Part shown: positions 1 to 64,000 of the stretch, in pieces
How the letters are laid out: each line of letters opens with the position of its first letter
Position numbering within the stretch: the first letter of the stretch is position 1
Assembly (NCBI GenBank): GCA_028279725.1
Contig: JANQNE010000011.1
Location: forward strand, 151,872 to 215,871
Reading direction: 5' to 3'
Origin: Candidatus Nanoarchaeia archaeon
GTDB taxonomy: Archaea > Nanobdellota > Nanobdellia > Woesearchaeales > JANQNE01
Length of the DNA stretch: 64,000 bases
Notes under the pieces: model-generated
What the model saw: only the letters and a program-made list of their open reading frames with translations
The model's database searches: none
What the model was told of the DNA's origin: nothing
Translations under genes and position numbers: made by a program

Positions 1-2
1 TT

Positions 3-599
3 CAAGGAACAAAGAACGGAATTTCAGATGAGCGTCTTGGATCTTTTTCTGTAATAGGAACTGAAGAAGAAACACAAGATCTGATCCAAGAATCCGGAAA
101 CAGCGGAACAGGAGGAGGATCAGGAGGAGGGGGAATACCAATAAGAACTCCTGCTAATGATGAGCTATCAGAAGACTTAGAACAGAACAATGAAGGTGTA
201 TCTGCTGAGCCAGACAATAATGTAGGAAGTCCTGGTGAAGATGATCAAGATAACAGGACAATGGAATATCCGTCTGCTGGTAATCCTGATGGTAATATAA
301 CAGAACAATCCTATCTAAATGCTATAACAGGAAATGTCATTAAAGAATTTCCCCTATTGGGTGATATAAATTACTGCCTGCTGATAATCATCATCCTGTT
401 AATCGTCTGGCTAATAACACTTTTCTTGTATGCTAAAGAACGCAGAAAAAAGAACGCTTTATACAAGATAGAATCTGAAAAGAAGAAGCTGACCCTTAAG
501 AAGAAAAAGATCTCAGAAAAGATCAATTCCTTAAAGGAAAAAAGGAAAAAAGAGATAGAAACGATCCAGAAAAGACTGAATAGATATAAAAGATCATGA
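3..599 (+). CDS. C-terminal part of a membrane-anchored protein (Gly/Ser-rich acidic linker, one TM helix, Lys-rich cytoplasmic coil); 5' end outside window
   Basis: Frame of ORF 261-599 is open back to base 3; TM segment YCLLIIIILLIVWLITLFLYA then charged coil. Confidence 0.7.
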   Translation, partial: QGTKNGISDERLGSFSVIGTEEETQDLIQESGNSGTGGGSGGGGIPIRTPANDELSEDLEQNNEGVSAEPDNNVGSPGEDDQDNRTMEYPSAGNPDGNITEQSYLNAITGNVIKEFPLLGDINYCLLIIIILLIVWLITLFLYAKERRKKNALYKIESEKKKLTLKKKKISEKINSLKEKRKKEIETIQKRLNRYKRS

Positions 600-618
600 T
601 AAAAAGGAGGCGGATAAA

Positions 619-1038
619 ATGGAAAATGATATTGTTTGGACACCTGTCATGTCTGTAAATGATAAAAACATAGATAGCCAGCATAAAGAAATAATCGAAA
701 CACTCAGGAAGTTTGGTGAAAAAATAGTGCTTAGAGCAAACATCAATCAAGTAAAAGGCCTGATTGATGTTTTTGAAGATTATTCTGTTAAGCACTTAGA
801 TCATGAAGAAAAATATATGAAAGCCCATAAATTTCCTGAACTTGACAACCATAAGAAACTTCATGATTCATATAAGGAATATTTCAAAGATCTGAACAAA
901 AAGTTAAAAGATGAGCAATCTGATCAATTTTTAGCAAAATTAGTGGATATAGAGAGATTTCTTAGCAATTGGTGGACTAATCATATCTTAGTAGAAGACC
1001 GTAAGTATGCTCTGTATATCAAGTCGCATCCTAAATGA
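619..1038 (+). CDS. Hemerythrin-like metal-binding protein
   Basis: Motifs SQHKEI, HLDHEEKYM, HKKLHDSY, NHILVEDRKY; GGAGG upstream. Confidence 0.85.
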   Translation: MENDIVWTPVMSVNDKNIDSQHKEIIETLRKFGEKIVLRANINQVKGLIDVFEDYSVKHLDHEEKYMKAHKFPELDNHKKLHDSYKEYFKDLNKKLKDEQSDQFLAKLVDIERFLSNWWTNHILVEDRKYALYIKSHPK

Positions 1039-1097
1039 TCTTGATAAATAATTAAAGATAATAGGCAGTCTCTGAATTCTTTATTTACAAATATTAT

Positions 1098-1646
1098 TTA
1101 ATTAGAACTGATGTTGTAGATGACTGGAACTGTCCTGCAATCTGGTTCTCCTACTTTTGGTTTTAAACCTAATCTGTATATTGATCTAAGATCTTCAAAC
1201 ATATGCGGCATGAAAACAGAAATAAGCTTTTCTGCAGTTTCCCTCATGTATCCTGGGTCTGCGATCTTTGCAGGGTCTTCAGTCCAGTGGACTCCTGCAT
1301 AGTTATTTAATCTATTTACAAACCTCTGTCCTTTATTTAGTATAGACAAAGCCTCATCAAAATCTTTGCTTTCTTTTGATTCTTCGAATATCTTCTGTTT
1401 GACATGACCTATAATATCCCCTCCTAACCTAATCCTGCATCTAGCCTGTTCATAATTGGTTCCAGAATAAGACGGGAACAAGAATAGGTTTCCGCTTCTG
1501 TAGATACGATCCATGACGACTGGTTCTTTAACCTCACTATAATATCTAAAACTAGATTCAGGATCCTGTTTTTTGGGTAAACTGGAGGCAGGAACTACCT
1601 GGATACCTCGGTTTGCTAGATTTTCTAGTAAGCTTTCCATAATCAA
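1098..1646 (-). CDS. Hypothetical protein
   Basis: Long ORF, no antisense competitor. Confidence 0.6.
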   Translation of the reverse strand: MIMESLLENLANRGIQVVPASSLPKKQDPESSFRYYSEVKEPVVMDRIYRSGNLFLFPSYSGTNYEQARCRIRLGGDIIGHVKQKIFEESKESKDFDEALSILNKGQRFVNRLNNYAGVHWTEDPAKIADPGYMRETAEKLISVFMPHMFEDLRSIYRLGLKPKVGEPDCRTVPVIYNISSN

Positions 1647-1734
1647 AAGGAGATTTGTAATTATTTATAAGCCTTACTGAATAAACTTTTAAATGACAAA
1701 AGCTTTATAAAAAACAGAAATTGATGTATAGAGA

Positions 1735-2841
1735 ATGAAAAAACAAGGCGGAGTAGGAGTGTTTATAATGATCTGTTTAGTTTTGATTATAGTATTTGGT
1801 TTTATATTATTGTTATTGATCGGACCTGAAGAGAAGAAAACTCCGAATAGGTATGTCTCTGTAGTGATGGAGGAAGAGATAATAGTTCCAGAGAAAGTGT
1901 ATGAAGAGTCCGTTAAGGATTTTGTTGAAGAGGAAGAGGATAGAAGTTATAGAGATGATGATTCTGATAGTGAAGATGAGGATGAAGAGCGAGATGATGA
2001 AGATGAGGAACCTCCTGAAGAAGATAAGAAGGAAGAAGTGAAAGAAGAATATAATAAAATAAAAAAGATGGAGAAAGGATATGGATTTTGGGTGTATGGA
2101 AGCTTTGATAAGGATGAATATGATAACTACATAGAGATTATCGAGGATTTTAACTCTAGGCAGAATGATGATGACAAGGAGATAAAGTATCTTTTCGTGT
2201 GGGCTGGTGAATTAAGGGATGTGGACAATACTTATTTCTATTATAATCCTGAGAGAGCAAAGTATCTTGATGAGAATGTTGATATGGAGATACATGCCCT
2301 TATAAGCTGTTCATCAGATGTTACAGATTCGTTAGGAAATAATGACCTGGACAGGATCGCTGATGAGATTGTAGCTGAAGTTGAATTTGAAGGCATACAT
2401 CTTGATCTAGAGCCGCATAATAAAGATGTTGAAGAACTAGCCTTAAAATTAGAAGGGAAGACTAATAAGGCTATCTCTGTTGCGCTTGGAAAAGGTGTTG
2501 ATGAAGAGTTTTTGGCTAGTGTTGATTTTACTGTTCTGATGAATTATGCGCAGTGCCAGGATACAGTGGATGAATTCTATGATGTTTCAAAAGGGAGGTT
2601 AGAGAGATACTATAAAGATTGTGTAGATGTTGATGCTAACTGTATGAATGGCATAATGGTAACTCCGACATCATGTGAGAAAGAGGATATATTAGAGCAT
2701 ACTAATAAATCAATATTGGTTTATCATGAAGTCATGGATGAATTTGGAGAAAGCAATATGATGGGGATAAACATGTTCAGGCTAAATTATAAGAAAGCGA
2801 TGCCTGGTGAAGAGGTTATTGACTTAGTTTTAGGATCTTGA
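1735..2841 (+). CDS. Membrane-anchored protein with D/E-rich linker and glycoside-hydrolase-like TIM-barrel domain
   Basis: N-terminal TM, acidic stretch, then GIHLDLEPHN (GH18-like beta4 strand context). Confidence 0.6.
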   Translation: MKKQGGVGVFIMICLVLIIVFGFILLLLIGPEEKKTPNRYVSVVMEEEIIVPEKVYEESVKDFVEEEEDRSYRDDDSDSEDEDEERDDEDEEPPEEDKKEEVKEEYNKIKKMEKGYGFWVYGSFDKDEYDNYIEIIEDFNSRQNDDDKEIKYLFVWAGELRDVDNTYFYYNPERAKYLDENVDMEIHALISCSSDVTDSLGNNDLDRIADEIVAEVEFEGIHLDLEPHNKDVEELALKLEGKTNKAISVALGKGVDEEFLASVDFTVLMNYAQCQDTVDEFYDVSKGRLERYYKDCVDVDANCMNGIMVTPTSCEKEDILEHTNKSILVYHEVMDEFGESNMMGINMFRLNYKKAMPGEEVIDLVLGS

Positions 2842-2925
2842 TATTTCTTTTAATCATCACGTTCGCTAATACTTTGGAGAAGATAAAAAGAAAGATTTAA
2901 AAATAACCTTAACTTAATAAATACA

Positions 2926-3345
2926 ATGGGATTTTTAGATATATTCAGGAAAAAGAAATCTAGTTTTGAAAAATATTTTGAGGGTTCTGATGTAAAACCA
3001 GGCCCAAGACATAATTATCATTTTCCAAAAGAGGTTTTGGATATGGTTAAGAAGATTGAATTAACTTTTAAAAAAGTTCATCCATTAACATTTGAAGAAT
3101 GGATAGATGGGTTTGACAGGGATTCTAATCCTGAAAAAGAGATTGCTTTATGGTTATATATGGCAGATGTTTATAAAAAAATTATCAGTAAATATCCTAA
3201 TAAACCAGATTACAACAAAGAAATATATAAAGTTGTCTTATCATGTTCAATAGGTGATGATCAGTATGTTTTATCACAAATAAAATCAAAAATATTATCA
3301 AAGTCAGAAGTCATATCAATTATTAAAGAATTTAGAAATAAATAA
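2926..3345 (+). CDS. Hypothetical protein
   Basis: ORF with upstream AT-rich promoter. Confidence 0.6.
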   Translation: MGFLDIFRKKKSSFEKYFEGSDVKPGPRHNYHFPKEVLDMVKKIELTFKKVHPLTFEEWIDGFDRDSNPEKEIALWLYMADVYKKIISKYPNKPDYNKEIYKVVLSCSIGDDQYVLSQIKSKILSKSEVISIIKEFRNK

Positions 3346-3406
3346 ACCTTCTTTCGTATAATCTTATGCAGAGGGATCAGTAAGTTCAAATTTTTATAAA
3401 AAATAT

Positions 3407-4156
3407 TTAATTCTTACAATTATTCTTTAACTTATCAAAGACTTTATCAGCTATAAGCTTTAGATTGATGGTGTCTTCTTCGTTGTATTCTATCAATAAG
3501 CTGAGATAATATTCATCTCCTGTTGCACGCCACATCCTCCAGAGAGTGAAAGCATCTCCTCCTTTGAGATCTTTTATTATCTGTCTTCTCTTTATTCCGA
3601 AGGATTCTTCTATCTCTTTAAGGCTGCCTGTTATGCCTAGCTTTGAGCAGCAGAACCTTAGATCAAAATGAGGGATATTGGGGATTATGTTTGGGTGTTT
3701 TTTGTTGATGAAAGGAATGTCAAATACAGATCCGTTAAAAGAAATGATCATCTTGTATTTTCTTAATTCTTCTTTAAGATAGTTGAAGTTTAGATTTATC
3801 CCTTCTATCATTGTTTTTGTCTCGTATCCATCATAAAGGCCGATTACTGTTATGAAACCATCTGCGCAGTGCGATACTTCTATATCTAGGAAGATAGCTT
3901 CATCCTTGAACTGATCATATAATCTCCAATGCTCTGATTGAGGAAGGAGTTTAGCGAAGAATTCTGAGTCATTGTTTCTTAGAGCAGAGCCTGCTTTTAT
4001 TATCTGCCTGTCGAAGAATTTCTTCTTTTTATCAGCGATGCCTTTTATTGATCTTGTTTCTATGAATTCATTCCAGTCTGAGATGTTTTGGCTCCAGATA
4101 TTCCTTTCTCTGTTAGATCCGAATCCGTCAAGGAAGAGGAATGTGTTTTTTATCAT
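3407..4156 (-). CDS. RNase H-like (YprB-type) exonuclease-domain protein
   Basis: FLDIEVSHCADGFITVIGLYDG ... IISFNGSVFDIPFI ... HFDLRFCC ... EYNEEDTINLKLIAD (DEDDy-like motifs). Confidence 0.75.
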   Translation of the reverse strand: MIKNTFLFLDGFGSNRERNIWSQNISDWNEFIETRSIKGIADKKKKFFDRQIIKAGSALRNNDSEFFAKLLPQSEHWRLYDQFKDEAIFLDIEVSHCADGFITVIGLYDGYETKTMIEGINLNFNYLKEELRKYKMIISFNGSVFDIPFINKKHPNIIPNIPHFDLRFCCSKLGITGSLKEIEESFGIKRRQIIKDLKGGDAFTLWRMWRATGDEYYLSLLIEYNEEDTINLKLIADKVFDKLKNNCKN

Positions 4157-4259
4157 GATGAAAATTAGAAATCAGAGGTTTATATATTTTAGGCGTGTAT
4201 GTCCAGTGTCCAGTGAAGATACATATATATTTATATATGTTATTGCTTTTTATTAGGGT

Positions 4260-4694
4260 ATGATTCCAAACCTATTCTGGGATAAGGAGATACCTGACAA
4301 GCTTCCGAAAGAGATGGAAGAGATAGTGAAGAAGCTGAAGAAGATCAGGGATAAGGAGAAGCTTGTGAAGAAAGTATATGATATAGTGACTAAGAGATAT
4401 TATGGATGTCATTCGTTTAAGCGTTTCTTTGACCTATTTGTAACTGATATGGAAAAGTTCTGGAAGATAAAAGGGGCAACGCACTGTACAAACCTTTGCT
4501 ACCTTATGAAGATATTCTTAGTTAAGAGCGGGAAATTTAAGGAAGAAGATATAAAGATAAAATATACGACTACTTATGTTTTATGGCCTCATGTGTATCT
4601 TAAGATTAAGATGGGAAAAGGTAAGACTCTGGATGTAGATCCCTGGGGAAAGGCTAATGGTATCAAATATGGAGATTATGCCAGTACATTCTAA
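4260..4694 (+). CDS. Transglutaminase-like protein
   Basis: THCTNLCYLMKIFLV, PHVYLKIKMGKGKTLDVDPWG (Cys-His-Asp arrangement). Confidence 0.55.
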   Translation: MIPNLFWDKEIPDKLPKEMEEIVKKLKKIRDKEKLVKKVYDIVTKRYYGCHSFKRFFDLFVTDMEKFWKIKGATHCTNLCYLMKIFLVKSGKFKEEDIKIKYTTTYVLWPHVYLKIKMGKGKTLDVDPWGKANGIKYGDYASTF

Positions 4695-5580
4695 AATGAA
4701 GAACTATGCTCCTAAAGGAAAAGTTGTATGGGATTCCTGGTTTATCAAGGAGAAAGGGGAATATCATGTTTTTTATCTTCAGGCTGATCCTTTGAAGAGG
4801 TCTGGAGATCTTGAATATCCGACTTCAGTAGGACATTCTGTATCTAAGGATCTTGTTGATTGGAAAGAAATTGGAACTGTGTTAGAGCCAAACGAAAAAG
4901 GATGGGATGATGCTGCTATATGGACAGGAAGTGTTGTCAAGAAAGGGAAGAAATTCTATATGTTCTATACTGGAAGGACAAAGAAAGAGCTTATGGTGCA
5001 GAGGATAGGTGCTGCTGTTTCTGATAATTTGATTGATTGGGAGAAGTTTTCTGAAAATCCTGTTTTAGTTGCTGATAAAAAATACTACCAGATGGAAAAT
5101 AAGAGGAATAAACTGGGAAAAGTTGGGGCATGGAGAGATCCTTTTGTTTTTGAGGACAAAGGAAAGTATTTTATGACAATATCTGCAAGGAAGAACGGAA
5201 AGAAAAAGGAAAATAATGCTTGTGTTGCAATAGCTGAATCAGATGATCTGACCAATTGGAAAGTTAAGAAGCCGATTCTTTTTGGAAGGGGATTTGATGA
5301 GATGGAAGTTACGCAGATCGTTAAATATGAGGGGAGATATTATCTGTTCTTTTCAAGCCATGAGAGAGGAGATGGACTGTTTTGTTATCATTCTGATAAG
5401 CTGTTTGGAGAGTATAAGCCTGTGAATAAAGATGGGTTTGTTGTTGGTGAAGGAATATATGGTGTCAGATTAGTGGATGGAAAGGATGGAGTTTTTAGAT
5501 GTATTGGATGGGTAAAAGACAGGAAATTATCGATGCCTTTTAATATAAGGATTGATGGTGATAAGGTATGTATGTGCTAG
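4669..5580 (+). CDS. Five-bladed beta-propeller glycosidase (GH32/GH43/GH130-like)
   Basis: DSWFIKEKGEYHVFYLQADP, DDAAIWTGSVVKKGKKFYMFYTGR, WRDPFVF. Confidence 0.75.
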   Translation: MEIMPVHSKMKNYAPKGKVVWDSWFIKEKGEYHVFYLQADPLKRSGDLEYPTSVGHSVSKDLVDWKEIGTVLEPNEKGWDDAAIWTGSVVKKGKKFYMFYTGRTKKELMVQRIGAAVSDNLIDWEKFSENPVLVADKKYYQMENKRNKLGKVGAWRDPFVFEDKGKYFMTISARKNGKKKENNACVAIAESDDLTNWKVKKPILFGRGFDEMEVTQIVKYEGRYYLFFSSHERGDGLFCYHSDKLFGEYKPVNKDGFVVGEGIYGVRLVDGKDGVFRCIGWVKDRKLSMPFNIRIDGDKVCMC

Positions 5581-6356
5581 ATATAAATCCTACAATACTG
5601 AATATTGGTTCTTTAAAGATACAGTGGTATGGGCTGATATATGCTCTAGGGTTTATCTTAAGTTATGTATTTCTTAGGAGAGTTGTTAAGAATAGATGGA
5701 TAAAGAGATTAGATATTGAGAAGCTGGACAGTTTTATAATATACGCTATCTTAGGTGTTGTTTTAGGGTCCAGGCTGTTTTATTTTGTATTTTATGATTT
5801 CATGGAACTAATAGTTAATCCGCTGGAGTTTTTCAGCATATGGCATGGAGGTATGAGCTTTCATGGCGGACTGATAGGAACGGTAGTTGCATGTATATTG
5901 TTTTCAAGAAAGTATAAGATAGATGTATGGAAATTGTTTGATATTTGTACAATCCCTGCGATATTTGCTCTTATGTTAGGAAGGATAGGGAATCTTATCA
6001 ATGGAGGGCTAGTTGGAACTGCTTTTGATGGAGGATGGTGTTTTATATTTCCAAAATATGATATGGTGTGCAGGCATCCTTATCCAATATATGCTTTTAT
6101 CTCACACCTTATACTGTTTGGTTATTTAGTTATGTTGTTGTATATTAATAGGGAGAAGATCAAGAGTTATTTAGGAAAAGGTGTTTTAGGTGTTAATTTT
6201 CTTATAGGTTATGGTGTGCTGAGAATAATAACAGACATATGGAAAGTTGACAATTTGGTTCTTGGTGTTAAGATAGGCCAATGGCTAAGTGTAATTATGA
6301 TACTGATAGGGATTATAATAATAAAGGAAAAGAAAGAGAAAATCAACATTCAATAA
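5568..6356 (+). CDS. lgt: Prolipoprotein diacylglyceryl transferase (Lgt family)
   Basis: SIWHGGMSFHGGLIGTV, LGRIGNLINGGLVG, HPYPIYAF; multi-TM; overlaps upstream gene stop. Confidence 0.85.
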   Translation: MYVLDINPTILNIGSLKIQWYGLIYALGFILSYVFLRRVVKNRWIKRLDIEKLDSFIIYAILGVVLGSRLFYFVFYDFMELIVNPLEFFSIWHGGMSFHGGLIGTVVACILFSRKYKIDVWKLFDICTIPAIFALMLGRIGNLINGGLVGTAFDGGWCFIFPKYDMVCRHPYPIYAFISHLILFGYLVMLLYINREKIKSYLGKGVLGVNFLIGYGVLRIITDIWKVDNLVLGVKIGQWLSVIMILIGIIIIKEKKEKINIQ

Positions 6357-6768
6357 CTTTTATCTTGAAGTTGATGTCTTTTCCAGCCAACGGATGATTC
6401 ATATCGATTGTTATCTCTTTATCTCCTACTTCTACAATCTTTGCCGGCAGCTGCTGTCCTGTAGGCAGAGCAACACCAAGCATCATCCCTGGCTTTAGTT
6501 CCTGTTCTGTAGGAAGCTTGTCTCTTGGGACTTTTTTTACAAGGTCTGGGTTAGGATCTCCGTAAGCATCTGCACATTTTATGTGAATGTCTTTCTCTTC
6601 TCCTTTTTTCATACCTATGACTCCTTCATCAAATCCTTTTATCAACTGTCCTGAGCCAACTTCGAACTCTAAAGGATGTCCGTGTTTTTTTGAATCATCA
6701 AAAACAGTACCATCATCTAATGTTCCTGTATAGTCAACTTTTATCTTATCTCCTTTCTTTACTGGCAT
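6343..6768 (-). CDS. FKBP/SlyD-type peptidyl-prolyl isomerase
   Basis: VKKGDKIKVDYTGTLDDGTVFD, LIKGFDEGVIGMKKGEEKDI. Confidence 0.9.
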   Translation of the reverse strand: MPVKKGDKIKVDYTGTLDDGTVFDDSKKHGHPLEFEVGSGQLIKGFDEGVIGMKKGEEKDIHIKCADAYGDPNPDLVKKVPRDKLPTEQELKPGMMLGVALPTGQQLPAKIVEVGDKEITIDMNHPLAGKDINFKIKVIEC

Positions 6769-6838
6769 TTTAATCCTCCATCGAGCAATTACGATTCTTT
6801 TGATGATTTTGTTGGTTTATTTAAGTGTTGTGGTTAAG

Positions 6839-6933
6839 ATGCATATTGCGCTTCGTATCGATTTTTTTATTGAAGTGATCCAGATTTATCTTTTACAGAT
6901 ATCTTCCTGAGAACTTCGCCTGGTAATATGCAT
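6839..6933 (+). repeat. Dispersed structured element, copy E
   Basis: Terminal stem ATGCATATTGC/GGTAATATGCAT; internal GCTTCG and CTTCGC-CTG; contains CAGATTTATCTT. Confidence 0.6.
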
Positions 6934-6982
6934 GTATGTTAAAATATAAAACTTTATAAATAGAGGATAAATTAAGCAGGGT

Positions 6983-8188
6983 ATGATATCAGTTGTCATA
7001 ATGGCAGGTGGGAGCGGTACAAGGTTTTGGCCTAAGAGCAGGAAGAATGTTCCAAAGCAATGCATCGCTATTGTTTCTGAAAAGACCATGATCGAGGAAG
7101 CAGTTGAAAGGATGGAAAAGCTTACTCCTAAAGATAACATCTATATATCCACAGGAAAGCATCTTGAAGGGCCAATGAGAAAACATCTTCCTGATGTGAA
7201 TTATGTTATAGAGCCTTGCGCAAGAAACACTGCTCCATGTATAGGATTGAGTGCGATATCGATAATGAAGAAAGATCCTGAATCAATAATGGCAATTGTT
7301 ACAGCTGATCACAGCTTTGCTGATCCTGATGCTTTTATAGAACATATGAAAGCTGGTGTTGAGATGGCTAAGAATGATAAGATTGTTTTGATCGGTATAA
7401 ATCCAACTTATCCAAGCACTGGTTTCGGCTATATACACATGGGTGATGAATTGACTTCAGAGGATGATGATATAAAGATACATGATCTTAGGGAGTTTAA
7501 GGAAAAGCCAGATCTTAAGACAGCAAAAGAATTTTTGGAAAGCGGAGAGTATATGTGGAACTCCGGGATGTTTATCAGCAAAGTTAGTGTTATGATGGAT
7601 GCTATAAGGATGCATATGCCAGATCTTTATGATGCTCTGTCAAAGATAAGCAATTCTGATTTTGATGAGAAAGTCCTGGAAGAAGAATTTGAGAAACTGG
7701 AAAAGATATCTATAGATTACGGGGTTATGGAAAAGGCTAAGAACATTGCAGTTGTCAGAGGAGATTTTCCATGGGCTGATGTCGGAGACTGGAAGTCAAT
7801 GGAGATAATACATCCAAAAGATGAGAATGGTAATGTAGTTATCGGAGAGCACAGCGGGGATGCGAAGAACTGCATAATTGTCGGAGATGGAAAGCTGATC
7901 GAGACTGCTGATATTGAGAATGTTGTTATTGTCGATACAAAGGATTGTCTTTTGGTCTGTTCCAAGGATCGTGTTCAGGAAGTTAAGAAGATCGTTGAGA
8001 TATTAGAGAATGATCCTGAACTTGAGAAATATACAAAAGACTTACAGGATGAGTTTGAATTCCATAAAGTTTCTATTGACTGTGAGGATCTTGAAGTTTC
8101 AAGCAATGGATTAGTCGCAACTATAGATGTTGATGAGCTCCATATAGAAAAGAATGATGAAAAGATAATGATCAAAGAGGTTGAATAA
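6983..8188 (+). CDS. manC: Mannose-1-phosphate guanylyltransferase
   Basis: VIMAGGSGTRFWPKSRKNVPKQ, EPCARNTAPCIGL, FPWADVGDWKS. Confidence 0.92.
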   Translation: MISVVIMAGGSGTRFWPKSRKNVPKQCIAIVSEKTMIEEAVERMEKLTPKDNIYISTGKHLEGPMRKHLPDVNYVIEPCARNTAPCIGLSAISIMKKDPESIMAIVTADHSFADPDAFIEHMKAGVEMAKNDKIVLIGINPTYPSTGFGYIHMGDELTSEDDDIKIHDLREFKEKPDLKTAKEFLESGEYMWNSGMFISKVSVMMDAIRMHMPDLYDALSKISNSDFDEKVLEEEFEKLEKISIDYGVMEKAKNIAVVRGDFPWADVGDWKSMEIIHPKDENGNVVIGEHSGDAKNCIIVGDGKLIETADIENVVIVDTKDCLLVCSKDRVQEVKKIVEILENDPELEKYTKDLQDEFEFHKVSIDCEDLEVSSNGLVATIDVDELHIEKNDEKIMIKEVE

Positions 8189-8189
8189 A

Positions 8190-9626
8190 ATGAAAGTAAA
8201 TAAGTTTATGTTCAGAAATTATGATATCAGAGGAGTTGTTCCTGATGACCTTACTCCTGAAGTTGTTGAAGCTTTAGGAAAAGCTTACGGAACTTTCCTG
8301 CATAAAAGAAAGATAAGGCAGGCTGTTATCGGAAGAGACTGTCGTCTTAGTGGGGAGGAGTTTCAGGAAGCGTATATGAAAGGTGTTATGTCAGCTGGCA
8401 TAGATATAATAGACATAGGCATGGTGATGACGCAGATGATGTATTACGGGCAGTATAGGTTCCAGACTAATGGGGGCACTATGATAACTGCATCACATAA
8501 TCCTTTCAACTTTAACGGATTTAAGATGGGTGTTAGCTTTTCCCTGACAACAGGGCCTGAAGAAGTCCAGGAGATAAAGAGTTATGTTGATAATGATGAT
8601 TATTATGAAGCTGATGAGCCAGGAAAGAAAATCGCTAAGGAAGATATAAAAGAAGATTATTTCCATGATGTTCTGAAAAGAGTGAGATTAAAGAAGAAGT
8701 TTAAGGTTGTTGTCGATACCAGGCATGGAACATGCGGGATATATGCTCCTGAATTGCTTGAGAGGGCTGGATGCGAGGTTATCTGCGTCAATAAAGAAGT
8801 TGACGGAAATTTTCCGGAAGGGACTCCTGATCCTACAGATGAGAAATTTATGGAGATATTGGGGAAGAAGGTTGTTGAAGAAAAAGCTGACTTAGGCGTT
8901 GCATTTGACGGTGATGGAGACAGGATAGGGACTGTAGACGAGAAAGGGCATATATTGTGGAATGATGTGCTTGTTGCGATATTTGCAAAAGAGATACTGG
9001 AGAGATTCCCTAAATCAAAGATAATACATAATACGCTTTGTTCACAAGTTGTCACAGAAGTTGTGAAAGAAAATGGGGGCACGCCAATAATGTGGCTGAC
9101 TGGACATGCTTTTATCAAGAAAAAGATAGCTGAAGAGAATGCTGCATTTGGCGGAGAGTTATCAGGACATTTCTTCTTCAATGACAATGCTTATGGGCAT
9201 GATGACGGAACTTATGCGATACTTAGGGTATTGGAATATCTGTCTGAGAAAGATATAAGCCTTACTGAACTGCACGAGAGCTTTCCAAAATATTTTTCTT
9301 CACCTGAAGTAAAGATAGGATGCCCTGATGACAAGAAGATAGAGGTTATCAAAGATCTTTCAAAGAAATTCAAGAAGGATTTTCCTAAAGCAAAGATAAC
9401 TGATGATAGTGTGATACCTGGAGATGATGGAACAAGAGCAGATTTTGAGGATGGGATGATGATATTCAGATATTCTCAGAACGGGCCTTATATCACAGTG
9501 AAGTTTGAAGCAAAGGATGAAAAGACATATGAAGAAAGAAGGAAGTATGTTAGCAAGATGCTTCATAGCTATCCTGAGATGATATGGAAGGACCAGCTTT
9601 GTGTTAACCTGCATGTAGTTGAATAA
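8190..9626 (+). CDS. manB: Phosphomannomutase/phosphoglucomutase
   Basis: FRNYDIRGVVPDDL, TASHNPFNFNGFKMG, AFDGDGDRIGTVDE, GGELSGHFFF. Confidence 0.93.
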   Translation: MKVNKFMFRNYDIRGVVPDDLTPEVVEALGKAYGTFLHKRKIRQAVIGRDCRLSGEEFQEAYMKGVMSAGIDIIDIGMVMTQMMYYGQYRFQTNGGTMITASHNPFNFNGFKMGVSFSLTTGPEEVQEIKSYVDNDDYYEADEPGKKIAKEDIKEDYFHDVLKRVRLKKKFKVVVDTRHGTCGIYAPELLERAGCEVICVNKEVDGNFPEGTPDPTDEKFMEILGKKVVEEKADLGVAFDGDGDRIGTVDEKGHILWNDVLVAIFAKEILERFPKSKIIHNTLCSQVVTEVVKENGGTPIMWLTGHAFIKKKIAEENAAFGGELSGHFFFNDNAYGHDDGTYAILRVLEYLSEKDISLTELHESFPKYFSSPEVKIGCPDDKKIEVIKDLSKKFKKDFPKAKITDDSVIPGDDGTRADFEDGMMIFRYSQNGPYITVKFEAKDEKTYEERRKYVSKMLHSYPEMIWKDQLCVNLHVVE

Positions 9627-9628
9627 GC

Positions 9629-10402
9629 TTATTCTTTTAATATATTTAATATCTTGTCGTGAACCTTTCCATTGGTCGCCAGTATAGATGTCGATTCAAA
9701 AGTTATTTTGTTCCCTTCTATGTCAGTTACTTTCCCGCCTGCCTCTTCTACTAAAAGAGCTCCTGGCAGAATATCCCACTGGCTTGTTTTTATGTTAAAG
9801 AATACATCAAATTTTCCGCTCGCAATATATGTCAGTGCAGCCAGACCACAGCCGTAGAATCTGACATGCAGTGCATTTTCAAATACCTTATCCAGCTTAC
9901 TCATTGTTTTTGTCCTTGCATCTTTTTTAGAAGACAGATGGGTCATAACACTAGAGTATTTGAAATTATTGTTATCATTAACCTTAATCCTTTTCCCATT
10001 GACTGTTGCACCTTTTCCTTTTTCTGCAAAATACATCTCATCCTTTATCGGATTATATACGGCAGAGATTATGGATTCTTTGTTCTTAAGCAAACATATT
10101 CCAACCCTGAAAGGAGCTCCTCCATGATAATAGTTGATGGTTCCATCAAGAGGATCGATGACCCAAATATATTCTGAATTTTTGTCATCAAAACCGGATT
10201 CTTCAGATAGAATTGTGTGGTCAGGAAAGCTTTCTTTTATTTTATCGATTATTATCTTCTCTGATTTAACGTCGATCTCTGTAACTATGTCGTTTTTGTC
10301 CTTAAAAGAAACCTCTTTCACTTTTTCTAAATTATCAATCAATAAGTTTCCTGCTTCTTTTGCAGCTTCTATTGATATCCTTCTAGCAAGTTTGATGTCC
10401 AT
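9629..10402 (-). CDS. Inositol monophosphatase family protein
   Basis: ILSEESGF, WVIDPLDGTINYYHG, WDILPGALLVEEAGG. Confidence 0.92.
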   Translation of the reverse strand: MDIKLARRISIEAAKEAGNLLIDNLEKVKEVSFKDKNDIVTEIDVKSEKIIIDKIKESFPDHTILSEESGFDDKNSEYIWVIDPLDGTINYYHGGAPFRVGICLLKNKESIISAVYNPIKDEMYFAEKGKGATVNGKRIKVNDNNNFKYSSVMTHLSSKKDARTKTMSKLDKVFENALHVRFYGCGLAALTYIASGKFDVFFNIKTSQWDILPGALLVEEAGGKVTDIEGNKITFESTSILATNGKVHDKILNILKE

Positions 10403-10443
10403 TAACCATCAGATTACGCAGTTAGAATAAAAAGGTTTCGTTC

Positions 10444-11226
10444 CTATCTTCTTTTTTCAAAATAATCTTCTGCTATCGCTTTTCCGTAAAGGCGCATAGC
10501 AACAGTAAAGACTTTCCTGAAATAATGGTCGCTAATTGCCTGTTCTGGGTTATCTAGTCTTTTGAAATCACTTCTGTCTAAACGTCTTCTTAGCTCTGAG
10601 TTGAACTTATATAAGCACGGAGCATATACAAACTTACGTCCTTTCAATGCCTGCTTTATCTTTCTTGTAAACAAATCCTTGTTCTTTACAGCATAGTTAA
10701 TAGCGTCGAAATTTCTCTTGAGAGTATGCTTTTTATCTCTTGGGATCTTTCCGATGTATATCAGACCAGGAACAATATATCCTGGATTATCTTTGATCCC
10801 TAACCTTTTGATTTCCTTATACATCTCAAATGCATCATCTGTTGCTCTGATCTTATTATATCTTTTATCTCCTAATACTTTTTCTATAGACCCTGCAATA
10901 AACGTCGATTCTATGTAATCTTTCTGTCTTATCTTTCCTTTTGTCCATAATGCCTGCACCATATAACCAAGACTTACTTTTCCCGGCCTTTTTTTTATAA
11001 TCTGCCTTATAGTAGAATATATGTCAGAATTAACATGGACTTCATTTATCCATCTGTTGTCTGCAGCAAAATCTGCTGTTGATGCGATCCTCTGGAGCAG
11101 GTCCCTTTCTTTAGGATTCCCTCTTAATGGCTTATGTTCTCCAAGAAGCCTTATAGCAGTGAATTTAAACTTCTCTCTTCCTTTTCTTTTCTCTTTCAAT
11201 AATCTAAGTACATCCTGATCTAACAT
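10444..11226 (-). CDS. Hypothetical basic protein
   Basis: Long ORF; ATG at 11226 likely start. Confidence 0.6.
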   Translation of the reverse strand: MLDQDVLRLLKEKRKGREKFKFTAIRLLGEHKPLRGNPKERDLLQRIASTADFAADNRWINEVHVNSDIYSTIRQIIKKRPGKVSLGYMVQALWTKGKIRQKDYIESTFIAGSIEKVLGDKRYNKIRATDDAFEMYKEIKRLGIKDNPGYIVPGLIYIGKIPRDKKHTLKRNFDAINYAVKNKDLFTRKIKQALKGRKFVYAPCLYKFNSELRRRLDRSDFKRLDNPEQAISDHYFRKVFTVAMRLYGKAIAEDYFEKRR

Positions 11227-11270
11227 AAAATCCCCCAACGATTCTCAGGTGTTAACAATGGCTTGTTTAT

Positions 11271-11290
11271 AAGCTTTTATGCAAAAGCTT
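11271..11290. promoter_or_regulatory. Palindrome AAGCTTTT-ATGC-AAAAGCTT between two divergent TATA-like boxes
   Basis: Perfect 8-bp arms between TTTATAAGC and GCTTTATATA. Confidence 0.5.
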
Positions 11291-11325
11291 TATATATAAC
11301 TAAATCTGGTATTGGCATAGGGGTG

Positions 11326-11796
11326 ATGGTTTTGAAAAAATATCTAATACTAACGATAATTATGGTCTTATTTATGGTGGGATGCGGAAAGCAGGTCCAG
11401 GAAGAGATTCCTGTTGAAAAGATTCCTATAAAGGAGCCTGATGTTATGGAAGAAGAGGAGCCTGCTCCTATAGTTGAAGAAGAAGTTCCTGCCGGAGAGA
11501 TTGAGCCAGAGCCTCTTGAATTTGTATCTGATATGGAATGTGTCAATGGAAGGTTTAATTTTACTGTCACCAATGTTGGAGTTGAGAATTTCACTACAAC
11601 CAAAGCGACAATGCATATCAAGGCAAAGCTGTTCAGGATGATATGTGATGATGAAGTTGTTGCTCCTGGGAATTCAACAGGATGTACCCAGAGCTATTAT
11701 TCATCGATCATCGGAGGAGCTCCGGTAAAGATCCAGGCAAAGATAGGAAAACAGCTTGAGACTTATTTTGAAACAGTAGATTGTGGGGGTAAATGA
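11326..11796 (+). CDS. Lipobox-containing secreted protein (putative lipoprotein)
   Basis: N-term MVLKKYLILTIIMVLFMVGCGKQ: signal peptide and VGC lipobox; E/P-rich linker. Confidence 0.75.
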   Translation: MVLKKYLILTIIMVLFMVGCGKQVQEEIPVEKIPIKEPDVMEEEEPAPIVEEEVPAGEIEPEPLEFVSDMECVNGRFNFTVTNVGVENFTTTKATMHIKAKLFRMICDDEVVAPGNSTGCTQSYYSSIIGGAPVKIQAKIGKQLETYFETVDCGGK

Positions 11797-11798
11797 AA

Positions 11799-12587
11799 AT
11801 GAAGAAGATATTATTTGTTCTGTCGATTATGCTAATTATCATGTTAAGCGGATGCGCAACAAAGTATGTCTGTGATGATGGGAGTACTGTTACAGATCCA
11901 ACAGAATGCAAGGCTGAGGCTGAAGAAGAGGAAGAAGACGATAAGCAGGAAGTTGTTATGATGGATGAAGAGGAAGAAGAGGAGAAAGAGGAAGAAGTAA
12001 AACCAGTCCTGAAGAACATCGATCCTAATGTGCAGGCTTTGTTTGATAAGGTCAAGGCAAAGAACAATTTCCAGTATCTTTACAAAGCGCCTAAAGGGGA
12101 ATTCTCAAAAAAAGTTTATGTAAGGGGGAAGTTCATAAAAGAAGAATACCTGGGAGATCAATATGTTGATGGAGGAAAGCTGAGTGATAACAGGTATGAC
12201 ACAATATTCTTTGATACAGATAGAAAAACAGCATACAGGATGTGTTTAGATAAAGAGCTGTGTGAAAATACAACATTAGCAAAAAAACTGAGCTATAATG
12301 AATATTACATGGGAACTATGATCGGATTGATAGATAGCATTAGTGTTGGAAAAGATACTGACAGGACAGAGATGGTAGGAGGAAGAAAGACGATTGTGAT
12401 TGATTATAAGCTGGAAGATAATCAGGAAGGGAGGATGTGGATAGACCAGTGGTATGGGACTCCTATGAAGCTTGAATATCTGGGAAGTGATGGAAAGAAG
12501 ACAAGTGAAGAGTTCTCTGAATATGAACCAGATTCTGTGACAGAAGGCATGGTAAAGATGCCTGCAGTTGCTGTTGTTACAGAATAA
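11799..12587 (+). CDS. Lipobox-containing secreted protein (putative lipoprotein)
   Basis: N-term MKKILFVLSIMLIIMLSGCATK; LSGC lipobox; D/E-rich linker. Confidence 0.8.
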   Translation: MKKILFVLSIMLIIMLSGCATKYVCDDGSTVTDPTECKAEAEEEEEDDKQEVVMMDEEEEEEKEEEVKPVLKNIDPNVQALFDKVKAKNNFQYLYKAPKGEFSKKVYVRGKFIKEEYLGDQYVDGGKLSDNRYDTIFFDTDRKTAYRMCLDKELCENTTLAKKLSYNEYYMGTMIGLIDSISVGKDTDRTEMVGGRKTIVIDYKLEDNQEGRMWIDQWYGTPMKLEYLGSDGKKTSEEFSEYEPDSVTEGMVKMPAVAVVTE

Positions 12588-12605
12588 TTTTTTTCTTTTT
12601 TTAAT

Positions 12606-12737
12606 ATGAAATGCCCTAAGTGTGATGCGGAATTAACCAGCTGGCATGAAGTAAATCTTAGGCATTGCTCTCAATGTGGAGAGTCATTTGACTGGCCTGA
12701 GGATCAGCTGCCTCCGATGCCTAATGATTATAAATAA
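12606..12737 (+). CDS. Small zinc-ribbon protein, 43 aa (not in ORF track)
   Basis: MKCPKCDAELTSWHEVNLRHCSQCGESFDWPEDQLPPMPNDYK: CxxC...CxxC. Confidence 0.65.
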   Translation: MKCPKCDAELTSWHEVNLRHCSQCGESFDWPEDQLPPMPNDYK

Positions 12738-12740
12738 GAA

Positions 12741-13487
12741 TTAATTTCTTTTTACTTCTATATATTTAGCTACTTTTTCCAGCAATGTTTCTCTTTCGTA
12801 AGGCTTTGCCAAGCTGTCACCACACCATGCAGCAAAATGTTTTTGTTCTAGTGTGTCTGTGGAATTTGTCATGGCAATTACCGGAACTTTGTAATCTGGA
12901 CTCTGGACTTCCTTCAATACATCATAACATTCTTGTGTAGGGATCCTTGTATCTAACAAAACAAGAGATATGCTCTGTTTTAAAGAATTGAACAGATTGA
13001 TCGCTGTCGGTCCATTATTTGCAGTTACAACTGGATGGCCTTCTTCTGAAAGTATATCGCTTGACAATGGTCTTGAATATTGTTCAGGATCTTCAACACA
13101 TAGTGCTCCTTTTCTTTTTTCAAGAAGCATGTCAGTAAGTGAATACAATTTTTCTGGTGAGGCTGGCTTTTGGACAAAAGGAACTCCTAATGAGCCATAT
13201 TCTGGATCAGATGTTGCAGCATCAAATCCGCTAGTGCCAATAAATTTAGTTTTTGCAGATTCTCCTTTTTGTTTTCTGTATTCTCTGATAACATCAAATC
13301 CCCAAAGTTTAGGCATGTTTGAATCAGTTACACAAAGATCATAATCTCCTTCCAACAGCTCTGAAAGTGCTTGGTTTCCGTCCTCTGCAACATTAATGTT
13401 AATATAACCTCTATCTTTAAAGATGCTGGTAAATACATCACGTATTGACCAATCATCATCTGCTATAAGAATCTTTGTTTCTTCCAT
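12741..13487 (-). CDS. Tandem receiver-domain protein (two REC domains, no output domain)
   Basis: KILIADDDWSIRDVF ... CVTDSNMP ... VQKPASPEKL; second copy LVLLDTRIP ... LAKPYE. Confidence 0.85.
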   Translation of the reverse strand: MEETKILIADDDWSIRDVFTSIFKDRGYININVAEDGNQALSELLEGDYDLCVTDSNMPKLWGFDVIREYRKQKGESAKTKFIGTSGFDAATSDPEYGSLGVPFVQKPASPEKLYSLTDMLLEKRKGALCVEDPEQYSRPLSSDILSEEGHPVVTANNGPTAINLFNSLKQSISLVLLDTRIPTQECYDVLKEVQSPDYKVPVIAMTNSTDTLEQKHFAAWCGDSLAKPYERETLLEKVAKYIEVKRN

Positions 13488-13535
13488 TGCGCAAGTAGTA
13501 GTGTGACTCTTATTTAAATACTTTTCTATTTATTT

Positions 13536-13566
13536 ACCACTAATAAGTGGTTTTGTTGATTATCAA
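13536..13566. promoter_or_regulatory. Two adjacent palindromes upstream of exosome superoperon
   Basis: ACCACT-AATA-AGTGGT and TTGAT-T-ATCAA, upstream of TATA CTTTATAAAG. Confidence 0.35.
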
Positions 13567-13723
13567 TAACTATCATTTCTCTGTAGTTTACAAAAACCTT
13601 TATAAAGGGCAAGGATATCCCTAATAAATACGTGAGAGGAGAAATGAAGGAAGAATGGCTCTTTTCTCAGTTAATGAAAACTGTTATGGGTGATTAAAGA
13701 TTAAAAAAGGCTTAAAACCGCTT

Positions 13724-14059
13724 TTGCCGACCCTAAAAGAGAGGAAACGGTATTTGGTGTTTGAAATAATCTCTGAAGAGAATATAGGCAATTTTTCGAG
13801 TGTTTCGAACGCTATATGGGGTAAAACCAAGGATTTCATAGGTGAATTAGGCTTGGCTAGAGCTGGTATGTGGCTACTTCCAGATAAATGGGACAGTAAG
13901 AAGCAAATGGGTATAATCAAAGTAAATAACAAGTATGTTGATGAGATCAAAGCAAGCCTGACTCTTGTGAAAAAGATAGATGATCAGGAAGTTATCATCA
14001 GAAGCAGAGGAGTCAGCGGAATACTAAAAAAAGCTGAAAATAAATTTATGGCAGGGTAG
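13724..14059 (+). CDS. RNase P protein component 2 (Pop5/Rpp14 family)
   Basis: LPTLKERKRYLVFEIISEENIG...; position ahead of psmA-SBDS-rrp4; start may be upstream (see findings). Confidence 0.85.
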   Translation: MPTLKERKRYLVFEIISEENIGNFSSVSNAIWGKTKDFIGELGLARAGMWLLPDKWDSKKQMGIIKVNNKYVDEIKASLTLVKKIDDQEVIIRSRGVSGILKKAENKFMAG

Positions 14060-14121
14060 AGGTGCTGAGAAATTCTTCGAATTTCTGGCATCTCAAAATG
14101 TAGATTTTGAGGTGGAAAAAA

Positions 14122-14862
14122 ATGCAACCAACAATGAGCCATCAAATGATGGGATATGATAGGGCAATAACGATGTTCAGCCCGGATGGAAGATTATTAC
14201 AAGTTGAATATGCTAAGAAGACTGTAAGACAGGGAAGTACAGCAATAGGTATGGTGTGTTCTGACGGAATTTTATTGGTAACAGATAAGAGGATAGTTGA
14301 CAGTCTAGTAGTTCCTGAATCTGTAGAAAAGATATTTCAGATAGATGATCATATCGCTGCAGCTGCATCAGGGATTCTTTCTGATGCAAGAGTTCTGATC
14401 GAAAGAGCTCAGCTAAAAGCACAGCAGCATAGAGTTACTTTTGACAGTCCTATCGATACTGTGAGTATTGTAAAAGACATATGTAATATCAAGCAGATAT
14501 GCACACAGAGCGGAGGATTGAGGCCTTTTGGTGTAGGTATATTGGTTGCTGGAATCGATGATGGTGAAGCAAAGCTGTTTGTTACAGACCCAACTGGAAT
14601 ATTCTTCCAGTATAAAGCAGCAGCGATCGGAGAAGGGGAAACAGAAATCGAGGAAGTTCTGCATAAGCAGTATAAGGACAGCATGACAATTGAAGATGGA
14701 CTAAAAGTCTGTGTTAAAGCACTGAATAAAGTTCTTGATGATAATTTTGATGCAGAAAGGCTGGATTGTGCTTATATTACAAAAAAAGAATTAGGATTCA
14801 AAAGATTCTCAAAAGCAAAGCTTGAGAAGATGCTTGACGAAGCTAAAAAGAAAAAGAAGTGA
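14122..14862 (+). CDS. psmA: Proteasome subunit alpha
   Basis: MMGYDRAITMFSPDGRLLQVEYAKKTVRQGSTAIG. Confidence 0.95.
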   Translation: MQPTMSHQMMGYDRAITMFSPDGRLLQVEYAKKTVRQGSTAIGMVCSDGILLVTDKRIVDSLVVPESVEKIFQIDDHIAAAASGILSDARVLIERAQLKAQQHRVTFDSPIDTVSIVKDICNIKQICTQSGGLRPFGVGILVAGIDDGEAKLFVTDPTGIFFQYKAAAIGEGETEIEEVLHKQYKDSMTIEDGLKVCVKALNKVLDDNFDAERLDCAYITKKELGFKRFSKAKLEKMLDEAKKKKK

Positions 14863-14920
14863 TCAACATCCTCAGAAATGAAAACATTTCTGGGACATTC
14901 AAAACAAGGAGGTTTTGAAC

Positions 14921-15643
14921 ATGCCAGGAGAAGGAACTGTAAGCAAAGTGGACAAGAACATCCACATAAACAAGGCAGTGCTGAAGAAAGGTGGAGAAAC
15001 ATTTGAAGTAGACGTTGATCCTGATCTGGCTCTGGATGTAAGGGCTGGAAAAGAAGTTGACATGAGAGAAGTGCTTAAGGCAGAGAAGATATTCAGCGAC
15101 GCTAAGAAAGGGCTTTTGGCTCCAGAGGGCAAGATGACTGAGCTTTTTGGGACTGCAGATGCTTTAGATGTTGCAAAGATAATCATCAAAGAAGGAGAGA
15201 TACAGCTTACATCAGAATACAGGAAGAAGAAACAGGAAGAGAAGAGGAGCAAGATCATTAACTCTATCGCAAGAAATGCTATAGACCCTAAAACAAAGCT
15301 GCCGCATCCCCCAAACAGGATTGAGGCTGCTATGAAAGAGGCTAAAGTTACGATAGACGACTATAAGTCAGCTGAAGAGCAGATCGAAGGAATAGTAAAG
15401 AAGCTGCAGCCGATCATACCGATCAAGTTTGAGGTAAAGAAGATTGAGATCGGAATACCTGCAACATATGCTTCAAAGACTTATGCTATAGTTAAGAGCT
15501 ACAGCAAGATAGTCAGTGAAGGATGGCAGAATGATGGAAGCTGGCAGGGAACTGTTGAACTGCCTGGCGGACTGATAGAAGAATTTTTTGATAAATTAAA
15601 TTCATTGACAAAAGGAGATGTTCAGACGAAAATAATTGAATGA
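14921..15643 (+). CDS. SBDS ribosome maturation protein homologue
   Basis: FEVDVDPDLALDVRAGKEVDMREVL..., HPPNRIEAAMKEAKV. Confidence 0.92.
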   Translation: MPGEGTVSKVDKNIHINKAVLKKGGETFEVDVDPDLALDVRAGKEVDMREVLKAEKIFSDAKKGLLAPEGKMTELFGTADALDVAKIIIKEGEIQLTSEYRKKKQEEKRSKIINSIARNAIDPKTKLPHPPNRIEAAMKEAKVTIDDYKSAEEQIEGIVKKLQPIIPIKFEVKKIEIGIPATYASKTYAIVKSYSKIVSEGWQNDGSWQGTVELPGGLIEEFFDKLNSLTKGDVQTKIIE

Positions 15644-15662
15644 ATTTTAAAGGTGAAATAAA

Positions 15663-16376
15663 ATGAGTGAACTAGTAGTAAAAAACAAAGAAGTTGTCGT
15701 GCCTGGAGAAGTGCTGGCAACTGGAATGGACTACCTACCTGGACAAGGAAGTTACAGGGAAGGAGACAATATTCATGCAAGCATATTAGGATTGGTGAAT
15801 GTTGATGGAAGAGCTATAAAGCTGATTCCGCTGAGCGGAAGATATCTTCCAAAAAGAGGAGACACAATAATCGGAAAAGTAATAGATGTTATGATGAGCG
15901 GATGGAGAGTTGAACTTAACTGCGCTTATTCTGCAATGCTTCCTTTGATGGGAACATCAGAATACATCATGAAAGGAGCAGATCTTACAAAGTATTTTGA
16001 TCTAGGAGATTTCATGGTTGCGAAGATAACAAATGTTACAAGCCAGAAGCTTGTTGACCTGAGCACAAAAGGGCCTGGTCTTAGAAAGCTTAGCGGCGGA
16101 AGGATAATGGAAGTAAATACACACAAAGTTCCGAGAATCATCGGAAAGCAGGGAAGCATGGTAAGCATGATAAAACAAGCTACTGACTGCAAGATAATCG
16201 TAGGACAGAACGGACTTGTGTGGATACTTGGAGAGCCAGACAATGAACTATTGGCTGTCAAGACAATCCAGAAGATAGAAAAAGAAAGTCATGTTAGCGG
16301 GTTAACTGACAAGATCAAAGAGTTTCTTGAAAAAGAGACTGGAAAGAAGCTTGAAGTTAACGTAAACGGTGAGTAA
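15663..16376 (+). CDS. rrp4: Exosome RNA-binding subunit Rrp4
   Basis: VVPGEVLATGMDYLPGQGSYREGDNI; S1 and KH domains. Confidence 0.93.
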   Translation: MSELVVKNKEVVVPGEVLATGMDYLPGQGSYREGDNIHASILGLVNVDGRAIKLIPLSGRYLPKRGDTIIGKVIDVMMSGWRVELNCAYSAMLPLMGTSEYIMKGADLTKYFDLGDFMVAKITNVTSQKLVDLSTKGPGLRKLSGGRIMEVNTHKVPRIIGKQGSMVSMIKQATDCKIIVGQNGLVWILGEPDNELLAVKTIQKIEKESHVSGLTDKIKEFLEKETGKKLEVNVNGE

Positions 16377-16378
16377 AA

Positions 16379-17092
16379 ATGGGATACGAAAAAAGAATTG
16401 ACGGAAGAAAAAAGTTTGAAGAACTAAGGCCGATCGAAGCAAAGGCTGGAGTGATAAAGAGAGCAGACGGAAGTGCTTACTTCAAGATCGGAAAGACAGT
16501 TGCTTATGCTGCTGTATATGGTCCAAGGGATCTTTATCCTAAGTTCATGCAGAATCCAAAGAAAGGAATCTTAAGATGTCATTATAATATGATGCCTTTT
16601 TCAGGCCAAGGAGACAGAGTAAGGCCTGGAGCAAACAGAAGAGCAAAGGAAATCTCAATGATAACTGAGAAATCACTGATACCTGTGATAAATCTTGAAG
16701 ATTTTCCAAACGCAGTTGTTGATGTATTCATCGAGCTGCCGCAGACAGATGCTGGAAGCAGATGTGCAGGAATAACTGCTGCATCAATCGCTCTGGCAGA
16801 TGCTGGCATAATCATGAAAGATATGGTCAGCGCTGTTGCTGTAGGAAGAGTTGATGATAAGTTAGTTGTTGATTTAGACTACAACGAAGAAGCTTATGAA
16901 GAGGGAAGAGCAGCTGCAGATGTACCTGTAGCATTTTTGCCTAATTCAGGAAAACTAAGCTTGCTTCAGATGGACGGAAACATCACAAAGGACGAGCTTA
17001 AGAAAGCACTAGAGATGGGAAAAGAAGCATGCAAAGAGATCTACGAAGTGCAGAAGAAAGCTTTGAAAGACAAATATCAACTAGGTGAGTAA
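16379..17092 (+). CDS. rrp41: Exosome subunit Rrp41
   Basis: RIDGRKKFEELRPIEAKAGV...; RNase PH family. Confidence 0.95.
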   Translation: MGYEKRIDGRKKFEELRPIEAKAGVIKRADGSAYFKIGKTVAYAAVYGPRDLYPKFMQNPKKGILRCHYNMMPFSGQGDRVRPGANRRAKEISMITEKSLIPVINLEDFPNAVVDVFIELPQTDAGSRCAGITAASIALADAGIIMKDMVSAVAVGRVDDKLVVDLDYNEEAYEEGRAAADVPVAFLPNSGKLSLLQMDGNITKDELKKALEMGKEACKEIYEVQKKALKDKYQLGE

Positions 17093-17093
17093 G

Positions 17094-17867
17094 ATGGATA
17101 AAGAACTAAAAAATCACATTTCAAAACTCTTGAAACAAGAGAAGAGAATGGATGGAAGAAAACCACTGGACTTTAGACAGCCGATCAGTGTTGAATATGG
17201 TGTAAGTGCTACAGCAGAAGGAAGTGCTAGAGTAAAGATCGGAGAGACGGAGGTTATCGGAGGAGTAAAGCTTTCATTAGAAACTCCTTATGACGATACA
17301 CCAGATTCAGGAAATCTGATGGTGGGAGTAGAAATGCTGCCTATGTCAAACCCTGATTTTGAAGCAGGACCACCAAGCATAGACGCGATCGAACTTGGAA
17401 GAGTTGTTGACAGAGGAATAAGAGAGAGTAAAGCTATCGATACAAAGAAGCTGTGCATCGAAGAAGGAGAAAAGGTATGGGGTGTTATAGTTGATATCTG
17501 CCCTATCAATGATGCAGGCAACTTGTTTGATGCGTGTGCTCTTGCTGCAGTAGCTGCACTGAAAGACGCTAAGTTTCCGGAAATCAAAGATGGAAAGGTT
17601 GACTACAAGACAAAGACTGATCAAAGTGTGCCTTTGGCAACAATCCCTATATCTGTTACAGTCAGAAAGATAGGAGATGGATTTATCGTAGATTCTACAA
17701 ATGATGAAGAATCTGCAATAGATGCAAGATTGACTGTTGCAATCGATGAGAACGGAGAGCTTGCTGCAATGCAGAAAGGCGGAGATGTTGCACTGACTAT
17801 CGAAGAGGTTGATAAGATGGTCGGAATCGCTTTGGAAAAGGAAAAAGAACTAAGATCTAAGCTTTAA
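17094..17867 (+). CDS. rrp42: Exosome subunit Rrp42
   Basis: RMDGRKPLDFRQPISVEYGVSATAEGSARVKIG. Confidence 0.95.
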   Translation: MDKELKNHISKLLKQEKRMDGRKPLDFRQPISVEYGVSATAEGSARVKIGETEVIGGVKLSLETPYDDTPDSGNLMVGVEMLPMSNPDFEAGPPSIDAIELGRVVDRGIRESKAIDTKKLCIEEGEKVWGVIVDICPINDAGNLFDACALAAVAALKDAKFPEIKDGKVDYKTKTDQSVPLATIPISVTVRKIGDGFIVDSTNDEESAIDARLTVAIDENGELAAMQKGGDVALTIEEVDKMVGIALEKEKELRSKL

Positions 17868-17877
17868 GGTGATAATA

Positions 17878-18087
17878 ATGGCTGAAGTTGAATTCACAAA
17901 ATACGAGAGAGCAAGGATGCTTGGAAGCAGAGCTTTACAGATATCTATGGGAGCTCCTTTTTTGATCAAACTGAATGATGATGATCTTAAGAAGATCGAG
18001 TATAATCCTCTTGAGATCGCTAAACTTGAGTTTGCAGAAGGAATAATCCCTATAACTGTAAGAAGACCGATGCCTAGTGAAAATTAG
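17878..18087 (+). CDS. rpoK: RNA polymerase subunit K (Rpb6 homologue)
   Basis: TKYERARMLGSRALQISMGAPFLIKL ... IAKLEFAEGIIPITVRRPMP. Confidence 0.92.
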   Translation: MAEVEFTKYERARMLGSRALQISMGAPFLIKLNDDDLKKIEYNPLEIAKLEFAEGIIPITVRRPMPSEN

Positions 18088-19013
18088 GCAACTTTTTTTA
18101 TTATTTCTTGTTCTTTTTGTTTTGGAAAAGGTATGATTTTTGATTTGTATTCTTTTATCTCTATACTATTCATAAGCCATCTTGCCTGACGTGCTAATCC
18201 TTTAAGCTTATTTTTGTACCTGTCTTTCAATTTTTTGTTCTTGATTATGTGGTGTATCATCTTATGGACCCTGTGGGATAAGATCGCTATATGATCTTCT
18301 ACTAATTCTTCTATGACTTTGATCTGAGGTATCCATGAGTCGTGAACCAGATGAGGAATCTGATTTACTTTTAGAACTTTCATCTGCTGCTGGACAAGAC
18401 TCTCATAGTTATCTATCTCTATCGTTGCCTGCCTAACTCTTCTGCATTTGATCCTTGTTGACATAGGACTTATCTCTTTAAGAGCTGCCAATGGATTTGA
18501 GACTCCTCTTTCCTGATATTGCAGTGTTGCATACATCTTTTTTGCTACTTCTCTGACCTCTTTCTTTACTTCATTTAGGAATCTGATAGAATGTTCTTTG
18601 TGCTGCTCTAGAAGAGCTTCGTTCGTGTGTTTTAGTGATCTTATCTTTTGGATCAGCTTGTCTGCATCATCCCTTTCTCTGTGTAATAGAGTCATTGCAG
18701 CTATGAATAAGTTGTATGAAGCGTCCATAAGGTCGTTTATATTATTAGTTACATCTTTTGAGTATCTTTTTGAGCTGTCTATGGCTTTTTTCTGCTGTTC
18801 AAGAAGTGTTTTTTGCCTTAGCATCAAAGATCCAAGATCTTTCATAATCTTTTCATTCTTTTTTGTCTTTTTGCCTGTTGCTTTTGATTTCTGGCTGTTT
18901 ATTGTCTTTAGGTTATTTTTCAGTTCTTTATCACTTCTGTTCTTTTCTTTCATGAAGTTTGTCAAGAACTTGATCATCTCTTCTATCTTATAGTATAGTT
19001 CGTTAAACTGCAT
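18084..19013 (-). CDS. Coiled-coil hypothetical protein
   Basis: ATG at 19013 or TTG at 19094; K/E/L-rich helices. Confidence 0.6.
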   Translation of the reverse strand: MQFNELYYKIEEMIKFLTNFMKEKNRSDKELKNNLKTINSQKSKATGKKTKKNEKIMKDLGSLMLRQKTLLEQQKKAIDSSKRYSKDVTNNINDLMDASYNLFIAAMTLLHRERDDADKLIQKIRSLKHTNEALLEQHKEHSIRFLNEVKKEVREVAKKMYATLQYQERGVSNPLAALKEISPMSTRIKCRRVRQATIEIDNYESLVQQQMKVLKVNQIPHLVHDSWIPQIKVIEELVEDHIAILSHRVHKMIHHIIKNKKLKDRYKNKLKGLARQARWLMNSIEIKEYKSKIIPFPKQKEQEIIKKVA

Positions 19014-19150
19014 AGAATTCTTCCTTATAATTATATTGGGATTTACTACCAAGTTTTTCCATTTGTAAAAAGGATGCTGCAATAAAAATCTCAACCTATC
19101 ACCTAAATAAAAATTAGGTTAAGTAGTATTTAAAGGTTTCTATGTGTTGT

Positions 19151-19243
19151 GAATAGCACGCTTCGTTCGCTTCTGTGTCGGCAGGAGAAGCAGATCTATT
19201 TTAATAAAGATCCATATCTGATGACTACGCTCGGTGCTATTCG
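19151..19243 (+). repeat. Dispersed structured element, copy A
   Basis: GAATAGCAC...GTGCTATTC stem; internal GCTTCG and CTACGC-TCG. Confidence 0.75.
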
Positions 19244-19278
19244 ATAGAATTAAATAAAAGAAGCTGTTCACAGCTTTT

Positions 19279-19566
19279 ATGAGAGAAGTTACTGACGAGA
19301 AACTGGAGAAGTACTTTGATGTTACTGGCAGAGCTATAGCTAAAGTTAAGATAGTTAAAGAAGGGGAGGTGGATTTTGAATCTGCTGCTGAGGATTTCTT
19401 AGATATGGCTAAAAGGTATTTTTCTGATGCAAAGCATTTCAAGGAGAAAGGAGATATAGTTACAGCGTTTGCTGCTCTGAATTATGCACATGGATGGCTT
19501 GATGCTGGTGCCAGGCTGGGATTATTTGATGTAGATAGAGATAATGTGCTGTTTACTGTTGATTAA
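19279..19566 (+). CDS. DUF357 family protein
   Basis: [28 protein letters not shown]. Confidence 0.8.
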
Positions 19567-19579
19567 AAGAAAGAAAAAA

Positions 19580-19595
19580 AGCGCTTTTCAGCGCT
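19580..19595. terminator. Hairpin AGCGCT-TTTC-AGCGCT between convergent genes
   Basis: Perfect 6-bp stem; no strong U-tract on + strand. Confidence 0.3.
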
Positions 19596-19710
19596 ACATT
19601 GCAACTTTCTGGAGATTCTCTTCGATTATGATGTTTCCTAAAGGATCAAGCTCCCAGTGGTAAAAGTCCCCAACCAAAAATTCATCATAGTTTTGTTCAT
19701 CGATTTCCAT
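19594..19710 (-). CDS. Small ORF, 38 aa
   Basis: MEIDEQNYDEFLVGDFYHWELDPLGNIIIEENLQKVAM; GGTG upstream; follows 19721-19996. Confidence 0.4.
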   Translation of the reverse strand: MEIDEQNYDEFLVGDFYHWELDPLGNIIIEENLQKVAM

Positions 19711-19720
19711 CTCATTCACC

Positions 19721-19996
19721 TCATGCTAGTTTGGCTGCAAGGCCTTCTGGCTTGTGCAGCTCATATTGTTCGCAATTTTTTATATTTGCGAATTCTCTCC
19801 CATACTCTTCCCATCTTCTCTCACACTCCATGGACTGTCTGTCATATTCTATGTCCTTGAAAAAATCATCAATCCCTCCTTTGATCTTACTTAGGGTGGT
19901 TGAGATATAATCTCCTATCATATCTAAGACCCCATATGCTGGTGTGTATCTCCCGTGCATCATCGCTGTTCCGTCATGATTTGCTGTTGTGTTCAT
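19721..19996 (-). CDS. Hypothetical small protein
   Basis: ORF with AGGAGG upstream of ATG. Confidence 0.6.
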   Translation of the reverse strand: MNTTANHDGTAMMHGRYTPAYGVLDMIGDYISTTLSKIKGGIDDFFKDIEYDRQSMECERRWEEYGREFANIKNCEQYELHKPEGLAAKLA

Positions 19997-20136
19997 TTTT
20001 TATTCCTCCTAGTTTGAGTTTTTCGCCAAAAAAACTTTTAATGATAGGTAGGCATAGCATTTATTAATGCATTATTAAAGGAAAATCAAGAACTATCTTT
20101 CATAAAGTTTAAAAAGGGTAAAAATAGGTTATTGTT

Positions 20137-20799
20137 ATGGCAAACACATACTTAGTGCCGATATGGTTTTTTGGATATGAAGTGTCTCTGGAATTGATCT
20201 TTGCATTGATCACTTTAGTGCTTAGTATCTATTCTTTCAGGATATTCAGATTATCTGAGCAAAGGCAGACTAAGTTCTTTGGGCTGGCTTTTGCGTTTAT
20301 ATCTGCATCTTATTTCTTGCAGTCTTTTGTGAGTTTAAGGATGATACTGAACGAGAATATCAATGAAGTGCTTAGCCTGGTTGAGATCAGTACGATAAAT
20401 AATCTTGGTTTGAGGCTGCATATGATGTTTTTTCTGATGGGATTAGTTACTTTAGCCTATATGACATTTAAGGTGAAGAGTGGGAAGACTTATGCGTTTA
20501 TGCTGATATTAGTGGTTGCTGCGATAATGATGAGCTCTTATGTTGTTTATCTGTTCCATCTGTTGTCTACTATATTATTAGCTTATGTGCTTACATACTA
20601 TTTATTTAATTACAGGAGGAAGAAAAAGAGGAAAAGAAGGAGTCTGCTTATAATAATAGCATTTGCGTTTTTGCTTATAGGAAGTATGGATTTTTTCTTC
20701 TCTTTCAGCACAAGCATGTATTATGTGATAGGGCATATGCTTGAGCTTGTTGCGTATCTTATTATCTTGATCAATCTTATAACAGTGCTTAGAAAATGA
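20137..20799 (+). CDS. Multi-pass membrane protein
   Basis: About six to seven hydrophobic segments. Confidence 0.7.
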   Translation: MANTYLVPIWFFGYEVSLELIFALITLVLSIYSFRIFRLSEQRQTKFFGLAFAFISASYFLQSFVSLRMILNENINEVLSLVEISTINNLGLRLHMMFFLMGLVTLAYMTFKVKSGKTYAFMLILVVAAIMMSSYVVYLFHLLSTILLAYVLTYYLFNYRRKKKRKRRSLLIIIAFAFLLIGSMDFFFSFSTSMYYVIGHMLELVAYLIILINLITVLRK

Positions 20800-21071
20800 G
20801 TCCAAAAAGAGATAAACACAGAGTTGTGCATGATATATTGAAGGCGATCCGTGAGAAGAACGGAACGATAAAGCCGACGCATATACTCTATAGAGCGAAC
20901 TTATCTCACCAGATGATGGATGAGTACTTGAGAGATTTGATTTCTAAGGAATTCATTATTGAGAAAGTAGGTGATAGGGGTAAGACTTATGAGCTTACTC
21001 CTAGGGGGTTTGAATATCTGGGCAAATACAAGATGATAACAGAATTTATAGATTCTTTTGGTCTGGACTAG
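20796..21071 (+). CDS. Winged-helix DNA-binding protein (ArnR1-like)
   Basis: IKPTHILYRANLSHQMMDEYLRDLISKEFIIE...YELTPRGFEYL. Confidence 0.8.
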   Translation: MSPKRDKHRVVHDILKAIREKNGTIKPTHILYRANLSHQMMDEYLRDLISKEFIIEKVGDRGKTYELTPRGFEYLGKYKMITEFIDSFGLD

Positions 21072-22054
21072 GTCATCTTTGGGTATGTGCCTGGCTCCAT
21101 GAAGACTTTTGATGTTTTTACTGCAACTCCTTTTTCTTTCTTTATGATGTCTTTTGAGATCATCTTTGCTGTTCCTACTGCGATCAATTCGTCTTTTAAT
21201 GACATTATCGCTATTGGATCATCTAGTTGTATGTCTGAATGTACTTTTACTACACCAGGTGTTTTTAGATCAGTTCCGTGGCATAGTGATTCTACAGTTG
21301 AGTCTAGGACCCATATTTTTGCTAGATGCTGTGTTGCAAATTCAATTGGGTGGATTATTGTTCTTATGAACTTGTCGTTGTTCTCTTCTTTGTGGTAATG
21401 GTATGCATCAGTGAGGTCTTGCAATGTTGTTAGTGTTGATTCGTTGAATAAGGCTGCTTTTGTTCTTCTTAGCTCTGCCATGTGTGCTCCAACTTCTAGT
21501 TTTTGGCCTATGTCATGGAGCAGTTTTCTTATGTAAGTTCCTGCCTGGCAGCCGATTTTCATAAGGATGTCTTGACCTTTGATTTCTATGATCTCTATGT
21601 AATAGATCTTCCTGAAACGCCACTGTCTTTTTACTGAAGATTTTATCGGAGGAAGCTGTTTTATCTTTCCTACGAATTCGCTGCAGATTTTTTTGATCTT
21701 GTTGGGATCTATCTCTTTATGCAGATGCATTATCGCTATGTATTCTTTTCCTGCTGTTAAGAGGGTTTGTACTATCCTTGTAGCTGCTCCTAGTGCAACT
21801 GGCAGAACACCTGTTACTTTTGGATCTAGTGTTCCTGAGTGTCCTCCTTTGTTTATGTGCAGTATTTTTTGGACATATGCACTGACTTGATGAGAAGTTG
21901 GTCCTTTTGGCTTGTCAATGTTGACTATTCCAAAGTTTATGAGTTCTTCTGTAGGTCTTTCTTCTGGTCTGCAGCCGTACTTATCACTAGTTGTTGCTTT
22001 TCTTTTCTCGAAGATCTCTCTTTCGGTCTTTTCAAAAGGAAGTAATGTTTCCAT
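21068..22054 (-). CDS. cbf5: tRNA/H-ACA pseudouridine synthase Cbf5 (TruB family)
   Basis: GIVNIDKPKGPTSHQVSAYV, GGHSGTLDPKVTGVLPVALG, PUA-like C-terminus. Confidence 0.93.
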   Translation of the reverse strand: METLLPFEKTEREIFEKRKATTSDKYGCRPEERPTEELINFGIVNIDKPKGPTSHQVSAYVQKILHINKGGHSGTLDPKVTGVLPVALGAATRIVQTLLTAGKEYIAIMHLHKEIDPNKIKKICSEFVGKIKQLPPIKSSVKRQWRFRKIYYIEIIEIKGQDILMKIGCQAGTYIRKLLHDIGQKLEVGAHMAELRRTKAALFNESTLTTLQDLTDAYHYHKEENNDKFIRTIIHPIEFATQHLAKIWVLDSTVESLCHGTDLKTPGVVKVHSDIQLDDPIAIMSLKDELIAVGTAKMISKDIIKKEKGVAVKTSKVFMEPGTYPKMT

Positions 22055-22088
22055 AATAAGCTGTTAGAAATAAGTGATTTATAAAGGT

Positions 22089-22616
22089 TTACTGTTTTTT
22101 AGGAGCTGGTTTTGGCTTTTCTTCTTTTTTAGGTGTTTCTTTTGGAGCTTCCTTTTTTTCTTCTTTCTTTACTGCTTCCTCAGCTGGCTTCTCATCTTTT
22201 GCTGGCTGAGGTTTGTCTTCTTTAGGAGATTCTGTCTTTTCTGCTGGTTTTTCTTCTTTCTTATCTTCTTCTTTTGGTGCTGCCTTAACTCCAAGCTTTT
22301 CCATCAGTTCGTCTTTTTTAGTTTTCTCTACTTTCTCTATCTTCTTGAATTCTTCATATTTCTTTCCGAAAAGCTCTGCTTTAACAGTTCCGTCATCTTC
22401 TTTGATTGCTGTGACTTTGATGTGATGAGGGGGATTCTTTATCCCATGTTTCCAAAGATCTAAGTTTAGGAGTTTTCCAAGCTTTATGTTATCTGATTTC
22501 ATATGCTTGACTAAGAACTCTTTTATAGCTGTGACTGCTTTTTTTGCCCTCTTGTATTTAGGTGTTTTCAGCCACTCTTTCCTCAATGGAATATTGTAAG
22601 TTCTTTCAGTTGCCAT
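22089..22616 (-). CDS. Ribosomal protein eL31 with long K/E/P/A-rich tail
   Basis: ERTYNIPLRKEWLKTPKYKRAKKAVTAIKEFLVKHMK... Confidence 0.9.
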   Translation of the reverse strand: MATERTYNIPLRKEWLKTPKYKRAKKAVTAIKEFLVKHMKSDNIKLGKLLNLDLWKHGIKNPPHHIKVTAIKEDDGTVKAELFGKKYEEFKKIEKVEKTKKDELMEKLGVKAAPKEEDKKEEKPAEKTESPKEDKPQPAKDEKPAEEAVKKEEKKEAPKETPKKEEKPKPAPKKQ

Positions 22617-22617
22617 C

Positions 22618-22791
22618 TTATGCCTTAGTCTTAGTTCTTCTCCAAGATCTCTTCTTCTGTGTCTTTCTGCCAGGGTGTACTCTTCTTCCTAGACCGAACA
22701 CTTTTGGAATTATCCAGAATGGTGCCCATTTTGTCTGTCTGCCTAACTTAGACAATCTTTTCTTTCTGCTTGGATGCTTGTATCTTGCCAT
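22618..22791 (-). CDS. Ribosomal protein eL39, 57 aa (not in ORF track)
   Basis: MARYKHPSRKKRLSKLGRQTKWAPFWIIPKVFGLGRRVHPGRKTQKKRSWRRTKTKA. Confidence 0.95.
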   Translation of the reverse strand: MARYKHPSRKKRLSKLGRQTKWAPFWIIPKVFGLGRRVHPGRKTQKKRSWRRTKTKA

Positions 22792-22792
22792 C

Positions 22793-23113
22793 TTAAATCC
22801 TTTTTATGTTAAATTCTTTTTTTTCTGTCTGTAATCTTGATAATAGGTTTTTGAGCATCGCGTCATCGACAGTCTTCAGCTGTCCTGCTTCGATGCCTTT
22901 GCCAAGCACAGCAATGATCTGCAGTGCTTTTTCCGGATGCGCTGATTTTATGTTTCCGTATCTTTCCAATGCATCTTTTGTAAGATGCTGCTTGATGATC
23001 ATCTCGACTTGTTCAAGCTGCTGCTGCAGTAAAGCTTCTTGCTGCATTGATGCATTTTGTTGTTCCTGCAATTGCTGCAATTTTCTTGCTTTTATCTGCT
23101 CTAGCTCATCCAT
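22793..23113 (-). CDS. PDCD5-family DNA-binding protein
   Basis: Gln-rich N-term, LTKDALERYGNIKSAHPEKALQI. Confidence 0.9.
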   Translation of the reverse strand: MDELEQIKARKLQQLQEQQNASMQQEALLQQQLEQVEMIIKQHLTKDALERYGNIKSAHPEKALQIIAVLGKGIEAGQLKTVDDAMLKNLLSRLQTEKKEFNIKRI

Positions 23114-23114
23114 T

Positions 23115-23675
23115 TTATTCTTTCTGAGGGGTTGGTTGTTCTTTTGGTTTTGTCTCTGCTGGCTTTTTTTCTTCTTTTGGTTTTTCTTTCTTTACTGCTT
23201 CCTCAGCTGGCTGTTCCTTTTTCTCAGGCTGAGGTTTTACTTTTTTTGTAGTCTTCTGTATCTCAACTGAAGCTTTGTCAAGGATAGATTTTCCTTTTCC
23301 TGTAACAACTCTTCCTTTGTGTACGCCAACTTCTCCTTTTTTTACCAACTCAGCTTGTTCAAGCTGCTGTAATATCTTTCTAAGTATGCTGCCTGATCCT
23401 TTTCTGAACTCTTCAGGCTTGTGACCACGGTTTTTCTTTCCGCCGTATTTGATTCTTAGCTTGCTAACTCCGATAGGACCTAGCTTGAAAACGCTTCTTA
23501 GAACTGCAGCTGATCTTGTGTACCACCAATCTTCCTGTGTAGGAGCTCTTTCCTTGTGAGTTCCTGTCTTTACGAAGGATGCCCATGCAGGCGGCTTTAT
23601 TGTGTCTATTGACTTTAGAGATTCAGCTACTTTTTCTACTAGTTTATTAGGATCAACTGAATATATACTAACCAT
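23115..23675 (-). CDS. Ribosomal protein eS19 with charged tail
   Basis: PAWASFVKTGTHKERAPTQEDWWYTRSAAVLRSVF. Confidence 0.93.
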   Translation of the reverse strand: MVSIYSVDPNKLVEKVAESLKSIDTIKPPAWASFVKTGTHKERAPTQEDWWYTRSAAVLRSVFKLGPIGVSKLRIKYGGKKNRGHKPEEFRKGSGSILRKILQQLEQAELVKKGEVGVHKGRVVTGKGKSILDKASVEIQKTTKKVKPQPEKKEQPAEEAVKKEKPKEEKKPAETKPKEQPTPQKE

Positions 23676-23695
23676 TTATTTTCACCTATTGTTTC

Positions 23696-23733
23696 ATGCT
23701 TTTCAGCATTAGAACCGCAACACTTGGTATGCG
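23696..23733 (-). promoter_or_regulatory. Structured 5' leader of the eS19 operon (two hairpins)
   Basis: On - strand: CGCA-TACCAAGTGT-TGCG then ATGCT-GAAA-AGCAT (GNRA loop) between TATA (~23757-23765) and ATG at 23675. Confidence 0.45.
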
Positions 23734-23910
23734 ATGTATCTGAGGAGTTTGAGGTTATTTATAAAGGTTATGTTTTATGCGTCTAAATTCCTCTTCTTGT
23801 GAAGATCTCTGTCCTGGAGCAACTTTTTTATCATTTGCAAGTGGCTATAATAGATAGGTTTATTAAAATTGTAATATTCTTACAAAAATTATGATGGGGT
23901 TTGATTTAAA

Positions 23911-24840
23911 ATGAAGTATGTTCCAAGAGAAGATATAACTGAAGGATTTAACGATAAGCAATTAGATCGATTGATGGAGAATATAACAGTGTTTATGCCG
24001 ATGGACGGATGTAATGCACCTTGTGGTATCTGTGCCTTAAGCGCAAATAAATCCCCTAAATATTCTATGGATTTTGAAGCAGTTGAATGGTTTTATAAAA
24101 ATTATCCTGACCCTTTCAATAAAAACCAGCCTAATGAGTATGCGATGGATCTACTTGGATTTATTGGGAGAGATGGTGAAACATATCATGATGTTCTTGA
24201 ACTGCACAAAGAACATCACACTTATTATCCTACATTCAGAACAGCATTGCCAGTTGGGTCTGAGAAGACACTCTTAAAAATTCTAGAGATGGAATTTGTA
24301 AATGAACACCATGGTTCTGAAAATCTTAGTGATCAGTTAGTTGTACCTACAATCTCAAGAGTTCTACATAATGCTGAAAGAGTTGATGCATATTTAGCGA
24401 GTCTTAGCGAAAGAGAGTTAATCGAGAGGATTGATGAAGGTACAGCTTTCTTAGGTACTAATAATCCTACTTATATCATCAGAACTGATCATGGTCTACG
24501 AGATCTTAATGTAATCTATCAGGAACCTGTTTTTGTTGGCAGTGCTGCAGGACTGATCAAGGATCCTAGTGAAGTTGAAGGGAATCAAGTTTATCTTACA
24601 TGCACTGACCAAGGAGTTGCACTTCTGCCAACGGGATTCTATGTAGTTAATCCTATGTTTCCTTTCTTTGATGAGTTTCTTAAAAATAAGATAACTCCGG
24701 ATAATTTCATCTTTAAACCAAGAAGAGAAGTAATCACAGGAATATCATTCAGAAAAAGTGATGGTGCACAGATTATATCATCTATTGACAAAAATACAGA
24801 TGAAGTAGTTGGTGAACCAAGAATTATACCTAGAACATAA
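23911..24840 (+). CDS. Putative radical-SAM-like iron-sulfur protein
   Basis: MDGCNAPCGICALSA (CxxxCxxC) near N-terminus. Confidence 0.5.
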   Translation: MKYVPREDITEGFNDKQLDRLMENITVFMPMDGCNAPCGICALSANKSPKYSMDFEAVEWFYKNYPDPFNKNQPNEYAMDLLGFIGRDGETYHDVLELHKEHHTYYPTFRTALPVGSEKTLLKILEMEFVNEHHGSENLSDQLVVPTISRVLHNAERVDAYLASLSERELIERIDEGTAFLGTNNPTYIIRTDHGLRDLNVIYQEPVFVGSAAGLIKDPSEVEGNQVYLTCTDQGVALLPTGFYVVNPMFPFFDEFLKNKITPDNFIFKPRREVITGISFRKSDGAQIISSIDKNTDEVVGEPRIIPRT

Positions 24841-24915
24841 CATCAGGATTTAACGAAGTTTTCACAATATTTATAAAGCATAAAGCAATATTTCTTTATA
24901 AAAAGAGGTTATGGA

Positions 24916-26112
24916 ATGGTTCCACATTTTTTACTGACGATAACGTTAAGTCTTCTGGTTGTGTTTATATTTACTGAAATAGCCTACAGGTTCAAGTTTC
25001 CTATGGTTGTTGCTCAGATATTTGCAGGCATATTCATAGGGATACCTCAGGTTAGGAATGTTGTTATCGGGCCTAATGTTGAGATAGTTGAGCTGCTTTC
25101 TGATCTCGGGATAATATTTTTGCTGTTCTTGGCTGGATTGGAGGTTGAGAAGAACAAGATCTATGGGGCAAGGAGGGATGTATTTATTATAGGTATATTC
25201 GGATCTTTGATCCCTTTGGTGTTAGGATTTTTGACTATGAAGCTTCTTGGTTATTCTAATCTTATTGCACTTATTGTCGGAATCTCTATGAGCATCACAT
25301 CAGAAGGAGCTAAAGTAAAAGAACTTATTGAGATAGGAAAGATAAAAAGCAGGATCGCTGGCATAATGATGGGTGCTGGGATCATTGATGATGTTATCGG
25401 TCTATTGATGTTTATCATTGCGTCACTTTTCTCAGGATATACAATAATATCTATAGATCTTGTTAAGACCCCAGCTCAGCTTGCTTTGTTCATAATTTCA
25501 GTATGGCTTATATTCAAGATGCTTCCAAAGCTTATCGAATATGAAGAGAAAGAAACTAAGGAGACAAGAGAAGTGAGTATGTTTATGACTGTGTTGTTAT
25601 TATGTTTGGGATTCTCTATAATGGGTATAATCATTTCAGGAACTTTGACTGGAGCTATAATTGCTGCTTTCCTGGCTGGGATAATCATCCAGTTAAGTGT
25701 CAAGGTTAAGGAAGAAAGGATGATAAGATCTCATTTTGAGATATTGGCTTTATCATTTATTGTTCCGTTCTTCTTTATCTGGACAGGGATGGCTTTTGAT
25801 TACAGTTCTTTGATAGTTAATATTCCTCTGTTGATCATAATTACATGCGTAGCTATATTCGGAAAGATATTTGGTGTTTTTATCACAAGGCCGTTTGTTA
25901 ATGATCTAACTTCAAAACAGCTTCATCTTATAGGTTGGGCTATGAATTCAAGGGGAGCAGTAGAATTGGTTATCGCTTTGATAGCTTTTAAGGCAGGGTT
26001 TATCTCTACTACGATATATTCTGCGATAATACTGATGACTCTGATAACTACGATAATGTTTCCGTTTATACTTAAAGCTATGCTTAAGAAAGAACCAGAA
26101 ATAATGGATTAA
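24916..26112 (+). CDS. Cation:proton antiporter (CPA2 family)
   Basis: FAGIFIGIPQ, LGIIFLLFLAGLEVE, multi-TM. Confidence 0.9.
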   Translation: MVPHFLLTITLSLLVVFIFTEIAYRFKFPMVVAQIFAGIFIGIPQVRNVVIGPNVEIVELLSDLGIIFLLFLAGLEVEKNKIYGARRDVFIIGIFGSLIPLVLGFLTMKLLGYSNLIALIVGISMSITSEGAKVKELIEIGKIKSRIAGIMMGAGIIDDVIGLLMFIIASLFSGYTIISIDLVKTPAQLALFIISVWLIFKMLPKLIEYEEKETKETREVSMFMTVLLLCLGFSIMGIIISGTLTGAIIAAFLAGIIIQLSVKVKEERMIRSHFEILALSFIVPFFFIWTGMAFDYSSLIVNIPLLIIITCVAIFGKIFGVFITRPFVNDLTSKQLHLIGWAMNSRGAVELVIALIAFKAGFISTTIYSAIILMTLITTIMFPFILKAMLKKEPEIMD

Positions 26113-26678
26113 GTGTGTTTTGTGCAATTGAATAGATGAATCTTATGGTTTTTCTCTTCGTCGATTTCAAACACTGTTATGCTTGTGTTGCTGAAACATT
26201 CTATGTCTCTTGTTTTCTTATTAGTTATTACTGCTGTGATTGCTCTATTGATTCCATTATGCGCAACACATAAAACTGTGTTGTTTTTGTGTTTGTGTAG
26301 GAGTTTGTGAACAAATTTCTCTGCTCTTTTGTATAATTCTTCTGAAGTTTCTCCATTTTCTGGATCAGGCCATTCTTTGTCTTCTAGCAAATTAAGCTCT
26401 TTTTTTGTTTTTCCTTCAAACTCTCCAAGATTTCGTTCCCTTAATTCTTTTGTAAATTTTATTGGAACTTTGTGATGTTTGGCTATTTCTTTTGCTGTAT
26501 CTGCTGCTCTTGCCAGATCACTTGAATAGATGAAGTCGATCTGGTCGGTTTTTAACCTATCTGCTAATTTCTTTGCTTGATCAATCCCTTTTTCAGAAAG
26601 TTTTCCTGGAAGATGACCTTGAATGATCCTTTTGGAATTTTCAACAGTTTCTCCATGCCTAGTCAGTATAAGTTTCAT
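26109..26678 (-). CDS. Histidine phosphatase family protein
   Basis: LILTRHGETVENSKRIIQGH; ERNLGEFEG; VAHNGINRA. Confidence 0.92.
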   Translation of the reverse strand: MKLILTRHGETVENSKRIIQGHLPGKLSEKGIDQAKKLADRLKTDQIDFIYSSDLARAADTAKEIAKHHKVPIKFTKELRERNLGEFEGKTKKELNLLEDKEWPDPENGETSEELYKRAEKFVHKLLHKHKNNTVLCVAHNGINRAITAVITNKKTRDIECFSNTSITVFEIDEEKNHKIHLFNCTKHT

Positions 26679-26679
26679 T

Positions 26680-27195
26680 TTATTTTATCTTCTTCAGTTC
26701 TCTTAGGAATATCTTCATCTCTTTTTCTGTCATCTCTTTTGGCTTTACTTTTGCGTTCTTTCCTGGGATAACTGGTGGGTTTCCCCAGTCTTTATCTGTC
26801 TTGAATCTTGGGTATATATTCCAGTGTATGTGCGGATCCCAGTTGTCTAGATATTCCATATTTAGTCTGTCGAACTTTATTGCTTTGTGTAATGCTCTGC
26901 AGACTTTTATAGAATCTGTGAAAAAGGAATCTAATGTTTTCTCGTGCAGCATCATCAGATGCTCTTCATGAGCCCTTGTTAGAATAACTAAGTGTCCTTT
27001 GTGATGCAATCTTCCGAAGACTACGATTATGTGTGGATTTTCGAAAAGTATTGTTGATTTGTCTTTTATCTTCTGGCAGAATTTGCAGTCTTTGTGTTTG
27101 TCTGGATGTTGGTGTGAGTGCTTCAAGAATTTCTTTTCAAATGCCTTGTGATGTTTTTTATGATAGCCATGTTCAACTGTTTTTTTCTTTGCCAT
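26680..27195 (-). CDS. HIT-like family protein
   Basis: CKFCQKIKDKSTILFENPHIIVVFGRLHHKGHLVILTRAHEEH; WDPHIHWNIYPR. Confidence 0.8.
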   Translation of the reverse strand: MAKKKTVEHGYHKKHHKAFEKKFLKHSHQHPDKHKDCKFCQKIKDKSTILFENPHIIVVFGRLHHKGHLVILTRAHEEHLMMLHEKTLDSFFTDSIKVCRALHKAIKFDRLNMEYLDNWDPHIHWNIYPRFKTDKDWGNPPVIPGKNAKVKPKEMTEKEMKIFLRELKKIK

Positions 27196-27196
27196 T

Positions 27197-28069
27197 TTAT
27201 TTTCCTCCGATAGCTGACCTTACAAATTCAAGATTATCTTTTATTGTCTTTAGCTGGACTTTTTTTTCTTGTGGTATGATGCCTCTTGTATGTCCTTCAA
27301 TAGTTATTATCCCATCATAATTTAGCGCTACTTCTTTTAAGATGTTTCTGAAGTATTTTGAATGTGTCTTGTCCATAGCAAAAGGACAGTGGGTCTTTCC
27401 GCTGATCCCATAATGGCCGCTGACATGCATATGCCTTAGGTGGATTCCAAGCTCTTCCATATGTTTTAGAGGGAGCTCTTCTCCATGTGTGAAAGCATGG
27501 ACTAGATCTAAGGTTGCTCCAAGATTTTCGGAGTTGTAGAATGAGATAAGCTTTTTTATGTCTTCAACACGTATTACAAATTCTTTTGACCTTTTCTCCA
27601 TAGCTTCTATCGCAAGTATGATGTTATGTTTTTCTGCTTCTTTTACTATGATTTCAAATGATTCCTTCAATATTGGCCAGTATTTTTTTGGATTGTCTTT
27701 TTCCCTATCCAGCCAACCAGGGTGGATATTTACAAGATGAAAACCAAGGTCTTTGGCCATCTTTATGCTTTTTAGGTTTAAGTCAATAGATTTTAGTCTG
27801 AGGTCCTCATGTATTGAGCAGATGTTCAGTTTTTCTATCGGATCTACTGTTAGATCTTTTATAGGAGAATGGATGACTCCTTTTAGTCCTGTAGTTTTCA
27901 TAGCTTTTTTCATCTTTTCAAAAGAAGTTTCTTTGTTTTTTTCTTTAAGCCAGAAAGATTCAGGCCAGATCTCTATACCTTCATATCCTGCTTTCTTTAG
28001 GACTACTGGTGCTTCGTGCGTAGGAAATTCTGAGACTAAGCCTGTTGTTGTCGCTATTATATTGTTCAT
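27197..28069 (-). CDS. Sugar phosphate isomerase/epimerase-like TIM barrel
   Basis: LVNIHPGWLD, ILAIEAMEKRSKEF, LGATLDLVHAF, ITIEGH. Confidence 0.85.
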   Translation of the reverse strand: MNNIIATTTGLVSEFPTHEAPVVLKKAGYEGIEIWPESFWLKEKNKETSFEKMKKAMKTTGLKGVIHSPIKDLTVDPIEKLNICSIHEDLRLKSIDLNLKSIKMAKDLGFHLVNIHPGWLDREKDNPKKYWPILKESFEIIVKEAEKHNIILAIEAMEKRSKEFVIRVEDIKKLISFYNSENLGATLDLVHAFTHGEELPLKHMEELGIHLRHMHVSGHYGISGKTHCPFAMDKTHSKYFRNILKEVALNYDGIITIEGHTRGIIPQEKKVQLKTIKDNLEFVRSAIGGK

Positions 28070-28605
28070 TTTTTAAGTCTTTTTAGGAGAGAATATTTTT
28101 CTTTTCTTAGAAGTCTTGATATCTGCTGTTTTAGCAGTTGTTCATCTTTTTTATTTAGTGGCTTGAGTTTTTTGTAGTACTTATTTCCTTTTGGTGGAAA
28201 CACTAAAGCTTGCCCATGTTTTTGGAATTTTGAATTTTTTGCTCTTCCGTAGAGATGTAAGTGTAGATGAGGTCCTCCTTTTGCGTCAACAGACCAGTTT
28301 CCGTTATCCTGGTAGTTGATAAGTGTAAGCTTGATATTATTTTTTGGCAGAGCAGAATACATTGCATCTCCAATCATCATAGCTAGAAGGATAAATTCTT
28401 GTGATTCTGATTTTGAGAATTCTTTTCTATCCCATATATGCCATCTTGGCATTATCTTGATATGGCCACCATCTTTTCTGTCTACATGTGGTTTATCTGA
28501 TATCTGAGCAGCGAACTTTTTTGAAAGGTAAAGAAAATCTGAACTTTTTGCATCTTTTAGTGCCATGCACTTCTTACAATCTTCTCTTTGATACATCATA
28601 AACAC
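28066..28605 (-). CDS. HIT-like protein
   Basis: GGPHLHLHLYGRA (HxHxH). Confidence 0.75.
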   Translation of the reverse strand: MFMMYQREDCKKCMALKDAKSSDFLYLSKKFAAQISDKPHVDRKDGGHIKIMPRWHIWDRKEFSKSESQEFILLAMMIGDAMYSALPKNNIKLTLINYQDNGNWSVDAKGGPHLHLHLYGRAKNSKFQKHGQALVFPPKGNKYYKKLKPLNKKDEQLLKQQISRLLRKEKYSLLKRLKK

Positions 28606-28653
28606 CTCTTATGTAAACTTTAGAATTTGGTGTTTATAAACTTATTGCTTGAT

Positions 28654-29241
28654 TCAGTTATTACGATAATCCCGGATCCCTAGATTTTTATCATGGAACT
28701 TTATCTCTGGAAATCTTTCTTTTAATATCTGAGAATCTCTTGTCATAAAGTAATAGTTGAGTATCTGTGAGTTTAAGAAATCTGATATCTCTTGAACTCT
28801 CATCGTTTTTGGTATGTCTCCAACTATGTTGGTGTTATCTTCAGATGGATTTGTGCTGTATCTGAATACCATTATGCTTGGGTTTATCTCTTTTAGTATA
28901 TTTGTCAGATGATTTCCACATCCTATTGATTTAATATTTGCAATATAGTCATAATTAAGCATTTTATCCGGAAGTGAAAGATATGACATTGATTTTAAAA
29001 GATCATCAGTTGTATTTACAGGCGGATTATAGAAGTGTTGTCCTGTTACTACTATGTCTGCTTTTCCTTCAAATGCTCTTTTAATAACCTTTGAAGGCTC
29101 TGTTGTAAGCATGACATTGTTGTAGTTTCCTGGACGTTTTATCCTTTCAGATATAATCATGCCTGAAATAAGATTTATATTATACTGATGTGTCTGAGCT
29201 ACAACAATCTCCAATGGTCTTGCTTGAGTACTCTTGTCCAT
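28654..29241 (-). CDS. Hypothetical protein, possibly divergent receiver-like
   Basis: ORF; alpha/beta pattern, weak REC resemblance. Confidence 0.55.
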   Translation of the reverse strand: MDKSTQARPLEIVVAQTHQYNINLISGMIISERIKRPGNYNNVMLTTEPSKVIKRAFEGKADIVVTGQHFYNPPVNTTDDLLKSMSYLSLPDKMLNYDYIANIKSIGCGNHLTNILKEINPSIMVFRYSTNPSEDNTNIVGDIPKTMRVQEISDFLNSQILNYYFMTRDSQILKERFPEIKFHDKNLGIRDYRNN

Positions 29242-29388
29242 TTTTATACCCTGCCTTAAGTATTAAAACTTTTGAGTTTATAAATCTTTCGGTTTTTTTG
29301 TCTCTTTATAGTAGTTACACATAGAAAGGCTTATAAGGAAAGTATATACAATAGGTTTTTAAAGAAAAGAGCGAGAGTAGGTGTTGGA

Positions 29389-32256
29389 ATGATAAGGCGT
29401 ATGAACAAGCCCCATGGGCAGGCTGACGTCAAGAAGATCCTAAATCCTTTGGTTGAGAAGTGGTTTTTTTCTAGGTTTAAGGAGTTCTCTCTGCCGCAGC
29501 TTTACGGAGTTATGGAGATACATAAGAGGAACAATATATTAGTTAGTGCTCCGACTGGTGCTACAAAGACATTGACTGGGTTCTTGTCTGTATTGAATGA
29601 ATTAGTGGATAGTGCTGAGAAAGGGATTCTTGAAGATAAGACATATTGTATCTATATCTCTCCTCTGAAAGCTCTGAATTATGATATTGAGGTTAACTTG
29701 AAGAAGCCGCTGCAGGAGATCGAAGAGATTGCCGGGAAGAAATTAGGCATAAGGGTTATGACAAGGACTGGAGATACAACTCCTTCTGAAAAGACAAAGA
29801 TGCTGAAGAAGCCGCCGCATATATTGATAACAACTCCTGAGTCGTTGGCTATTGTTCTGTCTTCTGTGAAGTTTATTGACCATCTTAGAGATGTGCAGTG
29901 GTGTATAATCGATGAGATCCATGCATTGGCTGAGAATAAAAGAGGAGTTCATCTGTCATTGTCTGTTGAAAGATTAGGGAAGTTAAGTAGTCATATGACC
30001 AGAGTTGGGCTGAGTGCTACTATCTCGCCTTTAGATGATATCGCAAGGTTTTTAGTAGGTTATGAAGGGAAAGAAGAAAGGGATTGTAAGATAGTTGATG
30101 TCCAGTTTATCAAAGATCTTGACCTAAAGGTGTTGAGTCCTTTGAAGAATCTTGTTGATGTGACACAGGATGAGATACATGATGCTATGTATTCTCTGAT
30201 GCATAAGCTGATACAAGACCATAAGACTACTTTGATATTCACAAATACAAGAGCTGCAACTGAGAGGGTTGTAGATAATCTTAAGGATAAATATCCTGGA
30301 CATTATGGAAGTAATATTGGAGCACATCATGGTTCTTTGTCTAAGGAGCATAGATTTAATGTTGAGAAAAGATTAAGAGATGGGAAGCTGAAATGTATCG
30401 TTTCTTCGACTTCACTTGAGCTAGGGATTGATATTGGTTATATTGATCTGGTGATATTGTTAAGTAGTCCTAAGTCTGTTGCAAGAGCTTTGCAAAGGTG
30501 TGGAAGAAGTGGGCATAAACTGCATGAGACTGCAAAAGGAAGGCTGATTGTTGTTGATAGAGATGATCTGATTGAGTGTAGTGTTCTTTTGAAGTCTGCT
30601 ATAGAGAAAAAGATAGATCAGATACATATTCCAACTAATTGTCTTGATGTTTTGGCACAGCAGATTGATGGAATTGCGATACAGGAGAAGATACATATCA
30701 GAGATCTTTTGAAGCTGGTTAGAGGGAGCTACTGTTATCATGATCTTCCTAAAAAGGATTTTGACGAAGTTATAGATTATCTTTCCGGCAAGTTTGCATC
30801 TTTGGAAAGCAGGCATATCTATGCAAAGATATGGTATGATGAAGAGACTGGGATGATCGGAAGAAAAGGAAAGATGGGAAGAGTGATCTATATGACCAAT
30901 ATAGGAACTATTCCTGATGAGAGCTTTATCACTGTGAAGATCGGAGAGCAGACTATAGGGAAATTAGATGAAGGTTATCTTGAGAAATTAAAGCCAGGAG
31001 ATGTTTTTGTTTTAGGCGGGGAGACTTACAAATTTAGATTCTCAAGAGGAATGGTCGCTCAGGTCAGTGCATCAGCAGGAAGGCCTCCTTCTATTCCAAG
31101 ATGGGTTTCTGAGATGCTTCCTTTAAGTTTTGATCTTGCTACAAATATCGGAAAATTTAGAAGATTGATGAGTGAGAAGTTTTGCTCTGGAAAAAGCAAG
31201 GAAGAGATCATGAAGTTTATCAATGAATATCTTTATGTTGACAAGAATGCTGCTAATTCAATCTATGAATATTTTAATGATCAGTTTAAGTATGCTACAA
31301 TTCCTTCTGATAAAAGGATAATAGTTGAGCATTATACTGATGACAGCGGAAAGCATGTTATATTTCATTCTTTGTTTGGAAGAAGAGTCAATGATTGTTT
31401 ATCCAGGGCAGTTGCTTATGCTATCTCTAAAAAAGAACATAAGGATGTTGAGATGGGGATAAGTGATAATGGATTTTATGTGAGGACTCCTTCGAAAATA
31501 AATGTGATGAAAGCATTTAAGATGTTAAAATCAAAGGAGCTTAGGAAAGTTCTGGAGATGGCAATAGATCAGACTGAAGTTCTGAAAAGAAGATTTAGGC
31601 ATTGTGCTTCAAGATCGTTGATGATCCTTCGTAATTATATGGGAAGGAAGAAAAGAGTTGGAAGGCAGCAAGTTAGTTCTATGATACTGATGAGTGCTGT
31701 GAAAAGGATAAGCAATGATTTTGCTATATTGAAAGAGGCTAGAAGGGAAGTTTTGGAAGATCTTATGGATGTTGATAATGCAGAATTAGTTTTGAAAGGT
31801 GTTGAAGAAGGAAAGATAAAAGTTGAGGAAATCAGTACAACTGTTCCTTCTCCATTTGCATTTAACCTGATAATACAAGGTTATGCTGATATACTGAAGA
31901 TGGAAGACAGATTAGAGTTTATCAAAAGGATGCATGAGATGGTGCTGGCTAAGATCAGCCTGAAAGAAGGGAAGAAGATGAAGAAAGAGAGTTTTGATTA
32001 TAATAAGATATTTGAAGAATCTGAGAAAAAGAAAGAAGAGGAAAAAGATGAAGAAAAGGAGAAGCTGAAGATGATGGCATGGAATCTTAAGAGAGTTCCG
32101 ATGTTTGCAAAAGAAGAGATCATCAAGATTATTGATGGTGAGAAGAAGATTAGAGAGGATTTTGTACAAGCAGTCAAGAAATATAAGGATGAAATAGAGA
32201 AAACATGGCCTACAGAGCTTAAGAAGGTCGTTTTCGAGTATTTAGAGAAATATTAG
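29389..32256 (+). CDS. Lhr-like DEAD/DEAH-box helicase
   Basis: SAPTGATKTLTGF, IDEIHALAENKRGVHL, GLSATISP, TNTRAATERV, QRCGRSGH. Confidence 0.92.
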   Translation: MIRRMNKPHGQADVKKILNPLVEKWFFSRFKEFSLPQLYGVMEIHKRNNILVSAPTGATKTLTGFLSVLNELVDSAEKGILEDKTYCIYISPLKALNYDIEVNLKKPLQEIEEIAGKKLGIRVMTRTGDTTPSEKTKMLKKPPHILITTPESLAIVLSSVKFIDHLRDVQWCIIDEIHALAENKRGVHLSLSVERLGKLSSHMTRVGLSATISPLDDIARFLVGYEGKEERDCKIVDVQFIKDLDLKVLSPLKNLVDVTQDEIHDAMYSLMHKLIQDHKTTLIFTNTRAATERVVDNLKDKYPGHYGSNIGAHHGSLSKEHRFNVEKRLRDGKLKCIVSSTSLELGIDIGYIDLVILLSSPKSVARALQRCGRSGHKLHETAKGRLIVVDRDDLIECSVLLKSAIEKKIDQIHIPTNCLDVLAQQIDGIAIQEKIHIRDLLKLVRGSYCYHDLPKKDFDEVIDYLSGKFASLESRHIYAKIWYDEETGMIGRKGKMGRVIYMTNIGTIPDESFITVKIGEQTIGKLDEGYLEKLKPGDVFVLGGETYKFRFSRGMVAQVSASAGRPPSIPRWVSEMLPLSFDLATNIGKFRRLMSEKFCSGKSKEEIMKFINEYLYVDKNAANSIYEYFNDQFKYATIPSDKRIIVEHYTDDSGKHVIFHSLFGRRVNDCLSRAVAYAISKKEHKDVEMGISDNGFYVRTPSKINVMKAFKMLKSKELRKVLEMAIDQTEVLKRRFRHCASRSLMILRNYMGRKKRVGRQQVSSMILMSAVKRISNDFAILKEARREVLEDLMDVDNAELVLKGVEEGKIKVEEISTTVPSPFAFNLIIQGYADILKMEDRLEFIKRMHEMVLAKISLKEGKKMKKESFDYNKIFEESEKKKEEEKDEEKEKLKMMAWNLKRVPMFAKEEIIKIIDGEKKIREDFVQAVKKYKDEIEKTWPTELKKVVFEYLEKY

Positions 32257-32335
32257 TGTTATTACTAAATAGTGGTTAAAAAGCGAAAGCTTTATATATG
32301 ACTTCTGCGTTAGAACTAGTGTGAGGTAGTCAGAA

Positions 32336-32893
32336 ATGGGTAAAGTAAGGAATATAGTTGGCACTGTCGCTTCAATAGGTGTGCCTATCTTAACACACTA
32401 TGGTGTAGATAGCTCTATAGGCGGCAATGATATAGCAGATATAGTTGTACATGGTAGTACTGCTTTAAGCGGTTATATGACTGCTGGAATCGCTTTAGGC
32501 CAGGGCGCGTACAAGTCCTTTGTAAAGGGAATGTATGCTGGATTAGGAACTATGTACTGCCTTAATGATGTCTTTGAACTGACAGCTGATTCTCCATCTA
32601 AAGTGTCTTATGTACTAAGCAAGGCTGGAGAGTATGCAAGCATTCCTTTCAAATATCTTGATAATGGGATTAAAGCTATTGCAGATAAGCCAAAATATGA
32701 TCCTGGAATAGAAGAGCTTGTAAGGAATACATTTGACTTTAAAGGATCTTTAACTTCATTAAGTAAGATGAAGAGAAGCACTAATGGTATATTTTCTATA
32801 ATCGGCGGGCTAGCTTTGTATCGTCCTTTGTCTGGAATTGTTGATAAGGTTTGGAACAGTACAATAGGCAGGATTCCTTTCCTGAGATTGTAA
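32336..32893 (+). CDS. Hypothetical protein
   Basis: ORF after strong promoter AAAGCTTTATATA. Confidence 0.6.
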   Translation: MGKVRNIVGTVASIGVPILTHYGVDSSIGGNDIADIVVHGSTALSGYMTAGIALGQGAYKSFVKGMYAGLGTMYCLNDVFELTADSPSKVSYVLSKAGEYASIPFKYLDNGIKAIADKPKYDPGIEELVRNTFDFKGSLTSLSKMKRSTNGIFSIIGGLALYRPLSGIVDKVWNSTIGRIPFLRL

Positions 32894-32972
32894 AAAATTC
32901 TTTATAATATGTTTTCGAAAAGTTTATATACTCTGCATGCCATGTATGCATAGTACACTGTGGGGGTGTTAG

Positions 32973-33128
32973 ATTATTAAAAAGGATACATCGATCAGGC
33001 TTAGGGCTGAAACTAAGCTTAAGCTGGATTCACTTGATTTTGCAAGAAAGAATACTAGCTATAATGAGATAGTTGAGAAATTAATTCTAGAGTACAGTAG
33101 ATTGAATAAATTGAGGGGTGGTAGATAA
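32973..33128 (+). CDS. Ribbon-helix-helix-like protein, 51 aa, apparent ATT start (not in ORF track)
   Basis: IIKKDTSIRLRAETKLKLDSLDFARKNTSYNEIVEKLILEYSRLNKLRGGR; SD-like GGGGGTG upstream; in-frame TAG immediately before ATT. Confidence 0.6.
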   Translation: MIKKDTSIRLRAETKLKLDSLDFARKNTSYNEIVEKLILEYSRLNKLRGGR

Positions 33129-33268
33129 TGATATTGAACTTTGTTAAGATAAAGAACTTGGTGAAATATCACAGGCAGATGGAAACCAGAGATGGTATGA
33201 CATACATGAGGATGAAGAAAAGGCCTTTGATATTTATCAAGGACATAAGATATGAATCAGCAATGTGA
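33128..33268 (+). CDS. Small basic protein, 46 aa (not in ORF track)
   Basis: MILNFVKIKNLVKYHRQMETRDGMTYMRMKKRPLIFIKDIRYESAM; TAATG overlap with RHH gene; GGGGTGG upstream. Confidence 0.5.
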   Translation: MILNFVKIKNLVKYHRQMETRDGMTYMRMKKRPLIFIKDIRYESAM

Positions 33269-33270
33269 AG

Positions 33271-33966
33271 ATGGAGATAAGCAAAGGAATTGAAGTTGTA
33301 GACTTAGGTCTATTTATCGTTAAAGAGAAAGTTTTAGTGGTCAGTGATCTTCATATTGGTTATGAGGAAGAGCTGAACAAGAAAGGAGTTCTTATGCCCA
33401 GGTTTTCTTTTAAGGACTTAGTTGATAGGTTAGATTTGATGTTGAAAGAAGTTAGGCCTAAAGTGATTGTTATCAATGGTGATCTTAAGCATGAGTTTGG
33501 GACAATATCTGAGCAGGAATGGAGAGATACTCTGAAAGTTATTGATATGGTGTCGAGGTTTGGTAAGATTGTTTTGGTGAAGGGTAATCATGACAATATC
33601 CTAGGGCCAATTGCTAAGAAAAGAAAGGTTGAAGTTGTTGATAAGTTTGAAGTTGATGGTGTTTGTGTTGCTCATGGAGATTCTGTAGTTGAGACAAAGA
33701 AGAAAGTAGTTATTATTGGACATGAGCATCCTGCTGTAATGCTTTCTGAAGGAGAGAGGAAGGAGAAAGTGAAGTGTTTTCTTAAAGGGAAGTTTAAGGG
33801 AAAGGAACTGATTGTAATGCCTTCTATGAATCAAGTTACAGAAGGAACAGATGTTCTTAGTGAGAAGTTGTTGAGTCCTTATCTGCAGAAGAGTTTAGGG
33901 AGTTTTGAAGTCTATGTTGTTGCAGATAAAGTGTATGATTTTGGGAAATTGAAGAATCTTAGCTAA
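33271..33966 (+). CDS. Metallophosphoesterase
   Basis: VVSDLHIGYEEELN, INGDLKHEFG, VKGNHDN, IGHEHP. Confidence 0.9.
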   Translation: MEISKGIEVVDLGLFIVKEKVLVVSDLHIGYEEELNKKGVLMPRFSFKDLVDRLDLMLKEVRPKVIVINGDLKHEFGTISEQEWRDTLKVIDMVSRFGKIVLVKGNHDNILGPIAKKRKVEVVDKFEVDGVCVAHGDSVVETKKKVVIIGHEHPAVMLSEGERKEKVKCFLKGKFKGKELIVMPSMNQVTEGTDVLSEKLLSPYLQKSLGSFEVYVVADKVYDFGKLKNLS

Positions 33967-34676
33967 GGTTTTGACTTTGCCCACATCTCATCAAACATGA
34001 TGTTCATTGCTCTTGCATGGTCTTTTGATTTTATCTTGATTGCGCTTATCTCATACTGAAGTATTATGTGGTAGACATAATCATCAAAGATGAATATTGC
34101 TTCTTTTGAATCTTTTAAAGATTCAAGAAATCTTGTTTCTGTGTAATCATCAGATACTTCTTTTTTTGCTTCTTTTGAAAGTTCAAGTATTTGTTTTAAT
34201 ATTATCTTCTTGCTTGTCCTCTTCATCCTAAACTTAGTAGGATGGTAACCTATCTTTTCTAGAGCATTTCCCTGGCTTCCAATAATCTTGAGTTCTTTTG
34301 CATTATCTAAGATTTCATCAAGAAGTTTTATTATGGCAATCTTTCCCTGATATACTTCTGCAAAAGGTCTTTCTCCTACTTTGTTATGGATCTCTTTTAA
34401 TGAAGGCAGTATTTGTTGAATGCTCTGTTTTTTTTCATCCAGGGATGTGAGTAATACATTTGGATCACTAGCTATAAAGTTTATCTTGTTGTCTATCACA
34501 TTTGTGGTTATGAGGCCGTGTGCTTTAAGACGTTCCAGTATATCATATACTGTGCTTCTTGCCATATTTGCCAGCTCAGCTATCCTATTTGCTGTTGCTT
34601 TTCCTGTCTTTAGACATATCAAGAATATCTCTGCTTCTCTCTCAGAAAGGCCGTATTGTATCAATTCTTCCTTCAT
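33963..34676 (-). CDS. TrmB-family transcriptional regulator
   Basis: YGLSEREAEIFLICLKTGKATANRIAELANMARSTVYDILERLKAHGL. Confidence 0.9.
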   Translation of the reverse strand: MKEELIQYGLSEREAEIFLICLKTGKATANRIAELANMARSTVYDILERLKAHGLITTNVIDNKINFIASDPNVLLTSLDEKKQSIQQILPSLKEIHNKVGERPFAEVYQGKIAIIKLLDEILDNAKELKIIGSQGNALEKIGYHPTKFRMKRTSKKIILKQILELSKEAKKEVSDDYTETRFLESLKDSKEAIFIFDDYVYHIILQYEISAIKIKSKDHARAMNIMFDEMWAKSKP

Positions 34677-34772
34677 GGGGTAAAAATTGTGTCTTGACTA
34701 TATAAATTTTGCTATTGTCGTCGTTTTTGGACGGCTATATTATAAATAGAAATTAAGTACTACTACATAGTT

Positions 34773-35585
34773 ATGACTAAACAAACAATACCCAAGGAAT
34801 GGTGGAAAGGAAGTTATTTTTTTGGTAGAAGATATTTTGAGCCAGACAATAGTGATGAAGGTTATATTCCAGGTAAGAAGGAGACACTGGAAGAAAGAAC
34901 TAAAAGAGAGGGTGAAGGGATAATTGATTTGCTTAAATTAAAAGAGGGATCTAATGTTGTTGATGTTCCTTGTGGTTATGGAAGACATAGTATTTATCTT
35001 GCATCAAAAGGTCATAATGTTACTGGACTTGATATTGATAAAGAGCATCTTGAGAAAGCTGTTATTGACTCAAGTAATAAAGATGTAAAAGTAAACTTTC
35101 TTGAAAGAGATATGAGAAATATAGGGGAGGATCTTTATGGAAAGTATGATGCTTTGGTGAATATGTTCTATTCTTTTGGTTTTTTTGAAAAAGAAGAAGA
35201 TAATGTGCAGACCATGAAGGAATTTTATAGTGCTTTGAAGGAAGGAGGGCAGATGCTGATACATACTGATGTTAGTCCTGAGATGATTAAGAATCAGACA
35301 ACACAGACTGATGCAGTTAGAGTTTTGCCTGATGGGAACAAGCTGGTAATATTGGAGATGTATAATGCAGAGAATAAAAGGATGGAGGGTTCATGGGAAA
35401 CTACTGATGGTATCGGAAGAGTTATACACCCAAGGTCGTTTTATTCTGTAAGAATCTATACAAAGGATGAATTTGTGGATATGGCAAAAAACTGCGGTTT
35501 TAAGGATGTTAATGTGTATGGTTCTTTCAAAGGAGAGAAATTTGACTATAATTCAAAAGAAATGATTGTTGTTGGAAAGAAATGA
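34773..35585 (+). CDS. Class I SAM-dependent methyltransferase
   Basis: NVVDVPCGYGRHSIYLASKGHNVTGLDI. Confidence 0.9.
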   Translation: MTKQTIPKEWWKGSYFFGRRYFEPDNSDEGYIPGKKETLEERTKREGEGIIDLLKLKEGSNVVDVPCGYGRHSIYLASKGHNVTGLDIDKEHLEKAVIDSSNKDVKVNFLERDMRNIGEDLYGKYDALVNMFYSFGFFEKEEDNVQTMKEFYSALKEGGQMLIHTDVSPEMIKNQTTQTDAVRVLPDGNKLVILEMYNAENKRMEGSWETTDGIGRVIHPRSFYSVRIYTKDEFVDMAKNCGFKDVNVYGSFKGEKFDYNSKEMIVVGKK

Positions 35586-36548
35586 TTACATTAACCCAAA
35601 CAGATTTCCTATGAAGAATATGTAGAATATGATCAGTAGCCAGCCTTCCCATCTTGTGATTTCTTTGTCCTGTGTTATGAAGAAGTAAAGGATTGTTGCT
35701 ATGAGCATCAGAGGCAGTGCAACTGACAATATGTGTGTTGAGATCACTAATGAGCCGAATAGAGCTGAGATTCCAACAACACCGAATGTGTTGAATATGT
35801 TTGAGCCTAGGACGTTTCCTACTGCCATCTCCGGCTTTCCTTTTTTTGCTGCTGTGAATGTGACAACTAGTTCTGGCAAAGAAGTTCCTAAAGCAACTGC
35901 GCTGATTGCGATCACTTCTGTGCCTATGTTTAATAGCTGAGATAATGTTACGACTGATTCGACTGTGTATCTTGCTCCAAGATAGATGAAGAATCCGCTT
36001 AGTAGAAGGATTATCCATGTCTTCCATGTTAGCTTTTGTTTTTTGATAAGATTTCCTTTCATCTCTTTCTCTATCTCTTTGTCTTTGTGTTTTGTCTCTG
36101 AATTTATTGTGTAAAGAACATATAAGATAAGGCCTGCTATGCAAAGTACTGCTTCAGGTATTGTGAATACTCCATCCCAAAGTGTTGCTGCTAAGAAGAA
36201 AGCTGAGCCAACTAGAAGTGGTAAGTCAACGTGAATAAGTTCGTATGTTATCTTTAGTTTTTTCGCAATGATTGCTGCAAATCCAAGCACTAGAAAGATG
36301 TTTGTTATGTTTGAACCCATGACATTTGCAAGAACGATCTCAGAAGATCCGTTTAAGACTGCTATTATAGATGTTATCAGTTCTGGAAGAGAAGTTCCTA
36401 TAGCAACTATGGTAACTCCTATGATAAAATCAGGCATCTTGAAGTAGACACCAATCTTTTCAGAAGAATCAGTGAAGTAGTCTGATGCTTTGATCAGGAC
36501 AAACATACTTGCTATAAATACTGCAATCCATATCAATAGATCCATCAT
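35586..36548 (-). CDS. Ca2+/Na+ antiporter (CaCA family)
   Basis: Two GTSLPELI/GTSLPELV alpha repeats. Confidence 0.93.
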   Translation of the reverse strand: MMDLLIWIAVFIASMFVLIKASDYFTDSSEKIGVYFKMPDFIIGVTIVAIGTSLPELITSIIAVLNGSSEIVLANVMGSNITNIFLVLGFAAIIAKKLKITYELIHVDLPLLVGSAFFLAATLWDGVFTIPEAVLCIAGLILYVLYTINSETKHKDKEIEKEMKGNLIKKQKLTWKTWIILLLSGFFIYLGARYTVESVVTLSQLLNIGTEVIAISAVALGTSLPELVVTFTAAKKGKPEMAVGNVLGSNIFNTFGVVGISALFGSLVISTHILSVALPLMLIATILYFFITQDKEITRWEGWLLIIFYIFFIGNLFGLM

Positions 36549-36595
36549 ATGCAGAAATAATATTGTTTTATTTAAATATGTTTTTAAAATATTCA

Positions 36596-36690
36596 CACAT
36601 AGCACGCTTCGTTCTAATTCTGTTTTTAGATCTGTTCCAGATTCTAGCTGTCTCTGATGTTAATATGATGACTACGCTTGGTGCTATGTG
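36596..36690 (+). repeat. Dispersed structured element, copy B
   Basis: CACATAGCAC...GTGCTATGTG stem; GCTTCG and CTACGC-TTG. Confidence 0.75.
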
Positions 36691-36691
36691 A

Positions 36692-37255
36692 TTAAGACCT
36701 GTAAATCTTTCTAAGCATGTCTGCTTTTGTTATAAGGCCTTTTATCTTTCCTGATTCTGCGACTAACAGTACAGGGTAGAATTTTAGTAAAGATGATATT
36801 ACATCCATCTTTGCGTTTGGTGTGATGATTGGTGGCGATTCAACCAAAACTTCTGTAATCTTTAAATCTAAGAGTTTTTGAGGATCATCAACAGATCCCA
36901 TCTTGTTGATTATAGTGGATTCTGATACTAAACCGAGGATCTTGTCTCCATCTACAACCGGCATCTGAGAGATGTCGTATTTTTTCATCTTCTTGATAGC
37001 TTCTTTGATGCTTTCTGTGTGGTTAAGAGATATTATCTTCTTATTCATAATCTCTTCTGCCTTTACCTCCTTCTTCTCTGTAAGCTCGTCTAAAGCTGTG
37101 AAGATCTTTTTTGCGTTATTGTATGTTGGGTCAAGCATTCCTGACTCTATTTTTGCGATTAGGGATTGGGAGACTCCTGCTTTTTTTGCAAGCTGGCCCT
37201 GAGTAAGTCCTGCTTTTTTCCTTATCTCTTTTATCTCGTTAAGTTCGTATGGCAT
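36692..37255 (-). CDS. XRE-type HTH + CBS domain-pair regulator
   Basis: AGLTQGQLAKKAGVSQSLIAKIESG; MPVVDGDKILGLVSEST. Confidence 0.9.
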   Translation of the reverse strand: MPYELNEIKEIRKKAGLTQGQLAKKAGVSQSLIAKIESGMLDPTYNNAKKIFTALDELTEKKEVKAEEIMNKKIISLNHTESIKEAIKKMKKYDISQMPVVDGDKILGLVSESTIINKMGSVDDPQKLLDLKITEVLVESPPIITPNAKMDVISSLLKFYPVLLVAESGKIKGLITKADMLRKIYRS

Positions 37256-37329
37256 GTATGAGAATAAATACAGGTTATTTATATTCTTTTTGGAATAAAG
37301 TAAAGAAAGGCTTATAAAGAATTTAATCT

Positions 37330-37704
37330 TTGGATAGAAAGATGACAGATATCAGTTCTCTGCTGAGGGATGATGAGATATTCATCGAGCTTGGCGGTGA
37401 GATAAATAAAGGGGATGTTCAGGGAATAAAAAGAAGGATAGATATCGAGCTTGAGTTATACAGGAATAAAGATAAACTAGTTCTTGATATGGAAGGTGTG
37501 ACTTATGCAAACCATAAGTTTGCAGATCTTGTATTAGATTATGAAAAGCAGCTTAGGATGGAAGGAAGAAGTGTGAGGATAAGGAATCCAAATCCGGGGA
37601 TGTATGCTGTACTGGCAACATATTATGAAGGACTGAAAGAAAGAGGGGCCATACGAAAAGCTCCAAAGATAGAGATCAATCCCAATTACAGACTAACTGG
37701 TTAG
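37330..37704 (+). CDS. STAS-like domain protein
   Basis: IFIELGGEINKGDVQGIKRRI...KLVLDMEGVTYANHKFADLVLDYEKQLRMEGRSVRIRNP. Confidence 0.6.
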   Translation: MDRKMTDISSLLRDDEIFIELGGEINKGDVQGIKRRIDIELELYRNKDKLVLDMEGVTYANHKFADLVLDYEKQLRMEGRSVRIRNPNPGMYAVLATYYEGLKERGAIRKAPKIEINPNYRLTG

Positions 37705-37749
37705 TTCTAAAAAGAAATATTTAAATACAGAGTTTGTGTTGATAAGTTT

Positions 37750-39423
37750 ATGGACATAAAAAAGAGGATAGAGAAAAAACTTGTATTTCTTTATGGAAAA
37801 GAGAGAGGAAGAAACGCTGCTGAAGAACTGATTGGTGTATTAGATAATTTTAAGGAAAAGAAAAAGAGCTATGGGTTGAGCCAAAAAGACAGTATACTTA
37901 TCACTTATGGTGATTCTATCAGTAAGAGAGGAGAAAAGACATTAAAGACCCTAAACAGATTTGCAACAAAGCGTCTGAAAGGAAGTATAAATACAATACA
38001 CCTGCTACCATTCTTTCCTTATGGATTGGATAGGGGATTTTCAGTAAAAGATTTCTATACTGTGGCTCCATGGATGGGAAACTGGAAAGATATCGAGAAG
38101 ATAAGGAAAAATTTTCCAATAATGGTTGATTTTGTAGTCAATCATCTTTGCAGCGATGGTGTGTGGTTCAAGGCGTTTGCAAGAGGTGATGAGAGATATA
38201 AGGATTTCTTTATAGCTTTTGATCCTAAGAATAAGCCTTCAAAAAAACAGCTGCAAAAGGTGTTCAGGCCCAGGACAAATTCTTTACTGGTTCCTTTCAA
38301 GACTAACAACGGAAGGAAACTGGTATGGAGCACTTTTCTTAATGACCAGGTTGATCTGAACTATGCTAATGAAAGAGTACTTATCGAAACTATGAAAGTT
38401 ATCCTTTTCTATATTAAAGAAGGTGCTGACCTCATAAGACTGGATGCTATCGCTTTCCTATGGAAAAAATTGGGAACATCTTGCTTACATCTTAAGCAAG
38501 TACATGTCTATGTCCAGCTTGTAAGAGATGTCTTGAAAGCGGTTGCACCTCATGTAGTGATAATAACAGAGACAAATGTTCCACACAAAGAGAACATCTC
38601 TTATTTTGGAAACGGCAATAATGAAGCGCATATGGTGTATAATTTCTCTCTGCCTCCTTTGGTTGTCCAGGCAGTCCAGAGCGGAAATGCAAAACATCTT
38701 ACAAAATGGGCAAAGATATTGAAAAAGAAAGGAAATACGACATTCTTCAATTTCCTTGATTCTCATGATGGGATAGCAGTCGGACCATTAGAAGGGATAG
38801 TGAGTGATAAGGAGATTGCTGATCTTGTGGATGGTTCTTTAAGAAAAGGAGGGAAAGTTGGGTATAAAGTAGTCAATGGAAAGAAGAAGCCATATGAGAT
38901 GAATATCACATGGTGGAGTATATTAGAGGATGAAAAAGAAGAAGATATACAGATAAAGAGGTATCTTTTATCAAGATCTATAGCATTATCTTTAAGGGGT
39001 GTTCCCGGAATATATATCAATGGATTATTGGGGAATAAGAATGATACAAAAGGATTCAATAAAACAAAACATAACAGAGATATGAATAGGGAGAACCTAA
39101 AAGAAAAGAACATAGAAAAAGAAATGAAGAACAAGAATTCAAGAATGTCAAAGATATTCTATCCATATGCCAAATACATAAGGATCAGGAGCAAGCATAA
39201 AGCATTCCATCCTGAAGGAGAGCAGAAGATATTGAATTTAGGAAAGGAATTGTTTGCTTTGGAAAGGATATCTCCTGATAAGAAGGAAAGGATCTTGTGT
39301 GTGCATAATGTTAGTGATAAAGAAGTAGTTGCCAAGGGAAAAGGGAAGGATCTGATCAGTGGGAGGAGATATTCCGGAAAGATAAAAGTTGAGCCGTATC
39401 AGTTCTTATGGCTGAAGAAGTAA
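37750..39423 (+). CDS. GH13 sugar phosphorylase (sucrose/glucosylglycerate phosphorylase-like)
   Basis: GSINTIHLLPFFPYGLDRGFSVKDFYTV, ADLIRLDAIAFLWK, VIITETNVPHKENISYFG, LDSHDGI. Confidence 0.85.
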   Translation: MDIKKRIEKKLVFLYGKERGRNAAEELIGVLDNFKEKKKSYGLSQKDSILITYGDSISKRGEKTLKTLNRFATKRLKGSINTIHLLPFFPYGLDRGFSVKDFYTVAPWMGNWKDIEKIRKNFPIMVDFVVNHLCSDGVWFKAFARGDERYKDFFIAFDPKNKPSKKQLQKVFRPRTNSLLVPFKTNNGRKLVWSTFLNDQVDLNYANERVLIETMKVILFYIKEGADLIRLDAIAFLWKKLGTSCLHLKQVHVYVQLVRDVLKAVAPHVVIITETNVPHKENISYFGNGNNEAHMVYNFSLPPLVVQAVQSGNAKHLTKWAKILKKKGNTTFFNFLDSHDGIAVGPLEGIVSDKEIADLVDGSLRKGGKVGYKVVNGKKKPYEMNITWWSILEDEKEEDIQIKRYLLSRSIALSLRGVPGIYINGLLGNKNDTKGFNKTKHNRDMNRENLKEKNIEKEMKNKNSRMSKIFYPYAKYIRIRSKHKAFHPEGEQKILNLGKELFALERISPDKKERILCVHNVSDKEVVAKGKGKDLISGRRYSGKIKVEPYQFLWLKK

Positions 39424-40848
39424 TTAAGCCTTGATTATATTTTCTGTTTTTGTGTTCCTTAATATCTCTAATAATCTGTTGGCTATCTTTCTTGAAGTAA
39501 AGTTTTTCATAACTACTTTCCTGTTCTCTCTTATGTCCCTTTTCTCTTCTTTTGGGTCAAATAAGTCTAAAAGACCCGCAATAGCGTGCTTGTTTTCTTC
39601 TGAGAATTCCTCAAAAAATTTCTTGTTGTTCAGTTTCTTTACAAACTGTAATCTTTCCTGTGTTGTGTGATTTCTGAAATCTGATTTGTTAACGAATAGA
39701 GTTGTGTATAGATGCTCTAAGTTGATGCCCTGTGTCTTGAAGTCTGAAGTTATGTCTGGCAGGTCTCTTCCGATTATCGCTTTATCAAAATACCATGATT
39801 CTACAAAGAACATACCGAATCCTTCCAATAGTGATGTTGTTATGACCTTATCGCATATATTGTACATATCTCCAACGCCATACATCTTAATCTTCTTGTC
39901 TTTTGTGTACACTCTTTCCAATGCAACATGATCATGGACACTTAATATTACTGGAAGATTGTTCTTTTTTACAAAGTCATTAAGGATCTTATAGTATTTC
40001 TCTCCGACAGGGCCTCTGCTCCTTAGGCTTACTACTAACACATATTTTCCGTCAAGTTTTTTATTTAATAATGCTGTAAGAAAGATGGCTTCTTCAACAT
40101 TCTTTCTTGGAACTATCCTAACAGGATAGAATATGAATTTTACATCTTTGTCTAGCTTATGATCTTTTATCAATATGTTTCTTAATCCTTCGCTTGTGTG
40201 CTTGTCTTCGTAGTAAAGGTTTTCATCAATTGGGTTAGGAACATAATTTGGTTTTCCTTCTGCCAGGATACCATGAGATCTTAGCTTGTTTAGGTCTTTT
40301 TTGTTTACTACAACATAGCTTAGGTTTCCCACACTAGGGAAAACAACCTTGTGCCAGTAGGGACATGTCTCGTTTCCTCTGAATTTTAGTATGTTTATGA
40401 AGTTTCCACGCCTGTCTTCAGCAAAATCGTGGATCCTGTATATTATCTTTCTTTTTGTCCTTCTCTGGAAATTTCTTTTTACAAACCTGTAGAAAGCGTA
40501 TGTTGCTGCAGGATGGATACCTATATTTGGATTCTCTATAATTACTGAGTCCATGTCTTTAAGAGCATCTTCTAATTTAGTGAATAGATTCATGCCCTTC
40601 CTTATGTATGCAAAGACGTCTTTGTTTGAAAGGTCTTCTTTTGCTTTTGGAAGAACATTAAGTTCTGGGATATCGATGTATTTTACCCGGTCTTTGTATG
40701 AAGTTATTAGCTCTCTTCTGAAAAAGCCTACAAAATATACTTTGTTTTTCTTTGATTTTTTTAAGAATTCAAGAGCGTTGGTCCTCATAACGTTATTGAC
40801 GCCATCTCTGTCACCAATGCCATAGTGTACAAACGCTATTTTTGACAT
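39424..40848 (-). CDS. GT4-type glycosyltransferase
   Basis: KIAFVHYGIGDRDGVNNVMR, ITTSLLEGFGMFFVESW. Confidence 0.8.
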   Translation of the reverse strand: MSKIAFVHYGIGDRDGVNNVMRTNALEFLKKSKKNKVYFVGFFRRELITSYKDRVKYIDIPELNVLPKAKEDLSNKDVFAYIRKGMNLFTKLEDALKDMDSVIIENPNIGIHPAATYAFYRFVKRNFQRRTKRKIIYRIHDFAEDRRGNFINILKFRGNETCPYWHKVVFPSVGNLSYVVVNKKDLNKLRSHGILAEGKPNYVPNPIDENLYYEDKHTSEGLRNILIKDHKLDKDVKFIFYPVRIVPRKNVEEAIFLTALLNKKLDGKYVLVVSLRSRGPVGEKYYKILNDFVKKNNLPVILSVHDHVALERVYTKDKKIKMYGVGDMYNICDKVITTSLLEGFGMFFVESWYFDKAIIGRDLPDITSDFKTQGINLEHLYTTLFVNKSDFRNHTTQERLQFVKKLNNKKFFEEFSEENKHAIAGLLDLFDPKEEKRDIRENRKVVMKNFTSRKIANRLLEILRNTKTENIIKA

Positions 40849-40893
40849 ACTATAATTTAAGATTTAGTAGTTTATAAACCTTTTGATTTAGTC

Positions 40894-40984
40894 ATGCATA
40901 GCACGCTTCGTCTGATGTTTAATCAATATAGAAACAGATTTATCTTAGATAAGAACATGTTTTTGAGAACTATGCTTTATACAT
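40894..40984 (+). repeat. Dispersed structured element, copy C (degenerate 3' arm)
   Basis: ATGCATAGCAC-GCTTCG ... AACAGATTTATCTT ... GAGAACTATGCTT; 3' arm overlaps stop of the 40977-41972 CDS. Confidence 0.55.
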
Positions 40985-41972
40985 ATAACCATTTAGGGTT
41001 TTTCTTGAACTTGTTCCTGTATTCTGTGACTGTAATGATAGGGGGGCGCTGTTTTTCCTGGATCTTTATCTCCTTAAGAGAGTAGTTGTCTTTGCTGTCA
41101 CGCTGGATGACCCTTAGTTTACGTTTTATATCTCTTACAAGGATAAGTTTTCCTAATGTGTTTGCTCTTTTAGCGAAGACCTGCAGGATTCCAAATGCCA
41201 TCTTGCTTAAGCTTGCAAGAGTCTGGTTTCTGTGTACTCTTCTTTTTAGGTCTACCTGAGCACATTTTCTCAAGCCGAATTTTTTCACTATGTCTATTAT
41301 TGTTGCTGTCTCAACACCATATCCTGTAAAGAAAGGGATCTTTTCTGCTATTGATCTTCTCATAGCATATTCTCCTGATAAAGGCTGGATAAAACCAGAT
41401 AATCTTGGAAAATACATGTTAAATAATGGCCTTATCGTTAGTTCTGTTACTCTTCCACCACCTAATGGAACAAGCTCTTTTCCTACTTTTATTGGCCTTT
41501 GATAGAATGATTTTGTAAATCCTATGTCTTTATTTGTAAGCAATGGGCCGACTAATCCATAAATCCATCTTGTGTGGATATTCTTTATGTCAGCATCTAT
41601 CCAGACTATTATGTCTCCTTCTGCAAGGAACAGTGATTTCCAAAGGTTTTCTCCTTTTCCTCTTCCTTTGCCTACTGCTTTAAGATGTTTTTCAGCTGTG
41701 AAGAATTTAGCTCCTGCTTTTTCTGAGACCTGTTTTGTCTTGTCTGTGCTTCCTGAATCAACAACTATTATCTCATCAACTAATTTTTTCTTTTTGTTCA
41801 TCAATGGTTTTAGTGTCCTTATTACTTTTCCGACTGTCGCTTCTTCGTTTAAAGTCGGGATACATACAGAAATCTTCAGCTTTTGCTTTTCTTTTAATTT
41901 TACAAGTTTGCCTATATCTTTGAATTCAGCAGACTTAAATTTCCTCTTTTTGAACCACTCCTCAACATCCAT
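40977..41972 (-). CDS. gpgS: Glucosyl-3-phosphoglycerate synthase-like glycosyltransferase
   Basis: ISVCIPTLNEEATVGKVI, IVVDSGSTDKT, WIDADIKNIHTRWIYGLVGPLL, LSGEYAMRR, GYGVETATIIDI. Confidence 0.85.
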   Translation of the reverse strand: MDVEEWFKKRKFKSAEFKDIGKLVKLKEKQKLKISVCIPTLNEEATVGKVIRTLKPLMNKKKKLVDEIIVVDSGSTDKTKQVSEKAGAKFFTAEKHLKAVGKGRGKGENLWKSLFLAEGDIIVWIDADIKNIHTRWIYGLVGPLLTNKDIGFTKSFYQRPIKVGKELVPLGGGRVTELTIRPLFNMYFPRLSGFIQPLSGEYAMRRSIAEKIPFFTGYGVETATIIDIVKKFGLRKCAQVDLKRRVHRNQTLASLSKMAFGILQVFAKRANTLGKLILVRDIKRKLRVIQRDSKDNYSLKEIKIQEKQRPPIITVTEYRNKFKKNPKWLYV

Positions 41973-42086
41973 TTTATCAAATGATATTGGATTAGGGTTA
42001 ATAAAGCTTTTGATTTTGATTACCCACTTTATAATAGGTATTCTTTAATGAAAAGATTTTTATAGTGGAGTTTTTTGGTTTGAGGT

Positions 42087-43529
42087 ATGGACATAAACTA
42101 TTATTCATTACATTATCATATGAAGAAATGTGGAGTTAGGATAGTTATTGAAAACATATTTGACTGTCTGAGACTGTATTCTGAAAGCAACCTTAATCTT
42201 TTTTATTCTTCAAAATACCAGTCTTTTTCCAAAAGGGATGTTAAAACAATAGACCTTGAAGGCATAGACTATCTTGAACAGATCTTCAAGAATAAAGAAG
42301 AATTGTGGGATAAGGCATTTAAGCTAAAGGAAAGGATAAGAAAGAAATTAGATCTTTCTAAACCATGTGTTCTGCACTGCCATAATGTTAATCTTTTCAA
42401 GAACAGTATACTTGGAGCTGCTTTGCTGCTGCTGGCAAATGATCTAGAAACTGAAGAATTTGTCATGCTGATGCATGTGCATGATTTTGCTGAAGACAGC
42501 AGAGCAGACAGGCTGCATCTTATGATGAACTGTTCCGGGAAAGAAGACAGGATGTTCGGAACTGAACTTGCATATCCTATCAACAGGAATATTGTCTATT
42601 TGACCTTGAACAGCAGAGATTCTAAATTACTTGAGAAACTAGGAATATTCAAGAACAGGATATTTTTGTATCCTAATTCTATCAATATCGACTTTTTTTC
42701 TTCAAAGCCGCTTAAGAAGAATAATCTTAAAGACCTTATTGCAAAGTTTGCCAAGAAGAACGGATATACTTTTGACAAGAAAAGGAAGATAATCCTTTCT
42801 CCTCTGAAGCCGATCAGGAGGAAGAATATTATCGAAAGTCTTTTGATACTAAATCTGTTGAACAGCATAAAAGATGAATGGCAGTTTTTGATAACATTAG
42901 ATGCAGATTCAAAAGCTGATGTAGCTTATGTGAACAGGATAAAGGAATATGTCAAGAAGAAGAAGCTGCCTGTTGTAATTGGATTTGGATATGACCTGAT
43001 ATCTTCTTCTGAAGAGAGGAAATACAAGAACGGAAAAGTTGTACAGTATAATATGGTAGATCTTTTTTCAATAGCTGAAACAATAATGACAACTTCCATA
43101 CTTGAAGGGTTTGGATTTACGTATACAGAAGGATGGCTTGCTGAGAAGAAAGTTGTTGGCCGGCGTATAGATTTTATATTCAAGGATCTTGAAGCTAACG
43201 GGATAAAATTAAATCATTTCTATAACAAGATAATAGTTGATGGAAAGGACTTTAAGGAATATGACCATAACATGCAGCTTAAGCTTCTTAAGATGATAGA
43301 TTATAAGAAGCTGCTTAAGCAAAAAGAAGTTAAGAGATTGGTTGATTTTATGAAAGACAGCAAGAAGACTGTTCTGAACAACAAGAAAAAGATAGCTGAG
43401 AACTATTCTTTGATGGCCTATTACCATAAGCTGAAGAAGATAATAATGAAAGCGATGGAGCTTAGGAAAGACAGGAAGAAAAAGTATAAGCTAGACAACA
43501 AGAAACTGATAGATTATTTTGAAAGATGA
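42087..43529 (+). CDS. GT4-type glycosyltransferase, paralogue of 39424-40848
   Basis: HVHDFAEDSRAD, MTTSILEGFGFTYTEGW. Confidence 0.8.
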   Translation: MDINYYSLHYHMKKCGVRIVIENIFDCLRLYSESNLNLFYSSKYQSFSKRDVKTIDLEGIDYLEQIFKNKEELWDKAFKLKERIRKKLDLSKPCVLHCHNVNLFKNSILGAALLLLANDLETEEFVMLMHVHDFAEDSRADRLHLMMNCSGKEDRMFGTELAYPINRNIVYLTLNSRDSKLLEKLGIFKNRIFLYPNSINIDFFSSKPLKKNNLKDLIAKFAKKNGYTFDKKRKIILSPLKPIRRKNIIESLLILNLLNSIKDEWQFLITLDADSKADVAYVNRIKEYVKKKKLPVVIGFGYDLISSSEERKYKNGKVVQYNMVDLFSIAETIMTTSILEGFGFTYTEGWLAEKKVVGRRIDFIFKDLEANGIKLNHFYNKIIVDGKDFKEYDHNMQLKLLKMIDYKKLLKQKEVKRLVDFMKDSKKTVLNNKKKIAENYSLMAYYHKLKKIIMKAMELRKDRKKKYKLDNKKLIDYFER

Positions 43530-44260
43530 TACAGGCAGTTATTTTTGATATCTATGGCACTTTAGTGTATTATAATCTTGGAGATGTAGATGATATTGTA
43601 AGAAGAAAAGAAGAGACCAAGAAGGCTTTCAGGAAGGCAGCTAAAGTTTTTAAGTTTGATAAACCTGATGAAGTTTATGAAAGATGGGTTGAAGAGATCA
43701 ATAAAGAGCAGCAAAGAAAGAAGAAAAGAGGAGTTAAGAATCCTGAAGTTGTTATAGAGAAGATATGGATGAAGACTTTAGGTTGCAGTGAGAATAAGGG
43801 AAGGAAGATCGCTTTGTTTATGGAAGAGAAAGAGAATAATCCTAGGCTTTTTCCTGGTGTGAAAAAGTGCCTTACTGATTTGAAGAAAAAAGGATTGAAG
43901 TTGGGGATACTGTCAAATGCCCAGTTCTATACTAAGATAATGATGGAAAAGAATCTTAAGAGAAAGATGGAGTATTTCTTTGATAAAGATATGGAATTAT
44001 ATTCATTTAGGTTAGGTTATTCTAAACCAAATCCAAAAGGTTTTGAGATACTGAAGAAAAGGCTGAGGAAACATAAAATCAAGCCAAGTGAAACGTTGTT
44101 TGTCGGAAATGATACATTGAAAGACATATGGGCTGCTAAGAAAGCTGGGCTGAAGACCTGCCTTTATGTATGTTCTCAGACATATTATAAGAAAAAGGTC
44201 AAGCCTGACTACAAGGTTAAGGATCTTAGGGATATTATAAAGATAGTAGAAAAAGCTTAA
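43526..44260 (+). CDS. HAD-superfamily hydrolase
   Basis: AVIFDIYGTLVYYN, GILSNAQ, YSKPNPKGFEIL, FVGNDTLKDIWAAKKAG. Confidence 0.88.
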   Translation: MIQAVIFDIYGTLVYYNLGDVDDIVRRKEETKKAFRKAAKVFKFDKPDEVYERWVEEINKEQQRKKKRGVKNPEVVIEKIWMKTLGCSENKGRKIALFMEEKENNPRLFPGVKKCLTDLKKKGLKLGILSNAQFYTKIMMEKNLKRKMEYFFDKDMELYSFRLGYSKPNPKGFEILKKRLRKHKIKPSETLFVGNDTLKDIWAAKKAGLKTCLYVCSQTYYKKKVKPDYKVKDLRDIIKIVEKA

Positions 44261-44306
44261 ATTTATTCTTATAGGAATATTTCTGTCAAGAGTATTTATA
44301 AATGAA

Positions 44307-45008
44307 GTGGTTGTTCTTGTGCCTATGGGCTTTAGATTTACACCGAGAATAAGCGATAGGTTTGATGAGATTGCAGAAAGATATAGAGATGAAGTATTTG
44401 ATGTAGATAGAATCAGGGAGCAAGTCAGACAAGATCTTAAAGAAGGTGTTAAGCCAGAGTATGCTCTTTCAAGGATCCCTTATTCTGTCCTGCAGAGGCA
44501 GCTTAGAGCATCTGCTAAAGAGCAGATAAGGAATGGAGGATTTAATCATCTTACAAACAAGAAAAGGAATGTTGAGAATGGACTTTACAGAGTTGAGCTA
44601 TTGGTGAGATTTCCCTGCGGTTTTGCTTTTGATCCAGAAAAGAGTGTGTATAATCAAAGAGGAAAGTATAGTGAAAAACGTGTTCCTTATAAGATCAATG
44701 CTGCAGATAAGCAGTTGATCGGGATAATACATGGAACATTTCCTGACTTTGACATATCAAAAGGATTTGAGGAGAGATCTCATGACTATTATGGGGTTGG
44801 GCAGCTGATTGAAGAGCCTTTTTTGAGGATGTTTTATGGTGGAGGAATATCCAGGCCAAAGAGAGATAAGGTTAGTGCTTCAGTTGTCGACAGGGCTGAT
44901 GTCCACCAGTCATTAAGAGATGCTAATTATGGGGAAGCTGTCAAGATAATGCTATCTTCGATAGATAATTCATTGGGCAACAAAAAAGCTTATAAAATAG
45001 TTGCTTAA
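44307..45008 (+). CDS. Hypothetical protein
   Basis: Long ORF. Confidence 0.6.
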   Translation: MVVLVPMGFRFTPRISDRFDEIAERYRDEVFDVDRIREQVRQDLKEGVKPEYALSRIPYSVLQRQLRASAKEQIRNGGFNHLTNKKRNVENGLYRVELLVRFPCGFAFDPEKSVYNQRGKYSEKRVPYKINAADKQLIGIIHGTFPDFDISKGFEERSHDYYGVGQLIEEPFLRMFYGGGISRPKRDKVSASVVDRADVHQSLRDANYGEAVKIMLSSIDNSLGNKKAYKIVA

Positions 45009-45043
45009 AGTATAAGATAATAAAACAAAAAGGTGGTTAAAAA

Positions 45044-46261
45044 ATGGAAGGAAAATATTTGTTTACATCTGAGTCAGTGACTGAAGGTCACCCGGATAAA
45101 ATGTGTGATAAGATTTCTGATGCAATACTGGATGCTATCTATGAGCAGGATAACCAGGCAAGAGTTGCTTGTGAATCTTTCTCAAAGACTGGGATGGTGT
45201 TGGTAGGCGGAGAGATCACAACAAAAGCTTATGTCAATATTCCTAGTGTTGTAAGGAATACGATCAAGGAGATCGGCTACACTAAATCAGAGTATGGTAT
45301 AGAGAATGAGACATGCGCTGTTTTGGTGCATCTTGAAGAGCAATCTCCTGATATAGCTCAGGGTGTTGATGCTGCAGAAGCTGAAGGAAAAGAAGGCGGA
45401 GCAGAACAAGGAGCAGGAGATCAGGGGATGATGTTTGGTTATGCTACAAACGAAACAGAGAACTTCATGCCTTTGCCTATAGATCTTGCTCACAGATTAA
45501 CTGAGAAGCTAGCTGAAGTAAGAAAGAAAGAAGAGCTGAAGTATCTAAGACCTGACGGAAAATCACAGGTTACTGTTGAGTATGAAAAAGGCAAGCCTTT
45601 GAGAGTCCATACTGTTGTCATTTCAACACAGCATGATGAAGGATATACTCATGATGATATCAAGAAAGATATCATAGAGAAGGTTATCAAGCCAGTTTGT
45701 GATAAGTGGTTAGATGATGATACAATCTATCATGTTAATCCAACAGGAAAATTCGTTAGAGGTGGACCTTTTGCTGATGCTGGGTTAACGGGAAGAAAGA
45801 TCATAGTTGATACATACGGCGGACATGGAAGCCATGGTGGAGGAGCTTTTTCAGGAAAAGATCCAAGCAAAGTTGATAGATCAGCCGCTTATGCAGGAAG
45901 ATATATCGCAAAGAATATTGTTGCAGCCGGCTTAGCAGACAAATGTGAAGTACAGCTTGCTTATGCGATCGGAATTGCTGATCCTGTAAGCATCTTTGTA
46001 GAGACATTCGGAACTAACAGGATTTCTATCGAGAAGATTGTTGAATTGGTGAAGAAGCATTTTCCTTTGAAGCCAGCAGACATACTTAAAGAACTGGACC
46101 TTAGAAGACCGATCTATAAGAAGACTGCTGCTTACGGACACTTCGGAAGAAATGATCCAGACTTTACATGGGAGAAGCTAGACAGAGTTGATCTTCTTAA
46201 GAATGAAGCTGGACCGCTTTCTGAACCAGAGAAAACTGGAGAAGAAGTTCCATTAGACTAA
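45044..46261 (+). CDS. metK: S-adenosylmethionine synthetase, bacterial-type
   Basis: [59 protein letters not shown]. Confidence 0.96.
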
Positions 46262-46282
46262 AAAGAAATTTTTTATTTTTTC

Positions 46283-47053
46283 TTATTTATTTACTGGTAT
46301 GATCTTTTCTGGCCTTTTGTTTATTTCTGCAAGAACCTCTGGCTGAGCTTCAACTCTTTTGCCGTTTGCCTGATATGTGTTGTCGTTGTATTGCAATACA
46401 TTAAGACCATTTTTTGCTGCGACATAAAGAACAATCTGAGGATGAAACATCTTCATGCTCTCTTCAGGCATAACATCATCTATATATCTTGCATCTTCTT
46501 TGTGTGCAAGGTATCTTGTTACCCTGTTATCTAATCCAACTGAAGATCTTAACAGTGCTTCTTGAGGTACTGTCTCTCTGACTGTCTCCTCTGAAGGTAT
46601 AAGCATTGCTTTCATATATGTGTCATTTATTACTTTTTCATCTTTTGGAATCTGTTTTTTTGCTCCTTTGAATCCATATTCATCTGTAACCTTTTGTCTT
46701 GCTTCTTCTGAGAATAATCTGTTGAAATCTTCTTTTGGCAGCATAAGCATGCCGTAGATGTTTGTTGCTGAAGGATCATTTCCTGATTCCTTCCACATCT
46801 CTGCAAGATTTTTTAGTTTTTTATAGCCGCCATCATCTTTTGGCGTTTCTGGCTGAGAATATTTTGCTCTTATCTTATCAAAAACTTCAATACCATAATT
46901 GAACATTCCTTCCTGCTGTAATTCTGTAGCTGCAGCAACTATGGCTTCATTAGAATCATCTTTGGCATGTTCTACAACTCTTCTTTCAAGATCCCATAGA
47001 ATTCTCTCTTCTTTAGAAAGTCCTGCTGGGGGCTTTAAAAAATCTGTTAACAT
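46283..47053 (-). CDS. Hypothetical protein
   Basis: Long ORF. Confidence 0.6.
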   Translation of the reverse strand: MLTDFLKPPAGLSKEERILWDLERRVVEHAKDDSNEAIVAAATELQQEGMFNYGIEVFDKIRAKYSQPETPKDDGGYKKLKNLAEMWKESGNDPSATNIYGMLMLPKEDFNRLFSEEARQKVTDEYGFKGAKKQIPKDEKVINDTYMKAMLIPSEETVRETVPQEALLRSSVGLDNRVTRYLAHKEDARYIDDVMPEESMKMFHPQIVLYVAAKNGLNVLQYNDNTYQANGKRVEAQPEVLAEINKRPEKIIPVNK

Positions 47054-47114
47054 CTCACGTCCTCTTTTCTCTACTGATTTATCCCCAACAGTATACTAAA
47101 ATGTATACTAATAT

Positions 47115-47816
47115 TTAAGTTTTTCGTTGTTTTTCCATATAGGTGACGTTTCCTACTCCTTTTTTGTGATAATGATAAGCTTTATCCATGCCTCTGCCGA
47201 GCGTGTATAATCCAACTCCTCCAGTGGGTTTGCCTAATTCGATCCTTTTCTTATCCATACTCATAAGCAGGTCGTTGAATTCCTTTAAAGGCATATTCTT
47301 TGATTCAGTCCCTTTTTCTATAAGCCTGTTTACATTCTTCTTGCATGGGAAAGCAGCCTGATCAATAACTTCAGCTGCAAACTTTTTACCGTCATATTCA
47401 TAGTTTACTGTGACTATCTTTGAAGAATCCAGTTCATTTCCATGCTTTTGTGCGTTCTTGATCACTTCATATATCATAAAATGAAGACTATAGTAGTTGA
47501 ACCCTTTATTTCCTGTATCTTTTTTTATCTCTTCTACTATGTTGTTTGCACAATCATGAGCCCATTGGCTTAATGCCCCATCTAATGCAAGATCCAGCTT
47601 ATCTGCCATATTTATCTTTATCGATCTTGCAATATTTTTGTAGATATTTGATGAGCTGCTCCTATAAATAGGCTCTCTTAAGATCTTTTTGTCTAGAATC
47701 TCTTCCAATTCTGCATCCAGAGGACCACCTAATTCTTTTTCTACAAACTGGGTCTTGTCTGGACCTATTAAATTAAAGCTTCTTCTGGTTACTTTTTCAG
47801 TCAATGTGTTTTCCAT
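47115..47816 (-). CDS. HATPase_c (RsbW/GHKL-like) ATP-binding protein
   Basis: MIYEVIKNAQKHGNE (N box), GGVGLYTLGRGMD (G box). Confidence 0.7.
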   Translation of the reverse strand: MENTLTEKVTRRSFNLIGPDKTQFVEKELGGPLDAELEEILDKKILREPIYRSSSSNIYKNIARSIKINMADKLDLALDGALSQWAHDCANNIVEEIKKDTGNKGFNYYSLHFMIYEVIKNAQKHGNELDSSKIVTVNYEYDGKKFAAEVIDQAAFPCKKNVNRLIEKGTESKNMPLKEFNDLLMSMDKKRIELGKPTGGVGLYTLGRGMDKAYHYHKKGVGNVTYMEKQRKT

Positions 47817-47850
47817 GCTCTTGTTGGAGTCTAGAAGTCGTATATAAAGC

Positions 47851-48033
47851 TTACTTCTTGAAAGCTCTTTTTTCCAACGGCATCTCTCTTAACTTGATGT
47901 TTTCTTCTAATCTGTTGATTATGAAGTTTGAATCCATAGTTTTTAGGTCTAAGATATCTGAATTAGTGGGTTGTATCTCGCTTTCCATCGCTTTTAGTCT
48001 TGGTTTTTCTGGTTTTATCTTGATTTTACTCAC
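47851..48033 (-). CDS. Small hypothetical protein
   Basis: ORF overlapping apt stop; alternative GTG start at 48033. Confidence 0.45.
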   Translation of the reverse strand: MSKIKIKPEKPRLKAMESEIQPTNSDILDLKTMDSNFIINRLEENIKLREMPLEKRAFKK

Positions 48034-48556
48034 CTTCAAACTCCACAAGATTGAATACTTTATAACCTTTTCCCTCTAGTTTCTTTTTTCCGCCAACTTC
48101 AGGCAGATCAACTATGAAAGCGCATTCTATTATATCTCCACCCAATCTTTTTATCAGGTCTGCTGCAGCAAGAGCTGTACCACCAGTTGCAAGCAAATCG
48201 TCAATAAGGAGTATCTTTTCGCCTTCTTTGACTGCATCTGCATGGATCTCTATAGTATCCTGTCCATATTCAAGATCATATGTTATGCTTTCTGTCTTGA
48301 ATGGAAGTTTTCCTTTTTTTCTTAATAGGACACAGCCTGTTCCTAGTTCATGTGCAAGAACACCTGCTAAGATAAATCCTCTTGCTTCTATTCCTGCAAC
48401 TGCGTTGATTTCTGTATCTTGATATCTTTCTTTAAGCTCTTTTACAACATCTTTAAGGCCTTGTGCGTCTTGTAGAAGAGTAGTTATGTCTCTGAACATT
48501 ATCCCTTGTTTTGGGAAATGTGGGATTGTTCGAATCTTTGCTTTTATGTGCTCCAT
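48026..48556 (-). CDS. apt: Adenine phosphoribosyltransferase
   Basis: MFRDITTLLQD, GIEARGFILAGVLA, ILLIDDLLATGGTALAA. Confidence 0.95.
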   Translation of the reverse strand: MEHIKAKIRTIPHFPKQGIMFRDITTLLQDAQGLKDVVKELKERYQDTEINAVAGIEARGFILAGVLAHELGTGCVLLRKKGKLPFKTESITYDLEYGQDTIEIHADAVKEGEKILLIDDLLATGGTALAAADLIKRLGGDIIECAFIVDLPEVGGKKKLEGKGYKVFNLVEFEGE

Positions 48557-48558
48557 CT

Positions 48559-48738
48559 TTACTCCAGCTGTTTTCCGCCAAGAACCCAGTTCTCTCTTTC
48601 TAAGTCATCAATCTGAACCCAGACTTTTTCTTTTGATTTTCCAAGAACTTCTGATACTGTGTCTGCTATCTTGTCTCCAAGCTCTGCTTTCTTTTCTTTT
48701 GAAAGCTTTCCAGCGTTTTTTATGTTTACAAATGGCAT
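48559..48738 (-). CDS. 4-oxalocrotonate tautomerase-like protein, 59 aa (not in ORF track)
   Basis: MPFVNIKNAGKLSKEKKAELGDKIADTVSEVLGKSKEKVWVQIDDLERENWVLGGKQLE; Pro after Met. Confidence 0.85.
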   Translation of the reverse strand: MPFVNIKNAGKLSKEKKAELGDKIADTVSEVLGKSKEKVWVQIDDLERENWVLGGKQLE

Positions 48739-48739
48739 T

Positions 48740-49489
48740 TTATTTCACCTTTGGTATTGTGTTGATCAATAGATCTGTTACTTTTTTTACGTTTTCTCCG
48801 AAGACTTTGAGGATCTCTTCCCATGTAACTGGTGCTTCGTCTGTCTTCCAGCAGTCATAGTCTGTTGACATTGCTACAGCTGCATAAGGTATTCCTGCTT
48901 CGTTTGCTAATATTGCTTCTGGTGCGATGCTCATGTTGATAACATCTGCACCCCATTGCCTGAACATGTTTGATTCTGCTCTTGTTGAGAATCTTGGACC
49001 TTCGATTGTTACAACTGTTCCTTTTTCATGTACCTTTAATTTAAGTTCATTTGATGTTTCAATGAATGCTTTTCTAAGATCTTCATTAAATGGATCTGCC
49101 ATGCCTGTGTGTTTTGCATCATCTGACTGGAACTCGTCATAGAAAGAAAGTTTTCTTAGTCTTGTGAAATCTATGAACTGGTCTAAGATAACAAAATCTC
49201 CTCTTCCTATTTCCTGTCTTAATGAACCGCATGCAGTTGTTGCAAGAATATGTGTGCATCCTTGGTCTTTTAATGCCTGAATGTTTGCTCTGTTGTTAAC
49301 ATGTGTAGGCGGGATAGTGTGATGTCTTCCGTGCCTTGCTAAGAGGACAATGTCTACTCCATTTATCTTTCCGATTTTTAAGTCTGAAGAAGGCTTTCCA
49401 TAAGGGGTTTCTACTTCTAATTGTTCTGGATTTTCTAAAATATCTGGATTGTCCAACCCAGAACCCCCGATGATTCCAATCTTAACCAT
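48740..49489 (-). CDS. mtnP: S-methyl-5'-thioadenosine phosphorylase
   Basis: [43 protein letters not shown]. Confidence 0.92.
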
Positions 49490-49587
49490 AGAAGTGATTT
49501 ATTTTTTGGTTATTTAAATAATTTTACTTTTTACTACCGACTTTGGACTGCAAAAAGTATTTATAATCTGAGTTTTGTTTTGATATT

Positions 49588-50265
49588 GTGGATAACAGAA
49601 ATCTGATTGTAGAGGGGTTAAGGACTTTTAAGTTTGGGGCTACGATAGAGGTAACAAACGGAATAAGTAAAGAAAATAACTACAGAGATAAAGCACAGCA
49701 GTCACTAAATGCTAAATCTTATCTTGAGCATCTTACGGACAGAGATGTTTTGGTTGCTACTGGATTAGCTTATATCAAAAGCAATACAGCTCCTGATTAT
49801 TCTAAGAAAATAAATGTTCTTCTTAATGTGGAAAAATATAAGCAGAAGAAACTGAAGAGTGTGCTTGAGAAATCATTGGATTCCTGTGGATTACGGAAGA
49901 AAGAAAGAGGATTAGTTGAGAAGATACTGAAAGTACATACTCCTGACTGGCCTCTTCAGGAATTTATCTCTTGTGTTAATGGTGAGTTGAAAGTGTGTGC
50001 GGGATATCTAGGCATCCCTCCTGCAGAGTATAAGGAGAGTCTTGCTGATATCAAAGGTGTTGTGATGGAATTGTATATACAAAGCCTTTTTGAAGAAGAG
50101 CTTGCTAAGAAGATAACTTTCAGAAGGCATAAGTATAAGCATAAAGGGATAAAGTCTGATGCAGATGTTATAGTAATATGTCCTGAGCATAGATTTTACG
50201 GAGCATTGCAGAGACTGGATCAAAGGCCTGATATTTCAGCAAAAGTTCTTACAAGAAAAAGGTAG
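49588..50265 (+). CDS. Hypothetical protein
   Basis: Long ORF, GTG start. Confidence 0.6.
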   Translation: MDNRNLIVEGLRTFKFGATIEVTNGISKENNYRDKAQQSLNAKSYLEHLTDRDVLVATGLAYIKSNTAPDYSKKINVLLNVEKYKQKKLKSVLEKSLDSCGLRKKERGLVEKILKVHTPDWPLQEFISCVNGELKVCAGYLGIPPAEYKESLADIKGVVMELYIQSLFEEELAKKITFRRHKYKHKGIKSDADVIVICPEHRFYGALQRLDQRPDISAKVLTRKR

Positions 50266-50796
50266 TTATTTTAATTTTGTCTTGACAGCTCTGTCGGAGA
50301 TTATTGCAGAGTTGCCAGAAGGATCTTCTATTGTAATTTTGATTTTTTCTTTTCCCCACATTATCCTTGTTATTTTTTTGAGCAAGTTCTTTGCTTTCTT
50401 TCTTTCGTCCTTGTCGTCATCTGAATCTTTGTTTGAATCTATTATCTCTTTTACTCTTTCAAACAATCCTTCTATGTTTGTCACATAACCTTCTGCTGCA
50501 GGACCTGGAGAAATAGTTGCGATCCTTGGGATCTTTACAGTTGCTTCAGAACTTTTTATAACTCTAACATTCATGTCGTCATCTGATGAAACTTCGAATG
50601 TGTATTTTACAGGCTCTTTCTGCTCTGCTGCTTCGACATCTGCCTTGTGGTATTTGCATGTCGAACAGCTCATAGAGAAAGCGAACAGTTTTCCAAAGTA
50701 AGGAACCTCGATCTCTTCTTCCATCAAAGTTAAAGTCTTTTGACGGCACATCGGGCAAACTTCACCCTCGAGCTTGTCTACTTTGGTTTTTGCCAT
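50266..50796 (-). CDS. ZPR1-type zinc finger protein
   Basis: CPMCRQKTLTLMEEEIEVPYFGKLFAFSMSCSTCKYHKADV. Confidence 0.9.
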   Translation of the reverse strand: MAKTKVDKLEGEVCPMCRQKTLTLMEEEIEVPYFGKLFAFSMSCSTCKYHKADVEAAEQKEPVKYTFEVSSDDDMNVRVIKSSEATVKIPRIATISPGPAAEGYVTNIEGLFERVKEIIDSNKDSDDDKDERKKAKNLLKKITRIMWGKEKIKITIEDPSGNSAIISDRAVKTKLK

Positions 50797-50818
50797 TAAC
50801 AAAACTAAAGATAAGAAG

Positions 50819-50826
50819 TTTATAAA
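50819..50826. promoter_or_regulatory. Palindromic TATA-like box between ZPR1 gene and element D
   Basis: AAGTTTATAAACTT, 23-30 bp from ZPR1 ATG and 25-32 bp from element start. Confidence 0.6.
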
Positions 50827-50850
50827 CTTTATTATTTTGTAAAATATGTG

Positions 50851-50949
50851 TGTGAATAGCACGTTACGCCAGATCATACGTCTGATCCTTGCGTCAGATT
50901 TATTTATATCTGAAAAAAATAAAGAAGGCTACACTTGGTGCTATTCACA
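50851..50949 (+). repeat. Dispersed structured element, copy D
   Basis: 12-bp perfect stem TGTGAATAGCAC/GTGCTATTCACA; GTTACG and CTACAC-TTG; inner TCAGAT...ATCTGA. Confidence 0.75.
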
Positions 50950-50988
50950 TTCTAAAATATAAGAAATTTTTAAGAAATAAGAAAAAAA

Positions 50989-51411
50989 TTACTGACCTTC
51001 TGGTGAAGGTGCTTCTATCTCTTCCTTGACTTCAGCAGTCTGGGAAGTCCTGTGGATCTTTGCAAAAGAAGGTGTTACAACAATCCAGTCTTCTCCAAAT
51101 CCAGCGATGTCTCCGTCAATCGCGTCTGTTGTCTTTTTTAGCTTGTTAACAGCTCTTTTCAATTCAACAAGATCTTTGTCTTTCAAAGGCCTTATGTTGA
51201 TCAAAGGAACTGTGTAGCCTTCTCTCAGAACATCAATAATCGGCTTAACATCTTCGAAATCTTCAATAGTAAAAGGCCTTACTATAATCTTAGCATCTGG
51301 CTGAGCACCTGGTTCCTGAGAAAGTTCTACATATTCTTCAGCCTGCTCTTCTGAAACATCAACGTCATTTGACCCCTTTATCTTTTCTTTTAAGTTTGAA
51401 AATAAACCCAT
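50989..51411 (-). CDS. SepF-family cell division protein
   Basis: KIIVRPFTIEDFEDVKPIIDVLREGYTVPLINIRPLKDKDLVELKRAVNKLKKTTDAIDGDIAGFGEDWIVVTP. Confidence 0.88.
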   Translation of the reverse strand: MGLFSNLKEKIKGSNDVDVSEEQAEEYVELSQEPGAQPDAKIIVRPFTIEDFEDVKPIIDVLREGYTVPLINIRPLKDKDLVELKRAVNKLKKTTDAIDGDIAGFGEDWIVVTPSFAKIHRTSQTAEVKEEIEAPSPEGQ

Positions 51412-51587
51412 CTTAGCTCCCTCCATTCACTAATAAATCTAGTGTAACGGGGAGTAAACACCTATTTAAATGTTTTGTTTTTTCACTCTAGAATGGCATT
51501 AAATCAGTAGAAAGCTTTTTATATGAGATAATGAAATCAATAAGAGATTTAAGTAGTGAATAGAGTAAATAGATAAGGTGATTTATT

Positions 51588-51878
51588 ATGGGAGGAAGAA
51601 TTGGCGGATTTAGAAGAAAAACGCGACATAAGCTTCAGAAAAGTGTTAGAGAAAAAGGCAAGCTTAGCCTGAAAAAATATTTCCAGACATTTGAAGTAGG
51701 TCAGAAAGTATTGCTGAAAGGAGATTCCACTGTACAGAAAGCGATGTACAATCCTAAATTTCATGGTAAAGTTGGGATAATAAAAGGAAAAGAAGGAGTC
51801 TGTTATCAGATCAATGTAAAGGACATGAATAAAGAAAAGACATTAGTTGTCCATCCTGTACATTTGGAGAGTGCATAA
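51588..51878 (+). CDS. Ribosomal protein eL21
   Basis: GGFRRKTRHKLQKSVREKGKLSLKKYFQTFEVGQKVLLK. Confidence 0.93.
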   Translation: MGGRIGGFRRKTRHKLQKSVREKGKLSLKKYFQTFEVGQKVLLKGDSTVQKAMYNPKFHGKVGIIKGKEGVCYQINVKDMNKEKTLVVHPVHLESA

Positions 51879-51880
51879 AA

Positions 51881-52228
51881 ATGGCAAAACCAGAGATATT
51901 GAGCGAAGAACCTATAAGCATAGTTGAGCTTAAGGAAGAACTAGATAAGATAAAGAAGAGGGATGGTGAGCTGAACTTTAGAGCTAACAAGACTGAAGAA
52001 TATCTAGGTCAGTTTGTTACATTGTCAACAAAGAAAGCAGCAGAGATGAAAGAAAAGATAGAGAAACTTAAGATTCCAAGACTTAAGGATGAGCATGTTA
52101 TGAAGATCATTGATCTGATGCCGACAAATGTTGAAAGCCTGAAGGTTATGCTTCAGGGATATACCTTGACAGTGAGTCAGGAGAATATCAAGAAGATTGT
52201 CGGTGTAGTTGAAGAGTTTGCTAAGTAA
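51881..52228 (+). CDS. rpoF: RNA polymerase subunit F (Rpb4)
   Basis: Position between eL21 and DUF655; MKIIDLMPTNVESLKVMLQGYTLTVSQENIKKI. Confidence 0.9.
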   Translation: MAKPEILSEEPISIVELKEELDKIKKRDGELNFRANKTEEYLGQFVTLSTKKAAEMKEKIEKLKIPRLKDEHVMKIIDLMPTNVESLKVMLQGYTLTVSQENIKKIVGVVEEFAK

Positions 52229-52230
52229 AA

Positions 52231-52806
52231 ATGGAAGAAGAACAAGGAATGGATGCTGGAAGAGAGGAAGTTGCAATCGTACTAGATTTTCTGCCGAACG
52301 GCTATCCATTTGATGACAGGCCTATGCACAGGAAGACAGCGATAGTGCAGGCTATGGGAAGCAAGAGATTTACTTTACTGGAGTTAGTCCCTAAGAAAGG
52401 AATTACATTACAGCCGACACAGGAAGTTTATATCGGCGAAGGGAAAAGAGAAGAGATCCACCATATAATCGGAAAGCTTCAGATAGATAAGCTTACAAGG
52501 ACAGCAAAGCAGGAATTAGAATTTGTTGTTGAAGAATTGGTGAAGAAGGATGAGAAAAGATTTGTTGATTTCTTCAATAAAGCTCAGCCTCTGACAACAA
52601 GGATGCATCAGTTAGAATTATTGCCTGGATTGGGGAAGAAGCATATGTGGGAGATAATTGAAGAGAGAAGAGATAGAGATTTTGAAAGCTTTGCTGATCT
52701 TAAGAAAAGAGTTAAGCTGATGCCTGATCCTGAGAAAGCTATTATCAAAAGGATATTGAATGAATTAGAAGGTAAGGAGAAACACAGTCTTTTTGCTGAT
52801 GTATAA
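52231..52806 (+). CDS. DUF655 (HhH-containing) protein
   Basis: VAIVLDFLPNGYPFDDRP, LELLPGLGKKHMWEIIEER. Confidence 0.9.
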   Translation: MEEEQGMDAGREEVAIVLDFLPNGYPFDDRPMHRKTAIVQAMGSKRFTLLELVPKKGITLQPTQEVYIGEGKREEIHHIIGKLQIDKLTRTAKQELEFVVEELVKKDEKRFVDFFNKAQPLTTRMHQLELLPGLGKKHMWEIIEERRDRDFESFADLKKRVKLMPDPEKAIIKRILNELEGKEKHSLFADV

Positions 52807-52808
52807 GA

Positions 52809-54068
52809 TTATTTTTCTAGAATTATTCCGAAACCGATCAATCTGAACCTGTTTCCAACTCTTCTTGAGATCGTAACTCTTGATCCTGGCTCTGCGCAGA
52901 CAGGAAGCTTTAGTTTGCATCTGAACTTGTTCTTTCCAAGTTCTGTAACTACTCCAACTGTTGCAGCTGAGTTTATGTTCAACATTAAAGCTTCTAATTT
53001 CTTTATCGGCTCTACTTTTAGTTCTTCGGCTGCCCCTACAACCCTGTCTAACAGATGAGTCTCTAATGTGAAGTCATACCATACTTTAGGAAGATGATCC
53101 TTGTGGCCGACAACACAGCCAGATAGTTTGTCTGATTTTACAATTGAAGGATCTAATGATGTTAACAATGCCATAGAACCTCCTGGGCCGACTTCTTCAA
53201 CTGAAGTTCCTCCTGTCTTTATGTCTGTGATCTTTGCGAATAATGGCTTGAATATCTTTTGGTTACGCTCTTCAACCTCATAGCCAGGACGGATCTCTAT
53301 CTCTTCTCCTGATTTGAATTTCCCTTGTTTTAATGAACCTCCCAGAACTCCTCCGACAATCTTAGCTATCTTTGTTCCTGGCTTGTTTATGTCGAATGAT
53401 CTTGCAACGAACATCATAGGTGTTGCTGACGGGTCTCTCGCTGGAGTTGGTATTGTCTTTTCTATAGCTTCTATCAGAACTTCTGTGTTAATGTTATGCT
53501 GGGCTGATACTGGAATTATTGGAGCATCTTTGTATTCTGTCTCTTTGATAAATTCTTTTATCTGCTTGTAATTTTTCATAGCCTGCTCTTTTTTTACTAA
53601 ATCAATCTTGTTCTGGACAATAACTAAGTTTTTTACTCCCATGATCTGCAACGCCATGATGTGTTCACGGGTTTGTGGTTGAGGACAGTTTTCGTTTGCA
53701 GCTATCATCAAGATAGCTCCGTCCATTATTGTCGCTCCTGACAGCATTGTTGCCATCAATGATTCATGTCCTGGAGCGTCGACAAAAGAAACTTTTCTCA
53801 GGATTTTTGTCTCTGATTCGCATTTAGGGCATTTATCTTTTACAGTATATCCTGCTGTGCCTCTGCATTTAGAACATTTTTTGAATACTGAATCCGCATA
53901 GCCAAGCCTTATGGTTATCCCTCTTTTCAATTCTTCAGAATGAGTGTCTGTCCATTTTCCTGACAGCCTTTCTGTCAGAGTTGTTTTTCCGTGGTCGACA
54001 TGCCCGACTAGACCGATGTTAACTTCTGGCTGTAATGTGTCTTGCTTTTTCTTGGCTATAAGAATCAC
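52809..54068 (-). CDS. Translation initiation factor aIF2 subunit gamma
   Basis: NIGLVGHVDHGKTTLTERLSGKWTDTHSEELKRGITIRLGYAD; zinc Cys motifs. Confidence 0.96.
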   Translation of the reverse strand: MILIAKKKQDTLQPEVNIGLVGHVDHGKTTLTERLSGKWTDTHSEELKRGITIRLGYADSVFKKCSKCRGTAGYTVKDKCPKCESETKILRKVSFVDAPGHESLMATMLSGATIMDGAILMIAANENCPQPQTREHIMALQIMGVKNLVIVQNKIDLVKKEQAMKNYKQIKEFIKETEYKDAPIIPVSAQHNINTEVLIEAIEKTIPTPARDPSATPMMFVARSFDINKPGTKIAKIVGGVLGGSLKQGKFKSGEEIEIRPGYEVEERNQKIFKPLFAKITDIKTGGTSVEEVGPGGSMALLTSLDPSIVKSDKLSGCVVGHKDHLPKVWYDFTLETHLLDRVVGAAEELKVEPIKKLEALMLNINSAATVGVVTELGKNKFRCKLKLPVCAEPGSRVTISRRVGNRFRLIGFGIILEK

Positions 54069-54113
54069 CTACGAGAAGGAAAAACTGAGTATTTATAAAG
54101 TTAATTGAAAAAA

Positions 54114-54362
54114 TTAGTGTTGAAAAAAATTAAAAGGTGTGGATGATGATTTAGCTGATGGTTTTGATTCTATCATTCCTGGATCGTCAAGCTGCATATC
54201 CTGTCCAAGAATTGTCTTTATCTGCCTGTCAATGAATTGTTTTTCTTCTGTAGTGTAAGGTTCTTGAGGAGCTGTGTTTTTTTGAACTGGACACTGATGA
54301 GTTCTTATGTAACGTAGTACAGGATATTCCTCTATCGTCTTTTCTGAAAAGTATGTTGTCAT
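54114..54362 (-). CDS. Hypothetical small protein
   Basis: MTTYFSEKTIEEYPVLRYIRTHQCPV... Confidence 0.6.
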   Translation of the reverse strand: MTTYFSEKTIEEYPVLRYIRTHQCPVQKNTAPQEPYTTEEKQFIDRQIKTILGQDMQLDDPGMIESKPSAKSSSTPFNFFQH

Positions 54363-54369
54363 CTTAGAA

Positions 54370-54813
54370 TTATTCCTTCTTCTCCTCTTTAGGAGCTTCT
54401 TCTGCTTTTTCTTCAGCAGGTGCTTCTTTCTTCTCTTCAAACAAAGAATCTTTGCCCTGTTTTGTGATCTTTAAGTTAATCTGAGAAATCTTATCGTGGA
54501 TAGCTTCTCCACAGACTGTCTTTTTTATGTATACATCTGACTGTACTTTTCCCCTGTTCTTTCCTCTGAAACCAGTTCCTCCAGCTGCTGTTATCCTTTT
54601 TCTAGCTCCCTGGATACCTTTTCTCATAGGAAAACCACAGTGATCAGATCCTCCAGTTACTACAAATTCATAGCCAGAAAGGTCGAAACCATCTCCTTTT
54701 ACTGCATCTCCAATCTTAAGGCCCAGAAAAGGTTTTGCTGAATCTTCCTTTACTTCCCTCTGTACAGTTTTACTGGTTTTAGGGTCTGATATTGTTAATT
54801 TAAATTCTGCCAT
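54370..54813 (-). CDS. Ribosomal protein eS6
   Basis: FLGLKIGDAVKGDGFDLSGYEFVVTGGSDHCGFPMRKGIQGARKRI. Confidence 0.95.
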   Translation of the reverse strand: MAEFKLTISDPKTSKTVQREVKEDSAKPFLGLKIGDAVKGDGFDLSGYEFVVTGGSDHCGFPMRKGIQGARKRITAAGGTGFRGKNRGKVQSDVYIKKTVCGEAIHDKISQINLKITKQGKDSLFEEKKEAPAEEKAEEAPKEEKKE

Positions 54814-54914
54814 GAATTTGGGGAAATCTGGTAGTATTTAAATGTTTTTGTATAAGTATGACGAAACTTTTATAAATAGACAAAATAAATTATAAACTGA
54901 AAAGGGGTAGAAAA

Positions 54915-56366
54915 TTGGCTAAAACAAAAGAAGAAATCATGAAGAGTCTTGGCGGGGAAGAGGTGTTTGAGTCCAGCCATCATATGAAGCTTAAATCTGG
55001 TTATCCTAAACCAATAACCCATTACAGGCTAGTCTGGGAAAGGCCAAATCTTGCTATGGAAGAAGGCTATTATTTTATCCTGAAGCAGGTGAGGAATGAC
55101 TGGGGATTTCCAGGAGATGAGATAGAGAAACTAGAAGATGTTTTTGCAGCAGCTGAAAATTCTGCTTTTTTTGGTGTTTCGCAGCAAAGATTAGGGCTGC
55201 AGCAGGATAAGGTCAGCCAGTTCTTAGCTACTATCGGAAAGATGGTAAAGGAGCTGTTTCAGCTTGTAAGAGAGATAAGAGTTTTAGATGAAAGATTAGA
55301 ATATTATGAAGACAGTTTTTTAGATGATAGGAAGAAAGCAGAGCCAGCAGAGATCACACTGAAAGGGATATTTATCGATATGGTAGAAGGGGGTGCGAAG
55401 AACCCTTCTTCTGTCTATGGGATGTCAAGAGAATTACAGTTTACAACACTTCCTGATCTTTTCTTTTCAACACACCCAAGGGTAAAAGAGGATGTTGATA
55501 AAATAGTTGATAAAGAAAGAGCAGGATTCAACAGGAAAGTTAGAGAAGTTCTGAAAAGGAAGCTTTATTCATTTTTAGTGTGGAAGAAAAAGACAAATGC
55601 TGAGCTTAGGAGCAGAAGAACATTCACGATAAAATACCTGAGGCAGCATTATGATGTTATCAAGATGTACATGAACTGGGTAAGGCCATACCTAAGGCAT
55701 ATCAAGAGATTACATATGGATGATAAGAAACTGAACAGCCCTGATATAATATCTTCATTTGAAGGGTCGATGATAGAGATCGAGTTTATGGCAAAGAAAT
55801 TTCCTGTCGATCCAAAATCAAATATCCAGAACAAGAAATATTATGCAGTTGTCATTGCACATTTTTGGTACAGGACAAGGCCTTCGTTATCTTTCCAGCA
55901 GGAAGGCTATCAAAGAGGACCATTACATGTCGGAAGGATGGAGATGGACTTAAGATCATATGTGTGGACAAAAGAACAGTGTGAAAATTATAAGAAGCTT
56001 AAGGATCAGGAAGATTTTGAGCTGTTAGAGTCTGTTAGCGGTTCTGTAAAGGCTGCAATGGAAGCGTTGGGAGATGAACTTGACAAATACCTGAAAGAAG
56101 CTGGAGAAGGATACCTGCCTGAATTTTCAGAGAAAGAAGAAAAGGAAGAGAAAAAAGGAGTTAAGAGATCTGGCCTGTTAGATCCTTTCTTAGCTCCGTT
56201 CAGGAGTTCAGCTCCTAAGAAGGCAAAGAAGAACAAGAAAAAAGAGGATAAAGAAAAATATCAAAGCTATGCTGCTGAGAAAAGCAGAGCGAAAAAAGAG
56301 GTCATGGGTGTAAACTGGGAGTGCTATAAGAACTTTAAGAAAGGACATGGATTTATAGCTTGGTGA
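54915..56366 (+). CDS. Hypothetical helical protein, possibly DPANN-conserved
   Basis: 483-aa ORF with Lys-rich C-terminus. Confidence 0.6.
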   Translation: MAKTKEEIMKSLGGEEVFESSHHMKLKSGYPKPITHYRLVWERPNLAMEEGYYFILKQVRNDWGFPGDEIEKLEDVFAAAENSAFFGVSQQRLGLQQDKVSQFLATIGKMVKELFQLVREIRVLDERLEYYEDSFLDDRKKAEPAEITLKGIFIDMVEGGAKNPSSVYGMSRELQFTTLPDLFFSTHPRVKEDVDKIVDKERAGFNRKVREVLKRKLYSFLVWKKKTNAELRSRRTFTIKYLRQHYDVIKMYMNWVRPYLRHIKRLHMDDKKLNSPDIISSFEGSMIEIEFMAKKFPVDPKSNIQNKKYYAVVIAHFWYRTRPSLSFQQEGYQRGPLHVGRMEMDLRSYVWTKEQCENYKKLKDQEDFELLESVSGSVKAAMEALGDELDKYLKEAGEGYLPEFSEKEEKEEKKGVKRSGLLDPFLAPFRSSAPKKAKKNKKKEDKEKYQSYAAEKSRAKKEVMGVNWECYKNFKKGHGFIAW

Positions 56367-56368
56367 AG

Positions 56369-56968
56369 ATGGCTAAAGAAGATATTGATGAGCTTAAGAA
56401 GTTAAGTGTTGAAGAAAGGATACAAAAGCTTAAGGAGCTAGAGGATAAGAAGAAAGAAGAGATAAAGAAAGCGCATGAGCTTCTTAAGACAAGTGAAGAA
56501 GAGCTTGAAGATAAGGAGAAAGAGAAACAGCAGATACCGATTCCGCAGCTGAAGTCAGTTGATGTTACTGGATTATTTTCAAGCGAAGAAAAAGAGATAT
56601 TCAAGACAAAAAGATTTGAGAGCAGTGAAAAGAAAGAAGAAACTGATCTTGAAGAAGCTGTTTTTACAGAAGGAGAGAAATTACCTCCTGAACAGAAAGC
56701 TGATCAGGTTCAGTACAGGATACAGCTGAGCAAAGAGCCTACTCAGGAGCTTTACAGCGAGATGAAGAATCTCTATCAGGGTGTTGAGCAGAAAGGGTAT
56801 ATGAACTCTGAAGAGAAGCAGAAGATAGAAAACATCCAGTATGCGATGAACAAGAAAGTTGAGGATATTGAAAGCGGTGCTTATAATCCGAGCCAGTATG
56901 TTGCGAATACATTAGATAAGACGCAGCAGCTTGCTGAGAAGATGAAGAGTATGTATAAAGGACACTGA
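56369..56968 (+). CDS. Hypothetical coiled-coil protein
   Basis: E/K-rich; adjacent to previous gene. Confidence 0.6.
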   Translation: MAKEDIDELKKLSVEERIQKLKELEDKKKEEIKKAHELLKTSEEELEDKEKEKQQIPIPQLKSVDVTGLFSSEEKEIFKTKRFESSEKKEETDLEEAVFTEGEKLPPEQKADQVQYRIQLSKEPTQELYSEMKNLYQGVEQKGYMNSEEKQKIENIQYAMNKKVEDIESGAYNPSQYVANTLDKTQQLAEKMKSMYKGH

Positions 56969-57022
56969 AGATGATATTTAACCCCGGCAAACTTTTAAAA
57001 AAAGTTTGATCAAAAAAGAAAA

Positions 57023-59068
57023 ATGATATTTAATCAAGGATATTCACATCCATTAGACCGGAGCTATCATGCAGGTGATGAAGTTAGTGAAGACTCTGAT
57101 ACTAATGATGTAGGTTTTGGTGTCGGTGATGTTGGTATGAGTGTTCCTATGGGCATTGCAGCAGGAAATGTTCAGGGTGTTGCTGTAAAGATAAGAGAAG
57201 GAGCAGGTAACTTAGAGATTGGTTTTCCCGGAGCAGTGAGTGGGAACAGGCAATCGCAGACTCCTGGAATGTATGGAAAAGATACAAGGCAGGCATTGCG
57301 GGAGTTGGCTAAGATAAATGAAGTTAACTTAACAACTCATTCAGCGTATAGTGTTATGGGTCTTAGTGGTCAGGATCAGCAGGGAAATTTTTCTAAAGAA
57401 TATAGGAAGTTAGCGACAGATGAGATAAAGAGGGCTATCGAGTTTGCAGCTGATACTGCGCAAGGCGGGTCAGTTGTAGTACATACCGGAGAGTTTGAAA
57501 GGCCTATATCAGAAGAGCCATGGGCTGAAGGCGGAGCAAAGTTCAGAAGATTTGACGACGAGCCAGAGCAGGCTATTATCAGAGTTGTCGATAAAAGGAC
57601 AGGGCAGGTTATGACCCAGGTCAGGAAGAACCAAAGGGTTGCTGTCGCTGACTGGCTGGTCGCTGATGAAGATAGAGATGGTGTATATTCATGGAACTCT
57701 GATGAAAAGGATGCAGGATTAAGAGGTAAAAATACCCAGATAAAGAAAGGAGATTATGTTGATTATGAAGGAAATAAGATAATAGATCCATTGAGTGTTG
57801 AGCATGGAAGGCTGCCTGCTTATGATACTGAGACTGGAAGATTTAAGGTCAGGATGGCTGAATGGGATCATTTCAAGAGAGAAGCTGATGAATATAACAG
57901 GCTGATGGAGAAGAAATTAGGAAGGCAGCTTACTGAAGAGGAGACTATGACTCCTGAAGAAAGGCATATAAGATCAACTTTGGAGACTAATGAAGGTTAT
58001 GCAAGGGGGTGGGCTTTATCATTTTCTGTCAGGATGAAAGAGAGTGCAGAACATATCCAAAAATTAAGAAAGGCGAAAGAGTTTTATGAAAAGGTCTGGG
58101 AAAATACACCGGAAGAAGAAAGATGGAAACTGAAAGAAGAGGAAGGCCGTTTCTCAAAGTTTGTTCCTGGAGATGTGAAAAGCCCAGTTGAAACACTGAG
58201 CAAAGAGATATGGAGACTGGAACAAGAAATGGCATATAACCAGCAGTCAGCTATATCCCAGGAGAAGCAGGCTTATGATTCCAGGGAAACGCAGGAGAAT
58301 GTTGTAAGTGCGAAGAAATATGCTTTATCAGAAGCGAAGAAAGCTTATGCTGAAGCTGCACTGCATGCTTATGACCAGACAAAGCAAAAGCATCTTGAGG
58401 ATAATCCTCTGATGATAACTATGGAGAACATCTTTCCTGAAAGATATGGAGCTCATCCTGGTGAGCTGAAGACATTGGTGTTGAATGCAAGAGAAGAGAT
58501 GGCAAAACAGCTGCAGGAGCAAAGAGGATTAGATGCTGAAGCTGCAAAGAAAGCTGCTGAAACTCATGTTAAGGCTACTATAGATACTGGGCATTTCAAT
58601 ATGTGGAGAAAATATTTTACTGGAAGTGATGAGCAGTTCAAGAACTGGCTGATAAGGGAAGTTGAAGATCTTGCTAAAAACAGGGTTGTGGGTAATGTAC
58701 ATCTTACAGATAATTTCGGTTATCAGGATGATCATCTTGCACCAGGACAAGGAACTGCTCCTGTGAAAGAGATAGCTAAGATATTGAAAAAGCATGGTTA
58801 TGAAGGGCCATTGACTGTTGAGCCAGGTGCTGATGCATCTACTGATTTAAGTGATTTCCATGGACTGATGAAGACATGGAGGGAGTTTGGCAGCAATGTT
58901 TATGGTGCTGGTTATGGGGGTGCGACTGGGCCAGCAACACATGGACCAAATAGATGGGGAGAGGTGCAGTACAGCTATTTTGGAAGGAATCAGCCGCCTT
59001 ATTTTGTGTTTGGGTCTTATAGTCCATCTAATGACTGGACACTGTGGACAGAGACTCCGATGGAGTAA
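57023..59068 (+). CDS. Large AP-endonuclease-2-like TIM barrel protein (681 aa)
   Basis: LTTHSAYSVMGL, GSVVVHTGEF, ATIDTGHFNMWRKYF, VGNVHLTDNFGYQDDHLAPGQGTAPVKEIAKIL, GPLTVEPG. Confidence 0.7.
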   Translation: MIFNQGYSHPLDRSYHAGDEVSEDSDTNDVGFGVGDVGMSVPMGIAAGNVQGVAVKIREGAGNLEIGFPGAVSGNRQSQTPGMYGKDTRQALRELAKINEVNLTTHSAYSVMGLSGQDQQGNFSKEYRKLATDEIKRAIEFAADTAQGGSVVVHTGEFERPISEEPWAEGGAKFRRFDDEPEQAIIRVVDKRTGQVMTQVRKNQRVAVADWLVADEDRDGVYSWNSDEKDAGLRGKNTQIKKGDYVDYEGNKIIDPLSVEHGRLPAYDTETGRFKVRMAEWDHFKREADEYNRLMEKKLGRQLTEEETMTPEERHIRSTLETNEGYARGWALSFSVRMKESAEHIQKLRKAKEFYEKVWENTPEEERWKLKEEEGRFSKFVPGDVKSPVETLSKEIWRLEQEMAYNQQSAISQEKQAYDSRETQENVVSAKKYALSEAKKAYAEAALHAYDQTKQKHLEDNPLMITMENIFPERYGAHPGELKTLVLNAREEMAKQLQEQRGLDAEAAKKAAETHVKATIDTGHFNMWRKYFTGSDEQFKNWLIREVEDLAKNRVVGNVHLTDNFGYQDDHLAPGQGTAPVKEIAKILKKHGYEGPLTVEPGADASTDLSDFHGLMKTWREFGSNVYGAGYGGATGPATHGPNRWGEVQYSYFGRNQPPYFVFGSYSPSNDWTLWTETPME

Positions 59069-59130
59069 GATTTATAAATAAAAGTGGTCTTATTGGGTTA
59101 AAAAGAGTTCTTGTTTAGGTATTTTAGAAA

Positions 59131-60108
59131 ATGGAAATAATTGATAAGATAAAGAGAAAGGTATCGGTTGGGTTGATCGCTCTACTTTCACATGCAACAA
59201 TGGCTCCTGCATGTACTGGTGCTAAACAGATGGCTATGGGGTGGGCAGGCATAACAACTTCTGATAATACTCATGCGATCTATTGGAACCAAGCTATGAT
59301 GCATTATCTGAAATATCTTAGGGTCAGCTATACGCAACTTATAGGTGATACTGAAAGCATAAGGTATGATGATATCTTTTCTGCTGTGGTTCCTGTTTCG
59401 AATAAGTTAACTTTAGGATTGCAGGCTATGAATTCAAGACAAAGCCTGACTGATATTGTTGATGAGGATATAACCTGGGCTAAGTTTGCTGGAGGATTAA
59501 AACTTAATTCTAAATTTTCAGTCGGTTGTGCAATCACTCCTAAATACACGAACGATAAGAGAGGAGATGTAGAAAGAGATGACTTTCTTTTTGATTATGA
59601 AGTTAGCGGCCTGTTTGAAGAGGATAATCTTTTGATAAAAGGGGATGAATTACGATTGGGTTTTCTGATGAAGTTCTGGTCTGGCTTAGATGGAGAAGCT
59701 TTTAATCTCAGGCCCGGAGCAAGCTATACTGTTGATGATAAGATCGGAGAATTAACAATAGCAGCTAACTATTACAGTGCTTTGCATCCTTTTGCTGCAG
59801 CAACTGGCCTTAAGATTCCTGTGATTGGCGGCCCTGGGATAAGAATTGGAATGGAACAGAAGATCAGTGTCTATGATCTTGGTGATCTTTACCTGCGTTT
59901 TGGCCTGGATGACAGCGGTATGGGTGGTGCGTTTGCTTATGGTTTTGGCTATACTGATGGTGAGAGGACAGTCAATGTTGCTTTCAAGAATAACAATGGC
60001 ATTAAATACGGCCTTCTAGAAGTTGAAGTTAATATTCTTCCTGTTAAGGGTTATGGAGATAATAAAGCAGGAGAATTGCTGCCAGTGTTAGGTGGGGAGG
60101 GTTTGTGA
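59131..60108 (+). CDS. Secreted PorV/FadL-like beta-barrel candidate
   Basis: Signal peptide; AKQMAMGWAGITTSDNTHAIYWNQA; alternating amphipathic strands throughout. Confidence 0.5.
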   Translation: MEIIDKIKRKVSVGLIALLSHATMAPACTGAKQMAMGWAGITTSDNTHAIYWNQAMMHYLKYLRVSYTQLIGDTESIRYDDIFSAVVPVSNKLTLGLQAMNSRQSLTDIVDEDITWAKFAGGLKLNSKFSVGCAITPKYTNDKRGDVERDDFLFDYEVSGLFEEDNLLIKGDELRLGFLMKFWSGLDGEAFNLRPGASYTVDDKIGELTIAANYYSALHPFAAATGLKIPVIGGPGIRIGMEQKISVYDLGDLYLRFGLDDSGMGGAFAYGFGYTDGERTVNVAFKNNNGIKYGLLEVEVNILPVKGYGDNKAGELLPVLGGEGL

Positions 60109-60205
60109 GGAATAATTCTTAATATCCTGCTTTTTTTAGTATATCAATACAGATGCACATAATCGGATATGTTGAGCGATCAGCATTTATCACTAACATA
60201 AGTAG

Positions 60206-60586
60206 TCTGGACTTGATGAAAAAGATGATAGATATAAGCGGAATGGAAAACCAAGAAGCAAATACACTTTTTATGTCTGGAGACATACATTCGCAACATA
60301 CTGGATAAATAAAGGTCTTGGTGCAGCATATGTCAAAGAAGCGATGGGACATGCAAAGATGGACACAACAATAAATGTCTATTCGCATATTGAGAATAGT
60401 AACATCATGGATTCGATGAACGAGTTGAGGAATGGAAAACCAAAGGAAGAAGAACCAAAACCAATTGTTGCAGAAACATCAAAAGATGATCCAATAGCCA
60501 TAATCACACAGAGATATTTGAGAGGAGAGATAACTGAAGAAGAAGCAAAAAAGATGAAGAAATTTGTGGAGAAGGAGATGGTGTGA
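60206..60586 (+). pseudogene. Tyrosine recombinase C-terminal remnant with SHOCT-like tail
   Basis: VWRHTFATYWINKGLGAAYVKEAMGHAKMDTTINVYSHI; no N-terminal half upstream (in-frame TAG at 60203). Confidence 0.75.
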
Positions 60587-60606
60587 GTGACAGATTCAGA
60601 TTCATG

Positions 60607-60676
60607 TCCTACATTAATCTCTCTTGAAAAACATTAATGTTTTTAAGCCATAAAGATCTAAGAAGTTAATGTAGGA
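60607..60676. repeat. Inverted-repeat block with ACATTAA iterations
   Basis: TCCTACATTAA (60607-60617) / TTAATGTAGGA (60666-60676) flank perfect palindrome AAAAACATTAATGTTTTT (60627-60644). Confidence 0.8.
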
Positions 60677-60756
60677 TAGATATATGCTTTTGTCTAACAG
60701 TAGTGACGAAGAAAATTGGATATAATTTATAAAACTTTAGTGATTTCTCCTCATAA

Positions 60757-63700
60757 ATGAACCCAAAAGAAGTATTTGATAATCCTGATGTTAAGCTTTT
60801 GACATCAGGAGACTTGGAATCTCAACATTTTGAGAGAAAAAGACAGATAACTGCGGATAAACTAGCTGATGCTATATCTGGTTTTTCTAATAAGAACAAA
60901 GATGGGGGATTGATAATAGTTGGGATTGAAGATGATGGAGCAATCTCTGGCATTTCAAGTCTTGGCCAGCAGTGGTACAACAACATCCAGACAGATTTGA
61001 ATAGACTCATACATGACAGAGTATATGAATTTAAGAACCTTGCATGTACCAATAAGGAAGGAAGCAGTGATTTCTTGCTATTGATATATGTGAAATATTC
61101 TGAGGGTAAAGTCATTGAGAAGGCTAACAGAAAAGCATATGTCAGGATAGGCGACCAGACACATGAACTAGATGAAGAAGAAAAAATAGAATTGAAATAC
61201 TCAAAAGGGCAACTAGAATTTGAGTCTGTCTGCTATGAAGATTTTGACATAAAGAAGCTGGATGATGATATGCTAGATCAGTTTATAGATGGTATAAAAA
61301 AGAGAGAAGGGATAACTTCTGATCTTGATGCAGAACAAGCCCTTATATCCAAGCGATTGATAAAAGATGAAGATGGCATAAAAAAACTAACCTCTGCTGG
61401 ATTACTAACCCTTAGCAAAGACCCCAAGGAGTTCATATCTGGGGCAAAGATAAGATTTCTAAGATATGAAGGAAAAAGTGAAGGTGCTGGAAGAAGCCTA
61501 AATGTTATAAAAGACAAGGAATTTGAAGGCCCCATCCCTCGGCTTATAGAAAAATCCTTTGAGTACATAAAAACACAGATTAAGGAGTTTAGCAATCTTG
61601 ATGAAAACGGCAAGTTTGTAAAAGAGCCAGAGTATCCTCCAACAGTAATCCTTGAGGCTATCGTAAATGCAGTTGTTCATAGATCATACTCGCTTAAGAA
61701 TGCTCACATATTCATAAAGATGTTTGATGATAGGCTTGTTATAGAAAGCCCAGGGAGATTCCCAGGCATGGTGACTCCCACCAACTTCTACCATCACCCC
61801 CGGAATCCAAAGATAATGGATGCCCTAAAATATTTTGAATATGTCAAAGCTATGGCTGAAGGCACAAGAAGGATGAAAGAAGACATGTTACAATCCAATC
61901 TTCCCGCACCAGAGTTTAAAGAGACTGATTCTAGCATTATGGTCATACTAAAAAATAATCTAGAAGAAAGAAGTAGGGCTCCGGAGGAATCTAAAGAAGA
62001 TGTCCCTCAATACTCAAACCTATTTAACTTGGCAATATCTGATAAAGGAGGAAGTCTATTAAAACCATCCTTCTTTGATTACGACTTCCTTAAATTGATA
62101 AGGAGGACTTTTATCTCGAAACTTATTGATACTGGCTGGTTTGTTCCTAATTTCAAAACAAATGCATATCAACTGAACAACCCCATATATGAAGTAAAAC
62201 AAGGAGATAAGATCATCATATCCATACTACCTGGATTTAGGTTCTCAATAAGAAAATTATCTGATGAATTATTCCTTATAATTGACCCAAGGGTATTACT
62301 TAAACCAAGAGTAACTCTAGAATATATCTCAAGCCATATAGACTTAAACAAAGAACTGATTGGAATGGATGCATTTGATAAAGAAAGTAAAACGTCAGGA
62401 AAGATCATCTCAATAAGTGATGGTGAAGTTATTCTTAAAACAAATAAAGAAGTGTTAAAAGCAAATCATAGAAATATTTATCCTAATATGAAAACCCATC
62501 ATCTACAAAGACTCATAAATGCACTTGGAATTAGTTATGATATTGATGCAGAATCAAAGAAATACTCTTTATTGACTGTTGTAGGAGCACCAAAGATAAG
62601 GGCTAAGAGAACAAAAGAATTAGCTGAGCTTATAGGGAGTTCTGTATTCCCACTGAAAATAGATGATCATAATATAAATTTAGACATAAACCCAGTAAAA
62701 CTAAAGAAACCAACTTTTGAACTTAAGAAAGATATAAAGGAAGTGCAAATAAGTGTAGATACTTTGAACAGATATAAGGGAGATATCGTCTTAGATACTC
62801 TCACAACACATGGAGCTTATGAGAAACCTGAGAAAGAGATAAGGATCATCCCTGTATGCACAAAAGATGTTTCTGAAAAGATGGAATACTTGATATCTCA
62901 AATAAGTAAGGGAAGTTTTAGATACCAAGGAGTTGAGAAGACATTTGGGGTGAAATTGATTAAGGAAAATACACTAGAGTGTAATGATTCTAAAGAGTAT
63001 GTCGATAAACTAAAAGAGAAAATTAAAGAAATAAAAGATAACTCTCAATACATATTTTTGATTTATTGTTCAGAGTCAGAATATAGTAGATTTGAATACG
63101 ATTCTCCATACTATGCTTGTAAACGGTATCTTTTGGAAGAAGGTTATAATTCACAAATGGTAGATACCAGCACATTGAATAATTTAAGATTCAAGGATCT
63201 AAACATATCATTGGATTTATTTGCTAAGAGTGGATTTACGCCATGGGTCTTATCTGAAGGATTCCCTGACTGCGATTTACTTATTGGATTATCTTACTCA
63301 AATATATCCGATAAGGATGGTCAAAGTAGAATATTGGGATATGTAAATGTATTTGATAAGATGGGTAGATGGAGGTTTTATAAAGGAACTACAGAATTAC
63401 TAAGCTTTGAAGATAGAAAGCAACATTTTACAAATCTTATAAAAGAAACATTAGAAGAACTTAAGGATGAGAGAAATATTAAAAAAATTCAGATTCATCA
63501 TTCTTGTAGACTATCTAGGGAGATAAAGGAAAAAATATATTCTGAGTTATTAACTGAATTTCCCGATATTGAACTTATTTTTGTATGGATAAACTCAGAA
63601 ACACCAATTAGGATGTATGATGAGTCTTTTTATTCCGATGGCAGTTTACCTAGGGGGAATTATGTTATCACTTCACCAAATCAGTTTTATCTATCAACTA

Positions 63701-63981
63701 CTGGGTGCAACACCCTAAGACAAAAGGGGATGGGAACACCAAAACTTCTTGAAGTCAATATAGATTGTTTCCCAAATAACTTAATCATAGAACATAAGTT
63801 GATAGCTCTTCAATTACTGAGTCTAACAAAACTGAACTGGGCATCAACTAAGACATTTTGCCATCTACCAATAACTCTCAAATATGCTAATGATATTGCA
63901 TATCTGATGAATGCAATATTTAAAGGATTTGGAGAATTCAAGCTTAATCAAAAACTAAAGAGTAATCCTTGGTTTTTGTAA
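60757..63981 (+). CDS. AlbA_2 (Schlafen-type)-HATPase-Argonaute (MID-PIWI) fusion protein
   Basis: N-term ESQHFERKRQITADKLADAISGFSNKNKDGGLIIVGIEDDGAISGI; EAIVNAVVHRSYS...FDDRLVIESPGRFP; C-term SPYYACKRYLLEEGYNSQ, FAKSGFTPWVLSEGFPDCDLLIGLSYS, RGNYVITSPNQFYLSTTG, LLSLTKLNWASTKTFCHLPITLKYANDIAYL. Confidence 0.85.
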   Translation: MNPKEVFDNPDVKLLTSGDLESQHFERKRQITADKLADAISGFSNKNKDGGLIIVGIEDDGAISGISSLGQQWYNNIQTDLNRLIHDRVYEFKNLACTNKEGSSDFLLLIYVKYSEGKVIEKANRKAYVRIGDQTHELDEEEKIELKYSKGQLEFESVCYEDFDIKKLDDDMLDQFIDGIKKREGITSDLDAEQALISKRLIKDEDGIKKLTSAGLLTLSKDPKEFISGAKIRFLRYEGKSEGAGRSLNVIKDKEFEGPIPRLIEKSFEYIKTQIKEFSNLDENGKFVKEPEYPPTVILEAIVNAVVHRSYSLKNAHIFIKMFDDRLVIESPGRFPGMVTPTNFYHHPRNPKIMDALKYFEYVKAMAEGTRRMKEDMLQSNLPAPEFKETDSSIMVILKNNLEERSRAPEESKEDVPQYSNLFNLAISDKGGSLLKPSFFDYDFLKLIRRTFISKLIDTGWFVPNFKTNAYQLNNPIYEVKQGDKIIISILPGFRFSIRKLSDELFLIIDPRVLLKPRVTLEYISSHIDLNKELIGMDAFDKESKTSGKIISISDGEVILKTNKEVLKANHRNIYPNMKTHHLQRLINALGISYDIDAESKKYSLLTVVGAPKIRAKRTKELAELIGSSVFPLKIDDHNINLDINPVKLKKPTFELKKDIKEVQISVDTLNRYKGDIVLDTLTTHGAYEKPEKEIRIIPVCTKDVSEKMEYLISQISKGSFRYQGVEKTFGVKLIKENTLECNDSKEYVDKLKEKIKEIKDNSQYIFLIYCSESEYSRFEYDSPYYACKRYLLEEGYNSQMVDTSTLNNLRFKDLNISLDLFAKSGFTPWVLSEGFPDCDLLIGLSYSNISDKDGQSRILGYVNVFDKMGRWRFYKGTTELLSFEDRKQHFTNLIKETLEELKDERNIKKIQIHHSCRLSREIKEKIYSELLTEFPDIELIFVWINSETPIRMYDESFYSDGSLPRGNYVITSPNQFYLSTTGCNTLRQKGMGTPKLLEVNIDCFPNNLIIEHKLIALQLLSLTKLNWASTKTFCHLPITLKYANDIAYLMNAIFKGFGEFKLNQKLKSNPWFL

Positions 63982-64000
63982 GGTTTTCTAGGAAGTTCAT

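Follow-up and report, generated by a model that had tools for sequence, protein, structure and literature searches.

Schlafen Domains and Prokaryotic Argonautes

A survey of 2018 described long-B prokaryotic Argonautes (pAgos) that carry a Schlafen domain at the N-terminus (Ryazansky 2018, PMC6299218), and in a review of 2023 fusions of long pAgos to Schlafen-like ATPases are mentioned (PMC10573157). One review cites for Schlafen-pAgo fusions a 2009 paper from whose text, as searched, the word Schlafen is absent. A functional study of any member was not found in the literature searched, bioRxiv and most subscription papers lying outside its scope. Other dead long-B pAgos recognize DNA with an RNA guide and then trigger a toxic effector (PMC10620215). 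BREX loci repeatedly contain Schlafen RNase-kinase-wHTH proteins, which are considered backup suicidal effectors there (PMC12839542). In Caenorhabditis elegans, piRNA precursors are trimmed for PIWI by PUCH, a Schlafen nuclease that leaves a 5′-phosphate on its products (PMC10567574).

Here we analyze a gene that lies on a stretch of archaeal DNA of 64,000 nucleotides, which as a whole is referred to as the window, and that encodes a Schlafen (AlbA_2) domain, a GHKL-type ATPase and an Argonaute in one protein. The host is archaeal, with genes for eIF2-gamma and ribosomal protein S6e inside the window; the source genome is small (1.42 Mb) and 96% complete, and the host can plausibly be placed within DPANN. 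The novelty implied by the initial annotation has to be given up, since the full-length model in PADLOC-DB v2, the 2018 survey (PMC6299218) and the 2023 review (PMC10573157) all precede it. The architecture is already catalogued (PADLOC-DB, 2018 survey), and the window protein adds to it a divergent archaeal member.

Domain Structure of the Fusion Protein

The features of the gene and its immediate surroundings are given in Table 1. That all parts belong to a single polypeptide is borne out by the one intact frame of 1074 aa and by its full-length match to the PADLOC model PDLC02394 "pAgo", in which residues 2–1074 align with positions 3–1121 of 1121 (E 3.9e-237); the C-terminal half by itself also matches this model (E 3.5e-157). 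The Pfam matches to SLFN_AlbA_2 (residues 21–138, E 4.3e-12) and HATPase_c_4 (residues 316–398, E 1.4e-17) both exceed the gathering cut-off, and the Pfam search with the C-terminal 644 aa gave no significant match. With phmmer against the PDB, residues 775–1074 were found to match RsAgo (E 5e-8) and residues 289–387, in the ATPase region, to match 3lmm.

Table 1. Coordinates of the fusion gene, its domains and adjoining features in the window
Feature	Position	Strand	Basis or remarks
Schlafen(AlbA_2)-GHKL ATPase-Argonaute fusion gene	60757..63981	+	single ATG-start open frame, 1074 aa
SLFN_AlbA_2 domain, aa 21-138	60817..61170	+	Pfam; SLFN RNase profile; triad E21/E26/D59
HATPase_c_4 (GHKL-type) ATPase, aa 300-398	61654..61950	+	Pfam; N-box E300xxxN304 to EGTxRM
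Argonaute N-terminal part, L1 and PAZ-like region, aa 418-660 (approximate boundaries)	62008..62736	+	AlphaFold/Foldseek
MID domain, aa 690-840 (approximate)	62824..63276	+	guide pocket Y785/K789/Q800/K824
PIWI domain, aa 841-1074	63277..63978	+	catalytic residues lost: S846, S916, N1045
Tyrosine integrase, C-terminal remnant, directly upstream of the fusion gene	60218..60586	+	PF00589, E 5e-7
TATA-like box TTTATAAAA, ~25 bases ahead of the ATG	60726..60734	+	sequence reading

An AlphaFold model of the window protein, calculated from an input of 30 window and locus sequences with the plasmid-collection sequence left out, has a mean pLDDT of 84. Among PDB entries, Foldseek ranks RsAgo in complex with guide RNA and target DNA first (E 5.5e-31, ~800 alignment columns), which points to a long pAgo fold (N/L1/PAZ-like, MID and PIWI) in the C-terminal half of the model. 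The domain calls made there for AlbA_2, the ATPase and the long pAgo have thus all held; a protein lacking either the MID/PIWI or the AlbA_2 match would have spoken against them, and both matches were found. The motifs quoted earlier (E300xxxN304, HRSY, DDRLVIESPGRFP, FRFSIRKLSDELFLIIDPRVLL, LLSLTKLNWAS and LPITLKYA) are likewise all in the protein. Residues 161–333 of the window protein (P0001), between the Schlafen and ATPase motifs, also match PADLOC models for Sir2-type proteins associated with pAgos (Aga_SIR2-PNTD1-PNTD2, E 2e-9), hinting at a module common to other pAgo systems.

Active Sites

In RsAgo, Y463, K467, Q478 and K506 anchor the guide 5′-phosphate (PMC6299218). Y785, K789, Q800 and K824 of the window protein align with these residues, and the Y-K-Q-K set is invariant in every homologue covering the pocket; the 5′-phosphate guide pocket is thus intact. 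In the PIWI domain, the catalytic positions are S846, S916 and N1045, as compared to D in active-type pAgos; active-type cyanobacterial pAgos, which served as internal control within the same alignment, show GLDV, HRDG and SDKI there. Judged by these three positions, the catalytic DEDX tetrad is absent, as in long-B pAgos, and the PIWI domain is catalytically dead and predicted to be unable to slice.

Searching with a profile built from the N-terminal half gave matches to 3lmm (E 8e-31) and to the Schlafen RNase lobes of SLFN13, SLFN12, SLFN11, SLFN14 and SLFN5. The RNase triad of SLFN13 is E205/E210/D248, of which E205 and E210 are essential (PMC5862951), and in the profile alignment these three residues fall on E21, E26 and D59 of the window protein. 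All intact aligned fusions have E at the first position and E or D at the second. The third acid is D only in the two archaeal proteins and is A, K or S in the bacterial fusions; several stand-alone Schlafen-ATPase relatives lack it, too. The RNase-type triad is thus complete in the archaeal branch, for which RNA cleavage is predicted; with D59 replaced in the bacterial fusions, some members may bind nucleic acid instead of cutting it. In the ATPase, N304 is found in all rows covering it, E300 in all rows with a readable residue (L076 has an X at this site), and the EGT motif is conserved in the family alignment.

Homologues, Frequency and Selection

The search for other AlbA_2-pAgo fusions, suggested in the initial annotation, was successful. 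Full-length homologues were found in five cyanobacterial genomes and in one Bacteroidota genome, on a plasmid of Rubrobacter radiotolerans (31% identity along the entire length) and on a contig of the viral collection, where the gene adjoins a prophage integrase. The closest relative is from a second archaeon of the same order (51–52% identity); this fusion is split across two contig ends and has an in-frame TAA in its MID part. The copy in a Calothrix MAG (L020:2635-6191) has a frame broken mid-gene and an AlbA_2 part that is divergent compared to the other fusions. A scan of genome contigs with only two short peptide patterns yielded two relatives; the searches by phylum, order and class yielded more. 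The fusion is infrequent in the samples: it was present in 2 of 359 sampled genomes of the archaeal order, in 6 of 340 of the cyanobacterial class and in 1 of 346 of the Bacteroidota sample, and no further one was found in the order of genome G731. Scanning the viral contigs with A2 gave no match and with A7 the one fusion beside a prophage integrase. In this last case (L094:699-4124 and L097, IMGVR_UViG_3300035010_000006) an intact homologue of 1141 aa adjoins a serine integrase at one end of a prophage with terminase, Sak4, helicase and primase genes; the fusion may be cargo of the prophage or belong to the host DNA immediately beyond it.

In two close cyanobacterial pairs dN/dS is 0.03–0.25 for every domain, so that purifying selection acts on all of them. 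The ATPase (~0.05) is more constrained than AlbA_2 (0.14–0.25), which is among the regions under less constraint. Since the identical end-to-end architecture is found in independent genomes and all domains are under purifying selection in the cyanobacterial pairs, an assembly artefact can be dismissed. It is confirmed that Schlafen, ATPase and Argonaute are genuinely fused in one archaeal protein, and that this fusion is conserved and of a defence type.

Origin of the Two Halves

In the tree of the C-terminal (PIWI) halves, which is unrooted and from which RsAgo itself was left out, the ten fusions group in a single clade (100/98), separate from the long-A, long-B and short pAgos that were sampled. 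As far as such a tree can show, the clade is not nested among the sampled RsAgo-like long-B proteins but is a separate branch. Its sister, with weak support, is a stand-alone PIWI protein from a Bacteroidota locus (L021). The gene run at this locus (L021:4265-11638) comprises genes for an MmeI-type restriction enzyme, the PIWI protein (which lacks a Schlafen half), a protein with a RelA/SpoT domain and a free-standing AlbA_2 protein, and is possibly an unfused counterpart of the fusion. Another pAgo relative, encoded on an Adhaeribacter plasmid (L093:3026-5353), has a topoisomerase-type zinc ribbon (PF01396) at its N-terminus; umuD and a Y-family polymerase gene are nearby.

In the tree of the N-terminal halves the fusions are nearest to stand-alone proteins from Azospirillum and distant from the archaeal stand-alone ones, which suggests that the fusion reached the archaeon by horizontal transfer and was not built from local archaeal parts. 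Against an independent origin of the archaeal fusion, this tree places all fusions in one clade, but with weak support (79/83), and a grouping of the archaeal pair with the Azospirillum stand-alone proteins was not rejected (p-AU 0.112). The Schlafen-ATPase module is widespread without any pAgo. At the C-terminus of the stand-alone proteins is a winged helix, of DeoR type in L003, and it is this position that the Argonaute occupies in the fusion. Two stand-alone relatives of the N-terminal half (L087:2986-4422 and L090:2965-4395) adjoin an integrase, to which a Streptococcus plasmid adds a LexA-family regulator. PHROG 12156 calls the stand-alone family "DNA helicase".

Genomic Surroundings

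Over the region of the fusion gene the G+C content drops from ~38% to ~27–31%. The position of the TATA-like box suggests a leaderless transcript. Past the end of the window follows a convergent gene for a protein of 874 aa (L019:926-3547) composed of HSDR_N_2, N6_Mtase and a type I specificity-like end, the predicted product being like a type IIG restriction enzyme. Neither the window nor L019 contains a tRNA gene to which integration could be linked, and no convincing direct repeats were found when the flanks were inspected for att sites. The window also encodes, at 59131-60108, a protein of 325 aa with a signal-like N-terminus and a weak match to the FadL/OMPP1 outer-membrane family (E 0.009, below cut-off), in an archaeal genome.

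Two cyanobacterial copies (L075 and L077) are embedded in BREX loci, preceded by PglX and followed by PglZ and BrxL. The BREX families were scanned on L075, and L077 was assigned by the same protein order in its sequence. At L075 PglX is in two pieces, and a small PIN-domain gene is just upstream of the fusion. The archaeal relative has a MutH-type restriction enzyme gene downstream of the fusion, genes for an Eco57I methylase and a T5orf172/ResIII protein are close to the Bacteroidota copy, and a third cyanobacterium (L076) has an AIPR gene upstream. The flanks at L078 and L079 contain no recognized defence gene. These neighbours come from few loci, which are given without a statistical background.

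A Proposed Sensor and Effector in One Chain

For the function of the protein we prefer, at roughly an even chance, the following explanation: invader DNA would be sensed by a dead, RNA-guided pAgo that acts through the ATPase to turn on a Schlafen RNase, with abortive defence as the outcome. The C-terminal long pAgo, predicted to be unable to slice, would hold a 5′-phosphorylated guide, presumably RNA by likeness to RsAgo, and so loaded would recognize complementary invader DNA. The GHKL-type ATPase would relay target binding to the Schlafen domain at the N-terminus. This domain would in turn cleave RNA, by analogy with SLFN13 either tRNA or rRNA, and so bring the growth of the invaded cell to a stop. 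The pAgo would thus stand in for the C-terminal winged helix of the stand-alone Schlafen-ATPase proteins. This explanation is preferred because an intact guide pocket and a dead PIWI domain are combined with a conserved ATPase and, in the window protein, with a complete triad; because there are defence genes in the neighbourhood (BREX, type IIG-like, MutH-type, Eco57I methylase, AIPR); because other dead long-B pAgos trigger toxic effectors (PMC10620215); and because BREX-linked Schlafen-kinase-wHTH proteins are viewed as backup suicidal RNases (PMC12839542). The domains, the dead pAgo, the guide pocket, the triad and the defence setting fit the pAgo sensor and AlbA_2/ATPase effector already proposed in the initial annotation; the chemistry of guide and target, the switching by ATP, the cleavage of RNA and the abortive outcome are what we infer. 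As the fusions form a separate branch in the PIWI tree, any behaviour copied from RsAgo is one step removed.

It is also conceivable, though rather unlikely, that AlbA_2 only binds nucleic acid and that the ATPase and the dead pAgo hold or remodel invader DNA or its transcripts, silencing the invader while the cell survives. The 2018 survey labels the AlbA_2-type domain as DNA-binding (PMC6299218), but this label is a Pfam annotation with no assay behind it. The absence of the third acid from the bacterial fusions and from several of the stand-alone relatives, and the lower constraint on AlbA_2, would agree with mere binding, as would the reported reduction of plasmid levels by RsAgo, itself a dead pAgo (PMC6299218); the two acids essential in SLFN13 are, however, present as E21 and E26(D) in every intact fusion of the alignment, and the triad is complete in the archaeal pair. 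The same retained acids together with the 5′-phosphate pocket could mean that the Schlafen domain cleaves RNA into 5′-phosphate guides in cis for the fused pAgo, as a one-chain prokaryotic counterpart of PUCH-PIWI. PUCH is indeed a Schlafen nuclease with such products (PMC10567574), and no separate guide-making gene was seen beside the window gene. Yet the module is widespread without pAgo and regarded as an abortive-infection RNase in BREX loci (PMC12839542), and the bacterial fusions lack the third acid; we therefore consider guide making improbable, although from the fusion alone an upstream role cannot be told from a downstream one.

Two further explanations are less probable still. The location of two cyanobacterial copies between PglX and PglZ/BrxL could indicate an accessory part that regulates larger defence systems such as BREX and does not act alone, which we find very unlikely because most homologues, including the window gene, are outside BREX loci and the two BREX copies are close relatives of one another in the C-terminal-half tree. 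The integrase remnant next to the window gene, the in-frame stop in its closest relative and the broken Calothrix frame might be taken as signs of a decaying or non-functional fusion in the window archaeon, but the frame of the window gene is intact with all key residues present, and in the cyanobacterial pairs purifying selection acts on all domains, so that decay is the least credible of the explanations.

Should the sensor-effector explanation be true, RNA-guided DNA sensing would be tied directly to translation arrest. The dead pAgos of the cited literature work with DNase, Sir2, TIR or membrane effectors; a fused Schlafen RNase would add RNA cleavage within the same chain, and two immune families, Schlafen and Argonaute, which also meet in the piRNA pathway of C. 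elegans, would be joined. The complete Schlafen triad makes the archaeal member well suited as a test case; the parts are known, their coupling is a proposal.

Comparison with Known Systems

PDLC02394 (1121 aa) aligns end to end with the window protein as well as with the bacterial fusions. The window protein scores only 788 bits as compared to 1398–1922 bits for three intact bacterial fusions and thus represents a divergent archaeal branch. With the long-B pAgos carrying an N-terminal Schlafen domain (PF04326) it shares the layout, AlbA_2 before a PAZ-bearing dead long pAgo; in the survey, however, the added domain is considered DNA-binding and an ATPase is not mentioned (Ryazansky 2018, PMC6299218), whereas in the window fusion an ATPase and an RNase-type triad were identified.

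In BPAN, BPAS and BPAM a dead long-B pAgo likewise functions as sensor for a toxic effector (PMC10620215), but there the effector, a nuclease, Sir2 or membrane protein, is separate from the pAgo, whereas the candidate effector of the window protein is fused and of the Schlafen type. By definition the effector of these systems has a gene of its own (og_15, og_44 or og_100) within a short operon; no such gene was found at the window locus, where the neighbours are the integrase remnant and the convergent type IIG-like gene. The N-terminal module is held in common with the bacterial Schlafen RNase-minimal histidine-kinase ATPase-wHTH proteins (PMC12839542; PHROG 12156; PDB 3lmm), which are found repeatedly in BREX loci as well as on phages and plasmids; these have a C-terminal winged helix where the fusion has an entire Argonaute. 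In the texts searched, Argonaute and PIWI are unmentioned in the BREX diversity paper (PMC12839542) and Schlafen in the long-B effector paper (PMC10620215), so that the BREX placement and the complete archaeal triad were apparently not noted in these papers. Finally, in PUCH a Schlafen nuclease is likewise paired with a PIWI/Argonaute protein, but PUCH is eukaryotic, a separate trimer that processes piRNA precursors and is not fused to the Argonaute (PMC10567574).
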